64,000 bases of DNA, taken from assembly GCF_000224785.1 (NCBI RefSeq), contig NZ_AGAV01000005.1, positions 310,001-374,000 on the forward strand. The letters run 5' to 3'. The notes beneath the pieces were generated by a model. The model was not told where the DNA came from, made no database searches, and was given only the letters and a program-made list of their open reading frames with translations. Position numbers and translations under genes: made by a program. Of the stretch, positions 1 through 64,000 are shown in pieces (positions within the stretch are counted from its first letter, which is position 1; the number at the start of each line of letters is the position of its first letter). This DNA comes from Lentibacillus jeotgali. Its GTDB lineage: Bacteria > Bacillota > Bacilli > Bacillales > Amphibacillaceae.

Positions 1-78
1 GAAAATGGCTATAGAAATCATTCGGATGATATTGATTTTGATGATATGCGGGAGGTTTATATGGGCGGAAGAACATGA
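1..78 (+). CDS. C-terminal end of a gene cut by the window edge
   Basis: An open frame runs from the first base to a TGA at 76-78 and encodes 25 residues ending in EVYMGGRT. It is acidic in the middle (SDDIDFDD). A strong bidirectional terminator follows at 173-213, which suits the end of a transcription unit. The piece is too short to assign a family, and whether it is coding rests only on the open frame and the terminator. Confidence 0.4.
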   Translation, partial: ENGYRNHSDDIDFDDMREVYMGGRT

Positions 79-172
79 CTTAAGCACCCTTTCTTTTATT
101 AACGATTACATATCATCATATGCCTAAAGGTCTAAAAAGTTTGTTTGTTCATTAGAATTACTATGTTAAGGC

Positions 173-213
173 AAAAAAAGAGCAGGATTTTCGGCTCAAT
201 CCTGCTCTTTTTT
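173..213. terminator. Bidirectional intrinsic terminator
   Basis: A perfect 10-bp stem (GAGCAGGATT at 180-189, AATCCTGCTC at 198-207) has an A-run before it and a T-run after it. It can stop the partial gene on the plus strand and the dipeptidase gene on the minus strand. Confidence 0.9.
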
Positions 214-225
214 CGTTTTAAACTT

Positions 226-1644
226 TTACGAATCACCAATATAAAATATCCGTGTCTCCCTAGTGATTTTTCCCGCTTTATTTGCTACTTCAAAAGTAAC
301 CACATGGAAACGTTCCTGCAGTTCCTCGTTAAGCTGTAATGACAATGTTGATGTTTCTTCATCATACTCAGGTTCGTAGGTGACACCATTTACAATAATC
401 TTGAAACTGTCTTCATCAACAGCAGGGCCTCTTTTTGTTTCGATGTCCGCCTCAAGAAGTGGTGTTCTGCTGTCAATGATTTCACCCATTTCATAATCCG
501 GCTCTACAACAGGGCTTACGCCACGCTTGGAAGAGTCGTTTTCTGCAGCTTTTGCGACTTCTTCAAGAACACGCAGCGCATTTCCTCCAAGTAGTTTTTC
601 AATTTCCTGCTTCGAATAGCCTCTGCTTGCTAATTCCTTGGTAATATTCGGCATTTCTGATGCATTTGGCAGGTCTTCAGGCATGGAAGCACCGTCAAAA
701 TCAGAGCCCAACCCGACATGATCAATACCGATCAGATCAACGGCATATTCAATATGATCAATAACATCTTCAACATAACCTTTCTCGTCGTCTGTCAAAA
801 ATGCAGGATAGAAAACGATATTGATCAGCCCGCCATTTTCTTCAAGTGCCAGCAGCTGTTCATCCGTCAAATTTCGCTGGTGTTCTTTCATACCACTCAC
901 ACCCGAATGCGAGGCTATGACGGGAGCTTCAGTGATATTCATGACTTCCCAGAATGTATTTCGGGACATATGCGAGACATCAATCGCCATACCAATATCA
1001 TTCATTTCCCGCGCGACCTCAGCACCTAATTCTGTCAGACCACCTTCAGAAGGCGTTCTTTCCGGATCGCCATATACGCGATCAGCACCTTCACCCAGGG
1101 CATTCGAATAATTCCAGTTAAAGCCAAGAACTTTAACACCAAGGTCATGGTATTGGTGGAGGAGGCCCTTTGCATTATGCTCCTGCAAAGAATAGGCACC
1201 TTCAATAGTCGGGATAGCTGCAATTTTATTATTTTTCACAGTCTGTCTGATTTCTTTGGTCGTGGAAGAGATCTTGAACTCGTCCGGATTTTGGTCTTCC
1301 GTCCAGTAGAGAGCATTAATCAAAGCTAGTGTTCTGCTTATACTGCGCGGGTTATTGTCGTAATACCCCGACGTATAGGCTGCAAAGAAAGGCGCGTCGA
1401 TACCGCCTTCCTGGAGTTTGGGAATATCAAGCTGAAACGAAGTCTCTTCACCGATGTCGGTTTCAGGAAGCCATGTTTCTTCATCAATCACCTTCATCAT
1501 CGTGTCATTGTGGCCGTCGACAACGGTCGAATTGAAGTGAATAGATTCGGCGTCCTGTACTTGAACAGGTTTAGCCAGGACTGAAGTAGAGGTGAAGGCC
1601 AGGAATAGAATAGTTACTACTAGATACAAGAAGTTCCTCTGCAC
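226..1644 (-). CDS. Secreted membrane dipeptidase (peptidase family M19)
   Basis: 472 residues. Residues 1-24 form a signal peptide ending around SVLA-KP, so the enzyme is exported. The M19 (renal dipeptidase) fold is shown by the metal motif HND near residue 45, by VSHMS and ASHSG with their metal-binding histidines, and by GLGSDFDGA near residue 310. The family is zinc-dependent and cleaves dipeptides, including D-amino acid forms. The last ~80 residues lie beyond the usual catalytic domain and look like a small beta-rich appendix. The start is GTG, with GGGGAGGA six bases upstream. It is monocistronic, ending at a bidirectional terminator. The substrate is not predictable from the sequence. 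Confidence 0.88.
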   Translation of the reverse strand: MQRNFLYLVVTILFLAFTSTSVLAKPVQVQDAESIHFNSTVVDGHNDTMMKVIDEETWLPETDIGEETSFQLDIPKLQEGGIDAPFFAAYTSGYYDNNPRSISRTLALINALYWTEDQNPDEFKISSTTKEIRQTVKNNKIAAIPTIEGAYSLQEHNAKGLLHQYHDLGVKVLGFNWNYSNALGEGADRVYGDPERTPSEGGLTELGAEVAREMNDIGMAIDVSHMSRNTFWEVMNITEAPVIASHSGVSGMKEHQRNLTDEQLLALEENGGLINIVFYPAFLTDDEKGYVEDVIDHIEYAVDLIGIDHVGLGSDFDGASMPEDLPNASEMPNITKELASRGYSKQEIEKLLGGNALRVLEEVAKAAENDSSKRGVSPVVEPDYEMGEIIDSRTPLLEADIETKRGPAVDEDSFKIIVNGVTYEPEYDEETSTLSLQLNEELQERFHVVTFEVANKAGKITRETRIFYIGDS

Positions 1645-2021
1645 AAAAATTCCTCCCCATAATAGTGTTAAGAATTATTTTACTATTTAGTGTGATATAG
1701 ACAATAGAGCAAATGTAGCGTTTTCATTCTAGTCCAAAAGAGTGATGTATCTAAAAACATGGTTCGAAAATTGTACGATTCCGAAATAATTTGTCTAGGA
1801 TAATATAAATGACCCATATAAAAATAACGGGGCAGAAAACGGGGAGGAGATTCATGTTGAGTGACCGCAGCATGTTGTTAATGTGCGTTGTCAAAAAGTT
1901 AAGTTGCCACAGAACTGACTAAGTGAGTAATCAAAGCTAAGGTTAATTTTTTATTGATGTATTATTGTGATAAAATAACAACGTCTTTTAAAAATAACAC
2001 AAAAGAGGATGAAACTTTATC
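1645..2021. other. Intergenic region between dipeptidase and BCCT 1, with one possible leader peptide
   Basis: This divergent spacer must hold the promoters for both flanking genes. At 1854-1922 a 22-codon frame (MLSDRSMLLMCVVKKL...) follows a very good ribosome site, GGGGAGGAG at 1841-1849. It could be a leader peptide or a small protein, or the start of a lost gene. No homology is recognised. The AT-rich stretch just before the BCCT gene contains no clear -35/-10 pair. Confidence 0.35.
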
Positions 2022-3596
2022 ATGCATCAGACGAACAAGAAATTCTCCAGTGTATTCACTTACGCGTCATTAATAGTCGGAATACTAGTACTTCTTGGAT
2101 CTGTGTTTCCTGATCAATTTGGCAAGACTTCAAGTGCTATTGGTGCATGGATTACGGAAGCTTTCGGCTGGTATTATATGACGATATTTACTTTGATTTT
2201 ATTTTTCTGTATATTTCTAGGGGTTAGTCCAATAGGTAAACTCAAACTGGGAAAACCAACTGAAAAACCTGAATTTAAAACGATATCATGGTTAGCAATG
2301 CTGTTTAGTGCTGGTATGGGGATTGGTTTAGTGTTTTATGGCTCGTCTGAACCAATATCACATTATTTAGCTCCTCCTACTGCCGATCCTGAAACGAAAG
2401 CTGCTCTGGCTGAAGCAATGCGATCAACATTCCTGCATTATGGGTTTCATCCATGGGCTGTCTACGGTATTGTGGCAATGGCGTTAGCCTATTCACAGTT
2501 TAGAAAAAATGAAGTTGGTTTGATATCAAAAACATTGCGTCCCATTTTAGGAGACAAGGTAGATGGCCCTGTCGGTAATGTCGTTGATGTTTTATCAGTA
2601 TTTGCAACAATTATCGGTGTTGCAGTGTCTTTAGGTGTTGGAGCAATGCAGATCAATGGCGGGTTAAACTATCTCTTTGACATCCCCAACAACAAGCTGG
2701 TCCAAGGGATTATTATCGCTATCGTTACCGTATTGTTCCTATATAGCGCCTGGAGTGGATTAAGCAAAGGAATTCAGTATTTGAGTAATTTAAATATGGC
2801 ATTAGCGGGCTTATTGTTCATTGCAATCTTAATTCTGGGCCCAACTTTATTCATTCTCAATATGATGACGAGCAGCACTGGCGATTACTTAAATTCATTG
2901 CTATACAATAGCTTGGATGTAGCTCCATTAAACCAACAAAAACATGAATGGATGCAATCCTGGACGATATATTATTGGGGCTGGTGGATGAGTTGGAGTC
3001 CATTTGTAGGTATATTTATCGCCAGAATTTCAAGAGGCCGGTCAATCCGAGAATTTGTCATTGCGGTATTACTTGTGCCAACCATCGTCAGTATCCTTTG
3101 GTTCAGTGCTTTTGGTCTGACAGGTGTGGAAGTGGGACAAAATGTACCGCAAATTTTTGAAATGTCGTCTGAAACCCAGTTGTTTGGTATATTCAATGAA
3201 CTGCCAATGGGTGCTGTCTTATCTATTATTGCGTTGATGCTCATTTCGTCTTTTTTCATTACTTCAGCCGATTCTGCAACATTTGTGTTAGGAATGCAAA
3301 CTGCTTTTGGAACATTGCGCCCGGCAGGTTTTGTGAAAGTCGTATGGGGACTGGCATTATCAGCAATTGCATATGTGTTGCTTTTATCGGGCGGAGAAAC
3401 CGGGTTAAATGCATTGCAATCTGCAGCGATTATATCAGCACTGCCATTTAGTATAGTCGTCATATTGATGACGGTGTCGTTCTACAAAGACGCAAATAAT
3501 GAAAGAAAGTATTTAGGTTTGACACTTACACCCAATAAGAAAAGAATGAAAGAGTATATGGAGAAAACTGAGCGTGATCAAGATGAAAAAATCTAG
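2022..3596 (+). CDS. BCCT-family osmolyte transporter 1 (glycine betaine type, OpuD/BetP-like)
   Basis: 524 residues with about 12 membrane segments. The glycine-rich motif AGMGIGLVFYGSSEP (near residue 98) and the signature WWMSWSPFVGIFIARISRGR (near residue 320) both follow the glycine betaine carriers BetP and OpuD, including the tryptophan pairs that form the aromatic cage for the trimethylammonium group. The family imports betaines with sodium and is used against osmotic stress. The charged C-terminal tail (KRMKEYMEKTERDQDEKI) is short; in related carriers this region helps osmosensing. A GAGG ribosome site precedes the ATG. The exact substrate (betaine or another methylammonium compound) is an inference from the motif. 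Confidence 0.92.
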   Translation: MHQTNKKFSSVFTYASLIVGILVLLGSVFPDQFGKTSSAIGAWITEAFGWYYMTIFTLILFFCIFLGVSPIGKLKLGKPTEKPEFKTISWLAMLFSAGMGIGLVFYGSSEPISHYLAPPTADPETKAALAEAMRSTFLHYGFHPWAVYGIVAMALAYSQFRKNEVGLISKTLRPILGDKVDGPVGNVVDVLSVFATIIGVAVSLGVGAMQINGGLNYLFDIPNNKLVQGIIIAIVTVLFLYSAWSGLSKGIQYLSNLNMALAGLLFIAILILGPTLFILNMMTSSTGDYLNSLLYNSLDVAPLNQQKHEWMQSWTIYYWGWWMSWSPFVGIFIARISRGRSIREFVIAVLLVPTIVSILWFSAFGLTGVEVGQNVPQIFEMSSETQLFGIFNELPMGAVLSIIALMLISSFFITSADSATFVLGMQTAFGTLRPAGFVKVVWGLALSAIAYVLLLSGGETGLNALQSAAIISALPFSIVVILMTVSFYKDANNERKYLGLTLTPNKKRMKEYMEKTERDQDEKI

Positions 3597-3784
3597 GAGT
3601 TAAGTCCAGTGGTTTTTCCTTACAGTGAGGGTTTAAATTATTCAGAACCTGATCGACTGGACGCAACATCTTAATCATGATGCTTTACCCAGAAAAAATA
3701 GCGGCTAAGTTTCTTTCAACAAGGATAGCGTCATTTACACAAAATTATTGACACACCCAAGCTAACAAAGGAGTTAAATTCAAT

Positions 3785-3988
3785 ATGACCAGAATCAGAA
3801 GAGAAGATATAAAGTTTGGACAAAAAGTGCGTGTTGTACAGAAAAAGGATCAGCGCTCCGGAAAATTGACGGAAGGTATCGTGTCAAAAGTACTGACGAA
3901 TTCTGCTGCACATCCTCATGGCATCAAGGTCATGTTGGAAGATGGCATTGTAGGCAGGGTGAAAGAAATAGTGAAGGCAAAACAGTAA
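3785..3988 (+). CDS. ywbE: YwbE family protein
   Basis: 67 residues, rich in basic and glycine residues. It matches the short YwbE family of Firmicutes (DUF2196), with the typical TRIRREDIKFGQKVRVV opening and a GIKVMLEDGIVGRVKEI end. The family has no established role; its compact beta-rich, KOW-like look suggests nucleic-acid or protein binding, which is inference only. The ATG follows a perfect AAAGGAG site by a normal spacing. It stands alone, with no obvious partner. Confidence 0.85.
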   Translation: MTRIRREDIKFGQKVRVVQKKDQRSGKLTEGIVSKVLTNSAAHPHGIKVMLEDGIVGRVKEIVKAKQ

Positions 3989-4089
3989 TTCATCACTCAT
4001 TTTTTCTACATTTATTACATATTTGTTCCAAATTCATTTTTTACCATGAGTATGAAAAGGATAAATGGTAAAAGGGAGACGATGAAACA

Positions 4090-4605
4090 TTGGAATTTTT
4101 AAGCAAAGATAGTTTGAGCCACATTATTGGGGTTCAGAAAAACACGCTGGAACAATGGATTGAAGATTTTAATGTTTATATCTCGAAAACAAAACTGAAT
4201 AATGTCACGTATTACCGACCGGATGGAATTGATGTGTTGAAGTTCATTAAGGAATGCAGTGATCAAGATTATGATAGACAGCAAATCAGGGAAATGTTAG
4301 CAACGAGTACCTTTCCCGTAAGATTGGAGAATATGCAACGTGTTTCTCGACAGTCTCACAGTGAGAGCTATAAAGAAAATGTGGTGACGATGATGCAGAC
4401 AATTGGAAAAGTCGTCAGCAATGTTGAGAATCAGCAGCAACTTGTTGAAATCATAAAAGAAAAGCAAAAAAATCAAAACAAGTTAATCAGGGATATAAAG
4501 AAACAGACAGATGAAATCGGTCACCTGAAACAGGAAGTAAATATATTAAAGCAGCAGCTTGCCTCTGTAACAAACGGTGGTTTAAAACGAAAAGCTAATC
4601 GGTAA
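4090..4605 (+). CDS. MerR-like helix-turn-helix protein with a C-terminal coiled coil
   Basis: 171 residues. The first ~70 residues form a MerR-type DNA-binding domain (LSHIIGVQKNTLEQWIED, then YYRPDGIDVLKFIKE). Residues ~115-160 are a lysine/glutamine-rich coiled coil (NQQQLVEIIKEKQKNQNK...). This order resembles RacA and related plasmid or chromosome anchoring proteins of Bacilli, but the sequence is not clearly RacA. The start is TTG at 4090, because the ATG eight bases upstream runs into a stop; AGGGAG lies upstream. A strong terminator follows. The role is unknown: DNA-binding plus oligomerisation is all that can be said. Confidence 0.7.
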   Translation: MEFLSKDSLSHIIGVQKNTLEQWIEDFNVYISKTKLNNVTYYRPDGIDVLKFIKECSDQDYDRQQIREMLATSTFPVRLENMQRVSRQSHSESYKENVVTMMQTIGKVVSNVENQQQLVEIIKEKQKNQNKLIRDIKKQTDEIGHLKQEVNILKQQLASVTNGGLKRKANR

Positions 4606-4626
4606 AGCAGAATAATAGATGAAACA

Positions 4627-4669
4627 TGGTGCATAACATCCAATTTAAGGTGTTATGCGCCAGTTTTTT
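4627..4669 (+). terminator. Intrinsic terminator of the MerR-like gene
   Basis: A 12-bp stem (TGGTGCATAACA at 4627-4638, TGTTATGCGCCA at 4651-4662, one G-T pair) is followed by six T. Confidence 0.9.
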
Positions 4670-4790
4670 ATTTAGCGTTTTTTCCCATAGCAATGTCTAA
4701 GAGGTGTTTTAGTCCATAAAGCCAAGTTTTTCCTATCATTGCATAATACAGTGTCACAGGACAAGCTATGACTGCAATTTCACCAAAACA

Positions 4791-4829
4791 ATGAAAACAA
4801 CCAACCCTCCTGTTCGCCAGGAAAGTTGG
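4791..4829 (-). terminator. Probable terminator of the OpuAC-like gene
   Basis: An interrupted stem (CCAAC..CCTG at 4801-4812 with CAGG..GTTGG at 4818-4829) is followed on the minus strand by TTGTTTT. It lies just past the stop of the lipoprotein gene. Confidence 0.6.
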
Positions 4830-4843
4830 CTGCTATGGAGGTA

Positions 4844-5776
4844 TTATTCAAAACCCTTCAGCCATTCCTCTTTTAGATCGGGATGGTTATCAATAAATTT
4901 CTGCGCGGCAGCTTCCTCATCCATGCCATTTTTAATATCAACCATCATCTCTTGGGTACTTTCTTTCGTAATTGAAAATTGTTCAAGGAACTTATATGCT
5001 GCTGGTGATTGTTCTTTAAAATCTTTTCCGGCGACGGAGAATACGTCATCCGGTTCGCCAAATGTTCCTTTCGGGTCGTCCAGGATTTTTAAGTCAAATT
5101 CATTGAATGTCCAGTGCGGTGTCCACAACGTGACAACAATCGGTTCATTTTGATCGATTGCATCTGATAAAGCTGCGGACATAGCTGCACCGGAGCTTTC
5201 AAGCAGTTCCCAATTTTCATTCAAACCGTATCCGGGCATGACTTCACTTTCCATAAGTTTCATTTCACCTGCTCCGGGACTGATGCCAGTGATTGTCCAT
5301 CCCAGCTTTTCTCCAATATTATTCGTATTATTTGCCAAGTCCTCAATCGAATTAATGTCCTCCATATATGCTGGAACGGCTAAACCGAGTTCCACTTTTT
5401 CGGTAACGGTGTTTATTTTTTCAAGGCTACCTTTATATTCCTCCCAGTAACTTCCATGTGTTGTTGGGAGCCACGCACCAACAATCGCATCTGTTGATCC
5501 ATCACTCAGGCCAGTATATTCAACACCGACGTCTGTTTGATTTATTTCGACGTCATACCCAATTTCTCCCAGCATTAGTTTGGCTACATAGGTATTTGAT
5601 GTGTTGGACACATAACTATCGGTTCCTAATGTAATGCTTTTTTCTCCGATTTCGTTGGCATTAGAATCAGCAGCATTATTACTTTCGTTTTCTTGATTGG
5701 CATTGCCGCATGCTGCTAACACCATGCACACCAGGAAAATAACAACCATGCCTAAAAAACGGTATGTTTTCCACAT
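4844..5776 (-). CDS. Glycine betaine/choline-type ABC substrate-binding lipoprotein (OpuAC-like), orphan
   Basis: 310 residues from the ATG at 5776. A longer frame to 5845 exists, but a TTGGCT-17-TATAAT promoter covers 5817-5845 and rules it out. The lipoprotein signal ends in the lipobox LAAC. Betaine-binding signatures are GAWLPTTHGSYW and VTLWTPHW, which carry the tryptophans that cage quaternary ammonium groups in OpuAC-class proteins. A long Asn/Glu/Ala-rich tether follows the cysteine. No ATPase or permease gene is adjacent, so it must serve a transporter encoded elsewhere or have another role. A 10-bp inverted repeat lies upstream. Confidence 0.87.
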   Translation of the reverse strand: MWKTYRFLGMVVIFLVCMVLAACGNANQENESNNAADSNANEIGEKSITLGTDSYVSNTSNTYVAKLMLGEIGYDVEINQTDVGVEYTGLSDGSTDAIVGAWLPTTHGSYWEEYKGSLEKINTVTEKVELGLAVPAYMEDINSIEDLANNTNNIGEKLGWTITGISPGAGEMKLMESEVMPGYGLNENWELLESSGAAMSAALSDAIDQNEPIVVTLWTPHWTFNEFDLKILDDPKGTFGEPDDVFSVAGKDFKEQSPAAYKFLEQFSITKESTQEMMVDIKNGMDEEAAAQKFIDNHPDLKEEWLKGFE

Positions 5777-5816
5777 ATACGAGTCAACAACTCCTTTTTT
5801 AAAGTCAATGAATAAC

Positions 5817-5845
5817 ATTATAAAAAAAGAGTATGGAAAAGCCAA
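5817..5845 (-). promoter_or_regulatory. SigA-type promoter of the OpuAC-like gene
   Basis: Read on the minus strand: TTGGCT (5840-5845), 17 bases, TATAAT (5817-5822). It fixes the translation start at 5776. Confidence 0.75.
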
Positions 5846-5948
5846 ATTCCGTTTTGTCCTAGATTTGCGTGAATATGGACGTTAGTGATGCCTTATCAGT
5901 GTTTAGAATGCTTGTTCTTAAAATATGTTCATATTCCTCATAAATAAA

Positions 5949-5973
5949 CCAATTTCATATAAAATGAAATTGG
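5949..5973. promoter_or_regulatory. Perfect 10-bp inverted repeat, possible operator
   Basis: CCAATTTCAT and ATGAAATTGG are separated by ATAAA, about 105 bp upstream of the -35 of the lipoprotein gene. There is no T-run typical of a terminator, so a dimeric regulator site is the likelier reading. Confidence 0.5.
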
Positions 5974-6112
5974 GCTGCACGCAAACAAAACATAACGCTA
6001 AGGGTTAATTATTTCTGTAGATGTTATTTCTAAATCTTTTCGTTGTTGTTTGTAGAGTATGACGAAACTTCCAACAAACATATTGTAACACCTTTTGCAC
6101 TAAAGTTACTCT

Positions 6113-6973
6113 CTATTTACGAGGGCTGATTTTCTTCAAAATCACACGCTCGATCCATCTCCATGGCAGCAGCTTTTTCAGCCGTGTCATGGTTCTGACA
6201 TTTTTGCCAATGGGGTAACGGAGATCAGGGTTTTCTTCTTGAGCCACCTTGACAATCAGCCGTGCCACTTCTTCGGGATTGTCGGCTGTTTTAGCGATAT
6301 GATTGACGATTTTCAACAATGATTCGTTTTTGTCTCTATATGGAGACTCAGGGTAAGAATTGAAATGGTCCATTCCCTTTGACCAAATATCCGTCTGGTA
6401 GGAACCCGGCTCAACTAATACAACATGAACTCCATAAGGCAGCATTTCGAGCCTGAGCGCTTCACTGAATCCTTCAAGAGCATATTTGGAAGCAGAATAT
6501 GGAGCGAGACCGGGGAGTGCCATTTTGCCGCTAATGCTGGACAAATTAATGATTGTTCCGCGCTGGTGTTTTCTCATATAAGGAAGAACAGCTTTGGTGA
6601 CAGCAATCAAGCCAAAGAAATTTGTTTCAAACTGCTGCCGCCACTCCTCAAGTGGCAGTTCCTCCGTAAAGCCGCCAGCCGCATAGCCCGCATTGTTGAC
6701 TAATACATCAATATTCCCGAAATGTTCGATGATATCTGGTATTTCTGAATCAATATCATCCTGCTTGGTGACGTCTAAGCAGACGCATTCGATGTTGGCT
6801 TCAACACCCTGCTTGCGTGCTTTTTCCAGCAATGTTTCTTTTTTTGCTAAATCTCGCATTGATGCCAGAACGAAATAGCCTGATTCAGCAAATGCCAGGC
6901 TTGTTAGCAGGCCGAATCCTCCTGAGGCCCCTGTAATGAAAACAACAGACCGGTGCTGCTCGGAGACTTTCAT
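6113..6973 (-). CDS. Short-chain dehydrogenase/reductase
   Basis: 286 residues, a classical SDR. The nucleotide-binding motif TGASGGFG is near residue 14, NNAG near residue 91, the catalytic serine in SSISG and the YSASK catalytic Tyr/Lys near residue 160. The C-terminal ~40 residues are basic. It is similar in layout to B. subtilis YusZ-type oxidoreductases. Family members reduce or oxidise alcohol/keto groups with NAD(P); the substrate here is not predictable. It is transcribed alone on the minus strand. A 21-bp repeat array starts about 85 bp upstream of the start codon. Confidence 0.88.
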   Translation of the reverse strand: MKVSEQHRSVVFITGASGGFGLLTSLAFAESGYFVLASMRDLAKKETLLEKARKQGVEANIECVCLDVTKQDDIDSEIPDIIEHFGNIDVLVNNAGYAAGGFTEELPLEEWRQQFETNFFGLIAVTKAVLPYMRKHQRGTIINLSSISGKMALPGLAPYSASKYALEGFSEALRLEMLPYGVHVVLVEPGSYQTDIWSKGMDHFNSYPESPYRDKNESLLKIVNHIAKTADNPEEVARLIVKVAQEENPDLRYPIGKNVRTMTRLKKLLPWRWIERVILKKISPRK

Positions 6974-7057
6974 GTATCGTCACTCCTCTAGGATTCATTT
7001 TAGCAATTACTTGAGGGGCAGGCAATGGGACATCCAGTGCGCAAGACAGCCGGGTTC

Positions 7058-7192
7058 TCTCGCGCGAAATTCGGGCAGAGTCACGCGATTTCGAGCCGCC
7101 CTCGCGCGAATTTCAGGAAGACTCGCGCGATTTCGGGTTACTCTCGCGCGAAATCCAGAAAGAGTCGCGCGAATTTCAGAACGCCGCACGAC
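7058..7192. repeat. 21-bp-period tandem array, copy 1 (GC-rich CGCGCGAAATTC type)
   Basis: The core CGCGA recurs at 7063, 7084, 7105, 7126, 7147 and 7168, exactly 21 bp apart, and a degenerate CACGA follows at 7187 after 19 bp. Units alternate between a GCGAAATTC form and a GCGATTTCG form, so the true period is a 42-bp dimer. The same array with the same polarity and the same final 19-bp step occurs at 49316-49450. Both are intergenic. Confidence 0.9.
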
Positions 7193-7250
7193 CTTGAGTC
7201 ACCGGGCCAGCAAAAAGGACGATACGGCGCTGTATAAGCACTAATGATAG

Positions 7251-7282
7251 AAAAAACCGGGCTGAAATTGGCCCGGTTTTCC
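7251..7282. terminator. Intrinsic terminator between array 1 and the XRE gene
   Basis: ACCGGGC (7256-7262) pairs with GCCCGGT (7271-7277), with an A-run before and TTTT after. It can work on both strands. Confidence 0.75.
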
Positions 7283-7402
7283 TAAGATGCTTAAAAAGCG
7301 GCTCCCAACAAGAAGGATTATAATTAAATGTATTTTCCTTAAAGCAAGTGAATATATCATTAACAGGTATATTTTATCATGCCGAATATTACAGCCAGCT
7401 GT

Positions 7403-7495
7403 TTATCCATTCCTGCCTTTATCGAATGTCTCGTGCAGCGTTTCAATGACATCTTCCTCTTTGTCATTCCGGTTCAACATGTAAAGGTTTATCAT
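7403..7495 (-). CDS. Possible 30-residue acidic small protein
   Basis: An ATG at 7495 follows AAAGG by nine bases and opens a 30-codon frame (MINLYMLNRNDKEED, ending DKGRNG). The composition is charged and plausible for a short helical protein. No family is recognised. It is divergent from the XRE regulator at 7554, whose promoter must overlap this start. Evidence is only the ribosome site and composition. Confidence 0.35.
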   Translation of the reverse strand: MINLYMLNRNDKEEDVIETLHETFDKGRNG

Positions 7496-7553
7496 TTTCA
7501 TCATCCTTTATTTGTTTGACATTAGTCTTGTCCAATCCTGAGGTGATTTATAC

Positions 7554-7970
7554 ATGAAGGAAATAACCATTCAGATCAAAGACGACACGTATTATCAACT
7601 GAAAGAACTGACTGAACTTGAAAATTTAATTAACCGTCATCGGGATACAAACCGGGATGACAATTACCGGATTGAAGATTTTGTAGTTGGCTCCATCATC
7701 GATAAAATGGAGCAGATCAGTCATTTTAATCAAATCAATCCTTTTATCGAAAATGATCATCAGCCGGTCGTTAAGAATCGTTTTAAAGACATTGCAAAGC
7801 AAAAGGGTATATACATCAAGGATATTGCTGATCAATTGAACATGAAGTCGCCCAATATCAGTAAAATATTCAACAACGCCTCACAGCCCAGGTTAGAATT
7901 GTTCATCAAAATTTGGATAGTACTCGGCTGTCCGCCATTACATGAGTGCCTGTACCTTGAAGAAGATTAA
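7554..7970 (+). CDS. XRE-type helix-turn-helix regulator
   Basis: 138 residues. Residues ~85-130 form a lambda-repressor-like HTH (KQKGIYIKDIADQLNMKSP, then NISKIFNNASQPRLELF). The N-terminal ~75 residues are charged and helical, with no recognised domain. The ATG follows GAGGTGA at good spacing. The gene sits just upstream of the holin-like mini-toxin gene at 8163. That may be chance, but a DNA-binding protein next to a toxin gene is worth noting. Target unknown. Confidence 0.75.
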   Translation: MKEITIQIKDDTYYQLKELTELENLINRHRDTNRDDNYRIEDFVVGSIIDKMEQISHFNQINPFIENDHQPVVKNRFKDIAKQKGIYIKDIADQLNMKSPNISKIFNNASQPRLELFIKIWIVLGCPPLHECLYLEED

Positions 7971-8162
7971 GTTTCTGCTTGATCTTCTTTTCCTTTCTGA
8001 ATGGGTCATAGGACAAGCCGTGTCTTACATATTCTTAAACATAATAAAATGAATAACCATTTATCAAAAACATTATGGCTTCGTCTCAGAGATTGAATAC
8101 GGCGTGGACCTGGCAACAGAAATCTGCAGCGTTTCCTGATTTAAAAGGGAAGGTGATGCTAT

Positions 8163-8243
8163 ATGACAGTGTTTGAATCACTGATTCTGATGCTTACGTT
8201 TGGGTCATTAGTAGCTACGATCGTATCGAATCAGAAAAAGTAA
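8163..8243 (+). CDS. Putative holin-like type I toxin, 26 residues
   Basis: ATG at 8163, stop TAA at 8241, preceded by GGAAGGTGAT at ideal spacing. The peptide starts MTVFESLILMLTFGSL and ends SNQKK. This follows the short holin-like toxin family of Bacilli (TxpA/BsrG type: MxxxESLxxM, one hydrophobic helix, Lys-rich end). Family members are held silent by an antisense RNA and damage the membrane when made. A second relative lies at 40342-40428. The antitoxin RNA, expected on the minus strand overlapping the 3' end, could not be located with certainty. Confidence 0.7.
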   Translation: MTVFESLILMLTFGSLVATIVSNQKK

Positions 8244-8353
8244 GTCCAATTGACCGGTCTGACGGGAGTAATTCCCTAAATAGGCATTAGAATCGTTAGG
8301 TGTAGTATAATGTCTATAGGAATTATTTATCCCGTACTGATTGGAGAGTTGAA

Positions 8354-9031
8354 ATGAAAAATGAATGGGCCAAAGCACATGACGCGCTTTCCCAAATAAC
8401 CGTTTATTCAAATCCGAACAATGAACCTGTAACGATATCTGGCCACTCGGATGATCTGAAGTGTGTTGGAGTAGGGACGGATGCGGCTGTTTTTCAATAC
8501 CGGTTCGCCCCTTCATATGCATTTAAGATTTATGCCGTGGGCAAGACAGATAAGATAAAAACTGAGCAAAACATTTATAATCGACTGGGGGAGTCCGCTT
8601 ATTTCCCGGCATGTTTTGCTGCTGAGGAACAGTATCTTGTTTTAAGTTATGAGGGTGGGATAACACTCCAGGACTGTCTCCTGCAAGGCATTCATATCCC
8701 TGAACAGATTGTATGGGACGTGGAGGCTGCGAGAGCGTACGTGCGCGAAAAAGGGTTGAACCCACGTGATATGCATTTAAAAAATATTTTGCTGCAAAAT
8801 GGCAGAGCAAAAATAATTGATGTGTCTGAATATATATTGTCGGGGAATGACTACCGATGGGAGCATTTAAAAAGTGCTTATGAAGCATATTATCATTTGA
8901 TTGATGAAAGATCTATTCCGTTTTGGCTGCTTGAAACGGTTCGAAAGTGGTACAATCAGCGCAAAAAATACTTTTCATCATTCGATGAGTTTATGAAGGC
9001 CGTTTTGAAGCTCACAACATTCCGAAAGTAG
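8354..9031 (+). CDS. yrzF: YrzF-like protein kinase fold protein
   Basis: 225 residues with a shortened Ser/Thr-kinase-like fold. A glycine-rich loop (CVGVGTDAAVFQYR) comes near residue 37, then FKIYAVGK with a candidate ATP lysine, a catalytic-loop equivalent LNPRDMHLKNILL near residue 137 and IIDVSEYI replacing the usual DFG. The layout and motifs resemble B. subtilis YrzF. The HRD-to-PRD and DFG-to-DVS changes are characteristic of divergent kinases, so activity cannot be assumed. The ATG follows GGAGAG. It is monocistronic. Confidence 0.7.
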   Translation: MKNEWAKAHDALSQITVYSNPNNEPVTISGHSDDLKCVGVGTDAAVFQYRFAPSYAFKIYAVGKTDKIKTEQNIYNRLGESAYFPACFAAEEQYLVLSYEGGITLQDCLLQGIHIPEQIVWDVEAARAYVREKGLNPRDMHLKNILLQNGRAKIIDVSEYILSGNDYRWEHLKSAYEAYYHLIDERSIPFWLLETVRKWYNQRKKYFSSFDEFMKAVLKLTTFRK

Positions 9032-9269
9032 AAGGGCCAGGGGGCAGACTCTGGCTCGTTTTCTGATTGAGTGACAGAGAATGATATGAAAAAATAAAAT
9101 GTGAAATCCTAGCAATTCTGGCATGAATCCTGTCTGTATAATTTTTCGCCACCCATCTAAGTTTATAATTATAATCACGTGGTAATAGGTACAATATATT
9201 TATTTTTTAATTGTATTTAATGGGATAAGGAACGGTTATTATCCCTGATTTTCGATTGGAGGTATCTGG

Positions 9270-10850
9270 ATGAAAGGAAATGGTGGTAAGGGGCTGAGCA
9301 CCAGGCTTATTGACCATAGAATTTTTGCTCCGTCCTTAATCATTATGATTCTTATTTGTGTTCCTTTTGCGATGTATGAGAAAGAATCGTTGGAACTCTT
9401 AAACAGCATTTTTGATCAGATTGTGAGCGTGTTTACCTGGGGCTATATATGGTATGCAATCATTCTGGTTATAGCCGGGTTATACCTGTCATTTTCTAAA
9501 TACGGTAATGTTGTCCTGGGTGATCCGAATGAAAAACCGCGTTTCAATTTGTTTGAATATGCGTCAATTTTGATTGCCATGGGGCTTGGCTCGACTATCA
9601 TGCGTACTGGTATGACTGAGTGGGCAAACGTGGCGGTCAATCCGCCGTTCGGTGCTGAATCCGGGTCACCGGAAGCATTACTGTGGGGGAATGCCTACAG
9701 TATGTTTATGTGGAGCGTTCAAGTGTTTGCCATCTTTGTCATGGCGGCACCTGCCATGGGCTATATTTTGCATGTCCGTAAAAAACCGTTTATGCGGATA
9801 TCGGAAGCGTGTCGCGATGTTTTTGGCGATAAATTTGTCAATGGCATTGGCGGCAAAATACTGGACATTATCTTTCTTATCAGTATTCTTTCAGGTGCAG
9901 CCGTTACGTTAGGCCTGGGTGCTCCGATTGTCACTTATAATCTGGCTGAACTGCTAAATATTGGACAGTCGTTTACCTTAACCCTGATTGTGACAATTAT
10001 CTGGGTATTTTTATTCTCCATAAGTGCCTATTTGGGCATTGAAAAGGGGATTAAACGTTTAAGTACTCTAAATATGTATCTTGCTGCTGCGTTTGCTTTA
10101 TTTGTCATGATCATTGGCCCAGGTGTTTTTATCCTGAACTTTTTCACTGACAGTGTCGGTCATTTACTGGCAAACTATGTTGATATATCACTTTATACGG
10201 ATTCAACCAATATGAATGGATCCACATACATTGTTAGCAACACGGTGTTCTGGTTTGCATACAGTGCCACATGGGCAATGCTGCACAGTGTGTTTGCTGC
10301 CAAGATATCCAGAGGACGCACCATCAAAGAGATGATCCTGACTTACTTGTTCGCACCAACACTTCTTTCCTGGGTCGCGACGGGTGTCCTGGGCGGTCTT
10401 GGTGCACATCAGTATCTTACCGGACAGACTCCTGTACTGGATATTGTGCAGGAAGATGCAATGGCAGCTATACCGGCAATTTTGTCGAACTTGCCTCTGG
10501 GATCGGTTGTTCTCGTTATTTTTATCATCATTGCAACTATCTTTTTGACGACAACATTGGATTCGACAACGTATACGATTGCATCATATACAGGCACTGA
10601 GAACATGAGTCAGGCCGAACCATCAAGAGCGCTGAGAATTATCGTGGCGGCCATCATTACAGTTCTGGCATTGCTTTTGATGCGGATCGGCGGTCTGGCA
10701 CCGCTGGAAGTTCTTTCAGGTCTGATGGGCATACCGATTATCGCCATCCAGTTCCTGACGATCTATGCGGCTAAGAAAATGATGGATAATGACAGAGCTT
10801 GGGTTCATAACGTTAAGAAAAAGTATAAGCAACAGAAGAGTAAATCTTAA
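9270..10850 (+). CDS. BCCT-family transporter 2 (divergent substrate site)
   Basis: 526 residues and about 12 membrane segments. It keeps the family signature AKISRGRTIKEM but has an unusual core: the glycine motif reads MGLGSTIMRTGMTEW and the segment normally WWxxWxPF reads FAYSATWAMLHSVF. Most of the tryptophans that cage quaternary amines in BetP and CaiT are therefore missing, so a substrate other than betaine or carnitine is likely (inference). The ATG at 9270 follows TTGGAGGT. It ends at a bidirectional terminator shared with the convergent GltS-type gene. Confidence 0.85.
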   Translation: MKGNGGKGLSTRLIDHRIFAPSLIIMILICVPFAMYEKESLELLNSIFDQIVSVFTWGYIWYAIILVIAGLYLSFSKYGNVVLGDPNEKPRFNLFEYASILIAMGLGSTIMRTGMTEWANVAVNPPFGAESGSPEALLWGNAYSMFMWSVQVFAIFVMAAPAMGYILHVRKKPFMRISEACRDVFGDKFVNGIGGKILDIIFLISILSGAAVTLGLGAPIVTYNLAELLNIGQSFTLTLIVTIIWVFLFSISAYLGIEKGIKRLSTLNMYLAAAFALFVMIIGPGVFILNFFTDSVGHLLANYVDISLYTDSTNMNGSTYIVSNTVFWFAYSATWAMLHSVFAAKISRGRTIKEMILTYLFAPTLLSWVATGVLGGLGAHQYLTGQTPVLDIVQEDAMAAIPAILSNLPLGSVVLVIFIIIATIFLTTTLDSTTYTIASYTGTENMSQAEPSRALRIIVAAIITVLALLLMRIGGLAPLEVLSGLMGIPIIAIQFLTIYAAKKMMDNDRAWVHNVKKKYKQQKSKS

Positions 10851-10860
10851 GTGATAGCAT

Positions 10861-10905
10861 AAAAAAGAGCATGACTGCCGATTTTAAGGCAGCCATGCTC
10901 TTTTA
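10861..10905. terminator. Bidirectional terminator between BCCT 2 and GltS-type gene
   Basis: A 13-bp stem (GAGCATGACTGCC at 10867-10879, GGCAGCCATGCTC at 10888-10900, one mismatch) is flanked by A6 and T4. Confidence 0.88.
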
Positions 10906-10909
10906 ATGA

Positions 10910-12313
10910 TTAGCTCTTCATTCGCCCGAAATAAACCAGGCCGACTACTAAACCGATTGCAAGCATGACAGCTGCAAAAATGAGGAATGGTATCGGGCCG
11001 AATTGAAAGACGAGTGGTGCAGATAGTGCTGTAACAAGTCCTCCGCCGAGAAACGGTTCAAAGACAAGCTGTTTATATCCGAAACCCTCATATGCCGGTG
11101 ATTTCATGTCCGGATCGGCCACACGCATTAACAACAGTCCCGTTGCTGTAATACCCATGGACTGGCCAAAATCACCAATACTTCTTTCAAACCAATATGT
11201 TGGAATCATCCTTGGTCCAAGGAAAAACAGACCGAACACATTCCATGCAATACCAACAAGTGAAAGCAATAAGAACGGAACAAGATATTGCCCGATGACA
11301 TCAAGTGAGACTGTTGCGATTGCGGCCAGTATCAGAACATCGAGCGCAAAGCCCTGTATCCGCATGACCATTTGCCGGTCCAGAATTTCGGTTTTATCAA
11401 ATTTAGTCGCAATCAGCTGCACGATGATACCGCCGATCATTGCCAGCGGAAAGAGCGGTACATATGTCATGAATTCGGATCCGATTATTGTTCTTTCAAG
11501 CCATGTGATGCCCTGCAGGATGCCATAGCCAACCAGGATGGCAACCCCAATCATTGCAAAATGCAGGGAGAGTGGTTCGATTGATTCTGGACGGACAGTC
11601 ATTTTTGCTGCTGCTTCCCGGTTTTCGAATTCCATAATACCTGCTTTTTTTAACTCAGATGATTCTTTGATGTCACCGATAACTTTTGCCTTATTTTTTC
11701 GCACTGCCCAGTTGATGGCGGCAATCCCTATGATCACGCCTGATAAAATACCAACGGTGGCAAGGCCAATAGTCAGATCATATGCTTCGGCAAATCCAAG
11801 TTCTTCAAATGTTCCCTGTAGACCTGCTGCAGTTCCGTGCCCGCCTTCAAAACCCATTTCAATAAGAGTGCCTATAAACGGCGGCATGTCATAGAACGGG
11901 ACTAATATCAATATAGCCAGCAGCAAACCAAAAACGTATTGCCCCCAGCCGAGTGTCCAGCCGAATGCGAGCTGCGGCCCCCCGATATGCCAGACTTTTT
12001 TCAAGTTTGGAAGCACGGTGCCTAAAAATAATGTGGCAAAGACAACATTTATCATTAACCCTGCCAATGGGCTCCATACATCCATGACCTCAGGAGTCAG
12101 AAGCCCTGTGGCCCAGAATGAATTTTCACCCGCGATTGGTGTCAATATTTTTCCGAGTACTTGCGGACCCAAAATCAGAGCTAGAAACCCGCCGATAACA
12201 GACGAGGGCAGGAATAAATTCTGCATCCACTTCACACGCACTCTGATCCATTTGCCAATTAATAGAAATAAACCAAGATATAATAATGCGAATCCTATTT
12301 GATTGGGTGTCAT
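10910..12313 (-). CDS. GltS-type sodium/glutamate symporter (ESS family)
   Basis: 467 residues, strongly hydrophobic, with about ten or more membrane segments. The features FLPSSVIGGFLALILGP near residue 34 and EGGHGTAAGLQGTFEELGF near residue 155 are those of the ESS glutamate:sodium symporters, including the glycine-rich re-entrant loop. A charged cytoplasmic loop lies around residues 205-240. It probably imports glutamate or a related dicarboxylate with sodium, which would fit a salt-adapted cell using glutamate as osmolyte (inference). It starts with ATG after GGAGA. A small frameshifted membrane-protein gene lies just upstream on the same strand. Confidence 0.85.
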   Translation of the reverse strand: MTPNQIGFALLYLGLFLLIGKWIRVRVKWMQNLFLPSSVIGGFLALILGPQVLGKILTPIAGENSFWATGLLTPEVMDVWSPLAGLMINVVFATLFLGTVLPNLKKVWHIGGPQLAFGWTLGWGQYVFGLLLAILILVPFYDMPPFIGTLIEMGFEGGHGTAAGLQGTFEELGFAEAYDLTIGLATVGILSGVIIGIAAINWAVRKNKAKVIGDIKESSELKKAGIMEFENREAAAKMTVRPESIEPLSLHFAMIGVAILVGYGILQGITWLERTIIGSEFMTYVPLFPLAMIGGIIVQLIATKFDKTEILDRQMVMRIQGFALDVLILAAIATVSLDVIGQYLVPFLLLSLVGIAWNVFGLFFLGPRMIPTYWFERSIGDFGQSMGITATGLLLMRVADPDMKSPAYEGFGYKQLVFEPFLGGGLVTALSAPLVFQFGPIPFLIFAAVMLAIGLVVGLVYFGRMKS

Positions 12314-12428
12314 GTATTGTCTCCTTTCCTGATTTAGATAAAAATATAGTTGTAATCAATTCCCTCCTGCAAAGAGGAATAAACAGTGCTGGAATGATGA
12401 TTTTTATGGAAAAGCGAGCATCAAATGG

Positions 12429-12595
12429 TCATTTCCGCGGGGCAAGGTTTGAGAACAGAAAACAGATTACACTTAGTGCAATTAATATAATATGTGTATC
12501 GCGCGGCAGCATATCAGGGCTGCCGGTTATGGCAAAAATCAGCCCGATAAAGAATGGGACGCCAGTGGTGATTAAGAGCCGCCTTTCGTAAACAT
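12429..12595 (-). pseudogene. Frameshifted small two-helix membrane protein
   Basis: On the minus strand an ATG at 12593-12595 follows GGGAGG by seven bases, but its frame stops after seven codons (MFTKGGS). The adjacent frame carries a convincing small membrane protein (LLITTGVPFFIGLIF..., then a second helix LIALSVICFLFSNLAPRK) that has no start codon of its own. Joining the two by a one-base shift gives about 55 residues. Either the gene is broken or the assembly has an indel. It directly precedes the GltS-type gene. Confidence 0.42.
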
Positions 12596-12800
12596 TCCTG
12601 AACCTCCCTATGTAATTGCAGAAAATAGAAAACTGATATTAACATCATAGCATGAAAATTGGTGTCGGTTAAGCTCATATTTTGTCATTTTTAATCTTCA
12701 AAAAGTAATTGCAAGCATATTCTGATTTTCTGTGCACCATGCTATAATGAAAGCAAGAAAAATTTTATTGTTTTCTAATCCTCATAAGGGAGTGCTTACG

Positions 12801-13235
12801 GTGAAACGAAATATTTTAGTGGCTTATGATGGCTCGAAATTGAGTGAAAAAGCGCTTCAGGAAGCTAAATTGCAGGCTGCAGGGGTTCCGGAAACAGAAG
12901 TACACGTCGTGTCAATTGTGACACAGACAGGGCCGAACACAAATGTAACGATTGCAAAAGGCATTCAGTATGAAATGGCTGATGAGATTCGCCCCGATAT
13001 GGAACGGATTAATCGGGAGTTCGATACAGAGTCGATACCAATTTATACAGATATCGTCATTGCAGATAGCACCCAGAATGCAGGGGCTAAAGTTTGTGAA
13101 TATGCGGATGAACATGACATTGATTTGATTATTGCCGGCAATCGCGGGTTTGGCGCTGTGAAGAAATGGCTGAGAAAGAGTGTCAGTTATCAAATTGTCC
13201 AGGGAGCCAAATGCCCCGTGCTGACCATCAAGTAA
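12801..13235 (+). CDS. Universal stress protein (UspA family)
   Basis: 144 residues from the GTG at 12801, which follows AAGGGAG by a normal gap; the in-frame ATG at 12732 is 69 bases further upstream and lacks a site. One Usp domain: NILVAYDGSKLSEKAL at the start and GNRGFGAVKKWLRKSVS near the end, which fits the ATP-binding pattern G-x2-G-x9-G-S/T with a shifted last glycine. Members act in the cytoplasm in stress survival. No partner gene is linked; the next plus-strand material is a gene remnant. Confidence 0.88.
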   Translation: MKRNILVAYDGSKLSEKALQEAKLQAAGVPETEVHVVSIVTQTGPNTNVTIAKGIQYEMADEIRPDMERINREFDTESIPIYTDIVIADSTQNAGAKVCEYADEHDIDLIIAGNRGFGAVKKWLRKSVSYQIVQGAKCPVLTIK

Positions 13236-13300
13236 ATAAAGGTTTTTCTACGTGTCGGTCCCTAGCGGATCGTCTTTTTTATGGGCAGAGTTTTTCTGCA

Positions 13301-13474
13301 AAACATACATACGCAGAGGATGGTACCAATATCATGATCAAACATGGCTGGATGGAAGAACCGCCATGGGCACTGGATCGTGATGAGCTTGCAAATAAAA
13401 AAGGTAGAAGCTGGGACAATCTCTTACAGAATGATTACAACACTGCCGCAAATTTTCCATTAAATTCTCAGTGA
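13301..13474 (+). pseudogene. Remnant of a DUF3231 (spore-coat-like) gene
   Basis: An open frame here begins KHTYAEDGTNIMIKHGW and continues MEEPPWALDRDELANK. This resembles the C-terminal end of DUF3231 proteins of Bacilli, which are normally over 300 residues long. The rest of the gene is absent: upstream the frame runs back into the universal stress protein gene in another frame. There is no good ribosome site. The final ~22 residues are unlike the family. Confidence 0.45.
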
Positions 13475-13553
13475 TTTCTAATGCTTCTCCAATCCTTTTA
13501 TCAAAAAGCTTCACTATGATGGTGATAACCCGAAAAAGGAAAGGGGACTGGAA

Positions 13554-13943
13554 ATGAGAACATTATTTTTGAGTACTGCGGCCGGAGCGATGTTGTTTGC
13601 TTCAGCAGCGTGTACAGATTCTGCACAAGTTACTGGAAAAGCAGAAGCCTCTAATTCGGGGGAAAAAGTAAAAGCGGTTGAGGCAGAGAAGAAACATGTG
13701 AACGAAGAATCCGAAAATGTCGCATACGGAATGTATCCTGAAAGTGACATACTCGATGAGCAGGTGGATGCAGACGATTATCAAATGCAGGTTGTGGAAA
13801 ATAATCAGAACATACGAATTATCATTTTGAAAGATGCACAAGGACATCCGAAATATAAAAGTGTTTTTGTAAAAGATAAAAATATGGTCAAAGTGATCAG
13901 TTATGAAGATGGCCTTGTTTTCCAGGGTGTCATCGGGTTTTAG
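13554..13943 (+). CDS. Small lipoprotein of unknown function
   Basis: 129 residues. A lipoprotein signal with lipobox ASAAC gives lipidation at Cys20. A charged Glu/Lys linker (residues ~30-60) leads to a small beta-rich end (MQVVENNQNIRIIILK, then KMVKVISYEDG-like strands). No family is recognised. The start has AAAGGGGACTGGAA upstream. It is monocistronic and ended by a good terminator. Confidence 0.7.
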   Translation: MRTLFLSTAAGAMLFASAACTDSAQVTGKAEASNSGEKVKAVEAEKKHVNEESENVAYGMYPESDILDEQVDADDYQMQVVENNQNIRIIILKDAQGHPKYKSVFVKDKNMVKVISYEDGLVFQGVIGF

Positions 13944-13954
13944 AAATTAAGTGT

Positions 13955-13987
13955 ACAAGCACAGCTGTGGAGCTGTGCTTGTTTTTT
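13955..13987 (+). terminator. Intrinsic terminator of the small lipoprotein gene
   Basis: A perfect 12-bp stem ACAAGCACAGCT (13955-13966) with AGCTGTGCTTGT (13971-13982), loop GTGG, then T5. Confidence 0.92.
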
Positions 13988-14016
13988 GATTGGACGGAAA
14001 CTTAAAAACATAAAAA

Positions 14017-14083
14017 TTGACATAAACAGGATAAGTGTATTATATTTAGTTTGAATTAAAGATAAATAAATTCAAACTAAATA
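14017..14083 (+). promoter_or_regulatory. Promoter and large operator of the ring-cleaving dioxygenase gene
   Basis: A perfect -35 TTGACA (14017-14022) is followed after 17-18 bases by TATATT (14041-14046). Overlapping the -10 is a perfect 15-bp inverted repeat: TATTTAGTTTGAATT (14043-14057) and AATTCAAACTAAATA (14069-14083), spacer 11. This is the position of a repressor operator. MhqO-type genes in B. subtilis are repressed by the MarR-type MhqR; the arm sequence here differs from that box, so the regulator is unassigned. Confidence 0.8.
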
Positions 14084-14108
14084 GATATTAAAACTTGGAG
14101 GAATTTGC

Positions 14109-15092
14109 ATGAATGACATAAAAGGGATGCACCATGTCACTGCCATCACAAGCAGTGCTGAAAAGAATTATGAATTTTTTACGTATACACTGGGCATGCG
14201 ACTAGTAAAAAAGACAGTCAACCAGGATGATATCCGGACATATCATTTGTTCTTTGCCGATGACAAGGGCAACCCGGGCACAGACATGACGTTTTTTGAT
14301 TTTCCGGGAATCCCTCAAGGAAAGCATGGAACGAATGAGATTGCCAAAACAGCATTCCGTGTACCAAGTGATGCGGCGCTTGAATATTGGGTCAAACGGT
14401 TTGACCGATTGGAAGTCCAGCATGACGGGATCAAGGAAGAATTCGGTGTTAAAACACTGTCATTTTCCGATTTCGATGACCAGAAATATCAATTGGTTTC
14501 GGATGAAAATAATGAAGGGGTGGAAGCGGGAACCCCTTGGCAGGACGGGCCGATTCCGCTTGAGTATGCGATTACCGGACTCGGCCCGATTCATGTAAGG
14601 ATTGCAAACTTCGATTATTTTAAAGAAGTGATGGAAAAAGTTCTGCAGTTCAAAGAGATCGATCAGGAAGGTGACCGCCATCTGTTTGAAGTCGGCAAAG
14701 GCGGTAATGGCGCACGGGTTATTGTTGAATTTAATACTATCATGCCTAACGCACAGCAGGGTTATGGTACTGTTCACCATTCAGCTTTCCGTGTTGAAGA
14801 CCGCTCTGTTCTGGAAGAGTGGATTAAGCGGATGGACGATTTCGGATTCCGCACTTCCGGCTATGTGAACCGCTTCTATTTTGAATCGCTGTATGTACCG
14901 GTCGCACCGCAAATTTTATTTGAATTTGCAACAGATGGCCCAGGATTTATGGGTGATGAACCGTATGAAACTCTGGGTGAGAATCTGGCACTGCCACCAA
15001 TGCTGGAACCGAAGCGTGAGCAAATTGAACAATTTGTCCGCCCAATCGATACGGTAAGAAGCACAAAGACATTTGAAAAAGAATATGAGTAA
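14109..15092 (+). CDS. Ring-cleaving dioxygenase, glyoxalase fold (MhqO-like)
   Basis: 327 residues with two vicinal-oxygen-chelate repeats. The first opens with GMHHVTAITSSAEKNYEF (metal histidine in HH); the second contains HVRIANFDYFKEVMEKVL and a late VHHSAFRVED histidine. It matches the MhqA/MhqO group, iron-dependent dioxygenases that open hydroquinone or catechol rings and protect against quinone stress. TTGGAGG precedes the ATG. The promoter carries a perfect inverted repeat, so expression is probably induced by an electrophile through a dimeric repressor (inference). It is monocistronic. Confidence 0.88.
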   Translation: MNDIKGMHHVTAITSSAEKNYEFFTYTLGMRLVKKTVNQDDIRTYHLFFADDKGNPGTDMTFFDFPGIPQGKHGTNEIAKTAFRVPSDAALEYWVKRFDRLEVQHDGIKEEFGVKTLSFSDFDDQKYQLVSDENNEGVEAGTPWQDGPIPLEYAITGLGPIHVRIANFDYFKEVMEKVLQFKEIDQEGDRHLFEVGKGGNGARVIVEFNTIMPNAQQGYGTVHHSAFRVEDRSVLEEWIKRMDDFGFRTSGYVNRFYFESLYVPVAPQILFEFATDGPGFMGDEPYETLGENLALPPMLEPKREQIEQFVRPIDTVRSTKTFEKEYE

Positions 15093-15109
15093 GTAAAAAG
15101 TGAATGAAG

Positions 15110-15140
15110 GAGGCTGACCATGAAGCGGTTGGCCTCTTTT
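15110..15140 (+). terminator. Terminator of the dioxygenase gene (GGCCTC type)
   Basis: GAGGCTGACC (15110-15119) pairs with GGTTGGCCTC (15127-15136) with G-T pairs, then TTTT. Closely related hairpins end transcripts at 22479 and 30463. Confidence 0.75.
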
Positions 15141-15251
15141 GTTATGTAGAAAAAACTGACTCCGGCTGCATTTGCCGAATCTTCAATGATGAAGGAAAGG
15201 TCGATCGTGTATAATAGGGAAAAGATGTATGACCGTTTAAGGAGCATATCC

Positions 15252-15417
15252 ATGAAAGAATACTATTATGACAAACTGTTTAACATTAAAACCCGTGGAA
15301 CTCAGAAGGGCTATTCTGATTCCACGCAACATAACCCTTATCAGCGAGATTAGCTTGTCAGAGATATTCCAGGATGATCCGTATGACCGATTTTTGATTT
15401 ATCGTTTGGAAGGTTGA
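15252..15417 (+). pseudogene. Internally deleted class I methyltransferase gene
   Basis: ATG at 15252, after AAGGAGC, opens MKEYYYDKLFNIKTRGT and stops at 15351 after 33 residues. This beginning is that of a Bacillus SAM-dependent methyltransferase family. In the next frame, up to a stop at 15415, comes SEIFQDDPYDRFLIYRLEG, which looks like the C-terminus of the same family. The ~200-residue middle, with the SAM-binding motifs, is gone. The gene is a decayed remnant. Confidence 0.55.
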
Positions 15418-15507
15418 GGTATTCATGGACTGCTATTCTAAAGTATCTTAAGAATATGATAGAATCTGAAGAGTATTAAATACCCAGAGTGTTGAAAGGG
15501 GGCTTAA

Positions 15508-17106
15508 GTGTTGTTCAAAAATATAACGAATGTTTCTTTACAAACCAAAATCACTGGTTTACTTTTAGCTGTCATTATAGGACTGATACTTATTCTTTCA
15601 GGTCTTTTTACTTATTCCAAAATTGAACAAATCATTTCAAATAAATATAATTTGAGTATGCAAACCGCTAGAACTGTATCCTTGCTCCCGTCAGTCACAG
15701 AGGGTTTGGAGGAAGAGGAAACCAGACAATCGTTACAATTTCTAACAGATCAATACAGCATGGAAAATGATGCGGACTTTATAATCGTACAAGATAAGGA
15801 TGGACGAATCTTAACGCACCCTAATGATGATTATCTTGGCAGGGTGCATGAATTTAAATCCGGATATAGAGCTCGAGTGTTCGGTGGTTATTATAATATG
15901 GAAACAGAAGAGTTTATAGGTCCCTCGATAGTGGGTGTTGCTCCTATTATGTCTTCAACTGGGAGCGTTCGGGGGGTCGTTACGGTTGGGTACTTAAAGG
16001 AAAATCTGTGGTCTCTTATTTATGATAGAGTGGAAATTATTTTATATGTTTCGATGGCTGTGATTGTTATTGGCATCTTGCTGGGTTATTTCCTTGCTCG
16101 TCATATCAGGAAAGAAATTTTCGGGTATGAACCACGGGAAATAGCTCAATTATATTGTAACAGAGATACATTACTTTCTTCACTAAATGAAGGTGTCATC
16201 GCGACTGATAAAGATAGTATGGTAACACTGATTAATGAATCAGCAAAAAAATTGCTTGATGTAGGAGATTCCTATGTTAATAAGCCAATTACTTCTTTGT
16301 TGCCTAACCTTGATTACCAAGGTGTATATGAAACTAAGGAAGGTAAATTAAATCAGGAGCTTTTTATAAATAATAAGACACTGATTGTTAATTTACTGCC
16401 GTTACTTGCAAACAGTACGGTTACAGGGGTGGTAGTATCATTCAGAGATAAAACAGAAATTACCGAGATGTTAAATATGTTATCTGAGGTGAAGCAGTAT
16501 TCGGATGACTTGCGTGCTCAAACTCATGAGTATTCCAATCAAATGCACCTTATGTATGGTTTGCTGCAGTTAGGGAAGTATGATGAAGTTCTGGCGCTGA
16601 TTGATCGGGAAATTAATAATCTTGATAAAATAAACCGGAGTATTTTTGATCAGATAGAAGATACAAATGTGCAAGCTATTCTAATAGGTAAAGTAGGCAA
16701 GGCATCTGAAAAGAAGATTGATTTTGATATTGATGAAGACAGTTATCTAAGCCCATTACCTTCTCATATCGAAGTTAGCGACCTGATGATTATAATCGGT
16801 AATTTAATAGATAATGCAGTGGAAGAAGTGTCTGCCAAGCTAAATCCTCGCGTTTCTTTTTCAACGATTGACCTTGGAAACGATATTATTTTTGAGATTA
16901 CAGACAATGGGGAGGGTATTGATAAAGAAGAAGTAGAGAAAGTCTTTTGGGCTGGGTACTCAACGAAGAAGGAAGGCCTTGAAGGGAAAAAAGGTTTTGG
17001 TTTGGCAAATGTTAAATCATCTGTAGAGAAATTAAACGGCGTAATAGAAGTAGAATCAACTTCAGACGGAACAATCGTTACGGTGTATATCCCTAAAAAA
17101 GAATGA
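15508..17106 (+). CDS. CitA/DcuS-family sensor histidine kinase
   Basis: 532 residues. Two membrane helices (about 14-32 and 175-196) bracket an extracellular PAS-like sensor domain, and a cytoplasmic PAS domain follows (about 220-310). The phospho-acceptor is His340 in THEYSNQMHLMYGLLQLGKY, the form typical of citrate/dicarboxylate sensors. N-box NLIDNAVEEV, G1 DNGEGI and the G2 end GKKGFGLANVK complete the ATPase domain. The GTG start follows AAAGGGGG. The response regulator gene begins 12 bases after the stop. With the Tct genes downstream, it probably senses an external di- or tricarboxylate. Confidence 0.92.
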   Translation: MLFKNITNVSLQTKITGLLLAVIIGLILILSGLFTYSKIEQIISNKYNLSMQTARTVSLLPSVTEGLEEEETRQSLQFLTDQYSMENDADFIIVQDKDGRILTHPNDDYLGRVHEFKSGYRARVFGGYYNMETEEFIGPSIVGVAPIMSSTGSVRGVVTVGYLKENLWSLIYDRVEIILYVSMAVIVIGILLGYFLARHIRKEIFGYEPREIAQLYCNRDTLLSSLNEGVIATDKDSMVTLINESAKKLLDVGDSYVNKPITSLLPNLDYQGVYETKEGKLNQELFINNKTLIVNLLPLLANSTVTGVVVSFRDKTEITEMLNMLSEVKQYSDDLRAQTHEYSNQMHLMYGLLQLGKYDEVLALIDREINNLDKINRSIFDQIEDTNVQAILIGKVGKASEKKIDFDIDEDSYLSPLPSHIEVSDLMIIIGNLIDNAVEEVSAKLNPRVSFSTIDLGNDIIFEITDNGEGIDKEEVEKVFWAGYSTKKEGLEGKKGFGLANVKSSVEKLNGVIEVESTSDGTIVTVYIPKKE

Positions 17107-17118
17107 GGAGGTTGCAGA

Positions 17119-17796
17119 ATGATTAACATCGTTATCGCAGAGGATGATTTTAGAATAGCAAATATACATGAAGAATTTTTGGTAAAAATGAAAAACGTAA
17201 ATGTAATCGGTAAAGCGATTAGCGGTGAGGAGACATTATCTTTGATTAAGCAGCAGAAACCGGATTTATTGCTTTTGGATATATATTTGCCTGATTATCT
17301 TGGAACGAATTTAATTCAAGTCGCACGCGAAATTTATCCTGAGCTTGATGTAATTATCATTACAGCTGCGACAGAAAAAAAGCTGCTTGAGAAAAGTGTT
17401 CGTCAGGGCATTTTTAATTATTTGATTAAACCAGTCAGTTTGGAAAAGTTTAATACTGTGATAAATAAATATAAACAACAGAGAGACTTATTGAAAGAAA
17501 AAGACCATTTGGATCAGGAAATTGTTGACGAACTGCTCTCGTCTTCTCCTACAACAAAACAATCAAAAGAGGAATCGTTACCAAAGGGCATAGACAGAGT
17601 TACTTTATCAAAAGTTCAACACTATATGGAAAGCGATAATAAATCATGGTCGGCAGAAGAAATGGGAAAACAGATAGGGTCTTCCCGAACCACTGCCCGC
17701 CGTTATTTGGAGTACTTGGTTCAGACAGGGAATGCAAGGGTGGAACAAGATTATGGAGTTGTGGGGAGACCTGAGCGCCGCTATTATTCCAATTAA
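17119..17796 (+). CDS. CitB/DcuR-family response regulator
   Basis: 225 residues. The receiver domain (1-120) has the acidic pair in AEDDF, phospho-acceptor Asp54 in LLLLDIYLPD and the switch lysine in NYLIKP. The C-terminal domain (about 155-225) is the winged HTH of the citrate/malate regulators (MGKQIGSSRTTARRYLEYLV). It is the partner of the kinase encoded just upstream. Likely target: the tctC promoter about 90 bp downstream, where T/A-rich repeats (17829-17854) precede a -10 without a good -35, as expected for an activated promoter. Confidence 0.92.
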   Translation: MINIVIAEDDFRIANIHEEFLVKMKNVNVIGKAISGEETLSLIKQQKPDLLLLDIYLPDYLGTNLIQVAREIYPELDVIIITAATEKKLLEKSVRQGIFNYLIKPVSLEKFNTVINKYKQQRDLLKEKDHLDQEIVDELLSSSPTTKQSKEESLPKGIDRVTLSKVQHYMESDNKSWSAEEMGKQIGSSRTTARRYLEYLVQTGNARVEQDYGVVGRPERRYYSN

Positions 17797-17828
17797 GTAT
17801 GTGTATGAACAAAATGAATAAAACTTAC

Positions 17829-17888
17829 TTTATATACTTTATTTCACTTTCTTTGAAAACGTATACATAGGAAAAAATTCAGTATATT
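17829..17888 (+). promoter_or_regulatory. tctC promoter with cre site and possible activator repeats
   Basis: Repeated ACTTT blocks lie at 17829-17854. TGAAAACGTATACA (17854-17867) matches the CcpA cre consensus TGWAARCGYTWNCW in 13 of 14 positions. A -10 TATATT sits at 17883-17888 without a -35 at proper distance. This suggests activation by the neighbouring response regulator and repression by CcpA (inference). Confidence 0.65.
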
Positions 17889-17923
17889 ATCTTAATTAGA
17901 TCTTATTAATAAGGGGGAGAACA

Positions 17924-18904
17924 ATGAAAAAGTATATAGGGGCCATATTAGTTCTTTTGGCAGTATTTATTGCTGGCTGTTCAGATGAAAGCAGCGGGTC
18001 TGCACAAAATTTTCCTAATGGGAACATTGAGATTATAGCACCGGCTACTCCAGGAGGTGGTTGGGATGCAACAGCTAGAGCAATGCAGAAAATCTTTGAT
18101 GATGAAGGACTTATAGAAGAAAACATAAATGTATCGAATAAACCAGGGGGTGGAGGAGAAGTAGGCTGGCAATACTTAAAAAACCAGGATGCTCATACTA
18201 TCTCTATAAACTCCAGTCTGGTTATTACGAATAACTTGCTTGGACAAAGTGATTTAACGTATGAAGATTTTACACCACTAGGCATTTTGAGTACTGAATG
18301 GATATCTGTTGCTGTACCACCCGATTCTTCTTTTGGATCAGGTAAAGAAATAATGCAGCAGTTAAAAAAGGATCCGACTTCGCTGAAAATTGGCGTCGCT
18401 CCAAGTCTGGGAAACAACGATCATTTGTCCTTTGTACAGGCAGCCAAGGAGTTCGGGGTAGATGTCTCGAAACTAGAATTTATGGTTTATGAAAGCGGCG
18501 GGGATGTACTAACGGCATTATTAGGTGGTCACGTGGATGTAGCATCAATGTCAGTATCCGAATCAAAAGAACAACACTTGGCAGGCGAGCTTGAAATTTT
18601 AGCAGTCAGCTCGGAAGAAAGGATAGAAGGACTGGAAGAAGTAAAAACCTGGAAGGAGCAGGGAGTAGACATGGTCTTTCCACATTGGAGAGGTATTATG
18701 GGGCCTCCAGATATGACTGAAGAAGAAATTGCATATTGGGATGAGAAGATAGGTAAGATGGTAGAATCCGAAGCTTGGCAAGAGGTTATGAAAAATAACG
18801 AGTGGGAACCGTATTACCATAATAGCGAGGAATCAAAGAAATTTTTGGCAGAACAAACAGAAAAGTATCAAGAGTTACTGCAGCAAGCAGGATTAACAGA
18901 ATAA
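17924..18904 (+). CDS. tctC: Tripartite tricarboxylate transporter substrate-binding lipoprotein TctC
   Basis: 326 residues. The lipoprotein signal peptide has lipobox IAGC, so Cys19 is lipidated and the protein is anchored outside the membrane. The family motif ATPGGGWDATARAMQK near residue 43 forms the carboxylate pocket in TctC/Bug proteins, and INSSLVITN and GGHVDVASMSVSE follow. It captures a tri- or dicarboxylate and delivers it to TctA/TctB. It has its own promoter and is followed by an intercistronic hairpin before tctB, which may let it be made in excess over the membrane parts. Confidence 0.92.
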   Translation: MKKYIGAILVLLAVFIAGCSDESSGSAQNFPNGNIEIIAPATPGGGWDATARAMQKIFDDEGLIEENINVSNKPGGGGEVGWQYLKNQDAHTISINSSLVITNNLLGQSDLTYEDFTPLGILSTEWISVAVPPDSSFGSGKEIMQQLKKDPTSLKIGVAPSLGNNDHLSFVQAAKEFGVDVSKLEFMVYESGGDVLTALLGGHVDVASMSVSESKEQHLAGELEILAVSSEERIEGLEEVKTWKEQGVDMVFPHWRGIMGPPDMTEEEIAYWDEKIGKMVESEAWQEVMKNNEWEPYYHNSEESKKFLAEQTEKYQELLQQAGLTE

Positions 18905-18913
18905 AGATACAAA

Positions 18914-18937
18914 GGGGGTATCTTAGAAGATGCCCCC
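18914..18937 (+). other. Intercistronic hairpin between tctC and tctB
   Basis: GGGGGTATC (18914-18922) pairs with GATGCCCCC (18929-18937), loop of six. No T-run follows, so it is more likely an mRNA stabiliser or processing signal than a full terminator. Confidence 0.65.
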
Positions 18938-18968
18938 GTCTACATTAGACTTGTAAGGAGGGGTGATG

Positions 18969-19412
18969 ATGGCCAGATTAATTGTGCCCTCATTTTTCAT
19001 AACAATTGGAATCGTTTATTTGGTATTAACCTTCAATTTACCCCGATCTCGTACGGGAGATCCAACTGCACCGCTTTACTTTCCCCTTTTAATAGGCGGG
19101 ATATTAGTACTGTTCAGTATTATATATTTTGTTCAGGAATGGCGGAAACGGGATGAGAAATTTGAAGCATTCAAAGCGCTTTTTGTCGGCAGGACACCTT
19201 TTATTATCGTGTCTACGCTAATTATGATTTTTGTATATACGTTCCTGTTTGAACGGATAGGATTTTTGTTTTCAACGATTATTTTTTTAACAGCATTGTT
19301 ATTTATCGTGAATGGAAGAAAGCCTTGGATAAAAAATATATTAATATCCGTTTTATTTTCGGTAGTTTTTTGGTATGCATTCTCTGAACTGCTAAATGTA
19401 AGTCTGCCATAG
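18969..19412 (+). CDS. tctB: TctB small membrane subunit
   Basis: 147 residues from the ATG at 18969, seven bases after AAGGAGG; GTG and ATG codons just upstream are also in frame but too close. Four membrane helices are visible (SFFITIGIVYLVL, LIGGILVLFSIIYF, FIIVSTLIMIFVYTF and a last one). This is the layout of the small TctB subunit of the tripartite tricarboxylate family. It works with TctA, whose gene begins 16 bases downstream, and with TctC. The sequence of this subunit is poorly conserved, so context carries most of the weight. Confidence 0.88.
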   Translation: MARLIVPSFFITIGIVYLVLTFNLPRSRTGDPTAPLYFPLLIGGILVLFSIIYFVQEWRKRDEKFEAFKALFVGRTPFIIVSTLIMIFVYTFLFERIGFLFSTIIFLTALLFIVNGRKPWIKNILISVLFSVVFWYAFSELLNVSLP

Positions 19413-19427
19413 AAAGGAGAGAAAATT

Positions 19428-20927
19428 ATGGGGGTGGATTTCCAGAGTTTCATAGAAGGTCTGACAACGGCAATTCAGCCGATGAATTTATTGTGGGTTC
19501 TCATTGGAGGATTCCTTGGAACAGTGGTTGGAATGCTACCGGGATTGGGACCGGCAACGGCCGTTGCGGTGCTGATACCGATTACTTTTGGAATGGATTC
19601 AACCAGTGCATTGGTTCTTATGGCGGCTATTTACTATGGGGCCATGTACGGTGGTTCACGAAGCTCAATCTTACTTAATACCCCGGGTGATGGATCAGCT
19701 ATTGCAGCCACATTCGATGGCTATCCGATGACACAACAAGGGCGGGCCGGACAGGCTTTGACTATTTCAGCGATCGCTTCATTGATCGGGGGGACTGTGG
19801 CGATTATAGGATTTATCCTGCTCGCCAAACCTTTGGCATCCTTTGCACTGGACTTTGGACCGGCTGAGTATTTCCTGTTGCTGGTGTTTACATTATCAGC
19901 TATTGTGTCCTTGTCAAAAGGAAACATGGTAAAAGGCTTCATATCAATGAGTATCGGTCTATTGCTGAGCACGGTCGGGATTGACCTTCAAACTGGGGTT
20001 TACCGTTTTACTTTTGATATCCCACAGTTAAGTGAAGGTATTGATTTTCTAGTGGTCATTATCGGTGTATATGCAGTAGGCGAAGTTTTATACAACTTTT
20101 TGAACATTGATGACATAAAGAAAGAAAAAAGCAAAGTTGGAAAAAAAGGTATTACCAGAGAGCAATGGAAGTCTTCAAAGTGGCCGATGTTCCGGCAAGG
20201 GCCGATTGGTTTTCTTATCGGTGTTCTTCCAGGTGCAGGAGGTTCGATTGCCTCCATGCTGAGTTATACAACAGAACAACAGTTATCTAAAAATCCAGAT
20301 AAATTCGGAAAAGGGGCAATTGAAGGTGTTGCGGCTCCGGAATCATCCAACAATGCTGCATCTGTTGGTGCATTTATACCTTTACTTACAATGGGGATAC
20401 CCGGCTCAGGAACAACAGCTGTTATTCTGGGTGCTTTAATCATGCTGGGTCTGCAGCCTGGCCCACTCTTGTTTGAAAACAACCCGGACACAGTATGGAC
20501 ATTAGTCAATAGTATGTTTATAGGAAATTTATTCTTGGTGGTCATTAATATTCTACTGATCGGACTGCTGGTCAGAATACTGGATACACCGCCGAAAATT
20601 CTTTATCCATTAATATTAGTGCTGGCGTTTATCGGAACATACACATTAAGTTACAGTATTATAGATTTCTATATCTTAGTGATTTTTGGAGTGATTGGAG
20701 TTGTTATGAAGCTACTCAAGTTTCCTGTTGCACCGCTGATTCTAGGTGTCATTGTAGGATCGGATATGGAGCAGAATTTCAGAAAGAGTATAGTAGCACA
20801 TGATAATTTCATTAATATTCTATTTGCTTCTCCTATAACGATTACTTTGCTGATTATGACAGTGTTGTCAATTGCTTATCCGTTTATTGTTGAGTGGGTA
20901 AAAAAGCTTAAACAAGGAAGAGCATAA
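19428..20927 (+). CDS. tctA: TctA large membrane subunit
   Basis: 499 residues, about 10-12 helices. TctA signatures are present: GMLPGLGPATAVAVLIP near residue 33, GAMYGGSRSSILLNTPG near residue 72, GVLPGAGGSIASMLSY near 265 and ESSNNAASVGAFIPLLTMGIPG near 303. It is the substrate channel of the tripartite tricarboxylate transporter and is driven by an ion gradient. AAAGGAG precedes the ATG. The order tctC-tctB-tctA is the standard one. The substrate could be citrate, tartrate or a similar compound; the sequence does not say. Confidence 0.95.
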   Translation: MGVDFQSFIEGLTTAIQPMNLLWVLIGGFLGTVVGMLPGLGPATAVAVLIPITFGMDSTSALVLMAAIYYGAMYGGSRSSILLNTPGDGSAIAATFDGYPMTQQGRAGQALTISAIASLIGGTVAIIGFILLAKPLASFALDFGPAEYFLLLVFTLSAIVSLSKGNMVKGFISMSIGLLLSTVGIDLQTGVYRFTFDIPQLSEGIDFLVVIIGVYAVGEVLYNFLNIDDIKKEKSKVGKKGITREQWKSSKWPMFRQGPIGFLIGVLPGAGGSIASMLSYTTEQQLSKNPDKFGKGAIEGVAAPESSNNAASVGAFIPLLTMGIPGSGTTAVILGALIMLGLQPGPLLFENNPDTVWTLVNSMFIGNLFLVVINILLIGLLVRILDTPPKILYPLILVLAFIGTYTLSYSIIDFYILVIFGVIGVVMKLLKFPVAPLILGVIVGSDMEQNFRKSIVAHDNFINILFASPITITLLIMTVLSIAYPFIVEWVKKLKQGRA

Positions 20928-20959
20928 TTGGGCCTTTCCTTTCACGGGAGGGACAGCGT

Positions 20960-22330
20960 GTGAAAAATAAAATATTACTTGGTGTATCCGCAAGTCTTTA
21001 TATCCTATTTTTTTGGATAGGGAGTTGGGCACCGGAGCTAAAAGCTGGAGGGGCATTGCTGCTTATCCAGGTATTATGGATAGGCAGAGTATTTCCTCTT
21101 GCTTATAGCTCGGTGCTCCTTATATTAATCCTTTCGTTTCATCTTACATCCTATGAAAATGTCTTAAGTTATTTAGGTTCCAGTCTGGTGTGGCTGTTAT
21201 TTTCCACATTTATACTGGCACATGCTTTTGTAAGTACAGGTTTAGCCAGCAGGGTTGCTCTTTCGATATTGAATTTAGCTAAAGGGTCAGGAAAATTACT
21301 ACTTTTGCTGTCTTATATGATGATGTTTGTTTTAACTATATTTATACCTTCCAATATTGGAAAAGGAAAATTAATCAGTGACATATTGGATAATCTAATT
21401 GACAAATTGCAGAAGGTTCAATTGACCACCAACCTAGGGAAATCCTTTTTTATTGGTGTGGCATATGTCAGTGCAATCTCAGCAGCTTTTGTCCCAACTG
21501 GTGCCAGTTCTACTATCTATGCATTCGGTATGTTTTCTTCAATTTCAGACGAGATGAGTTATATCAATTGGCTGATATATTTTAGCTTTCCAATGATAAC
21601 TTTTGTATTGATCTTATGGTTAATACTCCAGATCATTTTTCCCAGCGAAAGTGTCGATAAAGAAACGGTTAAGAATCTATTATATTCCCGGAAACAAGAA
21701 TTGGGAAAGTGGAAGCCACAAGAAGTAAAGATGGCTTTTATCATAACCGGTACATTAATCTTATGGCTTACGCAAGCATGGCATGGTTATTCAATACCTT
21801 TGATAGGCATGCTGGGGGCCGCTGCTGTTCTATTCCCCTATATTGGTGTACTGGATTGGAATGAGGCAAGATCTGCGATTAATTGGGATATGATGATTTT
21901 TTTTGCAGCTACCTTGATGTTATCGAATATATTGATTGATACGGGGGCAATGGACGTCTTTGCGGGATTGTTAGTCAGTTCATTTGAAAACCTCCATCCA
22001 ATAATAGTTGTGATTGCTTTATTTGTATTGATAGCAGCAGCCAGAATTTTATTTGTAAATGTGCTGGGATTCTTAACCATTGTGTTACCTTTAGCTATCA
22101 TTTTGGGTGAAAAAATTGCTATGTTCAGTTCACTTGAAATAGCCATGGGTGTTTACTTAATAGGGATACCAGGCTTTTTATTAATAACTCAGTCCCCTGT
22201 ACATTTGATAAGTTATTCTTATGGCTACTTCACTCAACGGGACTTACTGCGGGTTGGTATGGTGGCGATGTCTGCATGGTTGACCATTGTTTTTATCAGT
22301 ATCTTTTTTTATTGGAAATTAATAATATGA
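20960..22330 (+). CDS. DASS/SLC13-type carboxylate carrier
   Basis: 456 residues, about 11 helices. The substrate/sodium motifs of the divalent-anion family are seen as IPSNIGKGKL near residue 130 and VPTGASSTIYAFGM near residue 177, with VNVLGFLTIVLPLA in the second half. It starts with GTG after GGGAGGG, 32 bases past tctA, and is likely the last intact gene of the operon. A second carrier of another family in the same unit suggests either a counter-flow system (uptake and product export) or two related substrates. Assignment to DASS is by pattern and is less certain than the Tct genes. Confidence 0.78.
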   Translation: MKNKILLGVSASLYILFFWIGSWAPELKAGGALLLIQVLWIGRVFPLAYSSVLLILILSFHLTSYENVLSYLGSSLVWLLFSTFILAHAFVSTGLASRVALSILNLAKGSGKLLLLLSYMMMFVLTIFIPSNIGKGKLISDILDNLIDKLQKVQLTTNLGKSFFIGVAYVSAISAAFVPTGASSTIYAFGMFSSISDEMSYINWLIYFSFPMITFVLILWLILQIIFPSESVDKETVKNLLYSRKQELGKWKPQEVKMAFIITGTLILWLTQAWHGYSIPLIGMLGAAAVLFPYIGVLDWNEARSAINWDMMIFFAATLMLSNILIDTGAMDVFAGLLVSSFENLHPIIVVIALFVLIAAARILFVNVLGFLTIVLPLAIILGEKIAMFSSLEIAMGVYLIGIPGFLLITQSPVHLISYSYGYFTQRDLLRVGMVAMSAWLTIVFISIFFYWKLII

Positions 22331-22343
22331 GGAGGAACTCATT

Positions 22344-22412
22344 ATGACCTGGTTGGTCTCCAATCAAATATCACAAGAAACTTTAGCCAATAATTTTAAA
22401 AAGTCTGTGTAA
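22344..22412 (+). pseudogene. Truncated gene start, 22 residues
   Basis: ATG at 22344 follows an excellent site (GAGGAGGAACTC) right after the DASS carrier gene and encodes MTWLVSNQISQETLANNFKK before a stop at 22410. Position and spacing are those of a further operon gene whose body has been lost. It could also be a real small protein. Confidence 0.4.
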
Positions 22413-22478
22413 AATAGCTGGCGTCGATGATGGCATGGTAGGGCTTTATCCAGCGTGTACGTAAACTCGGCAATGAGG

Positions 22479-22507
22479 GAGGCTGGCCGCGAATGGTCGG
22501 CCTCTTT
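22479..22507 (+). terminator. Terminator ending the tct operon (GGCCTC type)
   Basis: GAGGCTGGCC (22479-22488) pairs with GGTCGGCCTC (22495-22504), then TTT. It is near-identical in plan and flanks to the one at 15110 (both continue into GTTATG). Confidence 0.7.
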
Positions 22508-22583
22508 AGTTATGCGCTCGAGAAAATCTAAAGATCATCTGAATCGGCGAATGGCGGGGGAATATTGTACAACAAGGGGGCTA

Positions 22584-22830
22584 ATAACGAACCTTAAAGA
22601 TTGGGAAATTTTATCAGTGATAAAAAAAGAAGGTAACATAACGAAAGCATCCAGGAAGCTGTTTATGACTCAACCAGCTATCACCTTGAGGGTTAAAAAC
22701 ATAGAAAAAGAGTTGGGTATAGCAATACTTTATAGAACGAATTGTGGTACTCAATTAAATCGTCAAGGAGAATATTTAGCGAGTCAAGCTGATAATCTCC
22801 AGCTTAAACTTGTGCGGCAGAAACACAAAA
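22584..22830 (+). pseudogene. N-terminal remnant of a LysR-type regulator
   Basis: About 80 residues match the LysR DNA-binding domain: WEILSVIKKEGNITKASRK, then FMTQPAITLRVKNIEKELG and the winged end TQLNRQGEYLASQA. The natural start seems lost: AAGGGGG is followed by ATA (22584) where ATG is expected. The frame then runs into the terminator hairpin of the convergent protease gene, so the ~200-residue effector domain is missing. It is probably a scar of a deletion at this junction. Confidence 0.7.
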
Positions 22831-22868
22831 CGAAGCGGGATCCTGTGACCAGAACAGGATCCCGCTTC
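22822..22868 (-). terminator. Terminator of the intracellular protease gene
   Basis: A perfect 15-bp stem, GAAGCGGGATCCTGT (22832-22846) with ACAGGATCCCGCTTC (22854-22868), is followed on the minus strand by GTTTTGTGTTT. Confidence 0.95.
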
Positions 22869-22877
22869 CAAACTCTA

Positions 22878-23843
22878 TTATTTAAAAGCCGTGTTAAACG
22901 TCTGAAACAAGTTTTCGAATCGATTCAGAATATCGAGTGCGACCAGTCCGTTGCCTTCTGCTGATTTTGGATAGCCCAGTGGAACGGTGCGTCTGACCAG
23001 CTGGGCATACAATTCTGCTTCTGTCAGTTTCCGGTCGAATTGCGTCTCAGCGATGCTTATGACCAGGGCGAGTGCGCCTGATACATGTGGTGTCGCCATT
23101 GATGTACCGGAGAGCCGTGCATATTTTTGATCTGTGTAAGTCGACAGGATATCTACGCCGGGAGCGACGATGTCAATTTCGTCATTCGTGTTACTGAATG
23201 GGGCGATGTCGCGGTCATAATTAATAGCACCGACCTGAATCACCTCATTATAAGCACCTGGAAAGGCCGTTTCATCTGTATCATGGCGGTCGTCCCCTTG
23301 ATTTCCTGCGGCACAAACAACAGGAATCCCAGAATTAATCGCCCGTTTAACTGCTTCATATAACTCCGGTAAATCTTGCGGGCCACCGAGTGACATAGAA
23401 ATTGCGCGCACTTTTTCACCATTTGGGCCTTCCCAGTCTGTTGCATAATTGATACCGTCAATAATCCATTGATAATCCCCACTTCCATTTTCATCCAGTA
23501 CTTTGACAACCAGCAACTTGGCATTTGGCGCGACTCCCGCGATTCCTTCTTCCTTTGCTGCTGCGGCAGCCGTACCTGCTACATGAGTGCCGTGTCCATT
23601 ACCGTCGCTATAGTCGGTCTCCTCACCATCACTCGTGAAGTTTTTGCCGTCAACGACTTGTCCCTTTAAGTCCGGATGGTTCGTGTCACAGCCCGTATCA
23701 ATGATGGCAATGACATTACCGTCGCCTTCATTCGCCTGTTCCCATACGTCCGGAGCCTGAATCATTTGAATACCTCGAGGGATTTCTTTAGCTGTATCCT
23801 CAATTTCTTCCACCTGGTAAGGAATCAGATGCATTTTAGCCAT
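22878..23843 (-). CDS. isp: Intracellular subtilisin-like serine protease
   Basis: 321 residues from the ATG at 23843, nine bases after AGGAGGG (a longer frame to 23879 lacks a site). There is no signal peptide. The short N-terminal extension has the LIPY motif (residues 6-9) that blocks the active site in intracellular subtilisins until it is removed. The catalytic triad is Asp49 (IIDTGCD), His84 (GHGTHVAG) and the serine in SGTSMATPH near 250. Length and layout match B. subtilis IspA (about 320). It degrades cytoplasmic proteins in stationary phase and sporulation. Confidence 0.93.
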   Translation of the reverse strand: MAKMHLIPYQVEEIEDTAKEIPRGIQMIQAPDVWEQANEGDGNVIAIIDTGCDTNHPDLKGQVVDGKNFTSDGEETDYSDGNGHGTHVAGTAAAAAKEEGIAGVAPNAKLLVVKVLDENGSGDYQWIIDGINYATDWEGPNGEKVRAISMSLGGPQDLPELYEAVKRAINSGIPVVCAAGNQGDDRHDTDETAFPGAYNEVIQVGAINYDRDIAPFSNTNDEIDIVAPGVDILSTYTDQKYARLSGTSMATPHVSGALALVISIAETQFDRKLTEAELYAQLVRRTVPLGYPKSAEGNGLVALDILNRFENLFQTFNTAFK

Positions 23844-24061
23844 TTTTACTTTCCCTCCTAAAGATTTTGTTATATTCATTATAGTATATATATTCTATTT
23901 CCGAAGGGCTTTTGTATAAAACGGGTCAAATTACCTGAAAAAACAGGTATAAAGATTCAAATATAATCTGGTTAAAAGATTCATACTAAATGGTGGCATA
24001 TATATGTGTTGTTTAGGGGCCTATGAGATGGTAGTATAAAGCTAGATTAGTTGAATAGGCA

Positions 24062-24141
24062 TCACATGTTACTGACTTGATTAGGCATGGTGGTATTTTT
24101 TAAAGGAGACACGCTTCTCCTATATACCGCTATGCTTTTTT
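24062..24141 (+). promoter_or_regulatory. RAT antiterminator site overlapping a terminator, leader of the PTS operon
   Basis: TGTTACTG (24067-24074) followed by AGGCATGG (24083-24090) matches the core of BglG/LicT-type ribonucleic antiterminator sites. The GCATGGTGGTA arm (24085-24095) also pairs with TACCGCTATGC (24125-24135, using G-T pairs), enclosing a GGAGA/TCTCC hairpin and followed by T6. Antiterminator binding would prevent this terminator. The antiterminator gene is two genes downstream, so the loop is closed. Confidence 0.7.
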
Positions 24142-24207
24142 ATTTGGAAAGGTTTGGTGCATACTAATGCGTACAGTAGACTTATCATCGAAAGGGAGTG
24201 TTGCATC

Positions 24208-24702
24208 ATGTTTAAAAATTTGTTTAAGAAAGGCGATTCAAAGACGGAGATATACACACCGGTCAACGGGGAGATTGTTCAGCTTGAAGAGGTACCTGAT
24301 CCGGTCTTTAGTCAAAAAATGATGGGAGACGGCGTTGCTGTCAAACCTGCTGAAGGAAAAATTTATGCACCGATTGACGGCGAAATTATTCAAATCCCGG
24401 AGACGAAGCATGCAATTGGGCTGCGTGCCAAAGATGGCACTGAGGTGCTGGTGCACATAGGCCTTGAGACGGTCTCGCTGGAAGGGAAAGGCTTTACTGC
24501 TTCTGTCAGTATTGGTGATCAAGTCTCTATTGGCCAGCCGTTGATGGATTTTGACCTGGAATATATTCGAAACAACGCTTCAAGTGATATGACACCAATT
24601 GTGATCACAAATGCGCAGGAAACCGGAAAGCAATACACGATGACGGAGGAAAAAGAAGGCAAGGCAAGCGAAACCGTGATCATTACCGCTTCGGATAAAT
24701 GA
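24208..24702 (+). CDS. PTS EIIA component, glucose/GlcNAc type
   Basis: 164 residues from the ATG at 24208 (after AAAGGGAG); an upstream ATG in frame has no site and lies in the leader. It is a single EIIA(Glc) domain: PVNGEIVQLEEVPDPVFSQKMMG at the start (sugar-PTS signature), His68 (TKHAIGL) that assists, and the phosphorylated His83 in VLVHIGLET. It passes phosphate from HPr to the EIIB domain encoded in the same operon. A free-standing EIIA is common where the EIICB protein lacks its own A domain, as here. Confidence 0.92.
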   Translation: MFKNLFKKGDSKTEIYTPVNGEIVQLEEVPDPVFSQKMMGDGVAVKPAEGKIYAPIDGEIIQIPETKHAIGLRAKDGTEVLVHIGLETVSLEGKGFTASVSIGDQVSIGQPLMDFDLEYIRNNASSDMTPIVITNAQETGKQYTMTEEKEGKASETVIITASDK

Positions 24703-24731
24703 CTTCCGGTGTGTGAAAGGAGTGCTTTCTG

Positions 24732-25553
24732 ATGAAAATCAGGAAGATATTGAATAATAATGCTGTCATTGTGATGGATGACGGAGAGGAAAAGATAGCG
24801 ATCGGTGCGGGGGTTGGCTTTGACAAGCAGAAAAATGACGTGATTAATCCGCAAAAGATTGAGAAACTATTCGTTTTAAAGGAAAATGAAAAACTGCAAC
24901 AGCTTCTGCTCCGGGTTCCGGAAGAGCATTTTACCCTGTCTGAGGAAATTATCAGACATGCTGAGGAACAGTTGAATACAGAACTGAATGAACACATCCG
25001 GGTTCAGTTGGCCGATCATATTTCGTTTGCCATTGAACGTGAACAAAACGGCATTCAGCTAAAAAATGCGCTGTTACGTGAAATTAAAGTGCTGTACCGG
25101 CAGGAGTTTGACATCGGATTGTGGGCTATTGAACGCATTAAAAATGTTATCGGTGTGGCAATGCCTGTGGATGAAGCGGCGTTTATAGCGTTGTATGTCC
25201 ACACGATGAAAGTTCGAGGAGGTGATATCCACGAAACGGTCCGGCAGACAACAATGGTGCAAACGATGGTGAAGCGGATCAGGGAGTATCTGAACATTAG
25301 AATTGATGAAGCTGATATTTCGTATGAGCGGCTGGTCACCCATCTTCAGTTTGCTTTAACACGGGCAAAGCATCAGAACAGTCATGTCATGGATAAAGAC
25401 ATGTTTGAAATGATCAAGCAGAAATACGGTGTTTCTTATCAGTGCGCCAGACAGCTGGCAGAAGAAGCATCGAAAGCATATGGCATTAACTTGCCGGAAG
25501 AAGAGCTGGGATACATTACACTTCATATTGAGAGGTTAAGATCACACTTATAA
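24732..25553 (+). CDS. BglG/LicT-family transcription antiterminator
   Basis: 273 residues. The RNA-binding CAT domain (1-58) opens with MKIRKILNNNAVIVMDDG and contains AIGAGVGFDKQKNDVI. PRD1 (about 65-170) and PRD2 (about 172-273) carry the regulatory histidines, for example in ALYVHTM and TLHIERL. In this family the PRDs are phosphorylated by the PTS and decide whether the CAT dimer binds the RAT. The RAT/terminator 600 bases upstream in the same operon is the obvious target, giving autoregulated, sugar-induced expression. Similarity is to LicT/GlcT in general; the subgroup is not fixed. Confidence 0.92.
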   Translation: MKIRKILNNNAVIVMDDGEEKIAIGAGVGFDKQKNDVINPQKIEKLFVLKENEKLQQLLLRVPEEHFTLSEEIIRHAEEQLNTELNEHIRVQLADHISFAIEREQNGIQLKNALLREIKVLYRQEFDIGLWAIERIKNVIGVAMPVDEAAFIALYVHTMKVRGGDIHETVRQTTMVQTMVKRIREYLNIRIDEADISYERLVTHLQFALTRAKHQNSHVMDKDMFEMIKQKYGVSYQCARQLAEEASKAYGINLPEEELGYITLHIERLRSHL

Positions 25554-25653
25554 GAAATTATAATTTAGGATTTATTTTGTAAACGGTTCAGTGCGTCTTA
25601 CCTTATGAGGCAATGGATCCTTGTTATTATTTTCAACTTGGAGGGAAAAAACA

Positions 25654-27132
25654 ATGATGAAATATTTGCAGAATCTCGGCCGTTCTTTGATGCTGCCGGT
25701 TGCAGTATTGCCGGCTGCCGCGATTCTGGTTGGTATCAGTAAATACATCGAGAAAATTGATGGCACAACTGCAGGTACGATTGCGACGTTTTTGAATAGC
25801 GGTGGTTTGGCCATCCTTGATAATCTTGGTATATTGTTTGCGGTTGGTGTTGCCATCGGTATGTCAAAAGAGCAGGATGGTGCTGCCGGCTTAAGTGGTC
25901 TTGTTGCCTGGCTGGTTGCGACTACCGTTCTTAGTGTCAGTGGGGTCGCCGGGCTTCAAGGTATCGAGGAAAGTGCGGTGAATCCAGCCTTTGAGAATAT
26001 TCAAAACGTCTTTATCGGTATCCTATCAGGTATTGTTGCATCGATTATGTATAACCGGTTCAGTCATGTGCGATTACCGGATGCACTCGCTTTCTTCAGC
26101 GGAAAACGACTCGTACCGATCATGAGTGCGGCGTCCATGATGGTTGTATCAGTGTTGCTGTTGTTTGTTTGGCCAGTTGTCTATAATGCGCTGGTTTCGT
26201 TTGGTGAAGCGATCATTAGTCTGGAAGCTGTTGGCGCAGGTATATACGGTTTCCTTAACCGATTGCTCATACCAACCGGTTTGCATCACGCGTTGAACTC
26301 GGTTTTCTGGTTTGATGTTGCTGGCATCGATGACATTGCCAGCTTCTGGGCAAGCGAAGGTGAAAAAGGTGTGACAGGTCGCTATCTGGCCGGCTTTTTC
26401 CCAATTATGATGTTTGGTCTGCCAGCAGCGGCTTTAGCGATGTATCATACAGCTAAAACGAAACGGAAAAAACAGGCTGCATCCCTGTTAATGGCGGCGG
26501 CCTTTGCATCGTTCTTCACTGGTGTAACCGAAGCGCTTGAATTCTCGTTCATGTTCGTGGCACCTGTATTGTACGTTGTCCACGCAGCATTGACAGGGCT
26601 GTCACTCGCGGTCGCGGCCATGTTTGAATGGACTGCCGGCTTCAGTTTCAGTGCCGGTCTGGTTGACTATACCTTAAGCTTGGGCATACCCATTGCCAAT
26701 CAGCCATATATGCTGATTCTGCAAGGTTTGGTATTTGCGGTTCTTTACTATTTCTTGTTCCGCTTCCTGATTGTGAAACTTGATTTAAATACACCTGGTC
26801 GGGAAAGTGATGAGCCGGGAGAAGGCGAAGTGGATGAAAGCTACAATGTTGAGGAAGGTACACTCGCTTCTGAAAAGGACGAAACAGCTGTAATGGCTGA
26901 GGAGATTTATCAAGGTCTTGGCGGAGATGAGAACGTCCGGACAGTTGATAATTGTGTATCCCGTCTCAGGCTGGAAGTGGATGATATGGATAAAGTTGAT
27001 CAGGATAAAATTAAAGCAACCGGTGTACCGGGGGTCAATGTCGTCGGTAAGCATAATGTCCAAGTTGTTGTCGGTACACAGGTGCAGTTCGTTGCTGATG
27101 AAATCCGGAAGATCCGGAAAAGAGATGAATAA
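25654..27132 (+). CDS. PTS EIICB component, N-acetylglucosamine type
   Basis: 492 residues from the ATG at 25654, after GGAGGG. EIIC (about 1-370, ten or so helices) includes LLIPTGLHHALNSVFWFDV, typical of GlcNAc carriers (NagE/NagP), and TGVTEALEFSFMFVAPVLY, the sugar-site loop. An acidic linker (about 375-410) leads to EIIB with the phosphorylated Cys434 in DNCVSRLRLEV. There is no A domain: it is supplied by the EIIA gene of this operon. It imports and phosphorylates the sugar at the membrane. Glucose rather than GlcNAc remains possible. Confidence 0.9.
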   Translation: MMKYLQNLGRSLMLPVAVLPAAAILVGISKYIEKIDGTTAGTIATFLNSGGLAILDNLGILFAVGVAIGMSKEQDGAAGLSGLVAWLVATTVLSVSGVAGLQGIEESAVNPAFENIQNVFIGILSGIVASIMYNRFSHVRLPDALAFFSGKRLVPIMSAASMMVVSVLLLFVWPVVYNALVSFGEAIISLEAVGAGIYGFLNRLLIPTGLHHALNSVFWFDVAGIDDIASFWASEGEKGVTGRYLAGFFPIMMFGLPAAALAMYHTAKTKRKKQAASLLMAAAFASFFTGVTEALEFSFMFVAPVLYVVHAALTGLSLAVAAMFEWTAGFSFSAGLVDYTLSLGIPIANQPYMLILQGLVFAVLYYFLFRFLIVKLDLNTPGRESDEPGEGEVDESYNVEEGTLASEKDETAVMAEEIYQGLGGDENVRTVDNCVSRLRLEVDDMDKVDQDKIKATGVPGVNVVGKHNVQVVVGTQVQFVADEIRKIRKRDE

Positions 27133-27140
27133 TGATGGAA

Positions 27141-27174
27141 AGCGAACAGCTCCTATGTGGGCTGTTCGCTTTTA
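27141..27174 (+). terminator. Terminator of the PTS operon
   Basis: AGCGAACAGC (27141-27150) pairs with GCTGTTCGCT (27161-27170), followed by TTT. Confidence 0.85.
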
Positions 27175-27203
27175 GGCTGTAAGATTTCTCAAAATCAGCA
27201 ACT

Positions 27204-27974
27204 TTACGCTTCATTCAGCTGGAAAGTAAACCGGCTTTCATTCTCAAAATGACCTTTATTAAACCGTCGTTCAATGAATGTCACCTGATTATTTCGATCA
27301 ACCAGAAGAACTGTTGAGCAGCGGGTGCCGTATTCGGGTGTTTTGATGAATAAGGGTGATAGTTTCCGTTCAAAATCCAGACCGACCCCCGTGTCCGGCA
27401 GAAGCTCATCCGGCGCCTGTTCGGCATCGGAAATAATGTCAAAAAGCGGGTCTGTCTCAATTGTCGCATTCTGCCTGAGATATGACGCAAGCCGTTCTTT
27501 ACCTTTCATGACTTTCGGCCAAGGGGTGTCTAGAAACTCATTGCTTAACCCATGGGTGCCCGGGGAAACCATGGATATACTATCCTCGATATTGCTGTAA
27601 TAATATAATTGCTCCGGGTTCCCGGCGATAAAGTTAAATCCGCCGTACACATTTTTTTCATGTTTTAGACCGGTAAAGAAACCGGCTACCGGCATGCTAC
27701 TTTCTAAAAAGTCCTTGACAATATGTCCGCGTGACTTTTTGTTTTGCTGATCTTCATTCGGATCGCGATAGTTGGTCAATGCTGCAATCCGGCCGCTTTT
27801 TGTAATACCGAGCCAGGTGCCCATTCCAACCAGATCTCTCCCCGCCAGGATATCAGAGTTATCTTCCCAGAACTGAGCGGGGGCAGTTGGGCGTTTATAA
27901 AATTCATCCCGGTTAGCAGCGATGATTAATTTGTAATTCGGGTGATCGTGAAACTGAAAATTGATAAGACACAT
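27204..27974 (-). CDS. NRDE (TANGO2-like) family protein
   Basis: 256 residues from the ATG at 27974, so that the protein starts MCLINFQF as is usual; AAGGA lies nine bases upstream. The family-naming motif is seen as AANRDEFYKRPT near residue 22, followed by GRDLVGMGTWLGITKSGR and ALTNYRDP. The N-terminal Cys2 is conserved in the family. TANGO2/NRDE proteins have been linked to haem or lipid handling in eukaryotes; the bacterial role is not established. It is monocistronic. Confidence 0.85.
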   Translation of the reverse strand: MCLINFQFHDHPNYKLIIAANRDEFYKRPTAPAQFWEDNSDILAGRDLVGMGTWLGITKSGRIAALTNYRDPNEDQQNKKSRGHIVKDFLESSMPVAGFFTGLKHEKNVYGGFNFIAGNPEQLYYYSNIEDSISMVSPGTHGLSNEFLDTPWPKVMKGKERLASYLRQNATIETDPLFDIISDAEQAPDELLPDTGVGLDFERKLSPLFIKTPEYGTRCSTVLLVDRNNQVTFIERRFNKGHFENESRFTFQLNEA

Positions 27975-28075
27975 GATTAACAATCCTTTTTCCTTTCATT
28001 ATAGCTTCCAGGCTGCATCAGCTCCAAATAAATGGTTTGCGGGCTGAGTATAGTTAGAGCTAAGTAAAAGCGGAA

Positions 28076-28184
28076 ATATCGCCAGAAGGTAGGCGGGTAT
28101 CGGCAGAAGAGCAGAAATATCTGCAGAAGAAAAACAATATCAACATAAGAATGTAAAGTATCCCCAGAATAGTAAGCCAGTACT
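28076..28184. repeat. 20-bp-period tandem array (ATATC-CAGAAG type)
   Basis: ATATC/GTATC recurs at 28076, 28097, 28117, 28137 and 28158, with a worn GTACT at 28180 (steps of 20-22). Each is followed by a variant of NNCAGAAG. The array fills the gap between the start of the NRDE gene and the terminator of the YflT gene. It resembles arrays at 37237 and 51168. Confidence 0.75.
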
Positions 28185-28204
28185 TAAGGACGTAAGAATC
28201 ACGT

Positions 28205-28235
28205 AAAAAAGGTAATCGGCGCAATACCGATTACC
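28205..28235 (-). terminator. Terminator of the YflT-like gene
   Basis: A perfect stem GGTAATCGG (28211-28219) with CCGATTACC (28227-28235), followed by T6 on the minus strand. Confidence 0.9.
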
Positions 28236-28250
28236 ATCATTTAAATTGTA

Positions 28251-28676
28251 TTACTTCTGTACGTGACTGATGCTTTCTTTCATGTTCGTTTCATTCATTT
28301 CCTCTGTGGGGTCGTTGCCCATTTTTAATGCTCTGTCTGCTGTGACAAGAATATTGCCGGATTTAATCTGTTCGGCATACTGTGCTGCCTGTTTGTCTGA
28401 TAATCCTTTATCGAGTAATTTTTCATGAATGTCAGTTGTTTCCTCAACGCCACTGAAAATGACATTGGAGATTTTGTCCATGAATGACTGTTCACGGTTA
28501 CTGGAAGTTTCTGTGCTTGTAATAGTAACGTCGGCATTTCTATTAAGTTTATCCGCATGTTTTCCGTGTGAAAAAATGGTGATGTTTTCTTTGAAATATC
28601 CTTCCAATTCCAGAACATTGACCGTTTTTACTGCCTCCTCAACTGATGAATATGGCCCATAAATTTCTTCTGCCAA
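28251..28676 (-). CDS. yflT: General stress protein, YflT type
   Basis: 141 residues from a TTG at 28676. The ATG at 28691 is rejected because GGAGGTG lies just after it and is correctly spaced for the TTG. The domain is the GS17M/YflT one: YGPYSSVEEAVKTVNVLELEG, then ENITIFSHGKHADKL near residue 35. The middle holds the typical DKISNVIFSGVEE segment, and the end is acidic. In B. subtilis yflT belongs to the SigB general stress regulon. A weak GTTTCA-15-GGGAAA lies upstream, too far from consensus to claim. Confidence 0.82.
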   Translation of the reverse strand: MAEEIYGPYSSVEEAVKTVNVLELEGYFKENITIFSHGKHADKLNRNADVTITSTETSSNREQSFMDKISNVIFSGVEETTDIHEKLLDKGLSDKQAAQYAEQIKSGNILVTADRALKMGNDPTEEMNETNMKESISHVQK

Positions 28677-28691
28677 TTGGAGCACCTCCAT

Positions 28692-29027
28692 TTTGAAAAA
28701 GTATATAATTCTTTTCCCTGAGAAGGTTCTGTCTGAAACATTAAACGTGAGACCTTTATCAACAGGTTAGCTGAACAGTGAAGCCTGCTGGCAGTTATAT
28801 GCGAAGACTTATCCAAAGATCCGGTGGCGAAAGTCTTTCATGCCCGTGTTAAAGTTAGATGGTTCAGACACTGCTATGACAGGGTTTTGCTGATTTTTTA
28901 AACATGAGATAAAAAAACCTGCAAAATGGTTTCGAATGCGAAAGATTTATGCTAAACTTTGATAATATGTCTCAAAGGGAAAAGTCCATATTAGAGGCTT
29001 TCGATAAAATAGAAAGAAGGATTATTG
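28692..29027. other. Divergent promoter region, no gene seen
   Basis: This spacer separates the YflT-like gene (minus) from the MFS exporter (plus). An AT-rich GATAATATG near 28960 may be part of the exporter promoter. No frame with a ribosome site, no clear hairpin and no repeat are visible here. Confidence 0.6.
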
Positions 29028-30449
29028 ATGGCGGAAAGTCAGGAAAATCAACAAACATTAAGTAAAGCTAAACGAACAACGCTCATGCTCGTATTGATAT
29101 CAGGGGCGTTTGTCGCTATACTAAATCAAACGTTATTAGCAACCGCACTGCCGAAAATTATGGCTGATATGAATCTGGGGGAAAGTACTGCTCAATGGTT
29201 GACATCTATTTTCATGCTTGTCAATGGCATTATGATTCCAATAACAGCCTTGCTGATTAATCGTTTTACAACCAGAGGGCTATTCCTCACAGCAATGGGG
29301 CTGTTTGGGGCAGGGACCGTTATTTGTGCATTCGCCCCAAATTTTCCGCTGCTTATGGTGGGAAGAATCATCCAAGCTTCCGGTGCAGGGATTATCATGC
29401 CGCTGATGCAGACGATTTTGATGCTTGTTTATCCAATCGATAAACGAGGCTCTGCCATGGGCATGTTTGGCCTGGTCATTGCCTTTGCCCCGGCAATTGG
29501 CCCGACATTGTCCGGCTATCTGGTTGAGCATTTTCCTTGGAGAAGTTTATTCTATGTTGTCTTTCCTATCATTGTTATTGATATCACCATTGCATACTTT
29601 TTGCTGCGAAACGTTACGGAGCGGACGTTCCCGAGAGTGGATGTGCCGTCAATCATTTTGTCGACATTCGGTTTTGGCGGTCTGCTGTATGGGTTCAGTG
29701 TCGCCGGCTCAGCTGCGGGCGGCTGGGGCAGTAATCAAGTGATAATTTCCATGCTTGTAGGTGCTGTGTCGCTGACGTGCTTTATTCTCAGGCAACTGAG
29801 GCTTACACAGCCGATTCTGGAATTCAGGATTTTCAAATATAAAATGTTTACCCTGGCAACAGTGCTTGGCATGGTTGTCTTTATAGCCATGATTGGCGCA
29901 GCAACTGTTTTACCTATCCTGATGCAGGATTATCTTGGCTTTAGTGCACTCGAATCGGGATTGGCGCTTATGCCTGGTGCGGCCATCATGGGGATAATGA
30001 GTCCAATAACAGGCAGATTATTTGATAGATTCGGTGCTAGATACCTTGCGATTATCGGTCTGACAATCGTTACTGTAACAACCTTTATGCTGGCTGTATT
30101 GACGACTGAAACAACATTCACCTACATTGCGACAGTGAACGCTGTCCGGATGTTCGGTGTGGCTATGGTCATGATGCCGATCACGACCGCCGGACTGAAT
30201 GAATTGCCGAACGAGATGATGCCTCATGGTACGGCGATGAACAATACTATGCGCCAGGTAGCTGGAGCAGTCGGAACAGCATTACTTGTAACAGTTATGT
30301 CCAATGCTGCTGTTCCGGAAGAAGGGAAACAGGGCTTAGTGCATGGCTCTAACGTGTCATTTGTTGTCGCAGGCATTGCAGCAGTTATTGGTATAATCTT
30401 GGCGTTTTTCGTGAAAAATCCAAAACAACATAACAGAAACGCTGTTTAG
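29028..30449 (+). CDS. MFS drug exporter, DHA2 (14-helix) type
   Basis: 473 residues from the ATG at 29028 (AAGGA upstream). The antiporter motif C appears as GLVIAFAPAIGPTLSGYLV near residue 147 and the early motif LNQTLLATALPKIMADM near residue 27; both are typical of EmrB/LmrB/QacA-class exporters. Around 14 helices can be drawn. It probably expels toxic organic compounds with proton exchange. The gene stands alone with a strong terminator and no adjacent TetR or MarR gene, so regulation is not evident. Confidence 0.9.
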   Translation: MAESQENQQTLSKAKRTTLMLVLISGAFVAILNQTLLATALPKIMADMNLGESTAQWLTSIFMLVNGIMIPITALLINRFTTRGLFLTAMGLFGAGTVICAFAPNFPLLMVGRIIQASGAGIIMPLMQTILMLVYPIDKRGSAMGMFGLVIAFAPAIGPTLSGYLVEHFPWRSLFYVVFPIIVIDITIAYFLLRNVTERTFPRVDVPSIILSTFGFGGLLYGFSVAGSAAGGWGSNQVIISMLVGAVSLTCFILRQLRLTQPILEFRIFKYKMFTLATVLGMVVFIAMIGAATVLPILMQDYLGFSALESGLALMPGAAIMGIMSPITGRLFDRFGARYLAIIGLTIVTVTTFMLAVLTTETTFTYIATVNAVRMFGVAMVMMPITTAGLNELPNEMMPHGTAMNNTMRQVAGAVGTALLVTVMSNAAVPEEGKQGLVHGSNVSFVVAGIAAVIGIILAFFVKNPKQHNRNAV

Positions 30450-30462
30450 AAGATAACAGAGG

Positions 30463-30501
30463 GAGGCTATCGTCAGTCCGGCTGGCGCTGGCCTCTTTTT
30501 T
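30463..30501 (+). terminator. Terminator of the MFS exporter gene (GGCCTC type)
   Basis: GAGGCT (30463-30468) with GGCCTC (30490-30495) encloses an inner GTCAG/CTGGC hairpin, then T6. Confidence 0.8.
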
Positions 30502-30599
30502 GCTAAAAGTCCGAATTATTGCGGTGAAGCACAGCGATGAAAAAGTTTGAAACGTTCCGCATCAGTTTTACGTATTACACGTGGAATGGGGGAGGAATC

Positions 30600-31214
30600 A
30601 TGCAATTTGTATCAATCGACTTTGAAACGGCAAACGAAAAGCGCAGCAGTCCATGTGCGATTGGAATTGCTGTTGTGAAGGGAAACGAGATTGTTGAAGA
30701 GTATTACAGTCTGATCAATCCGTTGACCCATTTCAGTTCGTTCAATACACGTATCCATGGTATTACAGCGGGTGATGTAGCAGACGCACCGACGTTTGCA
30801 GAACTGTGGCCGACATTAAACAGTTATTTATCGAATCATTTAGTTGTTGCCCACAACGCCAGTTTCGACATGAGTGTTATCCGTCATACACTTGATCAAT
30901 TTAATCTTACATATCCGGAGATGGACTATCTTTGTACAGCGAATATTTCCAGGCGTGTCTGGCCGGAACTCACAAATCATAAGCTGAACACAGTTGCCTC
31001 TCGTCATGGCATTCAATTTGAGCATCATCATGCGCTGGAGGATGCTCGGGTCGCAGCCAAAATTTTAATCGAAGCTTTTAAGACATATGAAACGGATGAG
31101 ATGGATATATTTCTAAGGAAGTGCCATATGTCAAAAGGCAGGATTTATGAACGGGGGTACTCCCCGCCTAAAGGGAAGAAGCGTGCGAGACAGAGCACGA
31201 AACTTTATTTCTGA
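30600..31214 (+). CDS. DEDDh 3'-5' exonuclease (DnaQ-like)
   Basis: 204 residues from the ATG at 30600, which follows GGGGGAGGAATC; the longer frame from 30537 has no site. Exo I is VSIDFETANEKRSSP, Exo II NASFDMSVIRHTL and Exo III HHALEDARVAAKIL, giving the D-E-D-D-h set for two metal ions. The basic C-terminal tail (KGKKRARQSTKLYF) may bind nucleic acid. It resembles stand-alone DNA polymerase III epsilon-type proteins of Bacilli; whether it proofreads or trims RNA/DNA ends is unknown. Confidence 0.88.
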   Translation: MQFVSIDFETANEKRSSPCAIGIAVVKGNEIVEEYYSLINPLTHFSSFNTRIHGITAGDVADAPTFAELWPTLNSYLSNHLVVAHNASFDMSVIRHTLDQFNLTYPEMDYLCTANISRRVWPELTNHKLNTVASRHGIQFEHHHALEDARVAAKILIEAFKTYETDEMDIFLRKCHMSKGRIYERGYSPPKGKKRARQSTKLYF

Positions 31215-31238
31215 TTCATAGAAGGGAAGGCGATTCGA

Positions 31239-31838
31239 ATGCGTGTAATTGTTGTAGGTGCAAGCGGTACGATCGGGCAAAAAATATCGGAAGCTCTTGA
31301 GCCGAATCATGAGGTTCTCCGTGCGGGGAGACACGGTGTGGATGTCTCGGTTGATATTATGTCACCGGACAGTATAGCTGATATGTACAAAATGACCGGC
31401 CGCGTTGATGCCGTTATTAATGCCTCGGGAGGCGCTAATTTCAAGGCGGTTTCGGACCTGACACCTGAGCTTAATGAAAAAGGGATTGAGAGCAAGCTCA
31501 AAGGTCAGATAAATCTGGTGCTGCTTGGGCAGGAATATCTGAATGACGGTGGCAGCTTCACGTTAACGACCGGCGTCATGATGGATGATCCCATCCCATT
31601 GGGCGCTTCAGCTGCCATGGCAAATGGCGGTGTTAAAGCATTCGTGAAATCGGCAGCGATTGAAGTGCCACGCGGAATCCGGATTAACTGTGTCAGTCCC
31701 AATATCGTTCAGGAATCCTGGGATAGAATTGGTGGTTTATTTGCTGGATTTACACCAGTACCCGCAGACCGTGTGGCAAGGGCTTATGTTAAAAGTGTGG
31801 AAGGCGCCCAAACCGGGCAGAATTATGAAGTGTATTGA
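31239..31838 (+). CDS. Short SDR-family protein
   Basis: 199 residues, one of the short SDRs. The nucleotide motif VGASGTIGQKI comes at residues 5-15 and NASGG near residue 63 replaces NNAG. The catalytic tyrosine region is altered: ASAAMANGGVKAFVKSAA stands where YxxSK is expected, so the usual Tyr is not visible. Some close relatives in the family share this and are still annotated as dehydrogenases. It starts 24 bases after the exonuclease gene with AAGGGAAGG, so the two may be co-transcribed. Confidence 0.8.
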   Translation: MRVIVVGASGTIGQKISEALEPNHEVLRAGRHGVDVSVDIMSPDSIADMYKMTGRVDAVINASGGANFKAVSDLTPELNEKGIESKLKGQINLVLLGQEYLNDGGSFTLTTGVMMDDPIPLGASAAMANGGVKAFVKSAAIEVPRGIRINCVSPNIVQESWDRIGGLFAGFTPVPADRVARAYVKSVEGAQTGQNYEVY

Positions 31839-31896
31839 AAAATGAGTTATCGCTGAAAAATGAAGTACAATTTTTAACGATGATGGAGGAATCGAT

Positions 31897-32118
31897 ATGG
31901 CTGATATCAAATATGAAATCGTTGAACATATTGCGACACTGTCCGAATCACCAAAAGGCTGGACAAAAGAACTGAATTTAGTAAGCTGGAACGAACGCGA
32001 TCCGAAATACGATCTTCGGGACTGGTCCCCAGATAAAACGAAAATGGGTAAAGGCGTTACACTGACAGAAACGGATCTGACCAATTTGAAGGCCGCACTG
32101 GAGGAACTTGATCTATAG
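31897..32118 (+). CDS. ydbC: YdbC family protein (PC4-like)
   Basis: 73 residues. The sequence follows B. subtilis YdbC (SPKGWTKELNLVSWNERDPK, then YDLRDWSPDKTKMGKG and a final leucine-rich helix). The fold is that of the PC4/p15 single-stranded DNA-binding coactivator domain, which forms dimers. A role with ssDNA or in transcription is therefore likely but unproven in bacteria. GGAGGA precedes the ATG. The sppA gene follows after 94 bases. Confidence 0.88.
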   Translation: MADIKYEIVEHIATLSESPKGWTKELNLVSWNERDPKYDLRDWSPDKTKMGKGVTLTETDLTNLKAALEELDL

Positions 32119-32212
32119 CAGCGCTGTTTGTACATCTTCCCATTATGATTTGGCAAAAAATGTAGTATCATGGTCGTATACATATTTATACAACAGAATG
32201 GAGGACATCGAA

Positions 32213-33208
32213 TTGAATAAGACACGTTGGTTTGCACTAGGGATTGCAGTCATTTTACTTGTGGCTTCAATTGGCATCAGGTTCATGAGCAGTTTATTCT
32301 CAACTGATGTGGAAGCTCTGTTCGACACGCCCAATCAGCCATTTCAGGAAAAGGTTGTTGAAGAAGGCACCGGTAAGAAAATTGCGGTTGTTGAACTTGA
32401 TGGGGTTATCCAGGATACGTCCACATCTTCCGTCCTAAATTCGGGTGGCTACAACCATGACCGGTTCCTGAAAAAGCTGGAATATGTTGGAGAAGATCGG
32501 TCCGTCTCAGGCGTTATATTGCGCGTCAATACACCAGGCGGCGGGGTTGTAGAAAGTGATGAGATTCATGATAAGATTGTTGAGATAAGGGAAGAACATA
32601 ACAAACCAGTCTATGTTTCAATGGGTAACACGGCAGCTTCAGGCGGCTATTATGTATCGGCCCCTGCAGATAAAATTATCGCGCATCCGGCAACATTGAC
32701 CGGATCGATTGGTGTTATCATGCAAAGCTATAACTTTACAGAGCTTGCTGATCAGCTCGGAATTGATATGAATACAATCAAAAGTGGCGAATTTAAAGAT
32801 ATCATGTCCCCAACGAGGGAAATGACCGATGAAGAGCGTGATATACTGCAGACAATGATTGATGACATGTATGCCGATTTTGTTCAGGTCATTATGGATG
32901 GCCGTGATATGTCAGAGTCCAAAGTACGTGATCTGGGAGACGGCCGTGTGTATACCGGACAGCAGGCGGCTGACAACGGGCTGGTTGATGGACTCGGCAA
33001 CCTGGAAGATACCATAGCCATGATGAAAGAAGACTATGAGTGGGCGAATGCGCAAGTTGTTGAATATCAAGGTGGTTACGCCTGGGAAACGTTCCTTGGC
33101 GGCCAGGTAAAAAGCCTGTTCAGCAATGAAGATCAGAGTCTGATGGCTATTCAGGAGCTGTTACAGCAAACGGATGGCCCGCGTGCCATGTACTTATATT
33201 CGAAATAA
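32213..33208 (+). CDS. sppA: Signal peptide peptidase SppA
   Basis: 331 residues from the TTG at 32213, eight bases after GGAGG; a longer frame from 32108 overlaps ydbC and is rejected. One N-terminal helix (ALGIAVILLVASIGIRF) anchors it, with the catalytic part outside. The S49 serine lies in MGNTAASGGYYVSAPADKI, and the general-base lysine in IKSGEFKDIMSP about 50 residues later. It degrades signal peptides left in the membrane and in B. subtilis also helps resist antimicrobial peptides. It is translated with yteJ, whose start is 12 bases downstream. Confidence 0.93.
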   Translation: MNKTRWFALGIAVILLVASIGIRFMSSLFSTDVEALFDTPNQPFQEKVVEEGTGKKIAVVELDGVIQDTSTSSVLNSGGYNHDRFLKKLEYVGEDRSVSGVILRVNTPGGGVVESDEIHDKIVEIREEHNKPVYVSMGNTAASGGYYVSAPADKIIAHPATLTGSIGVIMQSYNFTELADQLGIDMNTIKSGEFKDIMSPTREMTDEERDILQTMIDDMYADFVQVIMDGRDMSESKVRDLGDGRVYTGQQAADNGLVDGLGNLEDTIAMMKEDYEWANAQVVEYQGGYAWETFLGGQVKSLFSNEDQSLMAIQELLQQTDGPRAMYLYSK

Positions 33209-33220
33209 GGAGGTGCCGTT

Positions 33221-33691
33221 ATGAGTGAGAATCAGGAAACATATGAAGCACAAACCACCGAAGCCGTAAATCATCGTTATGCTGGGTTCTGGATGCGCTT
33301 CTGGGCGTATCTGGCTGATTTGATTATTGTGTTCAGCATTAACGGCATCTTACTTAGCCCGTTTAAATTTATGAATGATGGCAACGGAATCGATATCGGA
33401 CTTTGGACAGCAGGTGGAATCATTGGAGCCATTGTGCTTTATTTGTATTTTCTGCTGATGACAAAATTTTTCAGAAAAACACTTGGTAAAATGATTTTTG
33501 GTCTGCGCGTTGTCCGCGAAGACAGGGCGCCATTGGAATGGAGCGATCTGATTTTCAGGGAAGTAATCGGACGTTTTATTCACCGTGTGTTCTGGTTTAC
33601 AAACCTGTTATATTTGTTTGTTGCATTCGGTACGCAAAAACAGGGAATCCATGACATGTTCGGGAACACACGCGTTGTGTTTGACCGATAA
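33221..33691 (+). CDS. yteJ: RDD-family membrane protein YteJ
   Basis: 156 residues with an RDD domain: RYAGFWMRFWAYLADLIIVF with the Arg and Asp residues that name it, then three to four helices and KTLGKMIFGLRVVRED. In B. subtilis sppA and yteJ form an operon, and YteJ modulates SppA activity. The same order, AAGGAGGTG site and 12-base gap are seen here. A strong terminator closes the operon. Confidence 0.9.
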   Translation: MSENQETYEAQTTEAVNHRYAGFWMRFWAYLADLIIVFSINGILLSPFKFMNDGNGIDIGLWTAGGIIGAIVLYLYFLLMTKFFRKTLGKMIFGLRVVREDRAPLEWSDLIFREVIGRFIHRVFWFTNLLYLFVAFGTQKQGIHDMFGNTRVVFDR

Positions 33692-33711
33692 AGTGAAACG
33701 AAAGTATTTAC

Positions 33712-33748
33712 GGGTACTAATCACAAATAGATTAGTACCCTATTTTTT
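33712..33748 (+). terminator. Terminator of the sppA-yteJ operon
   Basis: A perfect 11-bp stem GGGTACTAATC (33712-33722) with GATTAGTACCC (33730-33740), then TATTTTTT. Confidence 0.93.
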
Positions 33749-33898
33749 ATGATGAAAAATTGGTGTTTATCTCTGTTTAACGTTTTAAATATCGATGAAA
33801 TAGCAATTATCCTAGATAAAATTTTTATACTGCCTTCTGCCTGATGTGTAAAACAGTTGTGAAAAAGTTGTTGATTATTATTTTAAAGAATGTGTTTG

Positions 33899-33934
33899 AA
33901 AAGAACTGAAGGGCTTCTGATCTTCAGTTCTTTG
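33899..33934. terminator. Terminator of the OYE gene, usable from both sides
   Basis: A perfect 12-bp stem AAAGAACTGAAG (33900-33911) with CTTCAGTTCTTT (33922-33933). On the minus strand it is followed by a TTTTC tail. Confidence 0.85.
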
Positions 33935-33940
33935 CTTCAA

Positions 33941-35032
33941 CTACATTTCTAATTCGAAATCCTTCACGTACGCTTGCGGCGTCATAATCGCTTTGCCGTC
34001 GAATGTATTGAGCGGCTCGCCATTTTGAACGCAGTTTGGTGTATTCGGTTGTGCGAGTGCCTGGCGGGCAACCCCAACAAAGTCAGCTTGGTTTTGCTTC
34101 AAGACATTTGCGGCTTTTGAGGGATCACTTAACTCCCCGCATGCAATAACAGGCTTGTTCGTAAACTTCTTGGCTGCTTCTGTCATCGTCATTGTACCTT
34201 CTCCGAACCCTGGTGTGGTTGCGTCATCATCTGAGATGTGAATATAGTCGATACTCGTTTTTCCGAGCTCTGAGAAGATAATTTCTGCATCCGCTTCACC
34301 GCCCGGCCATTTGTAGTTGCCGTTTGTTGCTTTCAGCTGGGAGATCCGAATGCCAAGAATCATGTCACCCCCAATTGCCTCCCTTACTTCCTCGGTCACT
34401 TCTTTAAGAAGACGGACGCGATTTTCTACACTGCCGCCATATTGATCCGTTCGATGATTGCTGACCTCCGATAAAAATTCGTCGAGTAGGTAACCGTTCG
34501 CTCCGTGTAATTCAACGCCGCTGAAACCTGCTTGATTCGCAAGTTCTGCTGATCGAACGAAGCCTTGTTTCACTTCTTCAATTTCTTCTAAGGTTAACGC
34601 TTTTGCGGTGGAGAATGGACCGCTACCGTAATATACTTCTACCTTATCCGCCGGCGGAGAAAACTCAGATGGTGCAACCGTAACATCTGTATAAACATTC
34701 CCTTGTGTTTGGGCTCCTCCATGCATAAGTTGCGCAATCATTAACGCCCCGTGGGACTTCACGCTTCTCACAATGGGCTCCCAAGCTTTCGCGTGCTTTT
34801 CAGTCGCGAGGCCGCCTTGATACTTGTATGCTTGGCTATGCTGTGTATCTGGATATACTCCTTCAGTGATGACCGCCGCAAATCCTCCTTTTGCAAAACG
34901 TTCGTAGTATTTGTGCATGCGCTCATTCGGCGTACCATCTTCTTCTGAACTGACGCGTGTCATCGGCGCGACAATATATCGATTTCGTAATATATGCTTT
35001 CCTATGTTGCCTTGATTAAATAGTTCTTCCAC
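33941..35032 (-). CDS. Old yellow enzyme family NADH:flavin oxidoreductase
   Basis: 363 residues from the GTG at 35032: the earlier GTG at 35041 overlaps the AAGGTGG ribosome site, which is correctly spaced for 35032. TIM-barrel FMN enzyme: RNRYIVAPMTRVSSEEDG near residue 17, QLMHGGAQ near residue 99, GFSGVELHGANGYLLDEFLS near residue 165 and FVGVARQALAQP near the end. Members reduce activated double bonds and are often induced by electrophiles. It is monocistronic, with a perfect terminator. Confidence 0.9.
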   Translation of the reverse strand: MEELFNQGNIGKHILRNRYIVAPMTRVSSEEDGTPNERMHKYYERFAKGGFAAVITEGVYPDTQHSQAYKYQGGLATEKHAKAWEPIVRSVKSHGALMIAQLMHGGAQTQGNVYTDVTVAPSEFSPPADKVEVYYGSGPFSTAKALTLEEIEEVKQGFVRSAELANQAGFSGVELHGANGYLLDEFLSEVSNHRTDQYGGSVENRVRLLKEVTEEVREAIGGDMILGIRISQLKATNGNYKWPGGEADAEIIFSELGKTSIDYIHISDDDATTPGFGEGTMTMTEAAKKFTNKPVIACGELSDPSKAANVLKQNQADFVGVARQALAQPNTPNCVQNGEPLNTFDGKAIMTPQAYVKDFELEM

Positions 35033-35244
35033 AATGACCACCTTGCTTTCATTAACTTCTAAAGTGTTTATTCCTGTTCAGCCGCAAGTTTAAACCACTT
35101 TAAACCCGAGTGGCAAGTTGCTGAAACGAACATTGCGAGATAAGTATGTATAGCACTTAGTGAGAGGTATCGAGGTGAGAAGCCAGGTTGGGATCAGCAT
35201 AAAACACATTAAATTCAGAAACACTACATTCTGGAGGTGTTTTT

Positions 35245-35385
35245 ATGGCTGATAAAAAGGATAACAGAAGTAAGACACAGGTCAAATCAAGTGTCAACAA
35301 ACAAGGGCTTAGTGAGGACGCAGCAGATCAGCAGCCGGATAGCCAGCTTGAGCAGCGTGCCAAAAAGAGAAACACGAAAATCTAG
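35245..35385 (+). CDS. Small hydrophilic protein, 46 residues
   Basis: ATG at 35245 follows TGGAGGTG at ideal spacing. The peptide (MADKKDNRSKTQVKSSVNKQ...) is strongly charged, has no hydrophobic stretch and ends RAKKRNTKI. It precedes the csgA-like gene and could be another small spore or stress protein, which is only a guess from size, composition and neighbour. No family is recognised. Confidence 0.6.
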   Translation: MADKKDNRSKTQVKSSVNKQGLSEDAADQQPDSQLEQRAKKRNTKI

Positions 35386-35410
35386 CTGAGGCACCATTTA
35401 AAAGATAAGG

Positions 35411-35668
35411 GTGAGAACAATCGATAACACTTTGAACTATCTGCGTGAAGCACTGGCTAACCATCAGGACGATGCTGTGCTGAAACAAATTATAGGCAAA
35501 CTTAAGCATAATGACTTTAAAAATGAAGAGGAATTTGTGCGAGTTCTTGATGAGGAGGAAATGGCATTTCTTGATTCGGTCGTTGAGAAAGAATTGAATT
35601 ATGCCAAGAATGCGGAAGATGATGTACGCGCCAGCCAATTAAGAGACGTGTATGAATTGCTTTTTTGA
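35411..35668 (+). CDS. csgA: Spore protein CsgA-like
   Basis: About 82-85 residues. The pattern follows B. subtilis CsgA, a SigG-dependent small spore protein: DNTLNYLREALANHQDD, then FKNEEEFVRVLDEEEMAFLDS and a VYELLF end. It supports a spore-forming host. The start is unclear: GTG at 35411 lacks a good site, while the family start position is occupied by ATC at 35420, four bases after GGTGAG. The preceding small gene ends 25 bases upstream and may be in the same unit. Confidence 0.82.
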   Translation: MRTIDNTLNYLREALANHQDDAVLKQIIGKLKHNDFKNEEEFVRVLDEEEMAFLDSVVEKELNYAKNAEDDVRASQLRDVYELLF

Positions 35669-35715
35669 AGGCAATTAGCTCATAATTGCACCAAATTTTC
35701 AGGTGAAATTTACCA

Positions 35716-35744
35716 TTGATTTTAACTGGTTTAAAGGTTATTAT
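35716..35744 (+). promoter_or_regulatory. SigA-type promoter of the small RNA candidate
   Basis: TTGATT (35716-35721), 17 bases, TATTAT (35739-35744). No coding frame with a ribosome site follows. Confidence 0.75.
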
Positions 35745-35750
35745 ATAAAT

Positions 35751-35908
35751 ACAGGCTGCAATGTTCGTATTTAAATAAGTTTTAACCTCTAACAGATGAA
35801 TAGGGAGTTTTATATCGGGACTCAAATGTCGAGCCTCCTTTGAGTGGAAGACAGGAAGGTTCCTGCAAACACCCACTTGGCGAAGTGGTGGTTTTAAAAC
35901 TTTTTATT
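35751..35908 (+). ncRNA. Small RNA candidate with an exposed CCTCC loop
   Basis: It is bounded by a good promoter and a terminator-like hairpin (CCACTT 35873-35878 with AAGTGG 35883-35888, then TTTTAAAACTTTTT). It contains two more hairpins: ACTCAAA/TTTGAGT (35820-35845), whose loop reads GAGCCTCC, and CAGGA/TCCTG (35852-35865). The C-rich loop is complementary to Shine-Dalgarno sequences, as in several Firmicute regulatory RNAs. No known RNA class could be assigned. The longest frames in the region lack ribosome sites. Confidence 0.6.
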
Positions 35909-35949
35909 TAAAGAATACGGCAATTGTGGCTGCATACCACTAAAGTAAT

Positions 35950-35980
35950 AAGCCGGTTTCCGTCAGGGAGCCGGCTTTTG
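35950..35980 (+). terminator. Intrinsic terminator upstream of the AI-2E family gene
   Basis: AAGCCGG (35950-35956) pairs with CCGGCTT (35971-35977), T-rich tail. It backs up the small RNA terminator. Confidence 0.75.
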
Positions 35981-36074
35981 TGTGTCACTAAAAAATGATA
36001 GCTCCTTCTTAATCAGTCATGGAAATTTTTCGTAATATCGTCTATAATTTGTATATTAAGGAGGAGCGTTTGTT

Positions 36075-37220
36075 ATGAAAACAAGCCGGTTCATGAGATT
36101 TTTAGGCGGCCGTGATTTGGTCTTCGGTGTGGCTCTGTTAATTTTAATCGGAATCACCATTTTTATTTATACAAAAGTTTCGTTTATTTTTAATCCGGTT
36201 CTGACCATACTGTCGACTGTACTGCCGCCGGTTATCCTAGCCTTTATTGCCTATTATTTGCTGAATCCGATTGTTAATCTTCTGGAGCGTGTACATATTA
36301 ACCGTATCTGGGGTATTATTATCATTATCCTCGGTATCAGCGGGCTGCTGACCGGACTGATTTTACTGACGGCGCCTGCTATTGAGACGCAGGTAAAGGA
36401 ATTGGCATCCAAATTTCCGACCTACCTGCAGCAAATGGGCGAGGGGATTGACACCTGGATTCAGAATTCTTTCCTCGCACCTTACTATGAACAGGGTTAT
36501 GCCTGGTTCACGTCCAACTTAAGTAATGTAACGAGCAGAATCACCGAGCACCTCGGCGGGGCAGTCGAAGGGGTGCAGAATGTTGCCAGCACCATCACCA
36601 GTGTTGTGGTTGCCATTATCACATTCCCATTTATTTTGTTCTTTTTATTAAAAGATGGGGACCATTTCAAACGTTTTTGCCTGAAATTGCTCCCACCTAG
36701 ATACAGGGATGAAGCGAATCAGATTCTGCACAATATGGATATCCAAGTCGGCTCCTATATCCAAGGGCAGATTATTGTCGCTTCGTGCATTGGAATTTTA
36801 TTGTACATCGGCTATTTAATCATTGGTCTTGATTACGCAATCACGCTTGCCATTATCGCTGGTATCACAAGTGTCGTACCTTATTTGGGACCAATGGTTG
36901 CGATAACGCCGGCTATTATCATTGCGATCGTAAATTCCCCGATTATGCTGTTGAAATTAGGCATTGTCTGGGCCGCTGTTCAATTTCTGGAAGGGAATTT
37001 TGTTTCACCGAACGTTATGGGTAAGACAATGCAGATCCATCCGCTAACCATTATCATCGTATTATTGGTGGCAGGGAATCTGTTCGGCATTGTCGGTGTC
37101 ATTCTCGGCATCCCGGGCTACGCGATACTAAAAGTCATTGCAGTTTTCTTCTTTGAAAAATTCAAAGCACGCTATAACCGGTATTATGGGGAAGACTATG
37201 GTGCTTATGAAGAAAAATGA
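36075..37220 (+). CDS. AI-2E/PerM family membrane transporter
   Basis: 381 residues. Seven to eight helices: two pairs at the N-terminus (DLVFGVALLILIGITIFIYT, then PPVILAFIAYYLLNPIVNLL), a long extracytoplasmic helical region (about 105-180) and a C-terminal bundle with TSVVPYLGPMVAITPAIIIA and FLEGNFVSPNVMGKTMQIHP, both family hallmarks. The family is named for autoinducer-2 export, but several members are sodium/proton antiporters, and salt-related roles are reported in halophiles. Substrate unresolved. AAGGAGGAG precedes the ATG. A 20-bp repeat array begins right after the stop. Confidence 0.88.
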   Translation: MKTSRFMRFLGGRDLVFGVALLILIGITIFIYTKVSFIFNPVLTILSTVLPPVILAFIAYYLLNPIVNLLERVHINRIWGIIIIILGISGLLTGLILLTAPAIETQVKELASKFPTYLQQMGEGIDTWIQNSFLAPYYEQGYAWFTSNLSNVTSRITEHLGGAVEGVQNVASTITSVVVAIITFPFILFFLLKDGDHFKRFCLKLLPPRYRDEANQILHNMDIQVGSYIQGQIIVASCIGILLYIGYLIIGLDYAITLAIIAGITSVVPYLGPMVAITPAIIIAIVNSPIMLLKLGIVWAAVQFLEGNFVSPNVMGKTMQIHPLTIIIVLLVAGNLFGIVGVILGIPGYAILKVIAVFFFEKFKARYNRYYGEDYGAYEEK

Positions 37221-37236
37221 GGATAATCAATTGGAA

Positions 37237-37329
37237 ATATGAGCAAGTGTATAGAATATGGGCGCGTGCGCTTAAACATGAGCGCGAGAATAGAAACATG
37301 AGCGTGAAACCAGAAACATGGGCATAAAG
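37237..37329. repeat. 20-bp-period tandem array (AAACATGAGCGCGA type)
   Basis: ATATG/ACATG recurs at 37237, 37256, 37276, 37296 and 37316 (steps 19, 20, 20, 20). The unit is near AAACATGAGCGCGAGAATAG. It lies between two genes on the same strand, starting 17 bases after the stop of the AI-2E family gene. It shares units with 51168-51213. Confidence 0.85.
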
Positions 37330-37348
37330 ATATTGGGGGATTCCTGTT

Positions 37349-38353
37349 TTGCAACTTAACGTCAAGCATTCATTAATTGATACGGAAACGATAAAGCAAC
37401 TAGCCGGAATGTATGATTTGCCGAATGACGTGCAATGTGAATTACTCACCAGCGGAAAGAATGATACATATCTCTTAACGGACCAGAACGAAGCGAAATA
37501 TATTTTCAGGCTTTACCGGGCCGGACATCGGGATAAAGAAGCAATTTTGTTTGAACTGGATGCAGTCAATTATTTGCATACACAGGGGTTCCGCGCATCA
37601 TATCCGATTAAGAAGCCAGACGATGATTATTTAACAGAAATTGCAGCGCCCGAGGGCTTGCGATATGGTGTTCTGTTCAATTATTCGGAAGGGGAACGGC
37701 CGCAAATCAACGAGAAACATTCAGGATTGATAGGTGCAGCTCTTGGCGAGTTGCATGAGCGGACCTTAGGATTCCTCTCAAGTCATGATCGCGGTTTTGA
37801 GCTGGACACCAGTCATTTGCTCGATGAACCGGCAGCGGTTATTTCGCCGGTGATCGAGAGGTATCTTGGCGGCCAGTCTGTGACGATTTTACATACCGTT
37901 GTGGAAAATACGAAAGCTGACTTGAAGGAATACAATCTCGAAAAAGGATTCTGTCACGGTAATTTTTATAATCATAATATGCATATTCATGATGGCAAGA
38001 TTGACGTGTTCGATTTTGACGACTGTGCGGTCGGATATCGCGCTTATGATATTGCCGTTTCTTGGTGGGATCTGAAAAACAACTATAAAAATTTGGAAGA
38101 GGAATACTGGAATGCATTTCTAAAAGGATATTTGACTGAAAAGCATCTGGCAGCAGATGATGTTCGCAGCCTCCCACTGTTTATTACAGCTAGGCGGATT
38201 TGGCTGATGGGGACAATGATTACCAATGATGATGTGTGGGGGACGAATTGGATTAACGAACAGACTTTGTCATTGTTTATCGGTCAGCTGAGGACCGACC
38301 GACTTGGTGATGCGGACTTGAGGGAACTTGATGAAAACCAGGCGCGATTATAA
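37349..38353 (+). CDS. APH-fold phosphotransferase (homoserine/choline kinase-like)
   Basis: 334 residues. Aminoglycoside-phosphotransferase fold: ELLTSGKNDTYLL (nucleotide loop), YIFRLYRAG, and the catalytic loop FCHGNFYNHNMHIHDGKIDV with VFDFDDCAVGYRAYDIA, where CHGN replaces the usual HGD and the metal aspartates lie in DFDD. Related proteins phosphorylate small alcohols such as homoserine, choline or sugars. No neighbouring gene indicates which. The TTG start at 37349 follows TTGGGGGA. The terminator beyond is bidirectional. Confidence 0.8.
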   Translation: MQLNVKHSLIDTETIKQLAGMYDLPNDVQCELLTSGKNDTYLLTDQNEAKYIFRLYRAGHRDKEAILFELDAVNYLHTQGFRASYPIKKPDDDYLTEIAAPEGLRYGVLFNYSEGERPQINEKHSGLIGAALGELHERTLGFLSSHDRGFELDTSHLLDEPAAVISPVIERYLGGQSVTILHTVVENTKADLKEYNLEKGFCHGNFYNHNMHIHDGKIDVFDFDDCAVGYRAYDIAVSWWDLKNNYKNLEEEYWNAFLKGYLTEKHLAADDVRSLPLFITARRIWLMGTMITNDDVWGTNWINEQTLSLFIGQLRTDRLGDADLRELDENQARL

Positions 38354-38382
38354 AAAAACCTGCGATTCACCCGCAGGTTTTT
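38351..38382. terminator. Terminator after the APH-fold gene
   Basis: AACCTGCG (38357-38364) pairs with CGCAGGTT (38372-38379), with A-run before and T-run after. Confidence 0.88.
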
Positions 38383-38450
38383 CCAGGCAGTTACGAAAGT
38401 ACAGATAATTTCTTAACTGCATAAGTGCAACTAAAGTTTTCTAACGGTGT

Positions 38451-39386
38451 CTACTTCATATTGATAACAATTTTTCCTTTTGCATGGTGTGTTTCACTCA
38501 GTTGATGCGCTTCGCGGATTCTTTCTTCGTTGAATGGAAAGCTTTTCCCTATATAAGCTTTCACGTCACCTTTTTCCATTAATTTACCCAGTCTGGTCAG
38601 CTGTTGGCCGTCCGGTTCAAGCCATAAGAACCCGGCTTTAGCATTTTTGGAGGCAGCGGTTTCTTCATCTGGCGGCTGGGCAATGGAAACAAGCTTACCG
38701 CCTTCTTTCAGTACATTGAAACTCTTCTCCTGGATTTCGCCGCCCATCGTGTCAACGACAATGTCAAAGTCATCCAGTTTCTGCTCAAAATCTTCTGTCT
38801 GATAATCAATAAATTGATCGACACCCATCTCTTTCAGGAACTCCTCATTTTTGGCGCTCGCTGTTGATGCGACATGGGCACCGAAACTTTTGGCAATTTG
38901 GATGGCAAAGCTTCCAACACCGCCTGAACCGGCATGGATCAGGACTTTATCATCCCTTTTTATATCGGAAAAGTCGACCAGACACTGCCATGCAGTAAGG
39001 CCTGTCAGTGGTGTTGCGGCAGCTTCTTCAAATGAGATATTATCAGGAATTTTTGCTAATAGCTCTTTATCGACTGCTGTATACTCAGCATAGGTTCCTT
39101 TTTCTGTTGTATCAGGCCTGGCGAATACTTTATCGCCGGCTGTAAATCCGGAAACATTATCTCCGGTCTCTGCAATTACTCCTGCGGCATCCCAGCCCAG
39201 AATGATTGGAAATTCGAAAGGGAGCCGTTCCTGCAGATAGCCTTCCCGCACTTTCCAGTCGATCGGGTTAATCGATGTTGTATAAAGCTCCACCAGTACC
39301 TGATTATCTGTTATGACAGGTTTGGGAACTTCCTCTTCACTAAGTTGATCGGTGCTTCCGTATTCATGAATAACAACCGCTCTCAA
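38451..39386 (-). CDS. Zinc-independent MDR-type NADP-dependent reductase (quinone reductase-like)
   Basis: 311 residues from the TTG at 39386; the ATG at 39404 lies within or before GAAGAAGGG, which is well placed for the TTG, giving the usual MRAVVIHEYG start. GroES-like domain (about 1-120) with GWDAAGVIAETGDNV, then a Rossmann domain with VLIHAGSGGVGSFAIQIAKS near residue 145. The cysteines of the zinc site are absent. Members reduce quinones or enones with NADPH. It is monocistronic. Confidence 0.88.
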   Translation of the reverse strand: MRAVVIHEYGSTDQLSEEEVPKPVITDNQVLVELYTTSINPIDWKVREGYLQERLPFEFPIILGWDAAGVIAETGDNVSGFTAGDKVFARPDTTEKGTYAEYTAVDKELLAKIPDNISFEEAAATPLTGLTAWQCLVDFSDIKRDDKVLIHAGSGGVGSFAIQIAKSFGAHVASTASAKNEEFLKEMGVDQFIDYQTEDFEQKLDDFDIVVDTMGGEIQEKSFNVLKEGGKLVSIAQPPDEETAASKNAKAGFLWLEPDGQQLTRLGKLMEKGDVKAYIGKSFPFNEERIREAHQLSETHHAKGKIVINMK

Positions 39387-39554
39387 ATTGAACCCTTCTT
39401 CCATAATATATTTTGTGTTAGTTTACCCTTCTTGTCATATTTTAAATCTTTTATCCTGCATGTACCTGGCAGTAAAATCTCCATTGATTGAAGTTTCACT
39501 TTAAGGGGTTGAATTAGATTAAAAACGGTAATAAGAAAAAAGGGTGATTTGTTT

Positions 39555-40049
39555 ATGGTTGAACGATTAATTTCATTTGATCCGGTTCTGCCGGAGATAC
39601 CAAAAGTGCTTATTCTTGGATCAATGCCAGGTGGTGTTTCATTGGAGAAAAAAGAATATTACGGTAATCCCCGCAACCATTTTTGGCGAATTATTTACGG
39701 ATTATTTGATGAGGAACCGGATTCGCAATATGAAGACAAAATGGCATTTGTCAAAACGCGTCATATCGCTTTATGGGATACAATCGGTACGTGCTACCGA
39801 GAGGGAAGCCTGGACAAAAATATCGTGGATGAACAACCGAATGATATTTGGGGATTGTTAGAGAGCCATCCGTCCATCCAGCTGGTTGCCTGCAATGGAA
39901 CAAAGTCGTATGAAACGTTTAAGCGACATTTTAAATTAAACCGGGTCAATGTCATTAAATTGCCATCGACCAGTCCAATTCCAGGACGTTATACGAAGAA
40001 TTTTAATGAGAAGTTTGAAGAATGGAAGCAAATCTTGGATTATCTTTGA
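39555..40049 (+). CDS. DNA-deoxyinosine glycosylase, uracil-DNA glycosylase superfamily
   Basis: 164 residues (ATG at 39555; a TTG two codons earlier is also possible). Motif 1 is VLILGSMPGGVSLEKKEYYG with NPRNHFW just after; motif 2 near the end is KLPSTSPIPG. These are the marks of the family 6 glycosylases that remove hypoxanthine, and in some cases uracil, from DNA. It acts in base excision repair in the cytoplasm. It stands alone; the following 290 bases carry only a hairpin and the antisense side of a mini-toxin locus. Confidence 0.85.
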   Translation: MVERLISFDPVLPEIPKVLILGSMPGGVSLEKKEYYGNPRNHFWRIIYGLFDEEPDSQYEDKMAFVKTRHIALWDTIGTCYREGSLDKNIVDEQPNDIWGLLESHPSIQLVACNGTKSYETFKRHFKLNRVNVIKLPSTSPIPGRYTKNFNEKFEEWKQILDYL

Positions 40050-40228
40050 TGAATTTCGGTATCAGTCATGATACAATGGGATTAAGACAAAAGTCTTACT
40101 TTGGCTTGTGTTACAAGACTTAAAGTATTTTGATGGGGCAGATTGTCCCAAATATGAGAAATTTATAATGAATAATTGCTGTTACACATAAATAGAATGG
40201 AATTGGCTGTTTTTTAAAGGACCGTAAA

Positions 40229-40256
40229 CGAGCCGCAAGCTGCAACTTGCGACTCG
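40229..40256. other. Strong hairpin downstream of the mini-toxin locus
   Basis: CGAGCCGCAAG (40229-40239) pairs with CTTGCGACTCG (40246-40256), one mismatch. It lies within the transcript expected for an antisense RNA reading toward the toxin gene, or beyond the toxin terminator on the other strand. Confidence 0.55.
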
Positions 40257-40308
40257 CGACAGTTATTTGGTGAGAATGGCGGCCTTGATCAACGTTCGAA
40301 AAAAGTAA

Positions 40309-40357
40309 TGCACCTGAATTCGCAAAGGAATCGGCGGTGTATTACTTTTTTTCATTT
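40309..40357. terminator. Bidirectional terminator overlapping the mini-toxin stop
   Basis: AAGTAATGCACC pairs with GGTGTATTACTT, with A6 before and T7 after, so it works on both strands. The stop codon of the minus-strand toxin gene lies in the stem, so two convergent transcripts would overlap at their 3' ends. Confidence 0.8.
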
Positions 40358-40428
40358 GAACCGGCAATTAACAATACGAGCGTCCCAAACATCAACATTA
40401 ACTCGAGAGTCTTGTCAATTGGGATCAC
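40342..40428 (-). CDS. Second putative holin-like type I toxin, 28 residues
   Basis: GTG at 40428, stop at 40342; AAGGGGCTGAA lies upstream. The peptide is MIPIDKTLELMLMFGTLV and ends AGSNEKK: a short polar start, one hydrophobic helix with the LMLxFGxLV core and a lysine-rich tail. It shares this plan with the 26-residue gene at 8163 and with TxpA/BsrG-type toxins. On the opposite strand TTGTCC-15-TATAAT near 40145-40171 could start an antisense RNA ending at the shared terminator, as in the txpA/ratA arrangement (inference). Confidence 0.6.
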   Translation of the reverse strand: MIPIDKTLELMLMFGTLVLLIAGSNEKK

Positions 40429-40796
40429 TTAATTCAGCCCCTTTCATATTAAGGGATGTGAGGCCGCCAGTTAAGAAATGATTATCTTCACTGCTTTCGT
40501 TCAAAAGCATCCTCTCAATAAGCTGTCCATTTCATTATACTATAGAAAATCTGGAAAAGCTTGTCATTTTCGAAAAATAGTAAAATATTCTTATAACTTT
40601 GCTGACAATGGATGTTTGACAGTTTTTGTCGAGTTTATAGCAATCGATGCACTGGCTTGGCGGGTCAACATTTCCCTTTGCATGGCTTCAGTATTTTCCG
40701 CCGTTTCCATGAGGTACCATAGCTAAATAGGCGAAATCGCTTGCCATGTTTTGTATAATAAAGATAGAGTGATAGATGTTAGAGAGGAGATGTGTC
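40429..40796. other. Intergenic region before the anchored hydrolase gene
   Basis: It holds the promoter of the mini-toxin gene (reading left) and that of the hydrolase (reading right). TTGTATAATAAAG at about 40752-40764 is a likely -10 region for the hydrolase. An 82-codon frame from 40478 has no ribosome site and odd composition and is not called. Confidence 0.5.
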
Positions 40797-41756
40797 GTGA
40801 AACGGAAGACATGGCTGAAAATTGGTATCGGGGTCTTGAGTGTCCTGTTAATTATAGATGTTGTCGCAAGTTTCTACTTTTATAATTTGGCAATTGACCG
40901 TGGCGAAAAGGACTTTCTCCAGGGAAATGAGGACCTGGAGGCATCCGCGGAAACGATGGAAGTGCTGCGTGAAGGCGACTGGCGTAAATGGGTTGACGAG
41001 CAAGATTTCGACGAATGGACGATGACCTCGAGGGATGGTCTGGAATTGAAAGGTTACTTTCTTGAAGCGGAAGAGCCGTCCAATAAAGTCGTTGTGATGG
41101 CGCATGGTTATCTGGGAAATGCGATGAATATGGGGTTATATGGCCAATACTATTACGAACAAAAAGGCTATAACATATTTACAGCCGATGCACGCGGACA
41201 TGGCGCTAGCGGCGGAGACTATATTGGCTTCGGATGGCATGATCGAAAGGATTATGTGGATTGGATTGACCGGATTATTAAAAGGTACGGAGAAGATACC
41301 GAGATCATTCTGCATGGTGTTTCAATGGGGGCTGCAACAGTACTGATGACAGCCGGAGAGGAACTGCCTGACAATGTGAAGGCTGTAATTGCGGACAGCC
41401 CATATACGAGTGTGTACGATATGTTCTCCTATCAGATGGGCCGGATGTTCAATTTGCCGTCATTCCCGTTTCTGCCATCGACAAGTGTTGTAACGAATAT
41501 CCGGGCAGGTTATTCTTTGCAAGAAGCATCAGCCCTTGAACAGGTTAAAAAAGCGGACGTTCCAATTCTTTATATCCATGGGACCGATGATACATTTGTG
41601 CCCGCCAGGATGTCGCAAACACTATATGAAAATACGAAAAGTGAAGCTGAACTCATGACAGTGGACAATGCCGGTCACGGTGAGCCGTATGTGGTGGCTA
41701 AGGAAAAGTATATTGATAAGGTCAATGCGTTTCTGGATAAACACACAGACTGGTAA
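40797..41756 (+). CDS. Membrane-anchored alpha/beta hydrolase
   Basis: 319 residues from the GTG at 40797, after AGAGGAGA. One N-terminal helix (IGIGVLSVLLIIDVVASFYF) anchors the protein. The hydrolase domain has the oxyanion strand VVMAHGYLGNAMNM, the nucleophile elbow GVSMGAATVLM, the acid in HGTDDTFVP and the histidine in NAGHGEPY. The layout resembles B. subtilis YqkD and related membrane esterases or lipases. The substrate is unknown. It is monocistronic. Confidence 0.87.
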   Translation: MKRKTWLKIGIGVLSVLLIIDVVASFYFYNLAIDRGEKDFLQGNEDLEASAETMEVLREGDWRKWVDEQDFDEWTMTSRDGLELKGYFLEAEEPSNKVVVMAHGYLGNAMNMGLYGQYYYEQKGYNIFTADARGHGASGGDYIGFGWHDRKDYVDWIDRIIKRYGEDTEIILHGVSMGAATVLMTAGEELPDNVKAVIADSPYTSVYDMFSYQMGRMFNLPSFPFLPSTSVVTNIRAGYSLQEASALEQVKKADVPILYIHGTDDTFVPARMSQTLYENTKSEAELMTVDNAGHGEPYVVAKEKYIDKVNAFLDKHTDW

Positions 41757-41839
41757 TAATAGACTTCTTGGTATATATTATTGATTCAAATATATTAACC
41801 GAATTTAAGGTTCGGCGTTTTCCGTGGAAAATTGCAAAC

Positions 41840-41876
41840 AAAAACGGAAGTCCTCGTTAGGAGGGCGTCCGTTTTA
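41840..41876. terminator. Bidirectional terminator between hydrolase and S9 peptidase
   Basis: AAAACGGA pairs with TCCGTTTT around an inner CCTC/GAGG hairpin; flanked by A and T runs. Confidence 0.85.
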
Positions 41877-41886
41877 TTAATCGATT

Positions 41887-43884
41887 CTAAAGATATTCGT
41901 CAAACCAGCGTGTGATATGATTCAACCGTTCGATGCGCATTTCCGGTTTGCCGCTCCGGCTTAATTCATGGTTGGCGCCCGGGAAACGGACAAATTCGAC
42001 TTCCTTCCGTAGATGCTTTAATGCCACAAACATTTGCTCACTTTGTTCGATCGGGCAACGGAAATCTTTTTCCCCGTGCACGAGCAGTAGGGGCGTCTCA
42101 ATATTTTCTGCATATTTCAGTGGCGAGAAGTCCCAGAGCTTTGCCGGGTCTTCCAGCAGATTATTCCCTAACTCCCATTTGGTGAAGAAATATCCGATAT
42201 CGCTCACACCATAGAAACTGAGCCAGTTGCTGATGCAGCGCTGTGTAACGGCTGCCTTGAACCGTTTGGTATGGCTGACAACCCAATTTGTCATAAAGCC
42301 GCCATAGCTACCGCCTGTGACGCCAAGCCGGTCCTGGTCAATGAAATCATATTTATCCAGCACATAATCAACCGCACTCATCAAATCAGAATAGTCTTTT
42401 CCACCATAGTCTTCACGGCAGGCGTTGACAAACGTCTGACCATAGCCATGACTTCCACGCGGGTTCGTGTACAAAACTACATAGCCTTTGGCAGCAAGCA
42501 ATTGCAATTCGTGGAAAAATGTCTGCCCGTACATGGCATGCGGTCCGCCATGTACTTCCAACACAAATGGATATTTTTTGCTTTCTTCAAACCCATATGG
42601 GCACAACAGCCAGCCCTGAATTTCCCAGCCGTCGTCCGCTTTAAGCGATAGCATCTCCGGCTCGCTGAGTTCAATATTATCCAATAGCACTCGATTGGCA
42701 TCGGTTAACCGGTTCGGCTGCCCCTTACTGTCCATGTGATAGAAATTGCCTGGATTAAGCGGTGTGCTGATGCCGAGGATAAATGCTCCATCACGGTGCG
42801 AAAAGCCAAAGACATGATTATTGTCTTTGTACAGTGTTTTCAGTTCACCATTCATGTCGGCTTGGTATAACCCGGTTGCACCATGATCGGTCCCAATGAA
42901 AAATAAACGCTGTTCATCATTGCTCCAGAGAGGGCCGTTTTCAGATTCACCCATTCGCGTGTCGCCAATCATGGTATCACCTAACTGGAAGTCCCAGCCA
43001 TTGCTCAGGCAGGTTCTGTCACCAGTGGGGGCTTCGAAAATGAATAGGTCATTTAATGTGGCGCCCTGATAGGCAAACTCATGACCAAGGCAGGCAATTT
43101 TTGATCCGCTTGGTGAAAAATGTGCATTGCCGTATTGGCCATTTCCATCGGTTAGCGTTATTGTTACCTTTGTTTCAAGGTTTAACATATGAAGATCATG
43201 AACTAACTCATAATCTCTGTCCTTATCAAGGTTGGCACTGAATAACATATATTTTCCATCAGGTGATATGTCCTCGATGTTATGATCAGTATCAGCCGTG
43301 GTCAGCTGTTTAAATGTCATATTCTCCAAATTCAGCCGGACAATCTGCATGTGTTTGTCGTCGTGGAATCCGTTTGCGTCTGACTTGTATTTTAGACGGG
43401 TGACCACAAGAGGCTGCCTGCTTTTTTCTTCCTGTTCCCTCTGTCGTTCTTCTTTAGTTGGTTCCCGCTGGTCTGTTACGTCATCGTTATTTTCCAGCAG
43501 AGCATTGAAAATAACGTATCTGCCGTCTTGGGACCATTCGGGGTTGAAGGCGCCATTTCTGAACGTTGTTAGCTGTCTCGCTTCACCGCCGTTGGTATGT
43601 AATAGCCATAGTTGCGGAACCCCGCTCCTGGTTGATTGGAAAACAAGTTTTTTGCTATCTGGTGAAAACCGCGGGTGACTGTTTTGGGCATTATCAAATG
43701 TCCACTGCCTTGGTTTCTGTTCATTGATAGGCTGAAAAAAGATTTGTGAGGCATAGTCGTTTTCATCATTCGCAGCAGTTGATACAAATGCATAGGCATT
43801 TCCGTCCGGTGTCAATTGCGGATCACTGTAGACATCAATATGCTTCAGGTCTTCTGCCGTTAAAGCACGTTTCGCAGTACTCAT
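41887..43884 (-). CDS. S9 family peptidase (acylaminoacyl-peptidase-like)
   Basis: 665 residues from the ATG at 43884, after AGGAGGGATC; a frame to 43926 has no site. The N-terminal ~400 residues form a WD40-like propeller (repeated SPDGKYMLFSA-type strands). The C-terminal alpha/beta hydrolase domain has the nucleophile GVTGGSYGGFMTNW, HGEKDFRCP with the acid and GANHELSRSG with the histidine. There is no signal peptide, so it acts in the cytoplasm on short or N-acylated peptides. It resembles B. subtilis YuxL. Confidence 0.92.
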   Translation of the reverse strand: MSTAKRALTAEDLKHIDVYSDPQLTPDGNAYAFVSTAANDENDYASQIFFQPINEQKPRQWTFDNAQNSHPRFSPDSKKLVFQSTRSGVPQLWLLHTNGGEARQLTTFRNGAFNPEWSQDGRYVIFNALLENNDDVTDQREPTKEERQREQEEKSRQPLVVTRLKYKSDANGFHDDKHMQIVRLNLENMTFKQLTTADTDHNIEDISPDGKYMLFSANLDKDRDYELVHDLHMLNLETKVTITLTDGNGQYGNAHFSPSGSKIACLGHEFAYQGATLNDLFIFEAPTGDRTCLSNGWDFQLGDTMIGDTRMGESENGPLWSNDEQRLFFIGTDHGATGLYQADMNGELKTLYKDNNHVFGFSHRDGAFILGISTPLNPGNFYHMDSKGQPNRLTDANRVLLDNIELSEPEMLSLKADDGWEIQGWLLCPYGFEESKKYPFVLEVHGGPHAMYGQTFFHELQLLAAKGYVVLYTNPRGSHGYGQTFVNACREDYGGKDYSDLMSAVDYVLDKYDFIDQDRLGVTGGSYGGFMTNWVVSHTKRFKAAVTQRCISNWLSFYGVSDIGYFFTKWELGNNLLEDPAKLWDFSPLKYAENIETPLLLVHGEKDFRCPIEQSEQMFVALKHLRKEVEFVRFPGANHELSRSGKPEMRIERLNHITRWFDEYL

Positions 43885-43965
43885 AAAGATCCCTCCTAGT
43901 AAGGCTTTATTAAGCGTACGGGTCATGTTAAGCTCACACGCTCATGTCCTCCGGGCCTGATTTTA

Positions 43966-43996
43966 GAAAAGCCTTTTGTGCATGTGACAAAAGGCT
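43966..43996 (-). terminator. Terminator of the D-amino acid transaminase gene
   Basis: A perfect 10-bp stem AGCCTTTTGT (43970-43979) with ACAAAAGGCT (43987-43996), then TTTTC on the minus strand. The stop codon of the gene lies in the stem. Confidence 0.88.
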
Positions 43997-44858
43997 AGAT
44001 TCGTTGCTTAACAAGACCGGCATCCACTTCATAAGCTTCCTGCAGCATTTGGGTTGTTTTCCCTGGTATCCCCTCAGCAATCTTCTTGCCGTCAACTTCA
44101 ACGATCGGCATGACTTCTGATGTACTGCTTGACAGGAAGACTTCATCGGCATCTGCAATATCTTCAATTGAAAAAGCCTGCTCGACAAATGGGATATTCA
44201 AACCAGCAGCAAACTGTTCAACGCGCATCCGCACGCAGCCGTGAAGAATACGGTTTGTAGCAGGGTGTGTATAGATTTTGCCATCTTTTACAAGATAAAC
44301 ATTCGATGAACTGCATTCAGTCACTTTGCCGTCACGCTCCAGAATTGCTTCATAAGAGCCGTTTTCCTGGGCTGCCTGTTTTGCGAGCACATTTGGAAGC
44401 AGGTTTAAACTCTTAATATAGCAATTTTCCCAGCGTGTATCGCGCTTTGTGATAGCCGATACGCCGTTTGTCAGATTCTTCGTTTTACGCGGCATATCCT
44501 GGACATAGGCGTAAACGTTTGCCGGGGTATCTACCGGAAAAGCATGATTACGCGGTGCGGAACCACGAGTCGCCTGCAGGTAAACAATGCCGTCAGATGT
44601 CATCTCATTCTGCGACAGCAGGTCATGCAGCAGGCTAGTGATCTCTTGTCTGGAAAATGGGAGATCAATCTTAATCGCCTCAGCAGACCGGAATAGCCTG
44701 TTGACATGTTCAGTTATCAGATAGTATGCCCCTTGATAAATACGAATCACTTCATAAATACCATCGCCAAACTGCAATCCCCGCTCTTCAAACGGGTATG
44801 TCAGGCTGTCACGATTGGTGAAATCAGCTTGAGATAGTATAATAGGATATACGGACAA
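43995..44858 (-). CDS. dat: D-amino-acid transaminase
   Basis: 287 residues of class IV PLP fold: TYPFEERGLQFGDGIYEVIR near residue 20, the PLP lysine in NCYIKSLNLLPNVLAKQ near residue 147 and the late cofactor loop ECSSSNVYLV. Length and motifs match Bacillus D-alanine transaminases, which make D-glutamate and other D-amino acids for peptidoglycan and the spore cortex. GGAGGCG precedes the ATG. It is divergent from fnr; the shared 137-bp spacer contains a near-perfect Fnr box. Confidence 0.92.
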   Translation of the reverse strand: MSVYPIILSQADFTNRDSLTYPFEERGLQFGDGIYEVIRIYQGAYYLITEHVNRLFRSAEAIKIDLPFSRQEITSLLHDLLSQNEMTSDGIVYLQATRGSAPRNHAFPVDTPANVYAYVQDMPRKTKNLTNGVSAITKRDTRWENCYIKSLNLLPNVLAKQAAQENGSYEAILERDGKVTECSSSNVYLVKDGKIYTHPATNRILHGCVRMRVEQFAAGLNIPFVEQAFSIEDIADADEVFLSSSTSEVMPIVEVDGKKIAEGIPGKTTQMLQEAYEVDAGLVKQRI

Positions 44859-44914
44859 TACATTCGCCTCCTTAAAATAACTTCATTTTATAATGGTACG
44901 CTTTTTCTGTAAAG

Positions 44915-44957
44915 AGTGACAAATATCACAGGATAATGGTTTGAATTTCCTTATAAT
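44915..44957 (+). promoter_or_regulatory. fnr promoter with an Fnr box centred at -41.5
   Basis: AGTGA-CAAATA-TCACA (44915-44930) matches the Fnr/Crp consensus TGTGA-N6-TCACA in 9 of 10 positions. The -10 TATAAT is at 44952-44957, giving a start near 44964, so the box centre lies at -41.5, the classical activating position. Autoactivation of fnr is inferred. Confidence 0.78.
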
Positions 44958-44995
44958 GTCATATACAAATATAATAAGGAAAAGGGGGAAGCACT

Positions 44996-45685
44996 ATGGA
45001 ACCAATTTTGGAACGTTTGAGCCCACAGGAATACGATATACTGATAGATGCTTCAAATGAGATACATATACCAAAAAACTCATTTGTCTTTAGAGAAGGA
45101 ACGTCTGCTGAACATATATATTTTCTGATTCAGGGAAAAGTACGTGTTTATAAAAAAATTGAATCAAACAAAGAACTGACCATTTTTACACGTGGTATGT
45201 ATGATGGCATCGGTGAAATAGGCGTTTTTGGCGGTGTTAACTATTCGAATTCTGCAAAGGCGCTTCAGGATAGTGTTTTATATGTGATTGACCGAAAGAC
45301 CATAGAAGAAATTTTATCGCAAAATGGCCGTATAAGCCTTCACTTCACCCGCTGGATAGCTGAATCACTTGAAGCAAGCAAAGCAAAAATCCGTGATTAT
45401 ATTGCGTTTGGCTCAGAAGGGGCAGTTGCCTCCGTGTTTGTCCGTTTCTCGAATATGTACGGTGTTGTTACCCCTGATGGTGTTCGGATTACCGAACCTG
45501 TCATGATTCAGGATATCAGCAAGCATATTGCCATTTCCAGAGAAACGGTCAGCCGGATCGTGAATAAATGGAAAGAGCAAGACATCGTTGACAATGAAAA
45601 TAAATTCTTTTTGATTAAAAATATGGCTTACCTTAAAAACCTGCTTATGTGCGATCATTGCAGTGTTGAAAATTGTGTCCTGTAG
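44996..45685 (+). CDS. fnr: Oxygen-sensing regulator Fnr (Bacillus type, C-terminal Fe-S cysteines)
   Basis: 229 residues. Cyclic-nucleotide-binding-like domain (about 10-125), dimer helix, and a Crp-type winged HTH with HIAISRETVSRIVNKWKE near residue 180. The C-terminus has Cys219, Cys222 and Cys227 (C-x2-C-x4-C), the same spacing as the cysteines that hold the [4Fe-4S] cluster in B. subtilis Fnr; N-terminal cysteines of the E. coli type are absent. It should activate anaerobic genes such as nitrate respiration when oxygen is low. A matching box lies in its own promoter. AAAGGGGGAA precedes the ATG. Confidence 0.92.
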   Translation: MEPILERLSPQEYDILIDASNEIHIPKNSFVFREGTSAEHIYFLIQGKVRVYKKIESNKELTIFTRGMYDGIGEIGVFGGVNYSNSAKALQDSVLYVIDRKTIEEILSQNGRISLHFTRWIAESLEASKAKIRDYIAFGSEGAVASVFVRFSNMYGVVTPDGVRITEPVMIQDISKHIAISRETVSRIVNKWKEQDIVDNENKFFLIKNMAYLKNLLMCDHCSVENCVL

Positions 45686-45830
45686 CAGGGGGGTTCATAT
45701 ATATAATCGAAATGAAATGGGAAAAAGGTGCATGAAAAAATAAAACTCTCTTTTTTTCCGATATCTTATCAGGGGCCCACTCGAGGAAAGTAATGAAGAG
45801 GTCTTTCGGTAAAAAAATTGTCAAAAACGG

Positions 45831-45859
45831 TTGATTCCATTTAGCAAGGTTGGTATAAT
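45831..45859 (+). promoter_or_regulatory. Promoter of the tRNA-Gly gene
   Basis: TTGATT (45831-45836), 17 bases, TATAAT (45854-45859). Confidence 0.85.
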
Positions 45860-45904
45860 AAAAATATTCTACAAAAAAACACAAGTTTTGCAGATGCAAG
45901 ACGT

Positions 45905-45978
45905 GCGGGTGTAGTTTAGTGGTAAAACCTCAGCCTTCCAAGCTGATGTCGTGGGTTCGATTCCCATCACCCGCTCCA
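45905..45978 (+). tRNA. tRNA-Gly (TCC)
   Basis: Acceptor GCGGGTG (45905-45911) pairs with CACCCGC (45968-45974). The anticodon loop CTTCCAA reads TCC, the T-arm is GTGGG-TTCGATT-CCCAT, and the CCA end is encoded (45976-45978). It is a single tRNA with its own promoter and terminator. Confidence 0.97.
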
Positions 45979-45994
45979 TACATAAGTAAGTCAT

Positions 45995-46034
45995 AACGCA
46001 GTGTTTCGCCATATTCCGAAGCATTGCGTTTTTT
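45995..46034 (+). terminator. Terminator of the tRNA-Gly gene
   Basis: AACGCAGTGTTTCG (45995-46008) pairs with CGAAGCATTGCGTT (46017-46030, one bulge), then T4. Confidence 0.88.
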
Positions 46035-46092
46035 CATAGCACCAGCCTTTCCGCTTTACTTGAATATGCCATTTTCACCATGTATTCTATGC

Positions 46093-46331
46093 ATAAAGTG
46101 AAACTTCGTTTAGCGGGACGCTTTTTCCCCCTGAACGTTAGTCGAACAGAATCGGGCATTTAGGGTCAGTTACCCGCCGTCATTTGGCGGATTACTGACC
46201 ATTACATGCGGGATAAAGTGAAACTTCGTTTAGTGGGACGCTTTTCCCACTGAACGTTAGTCGAACAGAATCGGGCATTTAGGGTCAGTTACCCGTCGTC
46301 ATTTGGCGGATTACTGACCATTACATGCGGG
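46093..46331 (+). repeat. Two tandem copies of a ~120-bp structured dispersed element
   Basis: Copies at 46093-46212 and 46213-46331 are nearly identical. Each starts ATAAAGTGAAACTTC, has a hairpin around a CGTTTAG..CTGAACG stem, a constant block AACAGAATCGGGCATTTAGG, a second nested hairpin (GGTCAGT...ACTGACC with inner GCCG/CGGC-like stem) and ends ATGCGGG. A third copy is at 60111-60231 and a fragment in reverse at 51893-51940. There is no coding frame. Confidence 0.9.
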
Positions 46332-46361
46332 ATAAAACCACAATAAATTGAGGGATACGTT

Positions 46362-48068
46362 ATGAAACAACTTTTGCAGACACTGAAGCAGATTGATGGA
46401 AAAGGCTATAAAGCATATAAGAGTGTGCAAGGACACTACAAATTTTCCGATTTTGATTTATATATAGATTATGTTCAGGGTGATCCATTTGCAACACCAT
46501 CTAAGATCCGAGCAGTTGTCCCGGCGAAAAAACGTGCACTGGATGACAGCTGGCTTGAGTCGTACAGACGCAGAGTTGCAACAGAGGACATTATTGCGCG
46601 CAAGGTTGGCGCCGCCATTACGAAAGGCAATTTTTCTATAAAAGGATCTGGGAAAAGCGGCAGCATCCAATTTGACCGCCCGGGCCAGGAAGTACTTGAA
46701 CGCAGCGCTGTGCAGGCAGACGCCAGTTCAATCACTGTTTGTATTTCAATCGGCTTGCCGGCAAATGGACGCAAAATTAATGGCAGAGAGGCAGAAAAAT
46801 TGTTTGCCGATGCGATCCCTGCTATTTTAAAAAATTCTGTTTTTTCGATTAGTGACAAGGAAATTGAAGACGCTGTCCAGCTGGCTGATCAGCAGGAAGC
46901 GATCAGAGCGGAAATGCGCAAAAACAATTGGATTTCATTTGTTGCCAACGGGTCTGTTCTTCCGAGAGGGAGCGGTGTTAGCAACCGGCCGCTGAAAGAT
47001 GCGGTGCCGTTTCAGAGCCCAAAAGAAAATGAGGTTACCATTGAAATTCCACATCAGACAGGGCCGGTTAAAGGCATGGCAATTGAGAAAGGGATAACCC
47101 TGATTGTCGGCGGCGGTTACCATGGTAAAAGCACAATCCTGGAGGCGATTGAACGCGGCATTTATTCTCATACACAAGGGGATGGACGTGAATATGTGCT
47201 CACAGATCCGGATGCGGTGAAAATCCGCGCTGAAGATGGCCGGCAAGTAACAGGTGTTAATATTTCGCCGTTCATCAATAATTTGCCGCACAAACAGGAT
47301 ACGACGTTTTTTTCAACGGAAAATGCCAGTGGGAGTACATCACAGGCAGCCAATGTGATGGAGGCTCTAGAAGCTGGTGCAAGCACCTTGCTGATTGATG
47401 AGGATACAAGTGCGACCAACTTTATGATCCGTGACCAGCGGATGCAGCAGCTCGTTCATAAGGATAAAGAACCGATCACCCCGTTCATTGATAAAATCAA
47501 ACAGATGCGTGACCAGCTTGAAGTGTCAACGCTATTGGTAATGGGCGGTTCCGGCGATTACTTTGACGTTGCCGATTCGGTCATTATGATGGAAGCTTAT
47601 GTACCATATAATGTCACTGATGAGGCAAAAGCAATCATATCGACAAATCCGGTTGTACGGTCATCAGAAAAAGAAGAGACATTTGGCAGCATCAGTGAGC
47701 GGTATTTTCAGCAGAATTCCCTGCAGACCAGAAAAGGCAAAAAATCCAAAACGCAGGCTAAAGGGCTTACTAAAATACTGATGGGCCAAATAGATATTTC
47801 GTTTGCAGCGACAGAACAGCTTGTTGATACGTCACAGACAAACATGATTGCTGAAATCATTCAATATTTGGACCGTACCAATGCGCTCGGAAACAAAACA
47901 TTGCATGAACTGCTCACTGATATCGAGCGGCAAATGGATCAAAAAGGACTTGCTTCCTTTACGATATTTAAAGACCAGCACCCGGGCGATATTGCGCGTC
48001 CAAGACGGTACGAAATTGCAGCTGTGCTGAACAGAATGCGTACAGCAAAGATTCAACAAAAACGGTAA
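46362..48068 (+). CDS. Predicted ABC-class P-loop ATPase
   Basis: 568 residues. Walker A is IVGGGYHGKSTILEAI near residue 245; Walker B is ASTLLIDEDTSATNFM near residue 345, with a second acidic residue as in ABC ATPases, and LLVMGGSGDYFDVADSVIMM follows. The N-terminal ~200 residues are a separate domain specific to this family of soluble predicted ABC-ATPases (PF09818 type); no membrane segment is present. The function is not established; the cassette fold suggests a DNA or RNA transaction. queG follows after 21 bases, so the two are probably co-transcribed. Confidence 0.88.
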   Translation: MKQLLQTLKQIDGKGYKAYKSVQGHYKFSDFDLYIDYVQGDPFATPSKIRAVVPAKKRALDDSWLESYRRRVATEDIIARKVGAAITKGNFSIKGSGKSGSIQFDRPGQEVLERSAVQADASSITVCISIGLPANGRKINGREAEKLFADAIPAILKNSVFSISDKEIEDAVQLADQQEAIRAEMRKNNWISFVANGSVLPRGSGVSNRPLKDAVPFQSPKENEVTIEIPHQTGPVKGMAIEKGITLIVGGGYHGKSTILEAIERGIYSHTQGDGREYVLTDPDAVKIRAEDGRQVTGVNISPFINNLPHKQDTTFFSTENASGSTSQAANVMEALEAGASTLLIDEDTSATNFMIRDQRMQQLVHKDKEPITPFIDKIKQMRDQLEVSTLLVMGGSGDYFDVADSVIMMEAYVPYNVTDEAKAIISTNPVVRSSEKEETFGSISERYFQQNSLQTRKGKKSKTQAKGLTKILMGQIDISFAATEQLVDTSQTNMIAEIIQYLDRTNALGNKTLHELLTDIERQMDQKGLASFTIFKDQHPGDIARPRRYEIAAVLNRMRTAKIQQKR

Positions 48069-48089
48069 AACGAAAAGGAGGCAGCCCGA

Positions 48090-49229
48090 ATGAAAACAGA
48101 GCAGCTCAAGCAGGAAATTATTGCATACAGCGAAGAAATCGGCATCGACAAAATCGGGTTTGCTTCTGCAGATGTATTTGAAGGATTGAAAGAACGGCTG
48201 AAGCGTCAGCAGGAACTCGGTTACCAGTCGGGTTTCGAAAAAGGTTCGATTGAGGAGCGGACAGAACCTGACAGGCTGCTTCCGGAAGCACAATCGATCA
48301 TTTCCATTGCGCTTGCGTATCCATCGCGTATCAAAGATGCTCCGAAAAGTACAAAAGAAGAGCGCCGCGGCGTATTTTGCCGTGCTTCGTGGGGTGTGGA
48401 TTATCACGACGTATTAAAGGAAAAACTCAGCAAACTCTCAGCCTTTATCAAAGAAAAGGTACCTGAAGCGTCGATGAAAGAAATGGTTGATACAGGCGAA
48501 CTGTCCGACAGGGCTGTTGCTGAACGGGCGGGGATCGGATTCAGCGGCAAGAACACCGCGATGATCACACCCGAATTCGGCTCGTATGTTTATCTGGGTG
48601 AACTGATCACAAATCTTTCATTTATTCCGGATACCCCGCTAGAGGATGGCTGCGGCTCGTGTACAAAATGTCTGGACGCCTGCCCGACCGGTGCGCTTGT
48701 TCAGGGCGGACAGCTGAATGCCCAGCGATGCCTTGCATTTTTAACCCAAACGAAAGATTTCATGCCTGATGAATTCCGTCCGAAAATCGGTAATTTCATT
48801 TATGGTTTTGACACGTGTCAGGTCGTCTGCCCGTATAATAAGAAAATTGACTTTCATCACCATCCTGAGTTTGAGCCGGAGCCGGATGTGGCTAAGCCAA
48901 AATTGAAGCCGCTGCTCAGGATATCCAACCGCGAATTTAAAAATATATTCGGGCACATAGCCGGTTCATGGCGCGGGAAAAAACCGCTGCAGCGCAATGC
49001 CCTGATTGCCCTTGGTCACTATAAGGACGAGACGGCTGTTCAGGATATGATTGCCGTTATGAAGAATGATCCGCGGCCGGTTATCCGTGGTACGGCGGCC
49101 TGGTCGCTTGGAAAAATCGGTACACGTGAAGCATTTTTGGCGATTGAATCAGCAATTGAAAAGGAACGTGATGAACAAGTCCTTGCTGAAATGGAAAAAG
49201 GCCTGGCGTTTAAAAAAGGTGTTCTCTAA
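48090..49229 (+). CDS. queG: Epoxyqueuosine reductase QueG
   Basis: 379 residues. It carries two [4Fe-4S] sites: CGSCTKCLDACPTGAL near residue 190 and CQVVCPYNKK near residue 247, plus an N-terminal cobalamin-binding part with RASWGVDYHDVLKEKL. The last ~70 residues are HEAT-like repeats (RGTAAWSLGKIGTREAFLAI), typical of the full-length QueG. It converts epoxyqueuosine to queuosine in the wobble position of tRNAs, using B12. AAAGGAGGC precedes the ATG. A repeat array fills the space after the stop. Confidence 0.95.
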   Translation: MKTEQLKQEIIAYSEEIGIDKIGFASADVFEGLKERLKRQQELGYQSGFEKGSIEERTEPDRLLPEAQSIISIALAYPSRIKDAPKSTKEERRGVFCRASWGVDYHDVLKEKLSKLSAFIKEKVPEASMKEMVDTGELSDRAVAERAGIGFSGKNTAMITPEFGSYVYLGELITNLSFIPDTPLEDGCGSCTKCLDACPTGALVQGGQLNAQRCLAFLTQTKDFMPDEFRPKIGNFIYGFDTCQVVCPYNKKIDFHHHPEFEPEPDVAKPKLKPLLRISNREFKNIFGHIAGSWRGKKPLQRNALIALGHYKDETAVQDMIAVMKNDPRPVIRGTAAWSLGKIGTREAFLAIESAIEKERDEQVLAEMEKGLAFKKGVL

Positions 49230-49315
49230 AATATTAATGTTTTGACACAGAATCTATAAACTGCGACGTAATGACAGTGTATTTTTTGTTCACGATTTCT
49301 GAGTACGAGGAATGC

Positions 49316-49450
49316 TCTCGCGCGAAATCTGGAGGGTGTCACGCGATTTCGTGCCACCCTCACGCGAAATTCAGAGAGTGTCGCGCGATTCTGTGCCACT
49401 CTCGCGCTAAATTCAGAGCGCCACACGACCTTATGCCAGCTTCACGCGAT
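49316..49450. repeat. 21-bp-period tandem array, copy 2
   Basis: CGCGA-type cores lie at 49321, 49342, 49363, 49384 and 49405 (all 21 bp apart), then CACGA at 49424 (19 bp) and CGCGA at 49445 (21 bp). Units alternate GCGAAATTC and GCGATTTCG forms as in copy 1 at 7058, and both copies end with a CACGACCTT module. Intergenic between queG and ogt. Confidence 0.9.
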
Positions 49451-49729
49451 CGAACAACACAAAACTTCGATTGGAAAAAAAGCGAGTCATTCAGGCAGCA
49501 AAAGTATTCCTGCTAGGTTAATGGTTGAGAAATCGGGGCTTTGTCCGTCGTAAAATATAAAGTCCGTAAACAAAACTTAGCGAAGTGTATTTCCGAAGCG
49601 GTATTATCGCACACAAATTTTTCACTATGTCGCAACTTATCTCAACTATGAGGGAAAAGAGCAACGATATTTACAAAAAAGGAAAAGGGCATCGGACACC
49701 TAATTGAAACTACTCGAAAAGAGGCGTTA
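49451..49729. other. Gap between repeat array 2 and ogt
   Basis: No frame with a ribosome site, no strong hairpin and no recognisable promoter pair are visible. It must hold the ogt promoter. Confidence 0.5.
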
Positions 49730-50239
49730 ATGATGGAGATGTACTACGGTGAAATGGACTCCCCGGTTGGTATGCTGACGATTGTCAGTGATGGGGAAAA
49801 GATTGTCAGAATCGATTATGGATCGTTTGCCGATGTTGAAGGTAAGCTGCAGCAATGGAGTAAACGTTATTTTGATAATCCAGTATTTGTTCGGCGTTCT
49901 GAAAAAACTACCCATGCTGCAAACGAACTGAATGAATACTTCCAGGGCAAACGGCAGGACTTTACATTTGATTTTTCTTTTTATGGTACTCCGTTTCAGC
50001 AGAAGGTATGGCAGGCATTGTATGATACAATTCCATACGGCGGAACGAAGACATATAAAGATATCGCGGAAACGATTGATAATCCGAAAGCCGTCCGTGC
50101 AGTCGGCGGGGCGGTTAATAAAAATCCGTTTTCGATCGTAGTGCCCTGTCACCGTGTTCTTGGAGCCGATGGCAAATTGGTCGGCTACGGCGGCGGTTTG
50201 GACAAAAAAGAGTTCCTCCTGACACATGAGTCTGAATAA
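49730..50239 (+). CDS. ogt: Methylated-DNA-protein-cysteine methyltransferase
   Basis: 169 residues. The acceptor cysteine lies in IVVPCHRVLGADGKLVGYGG near residue 140, with the helix-turn-helix KTYKDIAETIDNPKAVRAVG just before and PFQQKVWQALYDTIPYG. It repairs O6-alkylguanine by a one-use methyl transfer to the cysteine. The N-terminal domain (about 1-85) is the short Ogt-type ribonuclease-like fold. GAGGCG precedes the first of three near-by ATG codons; the second (49733) is equally possible. Confidence 0.93.
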   Translation: MMEMYYGEMDSPVGMLTIVSDGEKIVRIDYGSFADVEGKLQQWSKRYFDNPVFVRRSEKTTHAANELNEYFQGKRQDFTFDFSFYGTPFQQKVWQALYDTIPYGGTKTYKDIAETIDNPKAVRAVGGAVNKNPFSIVVPCHRVLGADGKLVGYGGGLDKKEFLLTHESE

Positions 50240-50291
50240 CGTGGTTTGGACAATCATTCTCTCCATATACTAGTGATGGAGGGGATTTTTT

Positions 50292-51137
50292 ATGGAAACA
50301 TTACAAGACAGCTGGCTTGACTTTTTCCGGTCCAGTCTGCAAGAAGATGACTGGTGGCGACGCAAGCAAAATTTATATCGTGAACGCGAGGCCGAAATTG
50401 TCCGCATCAGCGGTCAGGGACATGTGTATGAAGAACTCCGGCATTCCGGTCTAGCGATATACCGGTATTTATTGCATATAACATTCTTAGTCAAGCAGCA
50501 AAGTCTTTTTTTTAGGGAAGAACAGGTGATTCCGTTTCAATTCAGGTGGGCGAATGGGAAAATAATGGAACATAAGCCGGTGAAAGTTCCATTTAAAATG
50601 GGAAACAAAGCCACTCTTGAGCCCGTTTCTCTCAGGGAGCTGTCAGGCGACCGATTTTCCTATGACAGACGGGTAGCCGTTCAGTATGCTGAGCGATGGT
50701 GGAACAGTTATAATCCAGCATATAGGAAGTTTGATGTCGATTGTACCAATTACGTCTCGCAATGTATGCACGCTGGAGGAGCCCCGATGCGGGGGGCACC
50801 TGACCGGGGGAGCGGCTGGTGGTATCAGAATGACAATTGGAGCTATAGCTGGGCCGTCGCGCATTCATTGCGCTGGTATTTAAGCGGCTCGACGTCGGGG
50901 TTAAAAGGAAAAGAAATGGAGTCGGCCCGCGATCTTATTCCTGGTGATATTATATGCTATGATTTTGAAGGTGATGGCAACTGGAATCACAATACAATTG
51001 TTGTTTCCAAGGATGCCGATGAAATGCCGCTGGTTAATGCTCATACCGATAACAGCCGAAATCGCTATTGGTCATATGAAGATTCCACAGCCTGGACCCC
51101 GGATATTCAATATAAGTTTTTCCGAATTGGCGAGTAG
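50292..51137 (+). CDS. Amidase_6 domain protein
   Basis: 281 residues. The C-terminal half (about 118-275) is a papain-like amidase domain (Amidase_6): RRVAVQYAERWWNSYNP, the cysteine in FDVDCTNYVSQCMHAGG and the histidine in NWNHNTIVVS with AHTDNSRNR after it. The N-terminal ~100 residues are charged and helical. No signal peptide is seen, so the protein is cytoplasmic or is released by another route. Domain relatives are thought to act on cell wall or peptide amide bonds. The ATG follows GATGGAGGGG. Confidence 0.82.
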   Translation: METLQDSWLDFFRSSLQEDDWWRRKQNLYREREAEIVRISGQGHVYEELRHSGLAIYRYLLHITFLVKQQSLFFREEQVIPFQFRWANGKIMEHKPVKVPFKMGNKATLEPVSLRELSGDRFSYDRRVAVQYAERWWNSYNPAYRKFDVDCTNYVSQCMHAGGAPMRGAPDRGSGWWYQNDNWSYSWAVAHSLRWYLSGSTSGLKGKEMESARDLIPGDIICYDFEGDGNWNHNTIVVSKDADEMPLVNAHTDNSRNRYWSYEDSTAWTPDIQYKFFRIGE

Positions 51138-51167
51138 TGATATAATAATGAAGTTGTTATAAGGAAA

Positions 51168-51213
51168 ACATCGCCAGAAGGAGCGCGAACATGAGCAGAA
51201 GAGCACAAACATC
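51168..51213. repeat. 20-bp-period tandem array, short copy
   Basis: ACATC/ACATG recurs at 51168, 51189 and 51209. The units read GCCAGAAGGAGCGCGA and GAGCAGAAGAGCACAA, joining features of the arrays at 28076 (CAGAAG) and 37237 (ACATGAGCGCGA). It begins about 30 bases after the stop of the amidase-domain gene. Confidence 0.65.
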
Positions 51214-51371
51214 GGCAATACGAAGCAGTCTTTCTCAAAATGTTGTTTGCCTTGCTGCTATCTGCGAGAGTGTATGTTTCGTAGAGAAGACTTCAACGTG
51301 AATGTCATCTGCGGTGTTCAAAAAGTGTCATTAAAATAGCTGATGTAAATTTGGAAGAGGAGAATGGAACA

Positions 51372-51845
51372 GTGAGTTTGCATGTCGTATTATTTCAACC
51401 TGAAATCCCTGCCAATACAGGTAATATTGCCAGAACTTGTCTGTCAGCAAACGCAACGTTGCACTTAATACGCCCGCTGGGATTTTCCACTGATGATAAA
51501 ATGGTTCGCCGGGCAGGGCTGGACTACTGGCCGTATGTAGACGTCCGGGAATATGATTCTATTGAGGACTTATACAAAGCACATCCTGATGGGGAATATT
51601 ACTACATTGAAAACGTCGGTTCAAATTATTACAATAATTATGATTTCACTGATACAAGTCAGGATTTGTTTTTTGTGTTTGGTCGCGAAGGCAGCGGCTT
51701 TCCGGAGGAGTTTTTGAAAGGGAAGGAAGATCAATGCCTGCGGGTGCATATGGGTGATAAGGTACGTTCGCTGAATTTGGCAAACACGGCAGCGATTATT
51801 GTGTACGAAGCCTTGAGGCAACAAGGGTTTCCGGGGATGGCATAG
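51372..51845 (+). CDS. trmL: tRNA (cytidine/uridine-34 2'-O) methyltransferase TrmL
   Basis: 157 residues from the GTG at 51372, after GAGGAGAATGG (a frame from 51351 includes the site itself). SPOUT fold: HVVLFQPEIPANTGNIARTC at the N-terminus, FVFGREGSGFPEEFL in the middle and LRVHMGDKVRSLNLANTAAI at the C-terminal knot, all hallmarks of TrmL/CspR. It methylates the wobble base ribose of tRNA-Leu species. A perfect terminator follows. Confidence 0.93.
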   Translation: MSLHVVLFQPEIPANTGNIARTCLSANATLHLIRPLGFSTDDKMVRRAGLDYWPYVDVREYDSIEDLYKAHPDGEYYYIENVGSNYYNNYDFTDTSQDLFFVFGREGSGFPEEFLKGKEDQCLRVHMGDKVRSLNLANTAAIIVYEALRQQGFPGMA

Positions 51846-51860
51846 TGTTCATAATGTCAT

Positions 51861-51890
51861 AAAAGCATCGGCTTAGCTGCCGATGCTTTT
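51861..51890. terminator. Bidirectional terminator after trmL
   Basis: A perfect 12-bp stem AAAAGCATCGGC (51861-51872) with GCCGATGCTTTT (51879-51890), loop TTAGCT. Confidence 0.93.
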
Positions 51891-51892
51891 AC

Positions 51893-51940
51893 TGTTTAAC
51901 TAACATTCGGTGGTAAAAGCACCCACTGAATGAAGTTTCT
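51893..51940 (-). repeat. Fragment of the ~120-bp element, reverse orientation
   Basis: Read on the minus strand: AAACTTCATTCAGTGG, then a variable loop and CCGAATGTTAGTT, matching the first hairpin of the copy at 60111. The second half of the element is absent. It starts immediately after the stop codon of the mini-lipoprotein gene. Confidence 0.75.
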
Positions 51941-51942
51941 TT

Positions 51943-52044
51943 TTATTGGTCATTTTTTGGTACACCGGGTTTGGCATCGTATCCCGCTGTAAAGCAGGAA
52001 ACAACAAAGGTTACGGTAACACCCAATATCAGTAACAGTTTCAT
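51943..52044 (-). CDS. Mini-lipoprotein, 33 residues
   Basis: ATG at 52044 follows GAGGAGGCAATATC, an excellent site. The peptide is MKLLLILGVTVTFVVSCFTA, then GYDAKPGVPKNDQ: an export signal with a lipobox-like VVSC and only about 17 residues left after the cysteine. It would be a tiny surface lipopeptide. No family is recognised. The upstream region faces odhA. Confidence 0.6.
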   Translation of the reverse strand: MKLLLILGVTVTFVVSCFTAGYDAKPGVPKNDQ

Positions 52045-52439
52045 GATATTGCCTCCTCGTATAGACATATGTATACAACGTATTGATTATATTATGTCCT
52101 TATTATATAGGATAATTCCTCTAATGTGAACCATTAGCTCATTTTACCGAAATCGTATCACCTTTCGTTAATTTCCATTGATTAAACAGTAAGCGTTCAG
52201 GGAATAACTGCCAATGATGCCATTTCACTTATTTCGTAATCACCGGTATGAATACCCGTGTGACAGAATTCAATACGTTCGAATTATTTCATTTTTTGAA
52301 TACCGGATTCGCTGTTGTTTCCTTGTCGAAAATAGGGTATATTAGTTGATGAAACTGACGCTAAAGATCTATAATAGCAACAGAGTTTGAAAAGCCGTTT
52401 AGCAACGGGATAAAGTTAACTTCTAATGGGGGTATAGAC
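52045..52439. promoter_or_regulatory. Regulatory region of odhA
   Basis: TTGTTT (52315-52320), 17 bases, TATATT (52338-52343) forms a SigA-type promoter about 100 bases before odhA. An imperfect 20-bp palindrome (CACCGGTAT / ATACCCGTG, spacer GA) at 52241-52260 lies upstream and could bind a regulator. AGTAAGCGTTCAGG near 52187 only partly fits a cre site. Confidence 0.6.
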
Positions 52440-55301
52440 GTGGCACAAAATGAAGAAACTCATGAAAGTTTCTGGGGCAGTTTTCATGGGCCAAACATGG
52501 GTTACATTGAGGAACAATATGAGTTATATAAGGAAGACCGTGATGCAGTTGATCCATCATTAGTAGAACTTTTCGACAAGCATGGTGCCCCTGACTGGAC
52601 AAGACCTGCGCAAAGCTCAAGCCAGACAGCAGTATCTGAGCCAGTATCATCTACCACTAATATTAAAAAACTGACCTCAGCAATGAGACTTGTTGAGGCT
52701 ATTCGTCGTTTTGGACATCTTGAGGCGGATATTTATCCGGTTGGCCGCGACGAACGCAGTACAGATATGGTTGATCCGGACACATACGGATTATCTGTGG
52801 GAGATTTACGCAATATACCGGCCAACTTACTGTGGGAAAAAGCTCCGGATAGCGTGGATGACGGGTTTGAGGTTATCCAGGAGCTGAAAAAGTTGTATTC
52901 CGGCACCATTACGTTTGAATATGATCATGTGAACAGTGATGATGAACGGGCATGGCTGCTCAATTATATCGAATCAGGCAGATACCATTCAGCTAGTTCA
53001 GCAGAAAACAAAAAAAGTCTGCTTGAGCGTATGGCTCAAGTGGAAGGATTTGAGGAGTTTCTGCAAAAAACGTTTGTCGGTCAAAAACGTTTTTCCATTG
53101 AAGGCCTTGAATCCATGATTCCGATGCTTGATCGAGTGGTTAAAAATTCAATCGAGGATAAGATTGAGCACATCATGATGGGTATGGCGCACCGAGGCCG
53201 TCTCAGTGTATTGGCACACGTTCTAGGTAAGCCGTTTGATAAGATATTCTCCGAGTTTCACCATTCGCCTGATAAGGAATTGATCCCTTCCGAAGGCTCT
53301 TCCGGCATTAATTCCGGATGGACAGGCGATGTGAAATATCACTTTGGAGCGACGAAAGATGTCCAGGAAGATGACGGAACATCAACACGTATTACACTCG
53401 CCAATAACCCATCACACCTGGAATTCGTGAACCCCGTTGCCGAAGGGTTTGCGCGTGCAGGTCAGGACAGCCGCTTCCAAAAAGGCTATCCTGAGCAGGA
53501 TTTCAATAAAGCATTACCTTTATTGATTCATGGCGATGCGTCGTTTATCGGTGAGGGTGTTGTTGCTGAAACGCTGAACTTCAAAGGGCTGCCAGGCTAT
53601 CAGACAGGCGGAACCCTCCATATCATTGCGAACAACCTTCTCGGGTATACGACGAACCAGGAAGATGGCAGATCAACACATTATGCAAGTGATTTGGCAA
53701 AAGGATTTGAAATTCCAATTGTTCACGTGAATGCTGATGATCCGGTTGCCTGTGTTGTTGCTATGAAAATGGCGTATGAATACCGTCAAAAATTCCATAA
53801 AGACTTTCTGATTGATCTTGTTGGCTACCGTCGCTACGGTCATAATGAAATGGATGAACCGCGGGCGACACAGCCTTATCTGTATCACGATATTGATAAT
53901 CATCCTACAGCAGCAAATGTTTTTGCTGAAAAACTGCAACAACAGGGGATTGTTGAAGAAGGCAAGTTAAACGATCTTAAAAATCAAACCGAGTCGAACC
54001 TGCGTGAGATTTATGAAAATATGAAAGAAGATGACGCGGCTGAAACGGAAGTCAAAAGTATGCCGCAAGCTTTGACAAATGGTCTTGATCGGTTTGACAC
54101 AGCCGTATCTCTGGAAACATTAAAAAAGCTGAATAAAGACTTGCAATCACGCCCGGAAGGTTTTACTGTTTTCCGCAAGTTAAAACGGATCCTGAGCCGG
54201 CGCGATAATGTCCTGGAAGAGGGGAATAAAGCAGACTGGGGTGCAGGCGAGGCATTGACCTATGCATCCATTCTGAACGACGGCATTCCAATTCGGTTAA
54301 CCGGACAGGATACAGAGCGCGGAACGTTCGCCCACAGACATCTAGTTCTGCATGATGCCGAAACAGGTGAAACATACTGCCCAATGCATGGACTTGAAGG
54401 TGTGGATGTATCATTTGATATCCGCAACAGCCCATTGTCAGAAGCTGGTGTTTTAGGGTTTGAATATGGTTACAGTGTTCAAGCGCCGAACACACTTGTC
54501 ATTTGGGAAGCGCAGTTTGGTGATTTCTCCAATGCTGCTCAGGTTATTTTTGATCAGTTTATTTCAGCAGCACGGGCAAAATGGGGCGATAAGTCCAATA
54601 TGGTCATGCTGTTGCCGCATGGATATGAAGGTCAGGGGCCTGAACATTCCAGTGCACGTCTGGAACGCTTTTTGCAGCTGGCGGCGGAAAACAACTGGAT
54701 TGTTGCCAATGTCACATCGTCGGCACAGTATTTCCATTTGATTCGCCGACAGGCAGCTATGCGCGGAAGGGAAGAAGCGCGTCCGTTAATCTTAATGTCG
54801 CCAAAGAGTTTATTGCGTAATCAGCGTGTCGCTTCAAGCCCTGAAAAATTTTCAGAAGGCAAGTTCGAACCATTAAGACAGCAACCAAGCCTGAAAGTGA
54901 GCAAGAAAAATGCAAAAAGACTGCTAATTGGCAGTGGTAAGGTTATGGTTGATATTGAAGATGCCATTGAAAATTCGGATGAAAAATTTGAGTGGCTGCG
55001 TGCACTCAGACTGGAGCAGATTTATCCGTTCCCGAAAAAACAGCTTGAAAAAGAATTAAAAGAGCTGCCTAATTTGGAAGAGATCGTCTGGGTACAGGAA
55101 GAACCTCAGAACATGGGAAGCTGGGATTTTGTTGATGACTATCTGAGAGAATTATTGAGTGAAGGTCAGACACTAAGATATATAGGCCGACCACACCGTG
55201 CATCACCGGCGGTAGGAGAACCAAACGTAGACAAAGCAGAACAGCGGCAAATCATTGAACAAGCAATTAACCCGTCAGAAGGAGGAGATTCCAGTGAGTG
55301 A
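52440..55301 (+). CDS. odhA: 2-oxoglutarate dehydrogenase E1 component
   Basis: 953 residues, the full length for OdhA. Thiamine diphosphate enzyme: the N-terminal start [20 protein letters not shown] is the short E2-binding part, [19 protein letters not shown] lies near residue 248, the cofactor region [16 protein letters not shown] near 363, and the C-terminal half has [18 protein letters not shown] and [20 protein letters not shown]. It decarboxylates 2-oxoglutarate in the TCA cycle. The GTG start follows GGGGG at 52430-52434. It overlaps odhB by 8 bases, so translation is coupled. No E3 gene is present here, as in other Bacilli. Confidence 0.97.
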
Positions 55302-56592
55302 AATTAAAGTACCGGAACTTGCCGAGTCGATTACAGAAGGAACCATATCCGAATGGCTCGTCAAAAAGGGTGACAAAGTTGAAAAAGGCGAAGCGGTTGT
55401 CGAATTGGAAACTGATAAAGTCAATGTCGAAGTGAACACGGATTATGCAGGTGTTATAACCGAAATTGTTGCCGAAGAAGGCGATGATGTGGAAGTCGGC
55501 GAAGTGATTGCCAAGCTGGATGAAAATGGGGAAGCAAGCGGAAGCGATTCAGACGAAGGCAAAAAAGAAGAATCCCCTGAACCCGAAAAATCTGAGCCAA
55601 CAGAAGAGAAATCCCAAGAGCCTGAAAAAGAAGACAAACAGGAAAAGCAGGATAAAGAAGACAAACAGGATGATTCATCCGACAGCAACCAAGATGTCAT
55701 TGCATCACCTGCAGCACGGAAGCGTGCCCGTGAGCTTGGCATTGACCTGAGCGATGTTCAGCCGCGAGACCCATTGGGGCGTATCCGTCCGGAAGATGTT
55801 GATTCTGCAGCTAAAGGCGGAAGCGATCAGAAGGAATCCAAGCCGGCTAAAAAAGAAGAGCCAAAACAATCTGAGAAAACAGAGTTCGATAAGCCAGTTG
55901 AAAGAATTAAGATGTCCCGCCGTCGTCAGACCATAGCCAATCATCTTGTAGGGGTGCAGCAGGAAGCGGCTATGCTGACGACGTTTAATGAAGTCGATAT
56001 GTCAGCTATTATGGAATTGCGTAATAAGCGTAAAGAGGACTTCAAAGAAAAACACGGCGTCAAATTAGGCTTCATGTCCTTCTTTACCAAAGCAGTTATC
56101 GGCGCGTTAAAAGACTTCCCGCTTCTGAATGCAGAAATTCAGGGCAAAGAAATTGTTAAGAAAAAATTCTATGATATCGGGATTGCCGTCTCCACTGACG
56201 AAGGACTTGTTGTACCAGTTGTGCGTGATGCAGACAAACTGGACTTCGCAGGTGTTGAAAAAGAGATCGGTGATTTAGGTAAAAAGGCAATCAATAAGGA
56301 ATTGGCGCTGAATGATCTACAGGGCGGGACCTTCACCATTACAAACGGAGGTACCTTTGGATCAATGCTATCAACGCCTATCCTGAATTCTCCACAGGTT
56401 GGAATACTTGGTATGCACAATATTCAAAAACGCCCTGTGGTTATGCCGGACGATTCAATTGAAGTGCGTCCAATGATGTATCTGGCAGTATCATACGACC
56501 ACCGGATCGTTGATGGTAAGGAAGCTGTACAGTTCCTTGTACGTATAAAAGAACTGCTGGAAGATCCTTATGATTTATTGCTGGAAGGCTAG
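55294..56592 (+). CDS. odhB: Dihydrolipoyllysine succinyltransferase (E2)
   Basis: 432 residues from the GTG at 55294, after GGAGGAGA; an in-frame ATG at 55255 lies inside odhA and is rejected. Lipoyl domain (1-77) with Lys42 in ETDKVNVEV, then an exceptionally charged Glu/Lys/Asp linker (about 80-130), the E1/E3-binding domain [19 protein letters not shown], a second charged linker and the catalytic domain with [12 protein letters not shown]. It forms the core of the 2-oxoglutarate dehydrogenase complex. The long acidic linker may reflect a salt-adapted proteome (inference). Confidence 0.96.
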
Positions 56593-56603
56593 TTAACATG
56601 AAT

Positions 56604-56643
56604 AAACCCTCGCTCTGATGAAAAATCGTGGCGAGGGTTTTAT
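56604..56643 (+). terminator. Terminator of the odhAB operon
   Basis: AACCCTCGC (56605-56613) pairs with GCGAGGGTT (56631-56639), then TTTAT. Confidence 0.85.
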
Positions 56644-56693
56644 ATGGAAAATTATTGAGATCTGCTTTGAATGGGGTGATCTTTGGGGGCTGT

Positions 56694-57191
56694 TCAGCTG
56701 GTGACTGCTTTTTTTAACAGTTTAATGTCGGATTCCATGTCCATTACTTTTTCGTTTATTGTGTGTTCCATTATTATCTGAAATTCATAATTCTTGGCAG
56801 TTTGTTCTCTGATAATTCGAAGCTGATCTTCGACATTTATGAGTCTGCCATTCATGTCGTTAAACGTTACATCCATGGTATCGAATCTTTCATTGAACGC
56901 TTTGAATTGTCCATCCACAGTATTGAATCTTTCATCGAACGTTTTGAGTTGTCCATCCACGGTATTGAATCTTTCATCGATCGCTTTAAGTTGTCCATCC
57001 ACGGTATTGAATCTTTCATCGAACGTTTTGAGTTGTCCATCCACGGTATTGAATCTTTCATCGATCGCTTTAAGTTGTCCATCCATGGTATTGAATCTTT
57101 CGTCGAACGTTTTGAGTTGTCGATCTGTGGCATCAAATCGGCTATTTAGTTTTTGAATTTCAGTTAGCACCATTTTCATATCTTCGCTCAT
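56694..57191 (-). CDS. Coiled-coil protein built of 14-residue repeats
   Basis: 165 residues. After a short start (MSEDMKMVLTEIQKLNSRF) come about seven 14-residue units of the form FDERFNTVDGQLKA, alternating FDERF...LKA and IDERF...LKT so that the DNA repeat is a 84-bp dimer. The C-terminal ~50 residues (RIIREQTAKNYEFQIIMEH) are helical and not repeated. There is no signal or membrane segment. It is probably a rod-like coiled coil. Similar short proteins in Bacilli are uncharacterised. AGGTGA precedes the ATG. Repeat number could vary between strains. Confidence 0.75.
   Translation of the reverse strand: MSEDMKMVLTEIQKLNSRFDATDRQLKTFDERFNTMDGQLKAIDERFNTVDGQLKTFDERFNTVDGQLKAIDERFNTVDGQLKTFDERFNTVDGQFKAFNERFDTMDVTFNDMNGRLINVEDQLRIIREQTAKNYEFQIIMEHTINEKVMDMESDIKLLKKAVTS
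56880..57130. repeat. In-gene 42/84-bp tandem repeat
   Basis: About six 42-bp units inside the coiled-coil gene, with alternate units nearly identical at the DNA level. This argues for recent unequal recombination rather than slow divergence. Confidence 0.85.
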
Positions 57192-57536
57192 CTTTTCACC
57201 TCCCTAATAGGTATTATACCATGTTTACAAACAAACGCATCTGCTAAAAATCTGATTTTAAACAGAAAATAATCGTCAAACGTTCCAAAATCGATAATAC
57301 CAAATGTTCAATTTGGTATGCATTATGACATGAGGAAATCACTTTTAGTCTAAAACGAAATGTTCCAGATCATGTTAATATTTGCCTTTACAGGGAATAA
57401 CTAATATAGCCGTATAAAAAATTAATATTGCCAGACGTCTGACAAGCTGGTAAAATCATATTTGGAAAAAAGCGAAATTGTAAGCAGTTTCAGTATCTGT
57501 GCATGGGTTCGCTTAACATAAGAGGGAGGTACATCA
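57192..57536. other. Intergenic region with two palindromes before the nucleoside carrier gene
   Basis: ATACCAAAT (57297-57305) and ATTTGGTAT (57311-57319) form a perfect 9-bp inverted repeat; CAGACGTCTG (57432-57441) is a perfect 10-bp palindrome. Either may be an operator for the carrier gene. No coding frame is seen. Confidence 0.55.
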
Positions 57537-58727
57537 GTGGATATTTTGCTTGGTATTTTAGCAATTATAATTGTATTGGGACTGGCCTATTTAATGTCCA
57601 ATGATAAGAAAAATATAAATTATAAGGGCCTCGGTATCATGTTGCTTGCCCAGCTTATCATTGCCTGGTTCATGTTATATACATCGGTAGGCCGTACAGT
57701 CATCGAGTGGATTTCGGCCGGATTTAATAAGTTAATTGAATTCGGTACAGCCGGTGTTAATTTCGTTGTGGGCGGCATTCAGATTGCAGAAGGAGGAAGT
57801 GTATTCTTCTTTAATGTTCTTCTTCTGATTATCTTTTTCGCAACCCTTCTTTCCGTTTTGACATATTTAAGAATTTTGCCCCCGATTATTAAATATTTGG
57901 GCGGATTATTATCAAAGATAACCGGATTGCCAAGGGTAGAATCATTTAATGCAGTAAACAGTATTTTTTTCGGACAGTCTGAAGCATTGCTCGCGATCAA
58001 AACACAATTTCATCATTTGGATAACAATCGGCTTTACATTGTGAGTGCATCCGCCATGGGATCGGTTTCTGCGTCAATTGTGGGAGCGTACCTGCAAATT
58101 CTGCCGCCTGAATATGTACTGGCAGCGTTGCCACTTAACATGTTCAGTGCGTTAATTTTATCTTCAGTTATTGCTCCGGTGAATATTCCAGAAGAGGAAG
58201 ATAAGGTTGACGTACAAGAAGTTTCCCATGATAAAAGTATTTTTGAAGCAATGAGTAATGGGGCCCTGGACGGCGGTAAAATTGCTTTGATTGTTGCCGC
58301 GATGCTGATTGCATTTATTGCATCCTTGGAGTTGGTTAATTGGCTGATCCAATTAGTCTTTGCGGGCGTTACGCTACAGGAAATCCTCGGTTACATTATC
58401 GCACCGATCGGTATTCTAATGGGTATTTCTCCAGCGGAAGTAATTGAGGCAGGCGGTGTTATGGGTACGAAAATTGTTACCAACGAATTTGTCGCCATGC
58501 TTGAATTTGAACAAATGCTGGGCTCCATGTCGGAAAAAACAATTGGAATTGTTACGGTATTTCTGACAAGCTTTGCCAATTTCTCATCGATTGGCATTAT
58601 TGCAGGAACAGTACAGGGAATAGACAGCAAGAAAGCTGTACAAGTTTCCGGATTTGGAATGAAGCTGCTCATCGGTGCAACATTGGCATCGATTCTGTCG
58701 GCTACTATGGCAGGTCTGTTTCTATAA
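57537..58727 (+). CDS. Concentrative nucleoside transporter (NupC family)
   Basis: 396 residues, about 10 helices. CNT motifs: SIFFGQSEALLAIKTQFHH near residue 142, SASAMGSVSASIVGAYLQIL near residue 168, and the C-terminal TKIVTNEFVAMLEFEQM and SFANFSSIGIIAGTVQG. These surround the nucleoside and sodium/proton sites in NupC/CNT proteins. It imports nucleosides with an ion gradient. The GTG start follows GAGGGAGG. It is monocistronic with a strong terminator. Two palindromes upstream suggest transcriptional control. Confidence 0.92.
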   Translation: MDILLGILAIIIVLGLAYLMSNDKKNINYKGLGIMLLAQLIIAWFMLYTSVGRTVIEWISAGFNKLIEFGTAGVNFVVGGIQIAEGGSVFFFNVLLLIIFFATLLSVLTYLRILPPIIKYLGGLLSKITGLPRVESFNAVNSIFFGQSEALLAIKTQFHHLDNNRLYIVSASAMGSVSASIVGAYLQILPPEYVLAALPLNMFSALILSSVIAPVNIPEEEDKVDVQEVSHDKSIFEAMSNGALDGGKIALIVAAMLIAFIASLELVNWLIQLVFAGVTLQEILGYIIAPIGILMGISPAEVIEAGGVMGTKIVTNEFVAMLEFEQMLGSMSEKTIGIVTVFLTSFANFSSIGIIAGTVQGIDSKKAVQVSGFGMKLLIGATLASILSATMAGLFL

Positions 58728-58761
58728 ACCTTTTTAGTTAATTCGTTGCCCGGATACACGT

Positions 58762-58790
58762 TGTTACCGCCAATTATATGCGGGATAAAA
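58762..58790 (+). repeat. Possible 3' fragment of the ~120-bp element
   Basis: TTACCGCCAATTATATGCGGGATAA-like sequence resembles the end of the full copies (TTACTGACCATTATATGCGGG). Too short for certainty; it merges into the following terminator. Confidence 0.4.
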
Positions 58791-58828
58791 GGCAGGTACT
58801 GATCTAAGAGCGATTAGTGCCTGCTTTT
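58787..58828 (+). terminator. Terminator of the nucleoside carrier gene
   Basis: GCAGGTACTGATC (58792-58804) pairs with GATTAGTGCCTGC (58812-58824) using two G-T pairs, then TTTT. Confidence 0.88.
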
Positions 58829-58899
58829 ATATTTTGTCAGTGCAGTTTGTTCAGGCAGGATTCGGGCTATCTTTGCTATTGATTTCGATATATATCATT

Positions 58900-58927
58900 T
58901 TGACTGTGGATGTTTCATATATATGCT
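58900..58927 (+). promoter_or_regulatory. Probable murG promoter
   Basis: TTGACT (58900-58905), 16 bases, TATGCT (58922-58927), about 105 bases before the murG start. Confidence 0.55.
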
Positions 58928-59031
58928 CTTTCTTTTTAATCATTTTTCCCTTAGGATAGAAGAAGTTATTTTAAATGCAAGAATGATTAAATCGTCTTGT
59001 GCGGGATTGCGAAATAAGGAGTGCATTGTTT

Positions 59032-60114
59032 ATGAGTGCAAAAAGAATTTTATTTACTGGCGGCGGTACAGCCGGTCATGTGATTGTGAACCTTGCCCTT
59101 ATCCCTGTTTTTCAGAAAGAAGGATGGGAGATTGATTATATCGGTTCCAAAGACGGGATAGAACGCAGGCTGATTGAATCACTGGAAGGTGTCACATACC
59201 ATCCAATTTCCACCGGTAAATTGCGCCGCTACATATCAAAGGAGAATATCAAAGATCCGTTTAAAGTGCTGAAAGGAACCATGCAGGCGTGGCATATCAT
59301 TGGCAAGCGGAAACCTGCTGTTGTATTTTCCAAGGGCGGCTTCGTGTCCGTACCTGTCATAATGGCGGCAAAACTCCGCGGTGTGCCGGCAGTCATTCAC
59401 GAATCTGATTTCACACCGGGTCTTGCCAACAAAATTGCGATGCCGTTTGCCAAGAAAGTATTGGCTACCTTTCCGGAGACAATCGACTATCTGCCTGAGA
59501 AGAAAGCTGAATATGTCGGGGCAGTCATCCGTGATGAACTTTTCGAGGGTGATAAGGAGAAAGGGCTGGAATTGTGTGGTTTTACCAAAGAGAAACCGGT
59601 ATTGCTCATTATGGGTGGCAGCGGCGGAGCGGAAAAAATCAATCAGATGGTGCGCGCGAGTCTTGATCAGCTTTTGCCGGAGTTCCAGATTGCCCATATA
59701 TGCGGCCAGGGAAAAATTGATCCGGCCGTAAATAATAATGGGTATGCCCAGTTTGAATATGTTAATGAAGCGTTGAAGGATCTGTTTGCAGCAACCGACT
59801 TTGTGCTGTCACGTGCCGGTGCTAACGCGATTTTCGAATTTCTAGCACTTCATAAACCGATGCTGCTGATTCCGCTGTCAAGATCGGCAAGCAGGGGGGA
59901 TCAGATCATAAACGCCAATTCATTCAAGGACAAGGATTATGCACGTGTTATGGAAGAGGAGAATTTAACGGAAGCGTCATTGACCGACGAATTGTTCAAA
60001 CTGAAAAAGCAGGCACCGATCATGATTGACCATATGAAGAAATACAAGAGCGAGAAAGCACGCGAGCGGGTGATTGAAATTATTAAGACCATCGGAGAGG
60101 AAACGGCTGGATAA
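59032..60114 (+). CDS. murG: MurG, UDP-GlcNAc transferase of lipid II synthesis
   Basis: 360 residues from the ATG at 59032 (AAGGAG upstream); a frame from 58999 has no site. GT28 family: [20 protein letters not shown] at the N-terminus, [19 protein letters not shown] near residue 100, [16 protein letters not shown] near 127, [14 protein letters not shown] near 195 and [20 protein letters not shown] near 262. The sequence is closer to the S. aureus type than to the GGTGGHIYPALA type of dcw clusters. It stands alone, outside a division cluster. The stop TAA overlaps the start of a ~120-bp repeat element. Confidence 0.93.
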
Positions 60115-60231
60115 AGTGAAACTTCATTCAGTGGGGCGCTTTACCCCACTGAATGTTAGTTGAACAGAATCGGGCATTTAAGGCCAGTTACCCGACGTTT
60201 TTTTGGCTGGTTACTGACCATTATATGCGGG
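60111..60231 (+). repeat. Third copy of the ~120-bp element, abutting the murG stop
   Basis: It starts ATAAAGTGAAACTTC, whose TAA is the murG stop. The first hairpin is perfect here: CATTCAGTGGGG / CCCCACTGAATG. The block AACAGAATCGGGCATTTA and the TGCGGG end are kept. A partial further unit (AAGTGAAACTTCATTAAGCACCAC, continuing to about 60280) follows directly. Confidence 0.88.
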
Positions 60232-60316
60232 GAAAAGTGAAACTTCATTAAGCACCACTGAAATATTGAAGTGGTGTCCTGCTGCCCGTTAAGACGAGAA
60301 ATCAGTTAATTTGGAT

Positions 60317-60355
60317 AAAACCGCCTCCAATGCATTGGAGACGGTTTTATTTTTT
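60317..60355 (+). terminator. Intrinsic terminator downstream of murG and the repeat
   Basis: AAAACCGCCTCCAA (60317-60330) pairs with TTGGAGACGGTTTT (60335-60348, one internal mismatch), then ATTTTTT. Confidence 0.9.
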
Positions 60356-60738
60356 GGTCCATGACTATGTTGATAAATGTCGTATTTTGGCCTATATATC
60401 TGATTTTGGCATTTTTTTATTAGATATTCTCATTATACACATTTTTATCGGATTATTTCAGTTTACGTGCCATTTGATAAAAATGTGAATATTTATTATG
60501 GTGGAAGATGTTTGCAATTGACAAACCCGCACGAATGCTTCTTTTCCTTTGTCCATGCTGACTGGACTCCTGCAAAAAAATCCCATTTCATTATGCTGAA
60601 TAATCATTAGTTTTGAAATGTTTGCCCTAAAATAGAACGACTCCTTGCTTTTGGTGGTATTGGAAGGTTAGCACACCAAACTAAAAAATGAATACCCGCA
60701 AGTATTCAGAAAAACTGGCTTAAGAAAGGATGAACATC
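60356..60738. other. Leader region of BCCT 3
   Basis: AT-rich. TTGACA at about 60516-60521 has no clear -10 at the right distance. TGAATAC/GTATTCA (60689-60708) forms a small hairpin just before the ribosome site. No coding frame is seen. Confidence 0.5.
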
Positions 60739-62352
60739 ATGAACAAAAAATTAATCGATTGGCCTACTTTTATAGCTGCTTTAATTCTCTTACTGGCTGT
60801 ATCAATACCTTTGGCTGTTTTTCCGGAGGCAGGCAATGAAATTGTCAATATGGCAAACAGCTTTATGACCGGAAATTTTGGAGTTATGTACTTAGTCTTT
60901 GGTTTGGCTGCTTTTGCCTTTTTGTTATTTGTTGCATTCAGCAAAAATGGCCATATAAAACTTGGAGATAAAAATGAAGATAAGGAATTTGGCACGTTTT
61001 CCTGGGCAGCCATGCTATTTGCTGCTGGCATCGGTTCGAGTATCCTTTATTGGGGAATGATCGAGTGGGCCTTTTATTACGAGGGGCCGCCTTTTGGTAT
61101 TGAAGGTGGGTCACAGGAAGCTATTAAATGGGCACCGGCATATGGTATTTTCCATTGGGGGCCGATTGCCTGGGCAATCTACACATTGCCGGCATTGCCA
61201 ATAGCTTATTTTTACTATGTCCGAAAAAAACCTGTTCTGAAAATAAGTGAGGCGGTTCGGCCGGTTCTTGGCAAAGTCGTCGATACGCCACTTGGCAATA
61301 CCATTGATGTGCTGTTCATGTTCGGGCTTATGGGAGGCGCCGGGACAACACTTGCCTTAGGCACACCGATGATAGCACAAGGTGTTAATAATATCACGGG
61401 ACTTCCAACCAACATGGCAACTAACACTGTTATCATGCTTCTATGTACGACTATTTTTGCGATTAGTGCCTATTCGGGGCTCCGGCGCGGTATAAAAGTA
61501 CTGAGTGATATAAATTTATGGCTCGCTATTTTTGTTCTTGCTTTTATATTTGTTATGGGGCCGACTGTGTTCATTAGTGAGACAACCTTTACAAGCTTGG
61601 GACTCATTTTAAATAACTTTTTCGAAATGGCGACATGGCTTGAACCCCTTGCTAATGTAGAGGGCTTTACGGAAACTGGTTTCCCGGAAGCATGGACCGT
61701 CTTCTATTGGGCGTGGTGGGTTGTGTATGCACCGTTTGTTGGTTTATTCGTAGCACGTATTTCCCGTGGACGTACTATTCAAGAAATGATTATTGGCACG
61801 ATTTTGTACGGCACGATTGGCAGTGTCCTCTTTTTCGGGATCATGGGTAACTACGGACTGCACCTGCAGCTTTCCGGAACTTTTGACGTTATCGGGTACA
61901 TGAACGAAACGAGCCCGGAAGCTGCAATCATTGCTATATTGGATCAGTTGCCTATGGCCGGGATCATGGTGACCCTATTTACTGTACTGGCCATCGTATT
62001 TCTGGCAACAACGTTTGATTCCTCTTCCTATATTCTTGCAGCGGTTGTTCAAAGGAAAGTTCAAAAAGAACCATTGCGCTGGAACCGTCTGTTTTGGGCT
62101 TTTACACTTTGCCTGATGCCACTGGTACTTATGTATGTTGGTGATTTACAGACATTGCAGACAGCTAGTATTGTCGCCGGGTTCCCGGTTCTGTTTATTA
62201 TGGGGCTTCTGGCCTGGTCCTTCATAAGGGCTTCCAATGAAGATATTCGTGCTAGCAAGGGTTACCAGCCGCCTACCATTCATATTGTACAGAGAGAAAA
62301 GCGAAAGAAACAAAGGGATGAAACTTTACAAGATAAAAATCAGAATGACTAA
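60739..62352 (+). CDS. BCCT-family transporter 3
   Basis: 537 residues from the ATG at 60739, eight bases after AAAGGA (an ATG three codons earlier overlaps the site). About 12 helices. The glycine motif reads AAGIGSSILYWGMIEWAFYY and the signature WAWWVVYAPFVGLFVARISRG keeps the cage tryptophans. The EWAxYYxxPPFG form is shared with a BCCT subgroup distinct from OpuD/BetP, so the substrate probably differs from that of BCCT 1. The C-terminal tail is strongly basic (QREKRKKQRDE). A terminator shared with the convergent carbonic anhydrase gene follows. Confidence 0.9.
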   Translation: MNKKLIDWPTFIAALILLLAVSIPLAVFPEAGNEIVNMANSFMTGNFGVMYLVFGLAAFAFLLFVAFSKNGHIKLGDKNEDKEFGTFSWAAMLFAAGIGSSILYWGMIEWAFYYEGPPFGIEGGSQEAIKWAPAYGIFHWGPIAWAIYTLPALPIAYFYYVRKKPVLKISEAVRPVLGKVVDTPLGNTIDVLFMFGLMGGAGTTLALGTPMIAQGVNNITGLPTNMATNTVIMLLCTTIFAISAYSGLRRGIKVLSDINLWLAIFVLAFIFVMGPTVFISETTFTSLGLILNNFFEMATWLEPLANVEGFTETGFPEAWTVFYWAWWVVYAPFVGLFVARISRGRTIQEMIIGTILYGTIGSVLFFGIMGNYGLHLQLSGTFDVIGYMNETSPEAAIIAILDQLPMAGIMVTLFTVLAIVFLATTFDSSSYILAAVVQRKVQKEPLRWNRLFWAFTLCLMPLVLMYVGDLQTLQTASIVAGFPVLFIMGLLAWSFIRASNEDIRASKGYQPPTIHIVQREKRKKQRDETLQDKNQND

Positions 62353-62494
62353 GCATCCTTCAAAAATATGGTGACGGGCGTATTGAAATATCATGATCCA
62401 AATGATGAGACGAGGGTAGAGAGTGAGTATCCATGTCCTGTCCGGATTGGCAGAGAACTTGGAAGAAAGCGATGAATATCATACTTGATATAAG

Positions 62495-62524
62495 AAAAAA
62501 CCGGCGAAAATACGCCGGTTTTTC
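62495..62524. terminator. Bidirectional terminator between BCCT 3 and carbonic anhydrase
   Basis: A perfect 8-bp stem AACCGGCG (62499-62506) with CGCCGGTT (62513-62520), flanked by A6 and T5. Confidence 0.9.
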
Positions 62525-62525
62525 C

Positions 62526-63083
62526 TTATCCTCTTGTTACCAAATCGAGCTTGCCTGTTGCAGGGTCGATGACCAGACCGTGAACATTTACATATGACGG
62601 TAACAGCGGATGATTACGGACGACCGAAACACTTTCTTTGACGGAATCTTCAACAGAGTCAAACCCGCTGAATTCATTATCCAAATCAATACCGCTATGT
62701 TCCAGTGTATTGAGAGCATCTTCTGTAATGCCATTTTCCATCAGGCTCTGTTTAAATGCTGCCGGATCCGTGTGCGACATGCCGCAATCATGGTGACCGA
62801 TTACCATAACCTGTTCAGCCTTTAATTCGTAAATGGCAACAAGAATGCCTTTCATGATGCTGTCAAAAGGATCACGGAGAATTGCACCAGCATTTTTAAC
62901 CATTTTGACATCGCCATTCCTGATGTCCAATGCTTTTGGAAGCAGTTCAACCAACCGTGTGTCCATACATGTGAAGATGACCGTCCGCTTATTGGGTATG
63001 TTATCGGTCCGAAGTGGTTCATACTCTTTTTCGTTCACAAATTCTTTATTGTACGCAAGTATTTCATCGAGTAGCACTTTCAA
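62526..63083 (-). CDS. ytiB: Beta-class carbonic anhydrase (YtiB-like)
   Basis: 185 residues. Zinc ligands are in FTCMDTRLVELLPKAL (Cys with the Asp-Arg dyad) near residue 39 and VIGHHDCGMSH (His and Cys) near residue 98. Length and sequence follow B. subtilis YtiB. It interconverts CO2 and bicarbonate in the cytoplasm. The membrane-protein gene ends immediately upstream (the two frames touch at 63083/63084), so both are one transcription unit. Confidence 0.92.
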   Translation of the reverse strand: MKVLLDEILAYNKEFVNEKEYEPLRTDNIPNKRTVIFTCMDTRLVELLPKALDIRNGDVKMVKNAGAILRDPFDSIMKGILVAIYELKAEQVMVIGHHDCGMSHTDPAAFKQSLMENGITEDALNTLEHSGIDLDNEFSGFDSVEDSVKESVSVVRNHPLLPSYVNVHGLVIDPATGKLDLVTRG

Positions 63084-63992
63084 TCATCCTTCCTTTTGTG
63101 TTGTATCATTAAGAATCAGCTTTTCATTGTAGATTTCGATAAGTCTTGCCTTGATGAAAATAGCAATTTCCCACAGTATAGCCAGGAGCACGATCCATGC
63201 CCAATAATCCAAAAATGCCCGTTGAAAATTATAAAGCGGCTCAGAAACCGAATAAAATGGGTTCTCCTGCATAACCAATGTGAATGTGTAAAACATGCCA
63301 AAAGTAAAGTTTCGGGACCATTGGGTGACATGATACGTAAAAATCGCCTTATTCCACCCATATTGATTGACTCGTTTAACGATGCGGACCACTTCAACTG
63401 CTTCTACAATAATTAATAAAGCAAACACAAAAAACCAAAAATATGTGACAAATTCAGATGTGAATGTATTCGTTGTGACAATGGCAAGACCGGTAATGGA
63501 CAGGGCCCCGTGGATAATGCAGTTTGTATTAGCCCAATCATCGCTAAGTGTCCAGTTATGGTGTCTGACATATCTGTTAAAAATCAGCGTTACACCAGCA
63601 AGGTAAAAGACAAGCCCCAGTATGATAATCGCTTCAGAAAAGTAAACGGGAAACTGGAAAAAGACATTATTCAATAAAATAATGATTGATTGGGTTCCAA
63701 CAGTTGAGAGCAAAATGGCGCCGTGAACTGGAAAATCCCTATAATCAAATAATAATTGTTTAAAATTATAAAAGCAATTAATCAAAAAGAAAAGCCATAA
63801 AAATGTATTGAAAATGGCCATTGCCTGTGTCAGTAATAAAATTTCAGGAAAATATCTCAAGAACACATTGCACAGCACGGAGACGCCAGCAATCCATGTT
63901 CCAATGACAAACGAGTTGACCGGATTTTGAATGAATGGAATCAGAAAATCCCGGTGAAAAAACTGTATCGACAAATCTTTGTAAATAATCAC
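63084..63992 (-). CDS. Integral membrane protein, probably TDT/SLAC1-like, N-terminus cut by window edge
   Basis: At least 302 residues with about nine helices. The frame stays open to the window edge, and no ribosome site is seen before the GTG at 63992, so the start is probably outside. FPVHGAILLSTVGTQSIIIL and the helix pattern resemble the tellurite-resistance/dicarboxylate (TDT, SLAC1) family; this is recognised by pattern only. The gene adjoins a carbonic anhydrase gene, so an anion or bicarbonate-related transport role would make sense (inference). Confidence 0.6.
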   Translation of the reverse strand: MIIYKDLSIQFFHRDFLIPFIQNPVNSFVIGTWIAGVSVLCNVFLRYFPEILLLTQAMAIFNTFLWLFFLINCFYNFKQLLFDYRDFPVHGAILLSTVGTQSIIILLNNVFFQFPVYFSEAIIILGLVFYLAGVTLIFNRYVRHHNWTLSDDWANTNCIIHGALSITGLAIVTTNTFTSEFVTYFWFFVFALLIIVEAVEVVRIVKRVNQYGWNKAIFTYHVTQWSRNFTFGMFYTFTLVMQENPFYSVSEPLYNFQRAFLDYWAWIVLLAILWEIAIFIKARLIEIYNEKLILNDTTQKEG

Positions 63993-64000
63993 CCAAGCGA

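Follow-up and report, generated by a model that had tools for sequence, protein, structure and literature searches.

The arrays described here belong to a family of intergenic repeats in which an 8-bp core, TCGCGCGA, recurs every 21 bp. The focal member lies at position 7060 of a 64,000-nucleotide stretch of the Lentibacillus jeotgali genome (hereafter, the window: positions 310,001 to 374,000 of contig NZ_AGAV01000005.1, assembly GCF_000224785.1). The reading that we favor, and to which we give about an even chance, is that the arrays are double-stranded DNA platforms of two-turn sites, which a candidate protein would read cooperatively and which would act in local topology or insulation at gene ends. 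It is based on the core, its spacing, an intergenic placement on the 3′ side of genes, five positions conserved between species, and the contrast between the core and linkers that diverge like silent sites.

The focal array and its family within the genome

The features of the focal locus are as follows.

6113..6973, minus strand: left neighbor, a short-chain dehydrogenase-like ORF of 286 aa (named by eye)
7021..7329, no strand assigned: stretch holding the array and its 3′ module, without counterpart at the syntenic site of the congener G050 (~60 bp there versus ~309)
7060..7183, plus strand: focal array, six 21-bp units (8-bp core plus 13-bp linker)
7184..7204, plus strand: degenerate seventh or terminal unit (CCGCACGACC...), resembling the final units of several arrays elsewhere in the same genome
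7205..7283, plus strand: 3′ module that also occurs next to other arrays of the genome (match at window 7223-7280)
7403..7501, minus strand: possible short ORF of 32 codons (by eye), within DNA conserved in congeners
7554..7970, plus strand: right neighbor, a 138-aa ORF, HTH-like by eye, present in 8 of 12 genus genomes including this one

The six cores start at 7060, 7081, 7102, 7123, 7144, and 7165, so that every step is exactly 21 bp, as the first-pass annotation of this DNA had reported for CGCGA. A core pair with at most one mismatch was found 8 times in the window and in none of 100 dinucleotide shuffles. CGCGA is present in the units as described, but the shared element is wider, consisting of the 8-bp palindrome TCGCGCGA, which is identical on both strands, and a W-W-T step after it. 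Five of the focal cores have this sequence, the second core is TCACGCGA, and each is followed by a 13-bp linker. Over 7059-7177, TRF gave a score of 145 for period 42 and of 73 for period 21; over 7101-7179, period 21 scored 86. The units follow the order A-B-A-B-A and end with an A-like unit; the alternation noted earlier is therefore present in the focal array, but its 42-bp dimer is imperfect.

The 3′ module contains a terminator-like hairpin, recognized by eye, at 7253-7280 (AAAACCGGGC-TGAAATTG-GCCCGGTTTT), and the module with its hairpin is common to the focal array and two further array loci (L157 and L169), where it forms the right flank. Should the ORF at 7403-7501 prove real, the focal array would have a minus-strand gene on each side and its gap would not be divergent. 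Elsewhere in the window, about six 42-bp repeats at 56870-57125 correspond to a minus-strand 14-residue repeat (DGQLKAFDERFNTV and similar) in an ORF that looks like a coiled coil by eye, and 35750-35936 matches 6S RNA (RF00013, 62.3 bits).

The focal 135 bp had 33 matches in its own genome. CGCGA pairs spaced at 21 bp numbered 141 and 120 on the two strands, compared with 3 and 5 for the reversed control, in totals that include one assembly-duplicated contig stretch. In this duplication, contigs C13 and C14 of the assembly carry the same arrays, offset throughout by 216,676 bp; the C14 arrays (285-303 kb) are inside the genome-wide pair totals and outside the array set. The set was drawn from 29 stretches plus the window and had 32 rows, two of which were one interrupted array, giving at least 31 intergenic arrays with three cores or more in the genome, the focal one included; L149, L151, L154, and L160, which have no three-core array, were left out. 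A genome-wide family phased at ~21 bp is thus supported here and, as described below, extends to other genera.

Within these arrays, 12 of 115 next-core steps were 20 or 22 bp, and one array (L158) alternates between 20 and 21. Exact cores were present in 144 of 210 units, and the core changes comprised 62 transitions and 11 transversions. Their uneven distribution, with 45 in the two 5′ positions and 11 in the two 3′ positions, suggests a recognized site that is more than a simple palindrome, although the orientation of the arrays was set by the motif CGCGA-W-W-Y, which favors the 3′ core side and the W-W-T step. Information content was 1.3 to 2.0 bits at core positions and mostly below 1 bit at linker positions, the W-W-T step excepted. 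Among linker letters, the one retained most often is a T at the third base past the core, after two A/T positions (87% here, 94% in L. kapialis, and 39% in other records), so the conserved site seems to be oriented, with the caveat that orientation was set by that same motif.

At core positions 2 to 7 in this genome, 38 of 41 changes were C-to-T or G-to-A substitutions at CpG steps, the pattern expected from deamination of methylated cytosine. To the left of two arrays (L169:2802-2870 and L158:7977-8045), 20- to 21-bp steps run on with a different core, TCAATCGA/TCGATTGA, a pattern in the sequence which suggests that a core can be exchanged without loss of the period.

Linker sequences vary between arrays and between species. 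Among arrays with at least four exact cores, linkers resembled those two units away more closely than their immediate neighbors in 14 of the 19 arrays of this genome (identity two units apart, 0.58 to 0.98 in those 14), in 10 of 16 from L. kapialis, and in 1 of 11 from other Bacillaceae records. The 42-bp dimer put forward as the unit is therefore common in the first two genomes but is not general; it is a lineage habit, and the general unit is 21 bp. Purine-rich and pyrimidine-rich linkers alternated at 108 of 171 neighbor pairs in this genome. The description of the dimer as opposite-sense halves was too strong, since all units of one array run in the same direction and neighbor-linker complementarity was no better than that of shuffled linkers (observed, 3.53; shuffled, 3.56). 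The related claim that neighboring units can pair fared no better: by the same linker measure they matched the shuffles, and single-substitution cores with a complementary neighbor numbered 0 of 60 in this genome, 0 of 6 in that of L. kapialis, and 2 of 17 elsewhere.

Genomic placement and divergence of shared arrays

All 31 arrays listed are intergenic by codon-model gene calls, and two overlap only very weak short calls. Their flanking gene pairs are 17 ++, 2 −−, 11 convergent, and 1 divergent, the last being the focal array. Other gaps of >60 bp in the same stretches were convergent in 20 cases and divergent in 26, a distribution that differs from the 11 and 1 of the arrays (Fisher P = 0.003). 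In tandem gaps, counted by hand, 16 of 19 arrays were closer to the 3′ end of the upstream gene (P = 0.004), and 11 were oriented with the genes and 8 against them (P = 0.65); this indifference of orientation gives no sign of a strand-specific RNA. A strict terminator scan of 30 arrays gave hits at 12 of 41 gene ends facing the array versus 1 of 19 on the other side; because hairpins with a shorter T-run escaped the scan, a terminator ahead of the array is only suggestive. By eye, the array at locus A1 is preceded by a terminator-like hairpin in three species, and the strict scan missed the copy of our own genome. A replication-linked placement was rejected with 14 array loci of the complete G052 chromosome, whose positions relative to dnaA showed no departure from a uniform distribution (KS P = 0.26; mean distance, 0.39 half-chromosome). 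The array loci of G044, which by eye lean toward dnaA, were left out of that test.

Nine pairs of own and relative stretches were considered and eight were examined, L153/L045 (44% alike) having been dropped as a likely paralogue. Three candidate orthologies were rejected: in L163/L086 the arrays occupy different gaps, in L172/L124 the array of our genome sits within a MITE-like insertion, 594 bp away from the gene, and L155/L106 is rearranged. Five arrays of this genome (two in L163, one in L171, the first of L167, and one in L162) share intergenic gaps with L. kapialis arrays (two in L100 and one each in L060, L111, and L091; four loci), where the adjoining genes are 75 to 93% alike in translated matches. 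This shared-gap set makes up 5 of the 31 arrays listed for this genome and, of the L. kapialis arrays in the data set, 5 of 16. In the first shared gap, a degenerate 20/21-bp array is also present in Lentibacillus sp. CBA3610 (L049), as judged partly by eye.

When the shared-gap arrays were aligned in their best register, core positions were identical at 215 of 224 sites, a figure that is partly ascertained because the searches need intact cores and that comes from units which are not independent within one array. Linker positions were identical at 205 of 362 sites (0.57), in a register picked for best linker identity, which favors the linkers. Four-fold-degenerate sites were identical at 700 of 1257 positions (0.56) in eight flanking genes, of which two were read with 7 to 8 stops, two with 2 to 3, and four with at most one; the last four alone gave 459 of 784 (0.59). 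Linker identity is thus close to that of four-fold sites, which indicates that linkers drift like silent sites and that the core does not. The expectation that the arrays are more than decay agrees with a core that looks selected, although biased duplication of intact units could give equal core conservation.

Period, spread, and turnover among relatives

The pair TCGCGCGA-N13-TCGCGCGA was present in 14 of 159 family genomes, representing 7 of 46 genera, and the reversed pattern was present in none of the 159. Within the genus, 7 of 12 genomes had a 21-bp core pair, in 1 to 151 copies, and 5 had none. The 14 genomes held 435 core pairs 11 to 41 bp apart and 357 at exactly 21, a ratio that sets two separate searches side by side; the control gave one match, in G051. 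Pairs off 21 bp, among those listed, were mostly at 20 or 41, with single cases at, e.g., 18, 28, and 36. Pairs 10 to 40 bp apart occurred in 17 of the 159 genomes, including 3 that lacked a 21-bp pair and had one pair each, which is the level of the reversed control of this search (one match in each of 5 genomes). The concentration of core pairs at 21 bp ties the core to a two-turn step in the family, with 20 bp tolerated, and the period was kept in other copies and genera, as the first-pass annotation had anticipated, rather than lost. One array in G045 has six 20-bp steps in a row, and because such steps drift out of helical phase, the case for strict same-face phasing is weakened.

Three cores at 21 bp were found in 77 named stretches, 29 from Bacillaceae (Lentibacillus kapialis, Lentibacillus sp. 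CBA3610, L. sediminis, Virgibacillus, Oceanobacillus, Ornithinibacillus, Halobacillus, and Cerasibacillus) and 48 in unrelated bacteria; these were selected on the 21-bp period and the exact core, so their period alone is no proof. Linkers identical to those of named records point to L. kapialis for genome G047 and to Lentibacillus sp. CBA3610 for G052. In L. kapialis, 171 of 179 cores were exact. Bacteroidales MAGs (L058, L059, L064, L080, L088, L099, L117, and others) carried many 21-bp arrays whose palindromic core is longer (ATCTCGCGCGAGAT in several, ATTCGCGCGAAT in L058 and L080), and some of these arrays lie within long open frames. The query itself required core and period, and the Bacteroidales arrays are probably independent of the Bacillaceae family. 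Near-identical 21-bp arrays (e.g., GGTAGAGCCGTGG plus TCGCGCGA) were seen in the Cellulosimicrobium records L051, L053, L062, L065, L069, L073, L074, L076, L078, L096, L107, and L114. A phage-borne origin was rejected, as the exact pair occurred in 23 viral-contig stretches and in none of them as a run of three or more cores.

The focal array and its module were absent from the single available syntenic gap, in G050, and no core was found upstream of the homologue of the 138-aa gene in the other matching congeners, where the neighboring genes differ. The focal copy, which sits next to a terminator-like module, looks to have been gained in this lineage. The window holds a second array, on a carrier of its own.

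49216..49651, no strand assigned: MITE-like repeat that carries the second array; comparable sequence occurs in L170 (437 bp at 93%) and L173 (467 bp at 81%)
49318..49409, plus strand: second array, five units, flanked by a queG-like and an ogt-like gene (both named by eye)

This carrier has short imperfect inverted ends (15 of 19 matching in 19-bp ends). Of 11 congeners, the queG-ogt gap was <40 bp in 7 and ~190 to 590 bp in 3, the G050 stretch being without ogt, and no core was found in any of the 10 gaps. The gap of G052 contains an insertion with ends that look similar by eye. Because the arrays of the window are absent at comparable congener sites, they look like recent gains, and the position-conserved arrays look older; together with the 5 of 12 genus members that lack the 21-bp pair, these absences indicate that the arrays are dispensable.

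Of the 31 arrays listed, 17 had flank sequence in common with another array, within 300 bp to one side or both, and 14 had none. Given such carriers, new copies may partly hitchhike on MITE-like repeats, and the locus-specific linkers suggest that arrays would grow and shrink by whole units. Another intergenic repeat forms a 119-bp tandem duplicate at 46093-46336 of the window; by eye, its relatives lie beside the L174 array and downstream of the homologue of the 138-aa gene in L199.

Candidate mechanism, rival explanations, and known systems

A conserved core, two-turn spacing, indifference to the direction of transcription, and rarity in promoter gaps together are best fitted by a double-stranded DNA site that is read by protein. 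A candidate DNA-binding protein would read an oriented site, approximately GCGCGA-W-W-T, within the palindrome TCGCGCGA. The repeat of two helical turns would place several molecules on roughly the same face, where they could cooperate, and a placement at gene ends that avoids promoters would suit an effect on local topology or insulation over promoter control. The protein-binding or nucleoid role that the first-pass annotation had drawn from the strict phasing thus stays a candidate; the genus members that lack the 21-bp pair, the even spread of the G052 loci relative to dnaA, and the 20-bp steps count against it. A more specific version, which we regard as doubtful, is that an undescribed DNA-binding protein of Lentibacillus and related Bacillaceae forms multicopy filaments at gene ends, shaping local supercoiling or insulating neighboring genes, with selection fixing position, core, and spacing and leaving the intervening sequence free to vary.

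The main rival is that the arrays are selfish or neutral STAR-like minisatellites, in which intact-core units are preferentially duplicated, e.g., by hairpin-aided slippage, and dispersed via MITE-like repeats. This is a serious contender that we nevertheless expect, on balance, to be wrong. It accounts better than the platform for dispensability and for a copy number that is uneven among congeners (0 to 151 pairs), and it is favored by linkers homogenized per locus, by carriage within MITE-like repeats, and by the absence of the focal array from one syntenic congener and of the second array from 10 congeners with queG next to ogt; STAR elements behave alike (PMC3532100). It accounts more poorly for conserved position, since five arrays keep their place between species whose silent sites are only 56 to 59% identical. 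Hairpin-driven expansion alone, moreover, does not fix 21 bp over unrelated linkers, and the single-strand DNA fold of the focal array is unremarkable (z, −1.23).

If the arrays were instead transcribed as 3′ UTRs and folded into paired-core hairpins, their location on the 3′ side of genes, the ability of cores to pair with one another, and the terminator-like hairpin seen by eye after the focal array would be expected. We consider such an RNA element improbable, because orientation relative to genes is mixed (11 with, 8 against), single-substitution cores almost never have a complementary neighbor, linker complementarity equals that of shuffles, the single-strand DNA fold does not stand out, the array had no Rfam match at the gathering threshold, and at locus A1 the hairpin precedes the array in the three species examined by eye. 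A protein-coding heptad repeat has next to no chance of being correct. Although 21 bp is seven codons and open frames cross the focal array, the single-base steps (20 or 22 bp), the location of arrays between codon-model genes with only two touching very weak short calls, and the silent-like drift of linkers all argue against translation, in keeping with the pseudo-protein view of the first-pass annotation.

Returning to the platform reading and its main rival, the family offers a clean test, in that core and spacing persist, linkers reach silent-site divergence, and equivalent loci can be identified in different species. A binder, if there is one, would be a new chromosome-organizing or insulating protein of Gram-positive bacteria; otherwise, the arrays would show that expansion of repeats can by itself imitate selection on a binding site. 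In both cases, the open frames across arrays can mislead gene callers.

Among known systems, STAR is the nearest kind in behavior. According to the report on STAR in Staphylococcus (PMC3532100), those elements are likewise GC-rich intergenic direct repeats in a low-GC Firmicute, with locus-specific spacers, loci that vary between species, and copy numbers that are very uneven among relatives; STAR-type intergenic repeats are given no assigned function there. STAR has the consensus T(G/A/T)TGTTG(G/T)GGCCC(C/A) and a recurring spacer of at least 40 bp (PMC3532100), whereas our arrays have an 8-bp palindrome, 13-bp linkers, and a step of ~21 bp. The 14-bp STAR consensus was found 0 times in the window at up to one mismatch and 0 times exactly in 216 loci. 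Since both consensus and spacing fail, the arrays are not classed as a STAR element.

REP/BIME sequences (PMC3733652) are also high-copy extragenic palindromes, mostly downstream of genes and in tandem or convergent gaps, and they carry GTAG or CGTC tags. Within 4 nt of 145 exact cores, GTAG/CTAC occurred 0 times and CGTC/GACG 6 times. The genome has a single Y1 transposase match (PF01797), and its 3,333-bp locus lacks TCGCGCGA. With the tags and a repeat-flanked transposase both missing, a REP/RAYT assignment was rejected.

The arrays also share the regular repeat-spacer look of tandem repeats mistaken for CRISPR, as characterized in PMC5294841; spacer diversity is lacking in both, and the spacers here are 13 bp. 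The first-pass annotation had set CRISPR aside for lack of spacers and cas genes; on the side of the spacers, the recurrence of linkers two units away (0.58 to 0.98 in 14 of 19 arrays) led us to reject a CRISPR array.

A term search of PMC2267715 returned no mention of Oceanobacillus, tandem, or CGCG. No earlier description of this array family was found among the open-licence papers listed by the searches. Plasmid iterons are direct repeats of about two turns that are bound by one initiator protein; unlike iterons, the present arrays are scattered over the chromosome at dozens of sites. The family may represent a protein-binding repeat of an undescribed kind.
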